A stretch of DNA of 21,802 bases from a virus. This document shows, piece after piece, positions 1-21,802 of the stretch. The stretch spans positions 1-21,802 of the IMG/VR virus record IMGVR_UViG_3300009151_000461, one strand, 5' to 3'. A program made the position numbers and the translations under genes. Every line of letters starts with the position of its first letter. The first letter of the stretch is position 1. Under the pieces are notes generated by a model. The model did no database searches and was not told where the DNA came from. It worked only from the letters and a program-made list of their open reading frames with translations.

Positions 1-3000
1 ACTACCAGTAGTCTTGATTGGATTAGCGTTAATATTGTTTATCTCAGAACCGATCTGAGAGTTAGTTCTATATCCTGGAGCTGCTTGCTTGAATAAGCTT
101 AAAGCTTCTCGTTCACTGAGTCCTCTTGCTCTAAGAGTACGTATAATGCTTTTTAAAGCACTTATAGTTGTTGCGTCTTTCTCTAACTCACCTTGCTTAC
201 CAAGATACTTGGAAGGATCTATTTTGTAAGTTGGATCCACATTATTTTTCGCTAGCTCAAACTCATGTGAAGCTGCAAATGGCAACATACCCTGAGCATC
301 AGCCGCTGGTTGATTAGTAGGTACGGTTGCTGGCTTAACTTTAACTGCTCTAGGTGCAGGTTTACCTTTTCTAGAGGCACTCATTCTACTTAGACAAGCA
401 CTACTTTCTTTACATCCTTTAGCTGCCTTTAAAATGAGCTCCCTGATTCTTTCCGGTGTAGCTCCTGCAATCTTTTTTAAACTTCCATCTTTTTCAAAAT
501 AATTTATTAGATCTTTATGGGCTTGCTGATGCTGCGCAGCAAAATTTGGATCGGTTTGAGCTAACTCATGGCTAGGTATGTTCCCTTGACTAGAGTTAGA
601 TACAGGTACGTTTTGTAGTTTTTTTGATTTGGTCAGATAGGAGAATCTATTCCTGTTGGCTCTGTTCCATGGGACCACATTATGTCTGCCGTGTTGCGCA
701 ATAAGTGCCTGAATCTGGTCTTTAGATGTTGTGCCTGGAATATAAAATATCTTACCTTCAACAGCAGGAAGATGTATGTTTCCTGTTTGCGGATTTAGTC
801 TCGAAGGTAACTGTACTTCACCACTATCTGCTCTCACTAGATGAGATATGGCTGTCGGAGGCATTTTCGATTGGTTTGCCACCAACCCAACATTTCCATA
901 TTCTTGCAGAGGGCCGTTTGGAGAAAAAGATACGGTGCCCCAATTTTTAGACCCGCCAGGGTTCAAAGTTGTTAATAACTCTTCGTTAGCGTAAGCACCT
1001 ACATGTCCAGGCATAGCTGCACGGACTTTTCGCCCAGCATGACTATCTAACGTAAACTTTTTAAAATAAGGGTCTGTTGTATTGAACTTCCCTGAAAGGG
1101 TTTCTTTTAAAAGTGCGTCGTGGTTGTAGTGCGCCCCTTGAGGAGACAATGCTGGCAGCACATTTAAACTTCCTGGCTGTCTCGCTTGACCCACCATAGC
1201 TTCTGTATCATGCACTAGATTTCTAGCAATTCCTTCACTAGCAGACATGATTTTAGGTACTTTTTGTTTAATAAAACTTTCAGTATTAGCTCCAGACACG
1301 GCATGAAATAAAGGATTGAGTCCTTTTGATACTAGAGGCATTAGTTTACCCAACGAGGCAACCTTCTCATACTCGAACGGCTTGTCTCGTTTAATATGCT
1401 TGTGGAAAAACTTACCAGGACTCTTCACCTTCAGTAGACGATGAAATAGACTAGCAGGTACATCACTATACTTGTATTCTCCGCCACTATGAAAGTGTAT
1501 CTCCAGCTCCTTTTCTTTCTTATCGTAGCCTACAGCCTTGATATTACTGCTTTTTAATTCGTGAGTGGCTTCTTTCTCCATATTGCCACCCGTATATTTA
1601 TCAGCTATTCTCTCAGCTTCTGTCTGATTAATCTTTATACCTGCACTCGCAAAAGCTTTAATGATTTTGCTAGGCTTTGCATAATTACTGCCGCCCTCCA
1701 TATGCTTAGGGTGATAAGTACCACCCTTCTCATTGAATATGTCTTTCCAGGCTTTTTCTCTTTTATAGAATTTACTGAGGTCGGCGAGAACAGGGTGATT
1801 TAATCCCGTAGCCTGTGCAGCTAACATCTGGGCAGCATAGGTGGTATCCCCTATCTCTTCTTTAAAGTTTGCTATGTCTCTATTCTTGATTGCGTCTACG
1901 AGCTCTTTAGCTTCTCCAGTAAGAAACGAAAATGGATAATGCCTGCCGTTAGTGACGTCTCTGTGAAGATCTTTACTCTTATGCCACTTATATTCAGCTT
2001 CTTTCTCTAGCTCACTCTCTTTCTTTTTTTTAGCTACTACAGGTTTACAGCTATCGTCGCTATATGGTTCTTTACCAGGAACAGGCTTGTAACCTTCCCA
2101 GCAACGGCCTGCTGCGGTTTTTTCTTTAAGTCTTTTTATTGTATGAGGAGTTACACACTCTTGAGTCATTATTTCGACTCTAGGACGGATAGTCATGCCC
2201 ATATATTCAGTATCCTTAAGCTTGTCCCGATTTTCTTTCCAGAGCTTTATAGTGTTGAGTAGTCCTTGCTTTCCTCGTCCTATATGATCTTTATCGTCTA
2301 GACCATTAATTGTGAAAAAAGTCTTATCAAGATCAGGCATATTAGCCAAATGCTGATATGCTCCAGGCTGACCAAATCTCTCATGACCATCTACAGCACC
2401 ATACAGAAAAGATTTCTCAGAGTCATATGGAAGGCCTGCCCCAAGCAATTCTTTGCCCAGAGTAGCCTCAAACTCTTTTCTGTCGTCTACATATTTTTGA
2501 GCCAGTTCAGGTTTATTCTCCCATCTTCCTCTCGAGCGATCTTTGAGCAGTTCTAGATAGGTTAGAGGCCTTAATTCTTTATGTTTTCCGTGAGGATTGT
2601 AGTGCGTAAATACATAATCCTCCTCCGAAGCTGTCTTCTCATTAGATTCCTTATTTAAAATATCTTTTAATTTATCGTACAAAGTAACGGCTGCACCGCT
2701 TTTGGCTAATAACGCATTAGGTGTTTGTGTTGGCGGCTGTTGTAAGGGAGCTATATTTGTTTTAATCGCCGGATTTTTGTCCTGAGGCAGGTATGGAGCG
2801 CCAGGAGTTTTAGCCAAGCTATTATAGAAATCCCGTCCTGTATTAACAGCTGTGGCACCTAAAGATAAAGCCGTCCCGACTAGTGGTACAGCCCCAGCAA
2901 CGCCGCCAAACCTATCTATCGCTGCCCCTGTAGTGTCTGGGACATTTTGAGCTAGCCGTTGCTGTGTATTAGCTTCTCCGACAGCTATCCCAACTCCAGG

Positions 3001-3864
3001 TACAAACTTATTAAGTTTATTTGTTAGTCTAGTTCCTAAATTTGCAGCGTTGCCTACAAATTTTCTTAACCCCGAGGCCGCAATTGGAGCAGTATCATTT
3101 ATGTTTAAAGTATCTTTGGCCACATTCCAACCACTAGGCCTATTAGTTTGTTGCGCCAAAATTTCTGTTGGCATATTTATTGGACTGTGATGTGTAATAA
3201 ATTGATTACTTGAAGATAGCTCCGGAGGATTTTCTTCAGCCTTCTTCTCCTTAGGGCAACACAGATCACCTTTGATCTCATATCCCTTTGGAACACTATA
3301 TTCCATATCCTCTAGAAACGAACCACTGAAAGCTTCACCCTTGTCTACAGCCTTTGCTACACTTTTAGGCACACCTGCAACCTTCTCTATATAGCTATAT
3401 AGATCCAACACCTCACTTGTTTTCTCTAGTTTACAATAATTCTCTACCACGAAACCTAGTTTACCCAACAGCTCAACGTCCTCGCCGTTAATATAAGTGT
3501 TACCATCAATATCCACTATTCCTGTATTCCTAGCCATCTTGCTCATAGGATCAGCTAGTCTGTTATTCGGTATAGGTGTAAAGTGCTGCTGTTTCTGCGG
3601 AGCTGATACCTCTCCTGGTTTTCGTGACACACTATGACTCTGATTGCTAGTCATAGACTTATTGGATACTGGTAGGCTGATAGGTTTAGCCGGTTCCAGC
3701 TCTTCTGGCTCGGTGAGAGGCTTGGTTATTTCCTTTGTTTTATTATTCTCAAGGTCAGGTAATGCCCCTATCTCTGGTGCCACAAAAGGCTGATCTTTAG
3801 CAGCAGCCATTTTAGCTAATGCCGTGAATATTTTTTCTTTTTTGAGATGCTTGTACAGGGACAT
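1..3864 (-). CDS. Giant multidomain virion-type protein, N-terminal 1288 residues (C-terminus outside window)
   Basis: An uninterrupted minus-strand frame runs from the ATG at 3864 to position 1 (exactly 1288 codons, no stop). Residues 1-140 are Pro/Ser-rich. Residues around 290-370 hold Gly/Ala-rich hydrophobic stretches that could touch membrane. C588 to C606 bound a short module (GRCWEGY, VPGKEPY). Residues about 640-685 match the MazG-like pattern ExxE (651-654) followed by ExxD (670-673, EEIGDTTY). Residues about 771-826 match a KTSC domain (SSNIKAVGYD, SGGEYKYSDVP, FFHKHI). EKxA tetrapeptides occur at 160, 409, 581, 620, 763, 833 and 1228, often just before a module. There is no clear Shine-Dalgarno; the leader is AT-rich. 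Size and mosaic build suggest an internal or ejected virion protein or a processed polyprotein. This is inference; the domain matches are by eye, and the enzyme-like domains could be structural remnants. Confidence 0.85.
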   Translation of the reverse strand, partial: MSLYKHLKKEKIFTALAKMAAAKDQPFVAPEIGALPDLENNKTKEITKPLTEPEELEPAKPISLPVSNKSMTSNQSHSVSRKPGEVSAPQKQQHFTPIPNNRLADPMSKMARNTGIVDIDGNTYINGEDVELLGKLGFVVENYCKLEKTSEVLDLYSYIEKVAGVPKSVAKAVDKGEAFSGSFLEDMEYSVPKGYEIKGDLCCPKEKKAEENPPELSSSNQFITHHSPINMPTEILAQQTNRPSGWNVAKDTLNINDTAPIAASGLRKFVGNAANLGTRLTNKLNKFVPGVGIAVGEANTQQRLAQNVPDTTGAAIDRFGGVAGAVPLVGTALSLGATAVNTGRDFYNSLAKTPGAPYLPQDKNPAIKTNIAPLQQPPTQTPNALLAKSGAAVTLYDKLKDILNKESNEKTASEEDYVFTHYNPHGKHKELRPLTYLELLKDRSRGRWENKPELAQKYVDDRKEFEATLGKELLGAGLPYDSEKSFLYGAVDGHERFGQPGAYQHLANMPDLDKTFFTINGLDDKDHIGRGKQGLLNTIKLWKENRDKLKDTEYMGMTIRPRVEIMTQECVTPHTIKRLKEKTAAGRCWEGYKPVPGKEPYSDDSCKPVVAKKKKESELEKEAEYKWHKSKDLHRDVTNGRHYPFSFLTGEAKELVDAIKNRDIANFKEEIGDTTYAAQMLAAQATGLNHPVLADLSKFYKREKAWKDIFNEKGGTYHPKHMEGGSNYAKPSKIIKAFASAGIKINQTEAERIADKYTGGNMEKEATHELKSSNIKAVGYDKKEKELEIHFHSGGEYKYSDVPASLFHRLLKVKSPGKFFHKHIKRDKPFEYEKVASLGKLMPLVSKGLNPLFHAVSGANTESFIKQKVPKIMSASEGIARNLVHDTEAMVGQARQPGSLNVLPALSPQGAHYNHDALLKETLSGKFNTTDPYFKKFTLDSHAGRKVRAAMPGHVGAYANEELLTTLNPGGSKNWGTVSFSPNGPLQEYGNVGLVANQSKMPPTAISHLVRADSGEVQLPSRLNPQTGNIHLPAVEGKIFYIPGTTSKDQIQALIAQHGRHNVVPWNRANRNRFSYLTKSKKLQNVPVSNSSQGNIPSHELAQTDPNFAAQHQQAHKDLINYFEKDGSLKKIAGATPERIRELILKAAKGCKESSACLSRMSASRKGKPAPRAVKVKPATVPTNQPAADAQGMLPFAASHEFELAKNNVDPTYKIDPSKYLGKQGELEKDATTISALKSIIRTLRARGLSEREALSLFKQAAPGYRTNSQIGSEINNINANPIKTTGS

Positions 3865-3991
3865 ATTAGAGTATCATGATATGTTGATATGTTTTGGCGT
3901 GCGGTAATATAATTAAATATTATTCTAATAAAGTTTTAACAACTCTGGTTGTTTCTGTTTTCATTGTACAAGAAACTATTTGTATCTGACA

Positions 3992-4015
3992 GCTAAAAAA
4001 AAGACCCACACACCA
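3992..4015. repeat. 24-bp direct repeat, left copy
   Basis: Identical to 5587-5610: GCT, eight A, then GACCCACACACCA. Each copy forms the distal arm and poly-U tract of a minus-strand terminator. The following 17 nt are also related (11 of 17 identical). Together the two copies bracket the metalloprotease gene with its promoter. Confidence 0.9.
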
Positions 4016-4038
4016 ACTAAGGTATATGAGTCTTTTTT
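3995..4038 (-). terminator. Intrinsic terminator of the metalloprotease gene
   Basis: Read on the minus strand, GACTCATATAC pairs with GTGTGTGGGTC as an 11-bp stem using three G-U wobbles, followed by eight U. The wobbles pair only in the minus-strand RNA, which fixes the direction. It begins about 12 nt after the protease stop codon. Confidence 0.85.
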
Positions 4039-4049
4039 GGTGTTATAAG

Positions 4050-5516
4050 CTATTTCAGAGTGCCTGAAACAATATAACTGCCCACGCTTCCATAGCTACT
4101 GTAGCCAGTAGTCAATGGATCACCTTCACCTTCTCCGCTGACACGGACCAGATACACGCCAGGTTTGACTGGCAGAGTTAGGTTGCTATTGAGGCTATTG
4201 GTGAGATTGCTTTTACCTAGCACAACCCCATTGCAGCTGACTTCGACAGCGCTGTTAAGCCCACCATAGATGGTAACATTAACGCTAACCGTCAAAGAAC
4301 CGCTATTAGCAACATTTACAGTGTAATAACTGCTCATGCTGCTATTGCTGATTACTCCAGCTAATGAGCCGCTCAATACAACAGGACTAGCTACGTTATT
4401 CACCGAGCTATAGCAGAAGCCACTAGTTCCTGCACCAATGTTGAGAGCGATAGCATTAATATCGTCCTCTCTATTGTTTGCAAAAGCATAGTCACCTTTA
4501 CTCCACTGAACTATAGGTTTGCTGTAGCTGGTTCCCATTACAGGAGCCCAGTTACCCTGACCTGAATAGTACACAGTTGCACCTGCACCAGTCTTACCGT
4601 CGTGGTTCAACCCTAAGGTATGTCCCACTTCATGAGCAGCACATTCACCACTATTCTTTGCGTTGCCCGTGCTGTGCACGAACACGAAGCAAGGAACAGT
4701 GGAAGAATAGCACCCAGACCCAGAGGCTCTCCAGCTACCAATATAGGCATATCCACCATATCCACTGATGAAATCAGTGGTGGTGAAAATCGCCCGCATT
4801 CTCCGTTTTACTGGAGCAGCATAGTACATGCTGTAGTCTGTGGTAACATTAACGTCGAAGGCAGCGTAGCGCTCTGCCACGACATCATATGCCTGTTTGA
4901 GCTGATCTAATGTGAAATTGGCAGGAGCAGCCACAAAGGCTCTCCCTCCATTCCATACCGGATCCTGGATGTTACCACCAACGAAATCTAACAGGATGGT
5001 GCTCTTCGCACCAACTTTGCTATTCATCATTGGTACCATAGCCTGAGTTGTGACTGTAGACACAGTTGCTACGGCAGCTGCTCCAGCCCCTTCGGGTTTA
5101 ACAACTGGCATTTCTGCACAAGCTACTTCAGCCAACTTGCGCAACCTCCATGCTGGAGCGAATTTGAGTGAGTTTTCCAGCACCCACACCAATCCTTCTT
5201 CAGGCAGCATTACCATCCCTTCTGCTTGATCTCCTCTTAAAGAGAACACAAAAGTTCCGCCATGGAACTCTCCACCCAAATGCCAGCCATTTGGTTTTTC
5301 TCCTTCTATGCGTTTTGCAACGTAGTTTACTTTTCCGACGATCTCTTGCCCAGAGATCGAGAAAGTTAACTCTTTTTTTCCTTCATCGAACCGTATGAGC
5401 TCGGCTGCTGCAGTTGTAGATGACACTGCGATATCTGTATTTATGAGCTTTTTGTTGTTACCTACTATTAAAAACCCGATTAACCCTATTACCAACGCTG
5501 CGATTGTCTTTTTCAT
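4050..5516 (-). CDS. Secreted reprolysin-like zinc metalloprotease (metzincin)
   Basis: 488 aa. An N-terminal hydrophobic signal or anchor (about residues 4-20) is followed by a beta-rich N-terminal domain (about 40-125) resembling the propeptide-like domain of bacterial M12B-type proteases. The catalytic domain has HEVGHTLGLNHDG at 295-307, the metzincin zinc signature (H295, H299, H305; general base E296), and a Met-turn at M327 within APVMGTSYS. The C-terminal ~110 residues are Gly/Ser-rich beta sequence ending in GDPLTTGYSSYGS, like pre-peptidase C-terminal (PPC) domains of secreted proteases. The start has a good Shine-Dalgarno (AAAGG, 9 nt upstream), its own promoter and its own terminator, so it is a monocistronic, moron-like cassette. 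The substrate is unknown: host surface, neighbouring cells or virion processing are all possible. Protease family assignment is strong. Confidence 0.93.
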   Translation of the reverse strand: MKKTIAALVIGLIGFLIVGNNKKLINTDIAVSSTTAAAELIRFDEGKKELTFSISGQEIVGKVNYVAKRIEGEKPNGWHLGGEFHGGTFVFSLRGDQAEGMVMLPEEGLVWVLENSLKFAPAWRLRKLAEVACAEMPVVKPEGAGAAAVATVSTVTTQAMVPMMNSKVGAKSTILLDFVGGNIQDPVWNGGRAFVAAPANFTLDQLKQAYDVVAERYAAFDVNVTTDYSMYYAAPVKRRMRAIFTTTDFISGYGGYAYIGSWRASGSGCYSSTVPCFVFVHSTGNAKNSGECAAHEVGHTLGLNHDGKTGAGATVYYSGQGNWAPVMGTSYSKPIVQWSKGDYAFANNREDDINAIALNIGAGTSGFCYSSVNNVASPVVLSGSLAGVISNSSMSSYYTVNVANSGSLTVSVNVTIYGGLNSAVEVSCNGVVLGKSNLTNSLNSNLTLPVKPGVYLVRVSGEGEGDPLTTGYSSYGSVGSYIVSGTLK

Positions 5517-5542
5517 AAGTTAATTACCTTTCTAATCAAATA

Positions 5543-5571
5543 ATTATAACAGCTATATTCTAGATCTACAA
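5543..5571 (-). promoter_or_regulatory. Sigma70-like promoter of the metalloprotease gene
   Basis: On the minus strand TTGTAG (5571-5566), a 17-nt spacer and TATAAT (5548-5543) are followed by a short leader with AAAGG before the ATG at 5516. A C8 run directly precedes the -35 element. Confidence 0.75.
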
Positions 5572-5579
5572 GGGGGGGG
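5572..5579. repeat. G8/C8 homopolymer tract beside a promoter
   Basis: Eight consecutive G on the plus strand, immediately upstream of the protease -35 box. With the G9 at 15039-15047 it is one of only two G/C runs of eight or more that I found in the window. Confidence 0.9.
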
Positions 5580-5586
5580 TCAGAGG

Positions 5587-5610
5587 GCTAAAAAAAAGAC
5601 CCACACACCA
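5587..5610. repeat. 24-bp direct repeat, right copy
   Basis: Identical to 3992-4015. It is part of the terminator of the gene at 5650-6432 and lies just upstream of the protease promoter, so the pair flanks the whole protease cassette. Confidence 0.9.
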
Positions 5611-5627
5611 GTTACGATATGTGGGTC
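5590..5627 (-). terminator. Intrinsic terminator of the glycine-zipper protein gene
   Basis: On the minus strand GACCCACATA pairs with TGTGTGGGTC (10 bp, one wobble), followed by eight U. It starts about 22 nt after the stop codon at 5650 and is a diverged copy of the terminator at 3995-4038. Confidence 0.9.
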
Positions 5628-5649
5628 AGTTAAGCATATTTAATTGCAG

Positions 5650-6432
5650 CTATTTCTTTTTGGGTAGGTTGTACACCGAAGTCATGCCCTGTTCTTTTTG
5701 TGGCATAGATATTGCCTTTGTGGGATCAGGTGCGGCCTGTCCATTTAATCGTTTGAGTGTCTGTATTTTTGCTTTAATTTCTCCAATAGCCTGAGGAACC
5801 AAAGAACTTCCTTGATTTGGAATGTTCAAAGCTTGCCCATAAGCAGCTTTATCGTTTGTGCCCCTAATCAAGTCCGTCAACTTTTTAATACCAGGCTCTT
5901 GTATAACTTCTCCATATTGTGGTGAGCGCGCGCCGAACTGGTTTTTTGCATGCAGAAGACGGAGCATATTTAAGCCGTCTTCCATATTATGATCTTTGGA
6001 ATTTAGTGAATTTATAGCGTTGTGGGCAAACTCACTTTTATTCGCAAGATCTTTCATTCGTGGGCGCAGTTTAAGGTGAGCGTATCCTGCGCCAGCTCCA
6101 GCTCCAATAGCTCCGCCCGCTGCCGCTCCACCGAGACCTCTAGTTAACATGGACTCTAATCTAGAATTAGATACTTCATTACCTGCAGCATCTTGATGAG
6201 TACCTGGAGCTATTAGCCCTGTAGCAGCTCCACCGAGACCTCCTGCAGCACTACCCAGAATTCCGCCTGTGGCAGCTGTGCCTCTACGCAAACCTTTCAG
6301 CAAATTTTCCATTGCTTCAGGGTTGATAGCTGCGACTTTCCAGATTTTATCTGCTTCTATAGGAGATAAGCCCCTTTGCCGCGCTTTTTTAATAAACCCA
6401 GTTTTAAAATTATTTACAGTATTGTTGTCCAT
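5650..6432 (-). CDS. Glycine-zipper protein, probable membrane-active or virion protein
   Basis: 260 aa, not recognised by family. The N-terminus (residues 13-34, KKARQRGLSPIEADKIWK) is a short helical module whose RGLSxxEA core also occurs near residues 1245-1265 of the giant protein at 1-3864. Residues about 50-120 are two Gly/Ala-rich stretches with GxxxG spacing (GGLGGAATG, GGAAAGGAIGAGAGAG), typical of membrane-inserting glycine zippers. The C-terminal half is helical and polar and ends in KKK. A TATAAT box ends only 6 nt before the ATG and there is no Shine-Dalgarno, so the mRNA is probably leaderless. A strong terminator follows, giving a single-gene unit. Role in DNA ejection or membrane penetration is inference. 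Confidence 0.85.
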   Translation of the reverse strand: MDNNTVNNFKTGFIKKARQRGLSPIEADKIWKVAAINPEAMENLLKGLRRGTAATGGILGSAAGGLGGAATGLIAPGTHQDAAGNEVSNSRLESMLTRGLGGAAAGGAIGAGAGAGYAHLKLRPRMKDLANKSEFAHNAINSLNSKDHNMEDGLNMLRLLHAKNQFGARSPQYGEVIQEPGIKKLTDLIRGTNDKAAYGQALNIPNQGSSLVPQAIGEIKAKIQTLKRLNGQAAPDPTKAISMPQKEQGMTSVYNLPKKK

Positions 6433-6438
6433 GTTGTA

Positions 6439-6466
6439 ATTATACAGGTTTTACAGCATAGGCAAA
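6439..6466 (-). promoter_or_regulatory. Promoter giving a probable leaderless transcript
   Basis: On the minus strand TTTGCC (6466-6461), a 16-nt spacer and TATAAT (6444-6439) are followed by TACAAC and then the ATG at 6432. A start 7 nt after the -10 box would be the A of the ATG. Confidence 0.65.
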
Positions 6467-6467
6467 G

Positions 6468-6490
6468 AAAAAAGCTACTCAAGGGCTTTT
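6468..6490 (-). terminator. Terminator overlapping the end of the 73-aa zinc-ribbon gene
   Basis: AAAAGC (6485-6490 complement) pairs with GCTTTT (6470-6475 complement) on the minus strand and is followed by further U. The TAG stop of the gene lies in the loop and stem. The stem is only 6 bp, so strength is uncertain. It would end the tRNA and small-gene operon. Confidence 0.55.
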
Positions 6491-6696
6491 ATATTACCGC
6501 AATGAGAGCATCTTATTACCCCATCGTTATGGTATGATAATACACCTATTTTGCACACATGGCAGTGTGTGAACTTAGGTTCTACCTCATAGTGTTCTTC
6601 TTTTTCGCGAAGAGTAACTTGCTCTTTAGGGGATATATTGATTGTGATGGCGAAAGCCATAGCCGCCATAAACATTATCGCAAACAGTGTTTTCAT
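6475..6696 (-). CDS. Membrane-anchored zinc-ribbon microprotein A
   Basis: 73 aa. Residues 3-21 form one hydrophobic segment (or signal), then a charged linker, then a C-terminal zinc ribbon with C45-x2-C48 and C63-x2-C66 in the contexts HCHVC and IRCSHCG. The same layout and spacing occur in the 76-aa protein at 6993-7223, so they are likely paralogues. It is the last gene of the tRNA operon, 48 nt after tRNA-Arg, with no clear Shine-Dalgarno. Function unknown; a zinc ribbon on a membrane anchor suggests protein or nucleic-acid binding near the envelope, which is inference. Confidence 0.75.
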   Translation of the reverse strand: MKTLFAIMFMAAMAFAITINISPKEQVTLREKEEHYEVEPKFTHCHVCKIGVLSYHNDGVIRCSHCGNIKALE

Positions 6697-6744
6697 AGTT
6701 GATATCTAAAAATAATTTTTTTTTGGTGTTTAGTTTTAAAGGTG

Positions 6745-6816
6745 TGCGCCCACCAGGACTCGAACCTGGATTAGCGGCTTAGAAAGCCGCTGCTTTATCC
6801 CTTAAGCTATGGGCGC
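6745..6816 (-). tRNA. tRNA-Arg(UCU)
   Basis: 72 nt. The acceptor GCGCCCA pairs perfectly with TGGGCGC. The anticodon stem GCGGC/GCCGC closes the loop TTTCTAA, giving anticodon TCT. The T arm is CAGG-TTCGAGT-CCTG. The CCA end is not encoded. UCU reads AGA/AGG, codons often rare in hosts and common in AT-leaning phage genes. Confidence 0.95.
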
Positions 6817-6823
6817 ATAAAAC

Positions 6824-6991
6824 CTAGTCGAACGGACAGTCGATAGCTAGCAGCATACCCTTAACACTCGAAAGCGCAAGAGCTGCAAATATATATTTTT
6901 CAACGGTACCGCATGGAGCGAACCCCAATACAATACCATCGAAAATGGTGAGAGCCAAGAACATCAAAAATAGCAATAGATTCATATTCAT
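6824..6991 (-). CDS. Small hydrophobic membrane protein
   Basis: 55 aa, starting at ATG 6991, one base after the stop of the upstream zinc-ribbon gene, with GGAAAGG upstream as Shine-Dalgarno. A longer frame upstream would overlap that gene and is not needed. Two hydrophobic segments (about residues 3-22 and 32-50) are separated by a short polar turn with one Cys. It ends 7 nt before tRNA-Arg. Unrecognised; a small two-helix membrane protein of a phage tRNA operon. Confidence 0.65.
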   Translation of the reverse strand: MNMNLLLFLMFLALTIFDGIVLGFAPCGTVEKYIFAALALSSVKGMLLAIDCPFD

Positions 6992-6992
6992 A

Positions 6993-7223
6993 TTATTTAC
7001 CTTTCCCACAGTAAGTGCATCTGATCTTGTTTGTTTCCGGGTCAGGCAGCATTGCACCGTACTCACACTTTACACAGTGTTCCTGCGCTTTTACTTCAGG
7101 AGGAGTCATTTCTACAGCCATAGTTGTACTGTAGTATGTCTTTGGTTGTTCTGTTGTTTTAAACCACAACATTGCACTGACTGTTGTGGCTGCCGCGATT
7201 ATACTGACAATTAATGCTTTCAT
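6993..7223 (-). CDS. Membrane-anchored zinc-ribbon microprotein B
   Basis: 76 aa from ATG 7223. An in-frame extension upstream is rejected because it would read into tRNA-Leu. Residues 2-20 are hydrophobic, followed by a Thr/Pro-containing linker and a zinc ribbon with C50-x2-C53 and C69-x2-C72 (HCVKC, IRCTYCG). It is a likely paralogue of the 73-aa protein at 6475-6696. It lies 14 nt after tRNA-Leu and 1 nt before the 55-aa gene. Function unknown. Confidence 0.8.
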   Translation of the reverse strand: MKALIVSIIAAATTVSAMLWFKTTEQPKTYYSTTMAVEMTPPEVKAQEHCVKCEYGAMLPDPETNKIRCTYCGKGK

Positions 7224-7237
7224 TTGTTTTAAAAAAG

Positions 7238-7322
7238 TAGCTAGGGTGGGACTCGAACCCACACGAGGATTACTCCTCAACGGATTTTAAGTCCGTTGTG
7301 TCTGCCATTTCACCACCTAGCC
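7238..7322 (-). tRNA. tRNA-Leu(UAA)
   Basis: 85 nt, type II with a long variable arm (GAGGAGTAATCCTC). The acceptor GGCTAGG pairs with CCTAGCT (one G-U). The anticodon arm ACGGA-CTTAAAA-TCCGT gives anticodon TAA. The T arm is GTGGG-TTCGAGT-CCCAC. No CCA is encoded. It starts 10 nt after the stop of the 166-aa gene. Confidence 0.95.
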
Positions 7323-7332
7323 AAACTAACTT

Positions 7333-7833
7333 CTAGCGGAACATAGCATCAGGGTGATTTAGTTTCACCCTTTTACGTTTTCCTGTGTAAAGGGTCCGCC
7401 CTTCAATACAAGCTTCGGCAACCCATACGTTTGCCTGCTCAAGGCTCATGGCGAACCTGCGGGCCATGAGTAACATATCAATCTGGTACCATTTTGGTTT
7501 GATGTAATAACCATCACGTTTGCCTGTTACCTCTAACACTTGGAAATCAAACTTTCTTTCCGTCTGTGATTTAGTAGACACTCGACTACCTAGACAGTTT
7601 AGCTTCTCTTCGGAGGTGGCAGTTACCTCCAGTATTTCTACTAGCTCTTTTTCTAACTGAGCTTTGCTGTTTAGAAGCTCCGTCCGATATTCCGAGTAAT
7701 ATTTCTCGAGGCCTGCAAGACTCGAGATATTATCCTGCAACTCTTCGTTGAGTTTTTCCGCCCGGTTCAGGGAGGACAATTTTGCTGCCACTGAAGCAGC
7801 TTCTTTTTTCAGTTTTTCTACTAGTTCTTGCAT
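7333..7833 (-). CDS. Coiled-coil protein of the tRNA operon, unknown function
   Basis: 166 aa, not recognised. Residues 1-85 are strongly helical with heptad character ([19 protein letters not shown] and several LEKE-type repeats). The C-terminal half is a different, basic domain with aromatic residues ([14 protein letters not shown]) and a lysine/arginine stretch ([13 protein letters not shown]). This could be a nucleic-acid-binding domain on a coiled-coil stalk, as inference only. It sits between the CAU tRNA and tRNA-Leu and is probably co-transcribed with them. No Shine-Dalgarno is visible before the ATG. Confidence 0.8.
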
Positions 7834-7864
7834 TGTTTTATTGGTTGGTTGTTATGACAAAGAA

Positions 7865-7970
7865 CTCTCAGCTCTAAAGGTAGGGCCGGAGGGATTCGAA
7901 CCCCCAACCAAGGGATTATGAGTCCCCTGCTCTGACCATTGAGCTACGACCCCATCTTTAGAGCTGAGAG
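7865..7970 (-). repeat. Perfect 15-bp inverted repeat enclosing a tRNA
   Basis: CTCTCAGCTCTAAAG (7865-7879) and CTTTAGAGCTGAGAG (7956-7970) are exact reverse complements flanking the CAU tRNA, with only 1-2 nt between each arm and the tRNA ends. In RNA this extends the acceptor stem by 15 bp, like processing stems around rRNAs. There is no U tract, so it is not a simple terminator. Confidence 0.92.
7881..7953 (-). tRNA. tRNA with CAU anticodon (Ile2 or elongator Met)
   Basis: 73 nt. The acceptor GGGGTCG pairs with CGGCCCT (G-U at the end), the D arm is GCTC/GAGC, and the anticodon arm GGGGA-CTCATAA-TCCCT has anticodon CAT at 7918-7920 of the plus strand. The T arm is GGGGG-TTCGAAT-CCCTC. No CCA is encoded. 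The anticodon region resembles tRNA-Ile2, whose CAU is modified to lysidine to read AUA. The initiator hallmarks (1-72 mismatch as C-A, three GC pairs next to the loop) are absent. Ile2 versus elongator Met cannot be settled by eye. Confidence 0.93.
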
Positions 7971-7985
7971 CTTAACACTCTGTCT

Positions 7986-8002
7986 TCAATATATTATACC
8001 AA
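7986..8002 (-). promoter_or_regulatory. Extended -10 promoter of the tRNA operon
   Basis: On the minus strand TTGGTATAATATATTGA contains TGG-TATAAT, an extended -10 box. The identical 17-mer occurs at 18838-18854. The predicted start near 7986 lies 16 nt before the inverted repeat that encloses the CAU tRNA. No good -35 is seen. Confidence 0.7.
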
Positions 8003-8018
8003 TAAAACCTCAATAATA

Positions 8019-8465
8019 TTAAGCAGCAGGCTTGCGATATTTTGACGTAAACATAAGCACATACCCTTTGTGTTCAGGGCTCAATTCCAACACATAGGCT
8101 TTATCTTCGTCAGTTTCTAATACAGCGCCAGCAAATATTCCACCAGCAGCCAGTACAAAACCAAACTGGGTATTCTTTACATTGTTGATTTTGCCGTAAA
8201 TCTTGAATACTCCCTCAGACTCTTGTATCTCTGTAACTACTCCAGTATAGCAGAAGCCATCAGTTCTATATATCCGCACAGTTCTACCCAGCTGAGCTTT
8301 ACTCACTTGCTCAGGACTAGCTACACCTGATTTAGATGTCAGATATGTTTCTTCTTCAAGTTGCAATCTAAACCCCGGCAATTGATCTTCTGCTTTTAAA
8401 CCTGCTTTTGTTGAGCTAGAGGATAGAAAGACAAGCGCTAACGAACAAACGAATTTAAGTTTCAT
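8019..8465 (-). CDS. Secreted protein resembling a metalloprotease N-terminal domain
   Basis: 148 aa. A signal peptide (about residues 1-21, ending SSSTKA) predicts export. The mature part (about 50-145) is beta-rich and follows the order of the N-terminal domain of the metalloprotease at 4050-5516: a GxV strand, a charged turn, an FxF strand, a G-xx-A/E-G-x-V hairpin (GGIFAGAVLE here, GDQAEGMVML there), then a strand ending VLE. No protease motif is present. It starts by ATGA overlap with the 110-aa gene and ends about 15 nt before the tRNA promoter. It could be a free-standing propeptide-like inhibitor or partner of the protease; identity is low and this is inference. Confidence 0.8.
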   Translation of the reverse strand: MKLKFVCSLALVFLSSSSTKAGLKAEDQLPGFRLQLEEETYLTSKSGVASPEQVSKAQLGRTVRIYRTDGFCYTGVVTEIQESEGVFKIYGKINNVKNTQFGFVLAAGGIFAGAVLETDEDKAYVLELSPEHKGYVLMFTSKYRKPAA

Positions 8466-8794
8466 ACTACAGTTAACTTTCTATGCTCTTGGTTTGTTAG
8501 AGCTTCTTTTGACCTTAGCAGATTGTTTTTCAGTTCTTCAAGCTCGTACTTGATAATGTTTACTTCTCTTGTGAGTTCAGCCACCTTATCTTCCATGGCC
8601 GCTACAACTGGAAAAGAAATTACCGAGGGGTTATACATAGTAGGAGCTATGTCGTCAGTAGCGTAGTACGGATAGTTGACGAGGAGCCCTTCAGTCAAGT
8701 TAGCAAAATCTATTCTATCAGAGGCAGCTGCCTGCATTAGATCGCTTTCGGTATAGCTGTTTTCGTCACCAGGGTAGAAATCATTTTCCTCCAT
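8462..8794 (-). CDS. Small acidic protein with C-terminal coiled coil
   Basis: 110 aa from ATG 8794, overlapping the end of the phosphoesterase gene by 14 nt. A TTG at 8836 in the same frame would add 14 residues and overlap more, so it is less likely. The N-terminus is acidic and Tyr-rich (MEENDFYPGDENSY). The C-terminal ~45 residues form a probable coiled coil (KVAELTREVNIIKYELEEL). It ends in an ATGA overlap with the secreted 148-aa gene. Unrecognised. Confidence 0.75.
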   Translation of the reverse strand: MEENDFYPGDENSYTESDLMQAAASDRIDFANLTEGLLVNYPYYATDDIAPTMYNPSVISFPVVAAMEDKVAELTREVNIIKYELEELKNNLLRSKEALTNQEHRKLTVV

Positions 8795-10334
8795 AGCAGT
8801 AAACAATTTCTTTGATTCCTTGAGTATCGACAACAAAGCAGCTCTGCCTTGCGCGGTTATTCATACCCATAGACTCACTATGTTTATCTCCTGCTACGGT
8901 AGTACTAAGCATGTAGTGCTCAAACTCAGCATATTCACGCATCTCTAAATGATGCTGGTCAGCTGTAATGAGAATCTTTTGATTAACTCCTATTAGTGCT
9001 TCAGGCTTACTCAGAAATAGGTTTGCAATATAGCTTTCCCTGGCTTTGCCTGTTGTAGGAATTCTTCCTTTATACTCTGCACTATAACCATGCGATGCGA
9101 TAAAGAGAGTGCTGTAGATCTTGAATAGTCCGTGGTCTGTTTGAAACACTTCAAACTCGATACGTTTCTCTTGTCTGTAGTAACCTTCTAGAGCTTTAAA
9201 AAGAACCCAGTCTCCAAAGTCGTTATGGTTACCTTTTACGCTTTTGACTTTGACTTTTTCAAAGAGCGAAAGAAGCGTGTTGATGAGGTATACAATGCTG
9301 TCGAAGGCGACAGCGAACTGTTCTTCCTTGATGCAATCGTGTACAAGCATAGTTCCCTTAGTGGTGAACCCTGCTCCAGTGGTGTGCAAAATATCGCCCA
9401 AGGAAGCAAGAACACATTCACCAAGGCCATAGTTTCTGTCTTTAACGATCGTTTCAATTTCTTGCGCATATTTTTTAATACATTTTTCTGCTTCTTCTGA
9501 GCTGTAACCCTTACCACGGTAGGAGCTTTTCTGACTAGACTTCGCTCCAAAGTGAACATCTGATAAACCAACTACAAGAGATTTTAAGCTATCTTGTTTT
9601 TGGGTAGGACCACTATACATTACTGGTGAGTAATTTGGTGGAGTCCAAGAGTTGATGAAATTTGTGAATGGATTATACACACCTTCCTCTAGCTTGAACC
9701 ATTTCGCTGCAGCTTCTTCTGTTTCCTGCCAGCTTTTCTTCTGAAAAGCTTGATAGAGCTGGAACTTTTTCTTCTGAATTAGGTCGTTAGTGATCTCTGT
9801 AACACCTTTTTCGTTAAGTTGTTCGTTTGTAATAGGTTCGGAATCATGAGTGATCTCCAAAACCTTCAGAATTTCGACCAGATAGTTACGCGGAATTCTA
9901 TAGTTACGGCACACCTGACTGATAGAGTGTTCCTCTCCATACCAGTTGGAATAATTCTCTTTAATTCCCCTGACGACGTCACCGGTAAGCACAATATTAC
10001 CGTTGGCTGCCTTCAAATACATCACATACTTATCATCTTGTTTGTTGTATGTGTATTTATCTGTAAATTTCAAGCTACCCGCCCAGTCGATAGTGCTTTC
10101 TTCATCTTCTTCGTGCAGATCAGGAGACACGTGCACATACACTTTTGATGTTCCTTCACAAGTATTGAGCTTTTCTTTGATTTTTCCGATTTCCTCATAC
10201 GAGTAGCCCTGACTTTTTAGGTAGGCAGCTACACCCTTTTTTTGCCTTTTCAATTTCAAGCACTCATCTAGCAGAGAGGCAGAAACATTTTTTTTATTTT
10301 GCAGAATTGCGGGATTTTTTCTGATTTTTTGCAT
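8781..10334 (-). CDS. Calcineurin-like metallophosphoesterase with N-terminal helix-turn-helix region
   Basis: 517 aa. The C-terminal half carries the full set of metallophosphoesterase motifs: D259-x-H261 (SDVHFG), G-D314 (SLGD), G-N369-H370 (VKGNHND), H415 (SHGYS) and H461-H462 (ADQHH). These bind two metal ions and hydrolyse phosphoesters. The first ~220 residues are helical, with a possible helix-turn-helix around residues 135-160 (SISQVCRNYRIPRNYLVEIL), suggesting DNA recognition. Mre11-like or T4 gp47-like nuclease activity is possible, but no SbcC/gp46 partner is in the window. A TATAAT ends 3 nt before the ATG and may belong to a promoter for a slightly shorter transcript. First gene of an overlapping trio. 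Confidence 0.92.
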   Translation of the reverse strand: MQKIRKNPAILQNKKNVSASLLDECLKLKRQKKGVAAYLKSQGYSYEEIGKIKEKLNTCEGTSKVYVHVSPDLHEEDEESTIDWAGSLKFTDKYTYNKQDDKYVMYLKAANGNIVLTGDVVRGIKENYSNWYGEEHSISQVCRNYRIPRNYLVEILKVLEITHDSEPITNEQLNEKGVTEITNDLIQKKKFQLYQAFQKKSWQETEEAAAKWFKLEEGVYNPFTNFINSWTPPNYSPVMYSGPTQKQDSLKSLVVGLSDVHFGAKSSQKSSYRGKGYSSEEAEKCIKKYAQEIETIVKDRNYGLGECVLASLGDILHTTGAGFTTKGTMLVHDCIKEEQFAVAFDSIVYLINTLLSLFEKVKVKSVKGNHNDFGDWVLFKALEGYYRQEKRIEFEVFQTDHGLFKIYSTLFIASHGYSAEYKGRIPTTGKARESYIANLFLSKPEALIGVNQKILITADQHHLEMREYAEFEHYMLSTTVAGDKHSESMGMNNRARQSCFVVDTQGIKEIVYCYGGK

Positions 10335-10375
10335 AACATTATAAGACCAACTTACTTACAACTTGAACAACACAT

Positions 10376-10406
10376 GTACAATTTTAGCTTGTTTTTAAAA
10401 TTGTAC
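10376..10406. repeat. 10-bp perfect inverted repeat upstream of the phosphoesterase gene
   Basis: GTACAATTTT (10376-10385) and AAAATTGTAC (10397-10406) are separated by 11 nt. No U tract follows on either strand, so it is not a standard terminator. It lies about 40 nt upstream of the phosphoesterase start and could be an operator or an RNA stem. Confidence 0.7.
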
Positions 10407-10466
10407 GCATTTTCTGTTGGTTGTACTTGTATTGAACCCTTTGATCCTGATTATCATAGTAATTTT

Positions 10467-10871
10467 CTAGAAAACTACTGTCTCGTCAGGCGTTATCAAA
10501 TAGTTCTGCGCAACATCCAACTTGTCCATGTCGTTCAAATCTACAACAAGCTTTTTAACTTCGTAAAGCAAAGAATTAAAAACTTCTTGCACCATCTCCG
10601 CAGTTCTTCCCACCAGCTCAATACTATCGGTTCTGAAATAGGAGCTATCTTCCCTAGGAGCGTCCTCAGGAAAGTCTTCGAGTTGTGTAGGTGTACACAC
10701 AGCTACAAAAATGTCGTCAAATCTGTCTCTCGCAAAATTTCTAATTCTTTGCTTGATGAATATTTTGGGAGACATATCTTGAGCGTTCACAGCCTCCACT
10801 GCCAGCTTGATAGAATAAATTTCTGGTACCTCCACAGAGCTTCTTTTGATGAGTTGGATAGTTTTTGGCAT
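10467..10871 (-). CDS. Conserved-looking phage protein, unknown function
   Basis: 134 aa. The composition is that of a soluble, acidic protein with no membrane segment. Residues about 58-95 (TPTQLEDFPEDAP, SSYFRTDSIELV) lead into a long helix (residues about 88-115). A plus-strand frame of 194 codons overlaps but is Cys/His/Phe-rich and rejected as a shadow. Divergent from the structural block, it begins 74 nt from the plus-strand gene at 10946. No clear Shine-Dalgarno. It may belong to the structural group, as inference from position. Confidence 0.75.
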   Translation of the reverse strand: MPKTIQLIKRSSVEVPEIYSIKLAVEAVNAQDMSPKIFIKQRIRNFARDRFDDIFVAVCTPTQLEDFPEDAPREDSSYFRTDSIELVGRTAEMVQEVFNSLLYEVKKLVVDLNDMDKLDVAQNYLITPDETVVF

Positions 10872-10945
10872 TTTTTACAATAATTTGGTTGCTATAGGGT
10901 AGTAGTATCATACAGTAACCCAAATCAAAAAAACAAACAATAAAT
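10872..10945. promoter_or_regulatory. Divergent intergenic region, promoters not resolved
   Basis: 74 nt between divergent genes. It holds GCTATAGG and TATCAT (plus) and TATGAT and TATAGC (minus) as weak -10-like sequences, and an A-rich leader before the plus-strand ATG. Position demands promoters here, but I cannot choose a box with confidence. Confidence 0.4.
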
Positions 10946-11557
10946 ATGGCAAACAACGACTCAAGCATTTACAGAACAGGAGACATAGTCATCGGGAGCA
11001 CGGATCCAGCAAAATCCGTATACTCAGCTAATGGAGCAAAAATACTGTCAGATGGCGTTTCTGTGTACGGTAGTGAAAAAGATCTTATGGCTCGCCAGCT
11101 AGATATAGCAAAACTAGCTATCCGTAGTGGAGGTACACCCTTGAAAGTCAGCGAATCTCTGGGTAAAAAACAAGCTAAAAAGAAACAACCCAAGAAACCT
11201 ATAAAAGCTGACACTTCATTTGAGGACTATGTTAATGAGAGTTTTGCAAGAGTAAATAGTGCCCCAGAACAATACGAACCCAGTATGAAAGAGCTAATTT
11301 CAGTACAATTCGAAAACGATTTCGGCAAAATAAAAGCCAAGGTAGAAGACCTCGTCGAGCACGAGCTAGCTTTCCTGCTCATCTTTTCAGATGAAGATGC
11401 TGTTGTGTTTGAACCCAAGGTGGGAGAAATGCTGCTGCTTCATACTCCAGGCAAGCAGAAATTTGAGGTGTATTACCCTGGAGTCACTTTTGACTCGCCA
11501 GATAATAATAAAAAACTTATGGTTTTATTTAAAGTACCAGCGGACAATCAGGAATAA
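10946..11557 (+). CDS. Unknown protein at the head of the portal operon
   Basis: 203 aa. Residues 1-75 are polar with DNA-neutral composition, then a basic Lys/Gln/Pro linker (about 75-90, KKQAKKKQPKKP). A C-terminal domain follows (about 95-203) with alternating strands (ELAFLLIFSDEDAVVFEP, KFEVYYPGVTF). Not recognised. It is the first gene of the plus-strand block leading to the portal, so a head or neck accessory role is plausible but unproven. There is no strong Shine-Dalgarno; the leader is A-rich. Confidence 0.8.
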   Translation: MANNDSSIYRTGDIVIGSTDPAKSVYSANGAKILSDGVSVYGSEKDLMARQLDIAKLAIRSGGTPLKVSESLGKKQAKKKQPKKPIKADTSFEDYVNESFARVNSAPEQYEPSMKELISVQFENDFGKIKAKVEDLVEHELAFLLIFSDEDAVVFEPKVGEMLLLHTPGKQKFEVYYPGVTFDSPDNNKKLMVLFKVPADNQE

Positions 11558-11561
11558 CGCA

Positions 11562-11723
11562 ATGGAAAAGAACGGAATGCTTACAGAGAAGTCTCAAAGC
11601 GACTTCGACAACGCTAAAAAAGCAGCCTACTACGATCTAGAAGGTTATGCCGTAGCCGACGAGGAAAACAAAGATAAGCTTAAGAAGCCTGACACTATTA
11701 ACAATTTACAGCCAGAAGAATAA
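11562..11723 (+). CDS. Small acidic protein preceding the portal
   Basis: 53 aa, starting at ATG 11562, four bases after the previous stop, with AGGA 8 nt upstream. A longer in-frame reading overlaps the preceding gene heavily and is rejected. The protein is highly charged (MEKNGMLTEKSQSDFDNAKK, AVADEENKDKLKKPD) with no recognisable domain. It stops 2 nt before the portal start, so translation is probably coupled. Confidence 0.7.
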   Translation: MEKNGMLTEKSQSDFDNAKKAAYYDLEGYAVADEENKDKLKKPDTINNLQPEE

Positions 11724-11725
11724 TC

Positions 11726-13522
11726 ATGACCACACCTGACGACCCTCAATCCTACTTTAAAGTAGGCGACAATGGAAGAGACCGCTACTCCAATCCATTC
11801 TATAATATACCTCTTCAATATTTGCCGATGAATATTGAAGGGATGCTTTTATGGGCTGAGCATTTCCTGTATAGAAACGGATTTTATAAGCAGGCTTTAA
11901 ACCGTATAGCTAACTACTTTATTACTTCTGTAACTATCGAATGCGATGATGAGGAAGCTAAAAACAAATATCAGGAGGTCTTGGACGAGCTTCAGTGGAA
12001 GAAGATCTGCTCGAAGGCTGGTTTAAACTTGCTGGCCTACGGTAACGAATTCATCACTGTAAACCAAGGCTTTCACCGGTATCTAGCTTGCCCCAGCTGT
12101 AACAAGACTACCAATATTGATAAGCTGCAGAACTACGAGTTTCATAAGTGTAAGTACACTATGACTTGTTTAAAGTGCGGCTACAAGGGAGAGCACAAAA
12201 TTAACGACAAACCTTCAACAGATATAGATAAGATCCATGTCGTGCATTGGCCAGCTAAAGAAATAAAGATTCGCTACGAAGACACTACAGGCGAGGCAGA
12301 ATATTTCTGGGACATCCCTCAGCAATATGCCAAAAAAGTCACCACAAAGAATAACAAGTTCTACAGCAAGAAAACACCGCAGGTTATTTTTGACTGCGTA
12401 AATAATAAGACAATGCTGGCGTTCAACACAAAGAACTTTGTGCATCTTAAACTAGATACACCTAGTACCATACGTACAGACGGCAAAGCTATACCTCCCA
12501 GTATGTTTTTGTTCGAAGACTTGTTTATGCTTCAGACCTTGAAAAGGTATAATGAGGTTATCTGTTTTGAAGACATTGCTCCGTTTAGGGTTATTACTAT
12601 GGGCGACGGCTCGAACCCAGCAGCCAATCCAATGCTTAACCAGAATGGTGCTGTATGGACAGGTGCTGTGGACGATATGATCGATGAGCACAGACGCGAT
12701 CCTGGAGCATACCATAAATTCCCTTTCCCGTTAAACTATCAGCAATTGGGTGGTGAAGGTACAAAGCTTGCTCCTGTAGAGATGATGGAGCATGCGAAGA
12801 ACGCTATCCTTAACGCTCTCGATATCCCAGTAGAGATGTTTCAGATGAGCCTGCAGCAGACACAAGCAGCAGGACCTATGCTTCGTATGTTTGAAAATGC
12901 TTGGGGAGTAATCCCAGCAAACTATAATAGGCTTTTAGCTCATCTTGGTATGGTTATAGGTAATATCATGGGTCTACCTAAAGCAAAGATATCACTTATA
13001 CCTATCACGTTCTCTGACGACATGGACCGTAAGTCTGTCATTAGCCAGTTAGTTTCTGCTAACGCTATTGCCAGGTCTGAATTGCTCAAACTCTACAACT
13101 TCGATTACGAAGATCAGATTCGTAAGAAAAAGCAGGAAGACCGCATTACGAAAGAGATTGAAATGGAAGAGCAGGAAAAAGATCAGCTTGCTCAGTCTAC
13201 CCAGCAAAATGTCATGCAGCTGCTACAGGGTCAACAGCAGCAGGGGGCAGGAGGACAACCAGGCGGAGGCGGACAAGCTCCAGCTGGAGGAGGTGGGGGT
13301 GGCGGCACTCCTCAGGACACTTTGGAAAAAGCGCAGCAAATCGCCCAACAGTTGTTCCCGCAGGACGGAGCACAGAGAAGATCTCAGTTGCAGCAAATTA
13401 AAGGACAAGACCAGGATCTATATGCGTTAGTTAAATCGCAGCTTGAGCAGATGACCTCGCAGTCTAGGTCTCAAGGCTTGTCAGGGGCTAAACAACAAGC
13501 GGCGCAGCAACCTCAGCAGTAA
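11726..13522 (+). CDS. Portal protein with inserted zinc ribbon
   Basis: 598 aa. Phage portals form the dodecameric ring at the capsid vertex through which DNA is packaged and ejected. Portal-like features are the N-terminal helical part (about 30-110), the central region FEDIAPFRVITMGDGS, and the segment DIPVEMFQMSLQQTQAAGPM typical of portal clip/stem regions, followed by a helical crown-like part. Residues 122-151 hold CPSC (C122, C125) and CLKC (C148, C151), a four-Cys zinc ribbon set in the portal body. Residues about 480-598 are Gln/Gly-rich low complexity. A weak Shine-Dalgarno (AGAAG) precedes the start. Portal assignment is from sequence pattern and position; no terminase is in the window to support it. 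Confidence 0.82.
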   Translation: MTTPDDPQSYFKVGDNGRDRYSNPFYNIPLQYLPMNIEGMLLWAEHFLYRNGFYKQALNRIANYFITSVTIECDDEEAKNKYQEVLDELQWKKICSKAGLNLLAYGNEFITVNQGFHRYLACPSCNKTTNIDKLQNYEFHKCKYTMTCLKCGYKGEHKINDKPSTDIDKIHVVHWPAKEIKIRYEDTTGEAEYFWDIPQQYAKKVTTKNNKFYSKKTPQVIFDCVNNKTMLAFNTKNFVHLKLDTPSTIRTDGKAIPPSMFLFEDLFMLQTLKRYNEVICFEDIAPFRVITMGDGSNPAANPMLNQNGAVWTGAVDDMIDEHRRDPGAYHKFPFPLNYQQLGGEGTKLAPVEMMEHAKNAILNALDIPVEMFQMSLQQTQAAGPMLRMFENAWGVIPANYNRLLAHLGMVIGNIMGLPKAKISLIPITFSDDMDRKSVISQLVSANAIARSELLKLYNFDYEDQIRKKKQEDRITKEIEMEEQEKDQLAQSTQQNVMQLLQGQQQQGAGGQPGGGGQAPAGGGGGGGTPQDTLEKAQQIAQQLFPQDGAQRRSQLQQIKGQDQDLYALVKSQLEQMTSQSRSQGLSGAKQQAAQQPQQ

Positions 13523-13527
13523 CAAAT

Positions 13528-13908
13528 ATGGCTAAAAAAAGACATAAATGTGTAGTCAGTGGTAAGGATATACCTCACGAAAGAGTCGAAGCACTTATCT
13601 CTCTGGGTGTTCCAGGGAGTAGGTGGACGTGTGTTGAACATGCTTTTGAAGTACCTAGAAAGGGTATTTATCTTGGCGAGGCCGGCACTAGCCAGCTGCT
13701 TATTGTTGACAAAGTCTATAATGACTCCGTTAGATCTGTTTTCAGGGGCAGCAAAAAAGAAGCCCAGGTAGCTGATAGTGCAGAAATAAAAGAAGATGAG
13801 GAAGACACTGCGAGCTATAATGAAAAAGAACTGAATTACTACGTGTCTAACGAAGAGCAAGTCGACCCAGAAGAAAAAATAGAAATTATAAAGCGACAAG
13901 AACCTTAG
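13528..13908 (+). CDS. Small protein with a degenerate DksA/TraR-like zinc finger
   Basis: 126 aa. The N-terminal 40 residues follow the DksA/TraR finger pattern: C8-x2-S11-G-x2-I-P-x2-R, then C35-x2-H38, so two of the four canonical Cys positions are Ser and His. If metal binds, it is in a changed site. The C-terminal half is very acidic (EIKEDEEDTASYNEKE, EEQVDPEEKIE). It begins 5 nt after the portal stop without a Shine-Dalgarno, so is probably coupled to the portal. It could bind RNA polymerase as a DksA relative or simply be a virion accessory; undecided. Confidence 0.75.
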   Translation: MAKKRHKCVVSGKDIPHERVEALISLGVPGSRWTCVEHAFEVPRKGIYLGEAGTSQLLIVDKVYNDSVRSVFRGSKKEAQVADSAEIKEDEEDTASYNEKELNYYVSNEEQVDPEEKIEIIKRQEP

Positions 13909-13969
13909 TTTTTTATATAATAAAGGTATGTAATGGCGGCAAAACACATTTATACTTTATTATTTTTAT

Positions 13970-14515
13970 ATGCTTGATAATTCTTTTTCTGCCTCTGGAG
14001 GAGCCAATGATTTCAACCCAGCCAATGTAACTCACTTTCAACAAGAAGTGATTACGTCGATTACTGAACTCCAGGGCCAGAAAAAACTCACAGATGTTGA
14101 GATTACCAAGCTAGAAGAATCCGCCGCCGACACAAAAGATCATTTAAAGTCATTAGAAAAGACTATTTCCGAGATCCGAGAAATGGCCAGGGATGCCAAA
14201 CATATCAGTATCGGTGTTGACGGTAGGAACGGGTTAAGAGGTACTCTTGATAATCTGACAAAGGAAGTATCTAAATTATCCTCAGATGTGCAGACTGTCA
14301 AAAAAGCCGCTGACGATTATGTGGGTACGAAAGATTTCTTGAAAAGGGTTATACTTGGTTCTTTCATGGGGATCGTAGGTCAGGTCGCTTTTGCTGCGTG
14401 GTATGTATCAGCGCAGCACACACAGCAAGAGTCCCTGAAGGCTGATGTGGGCAGGTTGTTAGCCAGGATGGATAGGCAGGCTGATGCGAACAACCCTAGA
14501 GCTTTGTTGAAATAG
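13970..14515 (+). CDS. Coiled-coil protein with one membrane segment
   Basis: 181 aa. Residues about 25-115 are a long coiled coil with heptads (KKLTDVEITKLEESAADTK and similar). Residues about 127-148 (VILGSFMGIVGQVAFAAWYV) form a transmembrane helix, followed by a short basic tail. No Shine-Dalgarno is present. TATTAT ends 6 nt before the ATG, which would fit a leaderless start, but no -35 is visible. A role as spanin-like, tail-anchor or superinfection protein is open. It ends against the structured region at 14516-14758. Confidence 0.8.
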   Translation: MLDNSFSASGGANDFNPANVTHFQQEVITSITELQGQKKLTDVEITKLEESAADTKDHLKSLEKTISEIREMARDAKHISIGVDGRNGLRGTLDNLTKEVSKLSSDVQTVKKAADDYVGTKDFLKRVILGSFMGIVGQVAFAAWYVSAQHTQQESLKADVGRLLARMDRQADANNPRALLK

Positions 14516-14524
14516 CTGACGGCT

Positions 14525-14548
14525 AAAAAAAGCGCTGTTAACGCTTTT
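14525..14548 (-). terminator. Intrinsic terminator (better on the minus strand)
   Basis: AAAAGCG and CGCTTTT form a 7-bp stem with a 7-nt loop. On the minus strand seven U follow; on the plus strand only four. It can end the minus-strand RNA from the 62-aa gene or the RNA below, and perhaps the plus-strand gene ending at 14515. Confidence 0.75.
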
Positions 14549-14735
14549 ACTCCATTGCCTATAATTCATAGGTTGAAGATTTTCACCCTGGGCACAGCCT
14601 TAATCCGGGTTTGAGGCGCATCTTGTTCGCCTTTAGCTAGGTGGACCATTCGGTCACTTTTCATGATTACAGATCATACTATAGCCTCTCTCGCCGCCTC
14701 GAGGTTTGCTATAGCTGATTAAACTGTAATCGAAA
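14525..14735 (-). ncRNA. Candidate structured RNA with six consecutive hairpins
   Basis: No convincing gene lies between 14516 and 14758. Read on the minus strand, the order is: a long two-part hairpin (GATTACAG 14731-14724 with CTGTAATC, enclosing CTATAGC/GCTATAG and a CTC/GAG stem), GTGACC/GGTCCAC, GGCG/CGCC, ACCCGG/CCAGGGT, CCTAT/ATAGG, then a terminator with U7. It could be a free RNA, a processed 3' UTR of the 62-aa gene, or a plus-strand RNA. It does not fit tRNA or tmRNA, and I do not recognise the family. Strand is inferred from the U7 tract. Confidence 0.5.
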
Positions 14736-14758
14736 AAACCTAGCATGTACTTCGGCGG

Positions 14759-14947
14759 TTAATCAACAACCTCTTGCGAGATCGTTGTTTTTATTATCCG
14801 GTACTGCTTAATTGTTTTTTCTTGCCGACTTTGCATTCTAAGCTGCTGGATGTAATCCAGCCCGCTTTCCAACATCAGAAAAGAACGGACGGTCTCCCAT
14901 CCGTTCCAATTATCCAGGGTCTGCACCTCAAAATAGATAGTTTCCAT
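14759..14947 (-). CDS. Small phage protein, unknown function
   Basis: 62 aa. The layout (a strand METIYFEVQTL, then WNGWETVRSF, a helix GLDYIQQLRMQ, a final strand QYRIIKTTI) resembles small alpha/beta phage proteins that follow a YxV...GWxxV...YRI pattern; no function is known to me. No Shine-Dalgarno. It is isolated on the minus strand between two plus-strand genes, with an extended -10-like box about 65 nt upstream and the candidate structured RNA directly downstream. Confidence 0.65.
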   Translation of the reverse strand: METIYFEVQTLDNWNGWETVRSFLMLESGLDYIQQLRMQSRQEKTIKQYRIIKTTISQEVVD

Positions 14948-14970
14948 ATTTACTGGTTAGTTAATGGTTT

Positions 14971-15001
14971 TCCGGCATAGCTACATGCTATGAATACCGG
15001 A
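14971..15001. repeat. Hairpin in the divergent region
   Basis: TCCGG-CATAGC (14971-14981) pairs with GCTATG (14987-14992) and CCGGA (14997-15001), with a 4-nt bulge and 5-nt loop. It would lie in the 5' leader of the 62-aa minus-strand gene. No U tract. Confidence 0.65.
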
Positions 15002-15009
15002 TTCAAAGT

Positions 15010-15018
15010 ATTATCCCA
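15010..15018 (-). promoter_or_regulatory. Possible extended -10 promoter for the 62-aa gene
   Basis: On the minus strand TGGGATAAT is TGn followed by GATAAT. No -35 is visible. Transcription would pass through the hairpin at 14971-15001, the 62-aa gene and the structured region. Confidence 0.4.
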
Positions 15019-15038
15019 CAATAACCACTTATAATGGA

Positions 15039-15047
15039 GGGGGGGGG
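15039..15047. repeat. G9 homopolymer tract beside a promoter
   Basis: Nine consecutive G on the plus strand, 3 nt after a TATAAT (15030-15035) and 7 nt upstream of the -35-like TGGACA of the lysis cassette. It is the longest G/C run I found in the window. Confidence 0.9.
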
Positions 15048-15054
15048 TTCAGGC

Positions 15055-15083
15055 TGGACAACAGTCAACGCAACTGCTAGAGT
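15055..15083 (+). promoter_or_regulatory. Promoter of the lysis cassette, probable leaderless start
   Basis: TGGACA (15055-15060), a 17-nt spacer ending TGC, and TAGAGT (15078-15083) form an extended -10 promoter. The ATG of the lipoprotein follows after 6 nt, so the transcript could begin at the A of the ATG. The alternative TATAAT at 15030 lacks a -35. Confidence 0.5.
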
Positions 15084-15089
15084 ACACAT

Positions 15090-15311
15090 ATGAAATTGGG
15101 CTCTAAGTTAATATTTATTATACTAGGACTATTGCTTTCGTCTTGCGCTAAAGATAAAGCTCAGTCTCTGGGCGCACCAATTTCTGTGCCTCCTCCATCT
15201 AGCGACACAAGTTCGCTCGGTAATAATATCAACGAGCTAGACACTGCCCTTAAAAAGGCGTCTTCTCAAATAGAACGAATCAAGATACTCATCAACTCTA
15301 TACCTGAGTAG
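15090..15311 (+). CDS. Outer-spanin-like lipoprotein
   Basis: 73 aa. A signal peptide of about 18 residues ends in the lipobox LLSSC (Cys at residue 19), so the protein should be lipid-anchored in the outer membrane. The short mature part has a Pro-rich stretch (ISVPPPSSD), common in Rz1-type outer spanins, and a C-terminal helix. It is first in a cassette followed by a coiled-coil membrane protein, a holin-like protein and an endolysin, which supports a spanin role in outer-membrane disruption. There is no Shine-Dalgarno. A general small lipoprotein remains possible. Confidence 0.75.
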   Translation: MKLGSKLIFIILGLLLSSCAKDKAQSLGAPISVPPPSSDTSSLGNNINELDTALKKASSQIERIKILINSIPE

Positions 15312-15314
15312 CCT

Positions 15315-15845
15315 ATGCGAAATCTATCTATTCTATTACTGATTTTGAGTTGTCACGCTGCACTAGCAACAGGAGAATGCAAATCTTTTAACTCACAGCT
15401 CAAGCATAAGCTAGCCTTTGAGATAGGCGCTCTTGATGCCTCATTGTCTTCAGCTAAAAACGAAACAGCTCAGCTTAGACAGGATAAAGCTGACATAGAT
15501 GTTAAACTGCAGAACATGGAAAACTGGGGTAACGAGCAAGAGAAACAAAAGAATGCTTACTATGCGCAGCTTGTCGTCAAAACAAACGATGTAGCTAAAG
15601 CGCAAGCAAAGGTAGATCTTGAAAAAGAGAACAGCAAATCCACTCTAGTCAGATATCATAGAGTTAAATCGTTACTTGGTTATATCGTGGGGCTCGTTTT
15701 CACTTTCCTATATCTTCATTTTGGAGCAAATACAATAGCTACAATACTCACTGTTGTGGCTGGGCCATGGGCGTTCATGCTGCGTTTCGTAGGACCTGTC
15801 GCAGCTTTCGGGGTCGGCTACATGGGGGTAAATTTATTTTTCTAA
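15315..15845 (+). CDS. Coiled-coil membrane protein of the lysis cassette (inner-spanin candidate)
   Basis: 176 aa. An N-terminal signal or anchor (about 3-19) is followed by a coiled coil (about 25-112, for example NETAQLRQDKADIDVKLQNM). Two hydrophobic segments follow (about 118-138 and 140-172). Classic inner spanins have an N-terminal helix and a periplasmic coiled coil, so the extra C-terminal membrane part is unusual. If the signal is cleaved, the protein would be a periplasmic coil tethered by its C-terminus. It starts 3 nt after the lipoprotein stop, so translation is probably coupled. Function is inferred from position. Confidence 0.75.
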   Translation: MRNLSILLLILSCHAALATGECKSFNSQLKHKLAFEIGALDASLSSAKNETAQLRQDKADIDVKLQNMENWGNEQEKQKNAYYAQLVVKTNDVAKAQAKVDLEKENSKSTLVRYHRVKSLLGYIVGLVFTFLYLHFGANTIATILTVVAGPWAFMLRFVGPVAAFGVGYMGVNLFF

Positions 15846-15848
15846 GGT

Positions 15849-16283
15849 ATGTTTAGTAAATTAGCAAATATCGCAAAGACAGCTGCATCTTTTCTTCAAA
15901 ATGGTGTAGCTCCTCCTGGTACTCCTCCTGAGCAAAAGCAAGAGATGGAAAACATGAATCATCTAGCTTCTAAGAAGTTTTTTATTACTTTCTCAGGCTT
16001 TATCATTCTTGGAGTATTCTATGCCTCTAGTATAGCTGTACTGTTTTCTATGAGCAAAACACCAGAGCTTATTGTCCCGTTCTCTACAATGTTCGCAAAA
16101 TCAATTGAGGTATTTGCAACCATTATGGCTGTCTATATTGGGGGACAGGCTGTTGTAGATCTTAAGTACAATAGCACTAGCAGCGCATCTGTACAGCAAA
16201 CAATTCAAACAGTAGACATCACTCAAAAGATTGTCGGTAATGATAAAGAGGACGACTACGAGTTACACGAAGAAGAGGAATAA
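15849..16283 (+). CDS. Holin-like membrane protein
   Basis: 144 aa. A polar, Pro-rich N-terminus (APPGTPPEQKQE) is followed by two hydrophobic segments (about 43-66, FFITFSGFIILGVFYASSI, and about 80-103, SIEVFATIMAVYIGGQAVV) and a very acidic tail (KEDDYELHEEEE). Two membrane helices directly before an endolysin fit a holin, which makes inner-membrane holes at a set time. AAGG lies almost at the ATG. It ends 1 nt before the endolysin start. Placement within a lysis cassette is good evidence; holin families are too diverse to name this one. Confidence 0.72.
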   Translation: MFSKLANIAKTAASFLQNGVAPPGTPPEQKQEMENMNHLASKKFFITFSGFIILGVFYASSIAVLFSMSKTPELIVPFSTMFAKSIEVFATIMAVYIGGQAVVDLKYNSTSSASVQQTIQTVDITQKIVGNDKEDDYELHEEEE

Positions 16284-16284
16284 T

Positions 16285-16884
16285 ATGAAATTTGAGCAAG
16301 AAGGAATAGATTTCATAGTTGAGCAGGAGACTGGTGGTAAAGAATATTACGAGAAAGTATACAAGAGTACTTTTATCTGGCCCAAGGGTATGAGTGGACC
16401 TACAGCGATGGTGGGTATAGACATAGGCTACTACTCGAAAGAAGAAGTGGACGCTATCTTCAAGTCATTAACCACCGAACATGAGCTCGACCTTATTCAG
16501 AATGGTAGGGGCAAAAAAGGACTCATAGCCGAGGCCTATACCAAGAAACTGAAAGGTATAACGTTCACATGGGAAGAATCATTACAAGTATTTGAGATGT
16601 ATATCCTTCCCAAGTTTGTAAGATACACTGTAAGAGCTTTCCCTGGTGTAGAGAAGCTTTGTAGTGGAGCACAGACAGCACTGGTCTCTCTAGTATTCAA
16701 CAGAGGTATGAGTATGCGTGGTCCCACCAGACGAGAGATGGTAGCTATAAAAGAGCTAGTAACTGATAAAAAATATAAAGATATTGCCAATCAGATAAGA
16801 AGCATGAAACGCCTTTGGGAAAAGGGTAATGGGCTTATAGGTAGAAGAGAGCGTGAAGCTAAGCTTGTAGAAAGCTGCCTCTAG
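16285..16884 (+). CDS. Endolysin, GH24/pesticin-like lysozyme
   Basis: 199 aa from ATG 16285, with GAGGA 5 nt upstream; the longer in-frame start overlaps the holin-like gene and is rejected. The N-terminus GIDFIVEQETGGKEYYEK, then MVGIDIGYYSKEEV, and later GAQTALVSLVFNRGMSM, IANQIRSMKRLW and GLIGRREREAKL, match the phage lysozyme-like family that cuts glycan strands of peptidoglycan. E15 is the likely catalytic Glu. There is no signal peptide, so release through the preceding holin-like protein is expected. The stop TAG shares the palindrome CTAG with the stop of the converging gene. Confidence 0.9.
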   Translation: MKFEQEGIDFIVEQETGGKEYYEKVYKSTFIWPKGMSGPTAMVGIDIGYYSKEEVDAIFKSLTTEHELDLIQNGRGKKGLIAEAYTKKLKGITFTWEESLQVFEMYILPKFVRYTVRAFPGVEKLCSGAQTALVSLVFNRGMSMRGPTRREMVAIKELVTDKKYKDIANQIRSMKRLWEKGNGLIGRREREAKLVESCL

Positions 16885-17159
16885 ATCTCCGCTTCTCCAT
16901 CGCCTTCTTCACCACCATAGTTCTCTTGCTCTTCTTTCAGAGCCATGTTCTGCATATGCTTTATAGCTGCAGATATATGGAGTCCGCCAAAGTTAATAAG
17001 TCCCAGTTTAATAACAGGGTTGTCAAACGCTTCGTGAGCATATAGTTCTCCTTTTTCGTTACACACCAGTAATACATAGCCTCTGGTATATTCAGAAAGC
17101 TGTGTTAAAAAACTTTCCGGGATCATGAAACCGTGGTGATTACCGTTATTTTCTTCCAT
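16881..17159 (-). CDS. Small phage protein, unknown function
   Basis: 92 aa. The N-terminus reads MEENNGNHHGFMIPESFL, followed by a strand region (GYVLLVCNEKGELYAHEAF) and a helix, then a Glu/Gly-rich tail (EEQENYGGEEGDGEAEI). The FMIPESFL start feels familiar from phage hypotheticals, but I know no function. It has its own extended -10 promoter 7 nt before the ATG and no Shine-Dalgarno. It converges on the endolysin with a 4-nt overlap. Confidence 0.75.
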   Translation of the reverse strand: MEENNGNHHGFMIPESFLTQLSEYTRGYVLLVCNEKGELYAHEAFDNPVIKLGLINFGGLHISAAIKHMQNMALKEEQENYGGEEGDGEAEI

Positions 17160-17166
17160 ATAACTT

Positions 17167-17175
17167 ATTATAGCA
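17167..17175 (-). promoter_or_regulatory. Extended -10 promoter with leaderless spacing
   Basis: On the minus strand TGC-TATAAT ends 7 nt before the ATG at 17159. Initiation would fall at or within one base of the start codon. The terminator of the upstream operon lies just behind it, so it must drive this gene alone. Confidence 0.65.
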
Positions 17176-17187
17176 TTGCTGATATCT

Positions 17188-17224
17188 AAAAAAAAGGAAA
17201 ACCCCGAAGGATCTTCCTTTTTTT
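17188..17224. terminator. Bidirectional-looking intrinsic terminator
   Basis: AAAAAAAAGGAA (17188-17199) and TTCCTTTTTTT (17214-17224) pair around a 14-nt loop. On the minus strand it lies 13 nt after the stop of the 161-aa gene and ends in U8, so it closes the 18757-17238 operon. Confidence 0.85.
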
Positions 17225-17237
17225 ATAATATTTTATG

Positions 17238-17723
17238 TTAGAACAACAACAGGTATTCCCTTAATTCTTTATCGTTGAGCCGGCGACATATTTCTTCAGA
17301 AGAAACTGTGTTTTTTTCTGAATACTCCCATGTCCTATGTTTTTGCAAGTACATGTAAACCCATTTCGCTTCAATAGGGGAATACTTACATACGTATGTG
17401 CTCTCTGTTCCGAGAGCGTCGTATATTTCTGCAGTACTTTTGTCACTAAATTTATCTTTATATAACCTTCTTATTTGTTCCCTTTCATTGGGTGGCACAT
17501 CACCGAAGCATATAGTTCTATACTCTTTGGAAGAGCGTATACTGTTGAAATTGAACGCCCACATATCCGCGTAAAAATCTTTGTTATGATTGTACTCATC
17601 AAAGACTTCCTTCGCGGCGCGGGCAGCCAACACAGTCGAACCTAGATCGCTATTCGTCGCACAAGCTATTAATACTGATGCCTCCCGCGCGGGTTTCACT
17701 CGCTTTTCCTTTTGATGTCTCAT
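17238..17723 (-). CDS. Unknown soluble phage protein
   Basis: 161 aa from ATG 17723. A GTG at 17699 in the same frame has a better Shine-Dalgarno (AAGGA, 7 nt upstream) and would shorten it by 8 residues, so the exact start is open. The frame overlaps the end of the preceding gene by 50-74 nt. The sequence is helical and charged with many Tyr and Arg (PPNEREQIRRLYKDKFSDKS, VYMYLQKHRTWEY). No motif is recognised. Last gene of its operon. Confidence 0.72.
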   Translation of the reverse strand: MRHQKEKRVKPAREASVLIACATNSDLGSTVLAARAAKEVFDEYNHNKDFYADMWAFNFNSIRSSKEYRTICFGDVPPNEREQIRRLYKDKFSDKSTAEIYDALGTESTYVCKYSPIEAKWVYMYLQKHRTWEYSEKNTVSSEEICRRLNDKELREYLLLF

Positions 17724-18012
17724 TCAGATTAGCCTGTAGTATCAATATTTCTTTCTCTTTGAGAATCAACGCTTCCGTAAGTGCTTCTTCTCTGGATTTA
17801 GCCATCTTGGCTTTCTCCCTGTACACTTCCCTGAAGTCCTGCATCTCCCTGGAAGTGTACTGAATCAACCCCCCAACGGACGCAGCAGACAGCAGTAGTG
17901 TAGTTATTGCTGTGTATAGCACACCAACAGGTACACTACCACTCACCAACTGGTATGCGCCTAGCGCTCCCAGTGATGCTGTGAGTATTATTAATACTTT
18001 TTTTCTTAGCAT
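17650..18012 (-). CDS. Two-helix membrane protein with coiled-coil tail
   Basis: 120 aa from ATG 18012, chosen over a TTG five codons upstream because GGAGAT is well placed 8 nt before it and the previous stop is 1 nt upstream. Hydrophobic helices at about 5-28 and 32-52 are followed by a charged coiled coil (about 55-100, MQDFREVYREKAKMAKSREE, EKEILILQANLNE). The layout is holin- or spanin-like, but it lies far from the lysis cassette and on the other strand. Function unknown. Confidence 0.75.
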   Translation of the reverse strand: MLRKKVLIILTASLGALGAYQLVSGSVPVGVLYTAITTLLLSAASVGGLIQYTSREMQDFREVYREKAKMAKSREEALTEALILKEKEILILQANLNETSKGKASETRAGGISINSLCDE

Positions 18013-18013
18013 A

Positions 18014-18757
18014 TTAAAGATCTCCAAGGGTTAACGTTGTTTTTGACTGAGTAAACTCTTTTCTTTCGAAATGAGGACCGACCAGGACGAACTCGTCGCC
18101 CCTGTCAGAGCACACACCACAATTTACGTCTACACCTGGAAACCATGTTTTAAGAGAATGATTCTCTTTCCGGATTTTGAGTGTGATGTAGTGATATGCT
18201 GCAGTGATCTCACTCTGGCTAAACTCAAACAATTCTCTGTTAGAGTAGATGGGTAGCAATTTTCTGCAAAGTGTTACCCATGTAACCTCTCCGCCATTTT
18301 TGGGAGGAAGAGGTTTCACTACAACGCCATCATTAACAGAGAACCTACTCGGGACGTGACGCAGTTTCACATAAGGCACTCTTGCCGTATATGCCTTAGG
18401 CAAACGACATTTCAACACATGCACTTCTGCATGATCTGCTCCCATGTAGGTTTTCTCAGGGTAGACATCCTGAATTTGACTACATAGCGTGATCAATTCA
18501 TCCGTTGTTGTTATGTACTTGTTTCTCTCATCTGCAATGTACACCATTGGCCGGTTGAATGCGTGGGTGAACAGATGCTTATGCAGCTGTCTACCATTCT
18601 GATCGACATACCTAGCCGAAGCCTCCACCGCACTAACCAACCAAGAGGCATCAATTACTTGTTGCTGCTTTTTATATTCCTGTGTTGCAGCTGTAATAGC
18701 TGCTGTGGGAGTCGAGATTGCCTGTTCCAATTCTTGAGGGATCATTATTCTGTTCAT
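18014..18757 (-). CDS. Unknown phage protein, 247 aa
   Basis: 247 aa. The N-terminal 30 residues are helical (ELEQAISTPTAAITAATQEY). The rest is a globular alpha/beta sequence with no motif I recognise, and a CGVC pair near the C-terminus (VDVNCGVCSDRGDEF). First gene of a three-gene operon (247, 120 and 161 aa) that begins just downstream of the hairpin at 18777-18834 and ends at the terminator at 17188. AAAAAAGAT precedes the ATG without a real Shine-Dalgarno. Confidence 0.8.
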   Translation of the reverse strand: MNRIMIPQELEQAISTPTAAITAATQEYKKQQQVIDASWLVSAVEASARYVDQNGRQLHKHLFTHAFNRPMVYIADERNKYITTTDELITLCSQIQDVYPEKTYMGADHAEVHVLKCRLPKAYTARVPYVKLRHVPSRFSVNDGVVVKPLPPKNGGEVTWVTLCRKLLPIYSNRELFEFSQSEITAAYHYITLKIRKENHSLKTWFPGVDVNCGVCSDRGDEFVLVGPHFERKEFTQSKTTLTLGDL

Positions 18758-18776
18758 ATCTTTTTTGTTTCTTTGC

Positions 18777-18834
18777 GTTTAGAGGAATAAAAAAGGGATC
18801 ACCAACCATAGGTGATCCCTTGAGGGCTCTAAAC
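18777..18834 (-). terminator. Terminator/attenuator hairpin nested in an outer stem
   Basis: On the minus strand GGGATCACC (18819-18811) pairs with GGTGATCCC (18803-18795), 9 bp perfect with a 7-nt loop, followed by U6. An outer pair, GTTTAGAG (18834-18827) and CTCTAAAC (18784-18777), encloses it. It lies between the promoter at 18838-18854 and the gene at 18757, so it could end the upstream operon, attenuate the downstream one, or end a small RNA of about 50 nt. Confidence 0.85.
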
Positions 18835-18837
18835 ATC

Positions 18838-18854
18838 TCAATATATTATACCAA
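18838..18854 (-). promoter_or_regulatory. Extended -10 promoter, second copy of a 17-bp repeat
   Basis: TTGGTATAATATATTGA on the minus strand, identical to the tRNA-operon promoter at 7986-8002. It contains TGG-TATAAT. It lies 11 nt downstream of the 61-aa gene's stop. Predicted start near 18838. Confidence 0.7.
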
Positions 18855-18865
18855 ATTTAAGCTAG

Positions 18866-19051
18866 TTAATCTGCCTGCGCTTGAAGCTGTTTTAGTGTAG
18901 GTGAAAACTTCTCATCTTCATAGCTTTCGAGCAAGCTTTCAACAGCAAGCATTATCTTGCTAAGGTCATCTGGATTATTCAGATTTTCTCTAATCAACGA
19001 AATAACGAACTCACAAGGATTTGCGAGCTCTGACAGTTTTAATCGGCTCAT
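18866..19051 (-). CDS. Small helical phage protein, unknown function
   Basis: 61 aa, starting in an ATGA overlap with the 143-aa gene, which supports it as a real coupled gene. Entirely helical in appearance (MSRLKLSELANPCEFVISLI, then NNPDDLSKIMLAVESLLESY). No motif. It is the last gene of the large right-hand minus-strand operon. Confidence 0.72.
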   Translation of the reverse strand: MSRLKLSELANPCEFVISLIRENLNNPDDLSKIMLAVESLLESYEDEKFSPTLKQLQAQAD

Positions 19052-19479
19052 TCTTCTAGATATATTGGATAGTTTTGTTGGAGGTAGTGCGCAATTGGTT
19101 CTATAGCGTAGCCCGACCGAGCATTCTCTTTTCGTACAAACACACCACCACTACCGGAATACTCTTCAGCCTGATAAACCACAAGCAATGCACCGCCAGA
19201 ATAGAACGCGACAGCCTCAGGCGCGTAATTACCGAACATGTTCACCAGATCGCTGTACAAGTCTGTTCTTTCCAGATATTTAAAAAACATCATTTTACCC
19301 AAGACAAGGCTGTTTTTTGATGTACCTAGGAAAAGCTCCGAGTCTGGTCCGGCTATCTCTAGCACAGGCGACTGACCGTTCTGCTCGAGGTACAGCTCCG
19401 CTTGGGCTCTTACTTTAGCTTTAGTTATTTTAAAATGCTTCGCCACGGCGTCACATACGCCTAGTTGTTCTCGTGTCAT
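19048..19479 (-). CDS. Unknown phage protein downstream of RNA ligase
   Basis: 143 aa. The N-terminal ~35 residues are helical with a helix-turn-helix feel (LGVCDAVAKHFKITKAKVRA), followed by a beta-rich part (GGALLVVYQAEEYSGSGGVF). It starts by ATGA overlap with the RNA ligase stop and ends by ATGA overlap with the 61-aa gene, so all three are translated from one message. Not recognised; a link to RNA repair is suggested only by position. Confidence 0.78.
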   Translation of the reverse strand: MTREQLGVCDAVAKHFKITKAKVRAQAELYLEQNGQSPVLEIAGPDSELFLGTSKNSLVLGKMMFFKYLERTDLYSDLVNMFGNYAPEAVAFYSGGALLVVYQAEEYSGSGGVFVRKENARSGYAIEPIAHYLQQNYPIYLEE

Positions 19480-20606
19480 AGATATTGTTCTATTAAGTTT
19501 TTAAGTTGTCGGTCTGTCAGCATTTGATTGTTCAGTATAGTGAAAGCATACTGCGTTCTGCCTTGTTTACTGTAGGCTTCTTGAATAACTTCGGCAGCAT
19601 GTTTTCTTCCTTCTCGAGTATCTGCATCCAGAGAAGATACAAACCTGTTTATCTTAAGTAACTCTTCTGAGGTCTTTGCGTATGCGTCACATACTCTATA
19701 AGCATATTCTTTAGCTTGAGGAGCACACTCAAAGTCGAAGCTGGACTCTAGTTCTTTGATAAAGCTCTCTGCAGACTTCGCCTCTTTTTCAATACTGGCC
19801 AGGTACAGATCAAGCACATGATTTAGTGTACACTGACTTCTGAACTTGTGAGCGGCTAGATACCAGGAGCATTTGATCTTCTTGATGTCTTGGCCGTTAT
19901 TATAATATACACAATAACCCTCAGCTTTTCGCATATCCACAAGCGATACCTGCAGAGAGTTGAATGATGGAAACTTGAGGTGATCGGCTGTGCTCACGCC
20001 AAGATCCATCGCTATTTCAGGCAGGTATACTTGCGGAACATAAGAGTAATTTTCATGCTCTATGACGCCAATCAGCTTCAACTTAGGTTCAGCTCCATAA
20101 TCTACCACGATCGGGTTATTCCTGGTAGTCCACTCATATATGTATGAGTAGGCGCAATTATCCAGGTAAGGATAGTTGCTGAATACTTTTGGGTATTTCT
20201 CTTTGAAATACGCTATTTCATGGGCAGTAGCGTCATGTTCAGTTGCATCAAAAGTACCTCTGGTGCGTACGATCAGCTCACCATGAGCAATACCACCAAA
20301 CTTAGAAACTATCAGACAAGACCCATCAATCTTTTCTATAGGTATCGCTGTGTGATCTTTTATCTGCTCGTCTGTGAAGTCAGGAACAATGTGATTTGCT
20401 TCTCCATAGTTAAAGAACTTCTTGAAGCCCAGGGACACTGGGCGACCATCAGCTGTCCAGATACTGCTTCTGTATATCAGATTGTCTTTTGTCCACTTCA
20501 CTCCCAGGCCGCTGGGGAATACCAGATAGCATGTCTCTCCAGCTACTATTCTTTCTCTAACAACAAAGCCTTGAGATTTCAGGTCGTCAAAGTTCAAAGG
20601 ATTCAT
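19476..20606 (-). CDS. T4 Rnl1-type RNA ligase
   Basis: 376 aa, close to T4 RnlA length (374). Nucleotidyltransferase motifs are visible: motif I EKIDGS with the adenylated Lys K92, upstream FKKFFNYGE (the KFFN element of the family), motif III-like region SYIYEWT, motif IV E229-G230, and motif V K243-x-K245. The C-terminal ~120 residues are helical, as in the Rnl1 tRNA-specificity domain. It joins 5'-phosphate and 3'-hydroxyl RNA ends with ATP; in T4 it repairs tRNA cut by host anticodon nucleases. No polynucleotide kinase/phosphatase partner is in the window. It overlaps the preceding gene's end by about 20 nt. Confidence 0.93.
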   Translation of the reverse strand: MNPLNFDDLKSQGFVVRERIVAGETCYLVFPSGLGVKWTKDNLIYRSSIWTADGRPVSLGFKKFFNYGEANHIVPDFTDEQIKDHTAIPIEKIDGSCLIVSKFGGIAHGELIVRTRGTFDATEHDATAHEIAYFKEKYPKVFSNYPYLDNCAYSYIYEWTTRNNPIVVDYGAEPKLKLIGVIEHENYSYVPQVYLPEIAMDLGVSTADHLKFPSFNSLQVSLVDMRKAEGYCVYYNNGQDIKKIKCSWYLAAHKFRSQCTLNHVLDLYLASIEKEAKSAESFIKELESSFDFECAPQAKEYAYRVCDAYAKTSEELLKINRFVSSLDADTREGRKHAAEVIQEAYSKQGRTQYAFTILNNQMLTDRQLKNLIEQYL

Positions 20607-21042
20607 TTTTTCGTGTTGTGAAACTATTCAATTTTAAAGGGTCGCTTTTAACTAACTCAATTTTATCGAGTTTGCCGTATATAAAGTATGCAGCAAACTC
20701 GACCCACATGTCCTCTTTCTCAGTGTATTCAAAGCTTGTATAGAATGTGATTACGCCGTGATAGTCTACACGTTTATCGTATCTATTTTTCTCGATAACT
20801 TCCTTGTAGACATTCCAAGGCTTGGGTTTTATATTTGCAATCTCTGCTTCTGTGTAGAGCACATATTCATTCTCCACCACCGTAACAACCAGCTCACCGA
20901 GCTCGGTAATAGTGTAAGTATCCAACGAGCTATCCAGAGATTTTGTCTGGAATATTTCTTTGTCCCAGGCAATATTCAAGCTCTCTAGCTCTTCAGTTGC
21001 AGGAAGCGCTGCTTTACATACGACATTGTCAAACATCCCCAT
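20587..21042 (-). CDS. MGMFD-type phage protein, unknown function
   Basis: 151 aa. The opening MGMFDNVVCKAALP and the later FQTKSLDSSLDTYTIT are typical of a widespread small phage/bacterial protein type of unknown role that usually begins MGMFD. A strong Shine-Dalgarno AGGAGG sits 5 nt before the ATG, overlapping the end of the preceding gene by 14 nt. The remainder is beta-rich and acidic. Function cannot be given. Confidence 0.85.
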   Translation of the reverse strand: MGMFDNVVCKAALPATEELESLNIAWDKEIFQTKSLDSSLDTYTITELGELVVTVVENEYVLYTEAEIANIKPKPWNVYKEVIEKNRYDKRVDYHGVITFYTSFEYTEKEDMWVEFAAYFIYGKLDKIELVKSDPLKLNSFTTRKNESFEL

Positions 21043-21331
21043 GCTCGCCTCCTAGCTCGTGATATTTTTCAATTACCTCATCTAGCTTATCCAGTGTGTT
21101 TTCACATTCAGGATATAGTGCGCCGTTATGTACGATGTCAAATAGCCAGTCAGCAGGATTTGAAGCACTCGCTCTGAACGAGTCTAGATCATTAATCCCG
21201 TGTGTGTGGTATTTATCGAAGCCTATATCTTCTACAAGCTTTGTGTATACCGCATCAGCCATGTTCTGCAACTCTTCTACTTTTGTTCTAGCTTTAACAA
21301 TTTTTTCTTTTTGCTCTGTTGTAAGTTTCAT
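21029..21331 (-). CDS. Small acidic phage protein, unknown function
   Basis: 100 aa, ATG at 21331 with GGAG 6 nt upstream and an ATGA overlap with the preceding gene. The N-terminal ~35 residues form a charged helix (MKLTTEQKEKIVKARTKVEE). The middle has a polar segment (FDKYHTHGINDLDSF) and NPADWLFDIVHNG. The C-terminus is a second helix. No known domain. Confidence 0.8.
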   Translation of the reverse strand: MKLTTEQKEKIVKARTKVEELQNMADAVYTKLVEDIGFDKYHTHGINDLDSFRASASNPADWLFDIVHNGALYPECENTLDKLDEVIEKYHELGGEHGDV

Positions 21332-21702
21332 TTGTTTCTCCGACTATTTGCTTTAATAAAATGATACTGCTCTAACGCTTCTTCTTTTGTTGGATGCCGC
21401 TTGCTTAGCTTAGTGTTTCTTTCTTCTAGTTGTTTAATTTTATCTGCCGCAAGCATCGCTAATGACCAAGCTGTCTCAGCTCCAATACAAACTCCATCAG
21501 CTTCTGTAGCGTCAGGAAAGTTTTTTGAGTCATCTTTGTACCATGGATATCCTAATGCTTTGCCTAAGATTTGTTCAATCTCTTTAGACTCTTTTTGGTA
21601 TTTTTTAAGTTGACCAAATGCACCAATACCTTCCGTTAGTTCATTCATAAGATTGCGCTTAAAGTTTCCAGATTCGTATGATTCGTATGTGTAGCTACTC
21701 AT
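21328..21702 (-). CDS. Phage protein with GYPWYKDDSKNFPDATEADG motif, unknown function
   Basis: 124 aa. The central segment, residues about 45-75, reads ILGKALGYPWYKDD, then NFPDATEADGVCIG, a pattern I associate with small conserved phage proteins of unknown function. Helices flank it and the C-terminus is basic (KANSRRNK). It starts in an ATGA overlap with the truncated gene at the right edge and ends in an ATGA overlap with the 100-aa gene. Confidence 0.8.
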   Translation of the reverse strand: MSSYTYESYESGNFKRNLMNELTEGIGAFGQLKKYQKESKEIEQILGKALGYPWYKDDSKNFPDATEADGVCIGAETAWSLAMLAADKIKQLEERNTKLSKRHPTKEEALEQYHFIKANSRRNK

Positions 21703-21802
21703 AAGGTTATCACGTCCAGGTCTCCTTTTAATTGCATTAACTCTTCTTCTAAATTTTCTGCTTTGATCTGAGCTTTGTCTAGCTCTTTGGAGAGTAGATG
21801 TA
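21699..21802 (-). CDS. C-terminal fragment of a coiled-coil protein (5' end outside window)
   Basis: The last ~33 codons before TGA (21701-21699) are open to the window edge and read as a coiled coil (LLSKELDKAQIKAENLEEEL) ending GDLDVITL. The stop overlaps the next start as ATGA, the same coupling used throughout this operon, which supports it as a real gene. Confidence 0.7.
   Translation of the reverse strand, partial: HLLSKELDKAQIKAENLEEELMQLKGDLDVITL

What the first reader, a model, noticed from the sequence alone, without database searches (positions are those of the whole stretch)
1..3864. Giant phage protein punctuated by seven EKxA tetrapeptides at module borders
EKxA occurs at residues 160, 409, 581, 620, 763, 833 and 1228; my rough composition estimate expects about one. 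Three sit immediately before recognisable modules (Cys module at 588, MazG-like region, KTSC at 771), and weaker forms occur at 147 (EKTS) and 1131 (KKIA). Phage maturation proteases cut short Glu-containing motifs in precursor proteins, so these may be processing sites releasing separate peptides into the head. They could instead be a conserved linker left by repeated module insertion.
Basis: partly seen in the sequence, partly recalled or inferred. Interest (0 to 1): 0.7.

Follow-up and report, generated by a model that had tools for sequence, protein, structure and literature searches.

The report
Phage polyprotein with K-x-A cut sites
A giant protein of an uncultivated phage looks like a string of interchangeable enzyme modules joined at a short K-x-A signal, and that same signal marks the capsid precursor proteins of three distantly related phage lineages, so the phage's capsid protease probably cuts the string into separate proteins packed inside the particle; the cutting itself has not been observed.

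Summary
Thirteen family members hold 60 (7.6 expected). Their modules (KTSC, MazG-like, P-loop kinase, DUF6321, Cys peptide and others) are reshuffled between phages, and 63 of 129 breakpoints lie within 8 residues of K-x-A (25 expected; reversed and R controls at or below chance).

The core of the motif is K-x-A, not Glu. In 150-204 kb relatives, and independently in Salmonella phage Arash and Vibrio phage D69 (27-28% identical capsid protein), K-x-A is the most over-represented residue pair in the capsid-assembly block, and is at expectation in the rest of the proteome. It lies just before the catalytic core of the head protease and at one aligned column of the capsid-protein N-terminus. K and A are conserved and x is free.

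Best reading: [L/I/M]-[E/V]-K-x-A|[S/A] is this group's prohead-protease site (P3-x-P1, as in T4 and SPN3US, but Ala at P1), and the giant protein is a 'polyvalent' cargo polyprotein cut in trans. Cleavage and packaging are inferred, not shown. New variant of a known kind.

The parts
1..3864 (-). Modular giant protein P0001 (1288 aa, 3' end cut by the contig edge)
   Evidence: ORF; homologues
3532..3540 (-). K-x-A site KMA (residues 109-111) just before the anchor module
   Evidence: K-x-A also precedes RNTG in most homologues
3238..3531 (-). Anchor module (residues 112-209), the only module present in all 13 family members; contains the invariant YIEKxA and ends in CCPxEK(K/T)A
3376..3387 (-). 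EKVA, residues 160-163, inside the conserved anchor module
3238..3249 (-).
2650..3225 (-). Gly/Ala/Pro-rich module (residues 214-405), weakly like a module in G011 and other virion-region proteins
   Evidence: phrog_23178 E 0.0017
2629..2640 (-). EKTA, residues 409-412
2125..2628 (-). Module of unknown fold (residues 413-580), no relative found
2113..2124 (-). EKTA, residues 581-584, before the Cys module
2008..2112 (-). Cys module RCWEGYKPVPGKEPYSDDSCKP (residues 585-619), a short cassette also found in other proteins
1996..2007 (-). EKEA, residues 620-623, before the MazG-like module
1579..1995 (-). MazG-like module (residues 624-762), 87% identical to a module at another position in G011
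   Evidence: Pfam PF03819 E 9e-5
1567..1578 (-). EKEA, residues 763-766, before KTSC
1369..1566 (-). KTSC module (residues 767-832)
   Evidence: Pfam PF13619 E 1.4e-20
1357..1368 (-). EKVA, residues 833-836, after KTSC
478..1356 (-). Module(s) of unknown fold (residues 837-1129), no relative found
466..477 (-). KKIA, residues 1130-1133 (K-x-A with K at P4)
184..465 (-). Module (residues 1134-1227), 41% identical to the C-terminal module of the L115 protein
172..183 (-). EKDA, residues 1228-1231
1..171 (-). Leader-like hairpin ...RGLSEREALSLFKQAAPG... (residues 1232-1288), a separate downstream gene in relative G004; fusion or contig-end chimera
5650..6432 (-). Small protein with the same N-terminal leader-like hairpin (FIKKARQRGLSPIEADKIWKVAA), candidate co-packaged protein
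   Evidence: sequence; similar leaders

Best explanation
P0001 is a packaged, swappable-module ('polyvalent') cargo precursor. Its K-x-A junctions are recognition sites of the phage's own prohead (head maturation) protease. During head assembly the protein would enter the prohead core, and the protease would cut after the Ala of [L/I/M]-[E/V]-K-x-A|[S/A/E], as it would cut its own pro-region, the scaffold-like proteins and the N-terminus of the major capsid protein. This would release separate modules (anchor, Cys peptide, MazG-like, KTSC and others) that stay with the DNA and enter the host. Shown by sequence: the module shuffling, the K-x-A at junctions, and the head-protein specificity, conservation and cross-lineage recurrence of K-x-A. 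Inferred: cleavage, the exact scissile bond, packaging of P0001, injection, and what the modules do in the host.
For: Relatives carry a head maturation protease (phrog_18299, E 2.4e-9) upstream of scaffold-like genes and an MCP (phrog_2522). K at i with A at i+2 is the top of all residue pairs and spacings in the syntenic head block of G009 (64 vs 27.8, p 3e-9), Arash (39 vs 16.9, p 3e-6) and D69 (43 vs 17.5, p 2e-7); the rest of G009 is at 239 vs 239.3, and A.K and R.A are not enriched. Per-protein ranking puts the same head proteins first in three of our genomes and in Arash, where they are in the virion by published MS. The site precedes the protease catalytic core in all lineages, sits at one aligned column of the MCP N-terminus at 27-28% identity, and the G009 MCP has no K-x-A after residue 27. 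K and A of the motif are kept at 86% and 88% against 67% and 60% for other K and A; x is at background, 64%. P0001 family: 63 of 129 module breakpoints within 8 aa of K-x-A vs 25.0 expected, p 2e-4. A site profile trained only on Arash and D69 head proteins scores P0001-family junction sites far above other K-x-A (p 2.7e-12). Same P3-x-P1|Ser format as SPN3US gp245 (AXE, PMC10052503).
Against: No peptide or cleavage data exist for this virus, and the window itself contains no protease or MCP. Total K-x-A in P0001 is not raised (15 vs 12.1; only the EKxA subset and the positions are unusual). Site 160 lies inside the conserved anchor module, and sites 206, 581 and 1228 score only moderately with the cross-lineage profile. 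Published coverage for the Arash scaffold-like gp223 is 100%, which does not look like a destroyed scaffold, although coverages in that table are oddly high throughout. The protease fold was not confirmed: AlphaFold pLDDT 39 and no PDB profile match.
Confidence: 0.66

Rival explanations
1. K-x-A is an encapsidation or core-binding motif rather than a cleavage site: head proteins and cargo share it because it docks them to the capsid or scaffold.
For: It explains head specificity and many copies in scaffold-like proteins; a shared leader hairpin (GFVKRAxEYGxSxxEAxxLLKxA) with two K-x-A recurs at protein ends.
Against: It does not explain placement just before the protease catalytic core and at the MCP N-terminus with none in the MCP body, the +1 preference for Ser/Ala, or sites at module borders on both sides of tiny cassettes.
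Confidence: 0.15
2. EKxA is only a recombination linker: modules were inserted repeatedly with a conserved joining sequence and the protein works uncut.
For: Breakpoints do fall at the motif; the Cys cassette in L094 (LQKQA|RCWEGY...KKEKKA|ATDLSS) sits at an empty site in G009 113663 (IEKVS|SFDVNS).
Against: The same motif is enriched in non-mosaic head proteins of three lineages, with only K and A under selection. The junction flanks vary, so this is not one inherited linker.
Confidence: 0.12
3. Polyvalent protein processed by an embedded zincin metallopeptidase in cis, as proposed for other polyvalent proteins.
For: HExxH modules occur in four family members (G003, G014, L109, L115), and the first-described class is thought to be processed this way (PMC5512222).
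Against: P0001 (as far as sequenced) and 8 other members lack HExxH yet keep K-x-A junctions; the motif is shared with the MCP and protease.
Confidence: 0.05
4. Chance plus composition in a Lys/Ala/Glu-rich linker protein.
For: With one protein alone, p 2.8e-6 over several thousand possible triplets is only modest.
Against: Thirteen members, controls with reversed or substituted motifs, and the independent head-protein signal.
Confidence: 0.02

Closest known systems
Polyvalent proteins of phages and conjugative elements (Iyer et al. 2017, PMC5512222)
   Same: One long polypeptide joining unrelated enzyme domains, extensive mosaicism, proposed packaging and injection, proposed release of domains by proteolysis, zincin modules in some relatives.
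   Different: Processing here is predicted in trans by the prohead protease at a motif shared with capsid proteins; P0001 has no embedded metallopeptidase; KTSC and MazG are not mentioned in that paper (zero text matches).
Prohead protease maturation of phiKZ-like phages (SPN3US gp245, motif A-X-E; PMC10052503) and T4 gp21 (cut C-terminal to Glu; PMC9026906)
   Same: Short P3-x-P1 motif, Ser favoured after the cut (SPN3US); substrates include the MCP, the protease itself and internal or scaffold proteins; propeptides carry several sites.
   Different: Ala at P1 and Lys at P3 instead of Glu at P1; a mosaic multi-enzyme polypeptide as substrate.
Phage P1 DarA/DdrB antirestriction head proteins (PMC9024508, PMC5512222)
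   Same: Head-packaged defence-related proteins made as precursors and proteolytically processed.
   Different: DarA processing site was not determined; no repeated motif between many swappable modules is described.
T4 internal proteins with capsid targeting sequences (PMC9026906)
   Same: Short N-terminal leaders removed by the prohead protease from packaged, injected proteins; resembles the recurrent GF(V/I)KRA hairpin here.
   Different: Leader here is ~30 aa with two K-x-A sites, also found at C-termini; targeting role untested.

Membership tests
Phage prohead (head maturation) protease, gene of relatives (e.g. L063:187-1629) | Sequence homology to known head maturation proteases | tested here: met
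   phrog_18299 E 2.4e-9, 2.1e-6 and 6.6e-7 in three lineages
Phage prohead (head maturation) protease, gene of relatives (e.g. L063:187-1629) | Conserved catalytic His and Ser | tested here: inconclusive
   RHHxNK and SMA motifs invariant across 28% identity; their catalytic role is inferred
Phage prohead (head maturation) protease, gene of relatives (e.g. L063:187-1629) | Position next to scaffold and MCP genes | tested here: met
Phage prohead (head maturation) protease, gene of relatives (e.g. L063:187-1629) | Herpes/HK97-type protease fold | tested here: inconclusive
   AlphaFold pLDDT 39; no PDB profile match
Polyvalent proteins (Iyer et al. 2017) | Two or more domains with disparate activities in one polypeptide | tested here: met
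   KTSC and MazG in P0001; P-loop kinase, DUF6321, DUF6624 in homologues
Polyvalent proteins (Iyer et al. 2017) | Domain mosaicism between relatives | tested here: met
   order and content shuffled
Polyvalent proteins (Iyer et al. 2017) | Embedded zincin-like metallopeptidase (common, not universal) | tested here: not met
   no HExxH in P0001; present in 4 of 13 family members
Polyvalent proteins (Iyer et al. 2017) | Carried in the virion and injected | not testable with these tools
   no virion proteomics for a phage with this protein
T4/phiKZ Glu-type cleavage motif | Sites of the form LxE/IxE or A/SxE at the junctions | tested here: not met
   LxE/IxE 17 vs 15.7 expected; A/SxE 27 vs 19.4 (weak); K-x-A 63 vs 25.0

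The most novel reading that the evidence does not exclude
A phage group uses one protease motif (K-x-A, Ala at P1) as a universal module border: the capsid protease matures the shell and also chops a combinatorial cargo polyprotein into many injected enzymes, so any gene cassette flanked by K-x-A becomes deliverable cargo and cassettes are traded between phages at these borders.
Probability: 0.45. Interest if true: 0.85.

Novelty: new variant of a known kind. Interest (0 to 1): 0.72.

Why it matters
If right, it gives a sequence rule for reading the virion cargo of a large uncultivated phage group directly from genomes (every K-x-A-bordered module is a candidate injected protein). It also supplies a head-protease specificity unlike the well-studied Glu-type ones, and a mechanism by which phages can trade injected, possibly counter-defence, enzymes as plug-in cassettes. 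It is testable now in a cultured relative (Arash) by mapping virion N-termini.

Tried and rejected
Direct back-translation search with P0001 found no relative because the protein is a mosaic; relatives were reached through the portal gene instead. tblastn of P0001 in named phages found essentially only the KTSC region. AlphaFold of the protease was unusable, pLDDT 39; a model of P0001 571-845 (mean pLDDT 60) has a confident KTSC domain and low confidence or dips at the four sites, but also across half the MazG-like module, so it is weak support only. PDB profile search gave no match. NCBIfam added nothing for P0001. LxE/IxE, RxA and AxK motifs were tested as alternatives and rejected; KxE, KxS and KxxA show weaker association at junctions, in part because they overlap K-x-A (EKEA, KxAS). 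Literature search for a KxA prohead motif found no paper using that term among the listed hits.

Full report
OBSERVATION. The window is a 21.8 kb virus fragment from IMG/VR. The ORF lies on the minus strand from 3864 to the contig edge. It contains eight EKxA (160, 206, 409, 581, 620, 763, 833, 1228) against 0.83 expected; E-K-x-A is the most over-represented gapped triplet in the protein. Eight of its 15 EK dipeptides have A two residues after the K. Pfam finds KTSC at 771-826 and a weak but above-cutoff MazG at 647-685.

RELATIVES. P0001 could not be used directly to find kin. The portal gene (phrog_64, E 0.0036 for the G009 orthologue) gave 32 loci, nearly all at 80-86% identity (one partial match at 100%); some lie in records of 128-204 kb. 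Eight of 19 of these records match P0001, and an anchor-module profile added more. The 13 distinct family members share only the anchor module (RNTG...CCPxEK). Everything else is reshuffled: G009 has anchor, an AstE-like stretch, KTSC, then MazG; G011 has anchor, P-loop kinase, MazG, a Gly-rich module, acylphosphatase-like; L109 has two kinase modules in tandem; L107 has kinase, Cys peptide, MazG.

JUNCTIONS. Ends of local homology where both proteins continue were taken as module breakpoints. Of 129, 63 fall within 8 residues of K-x-A (25.0 expected, circular-shift p 2e-4, the limit of the test) and 28 within 8 of EKxA (10.7 expected). The reversed A-x-K gives 14 vs 16.9, R-x-A 1 vs 7.1, LxE/IxE 17 vs 15.7 (first version). 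One cassette is especially clear: in L094 the Cys peptide sits between LQKQA and KKEKKA inside a protein whose G009 counterpart has IEKVS|SFDVNS at that place.

THE SAME MOTIF MARKS HEAD PROTEINS. In G009, G011 and G003 the proteins most enriched in K-x-A, ranked blind over each proteome, are the same: a 353-aa protein, a 503-aa protein, a 299-aa scaffold-like protein, the head maturation protease and a 130-aa neighbour (lengths as in G009). The protease is phrog_18299 (E 2.4e-9) and the MCP is phrog_2522 (E 1.5e-3; E 4e-12 for the Arash orthologue). Cultured distant relatives, Salmonella phage Arash and Vibrio phage D69, have the same signature. Using only the syntenic head block, K..A at spacing 2 is the top residue pair in each lineage. 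The rest of the G009 proteome (long tail-fibre regions left out) is exactly at expectation, 239 vs 239.3. In Arash the five most enriched of 147 proteins (gp220, 225, 223, 242, 222) are all virion proteins by published mass spectrometry.

ANATOMY OF THE MOTIF. Sites read [L/I/M]-[E/V]-K-x-A-[S/A/E]. Among orthologous head proteins the K and A of the motif are retained at 86% and 88%, other K and A at 67% and 60%, and the middle residue is at background (64%). The MCP N-termini align as LVKEAGAAMSAFVRQKLRE (Arash), LTKEAGAAMSTFVRQKLRE (D69) and EEKKAAVSAQSFTRNKLRE (ours), and the G009 MCP has no K-x-A after residue 27. The protease carries K-x-A shortly before its catalytic core in all lineages (TEKTAGQT, LTKQAAAA, LEKSAAAN), not at the same column, and an invariant K-x-A near its C-terminus. 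This is the kind of substrate set known from T4 and phiKZ-type head maturation. SPN3US gp245 cuts after A-X-E with Ser favoured after the cut (PMC10052503): the same P3-x-P1 format with different residues. That herpesvirus assemblins cut after Ala is from my own knowledge.

CROSS-LINEAGE TEST. A site profile trained only on Arash and D69 head proteins scores K-x-A at P0001-family junctions far above K-x-A elsewhere in the proteomes (p 2.7e-12) and our head proteins likewise (p 1.5e-21). In P0001 the sites at 161, 621, 764, 834 and 1131 (numbered by the K) score best.

INTERPRETATION. The most economical account is that K-x-A is the cleavage motif of this group's prohead protease and that P0001 is a cargo polyprotein cut at it. 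Cleavage, the scissile bond, packaging and injection are inferences. The nearest described class is the polyvalent proteins (PMC5512222), for which processing by an embedded zincin was proposed. P0001 has no HExxH, but four relatives do, so both modes may exist. A binding-motif reading is the main rival.

LIMITS. The sampled phages are related and the 13 proteins are not independent; the circular-shift test controls for composition but not fully for shared ancestry. Some head sets were chosen after seeing the ranking, which is why the syntenic-only test was done. Structure predictions gave little. The contig end (residues ~1250-1288) is nearly identical in DNA to a separate gene of G004 and may be a fusion or a chimera. 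Published Arash coverage of scaffold-like gp223 is 100%, which fits poorly with a destroyed scaffold.

Noticed in passing
L094:7360-8340 compared with G009 113663-114562: Clean presence/absence of a ~35-aa Cys-peptide cassette flanked by K-x-A on both sides in an otherwise orthologous protein.
   Followed up: partly
window 1-171 and L086:12868-13023: The last ~120 bases of the window are nearly identical to an unfused downstream gene (N-terminal leader hairpin) of relative G004, while the preceding sequence differs: recent recombination inside the leader, or a chimeric contig end.
   Followed up: partly
G009 58987, 59721, 62448, 137327; G003 25829, 137574; window 5650-6432: A recurrent ~30-aa N-terminal hairpin (QAYVxGF(V/I)KRAxEYGYSxxEAxxLLKxA) heads many otherwise unrelated small proteins; candidate capsid-targeting leader ending in K-x-A.
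   Followed up: partly
window 4050-5516 (minus): 488-aa protein with a signal-peptide-like N-terminus and HEVGHTLGLNHD, a secreted metallopeptidase-like gene next to P0001; no PHROG match.
   Followed up: no
G009 118825-121830, 123382-125232; Arash gp206 and gp216: These phages encode multi-subunit RNA polymerase beta and beta-prime like proteins; in Arash both are among the most abundant virion proteins.
   Followed up: no
window 19476-20606 (minus): RNA ligase / tail fibre attachment catalyst homologue (phrog_562, E 2e-34).
   Followed up: no
G003, G014, L109, L115 family proteins: HExxH zincin-like modules appear in four members of the family, as in classical polyvalent proteins.
   Followed up: partly
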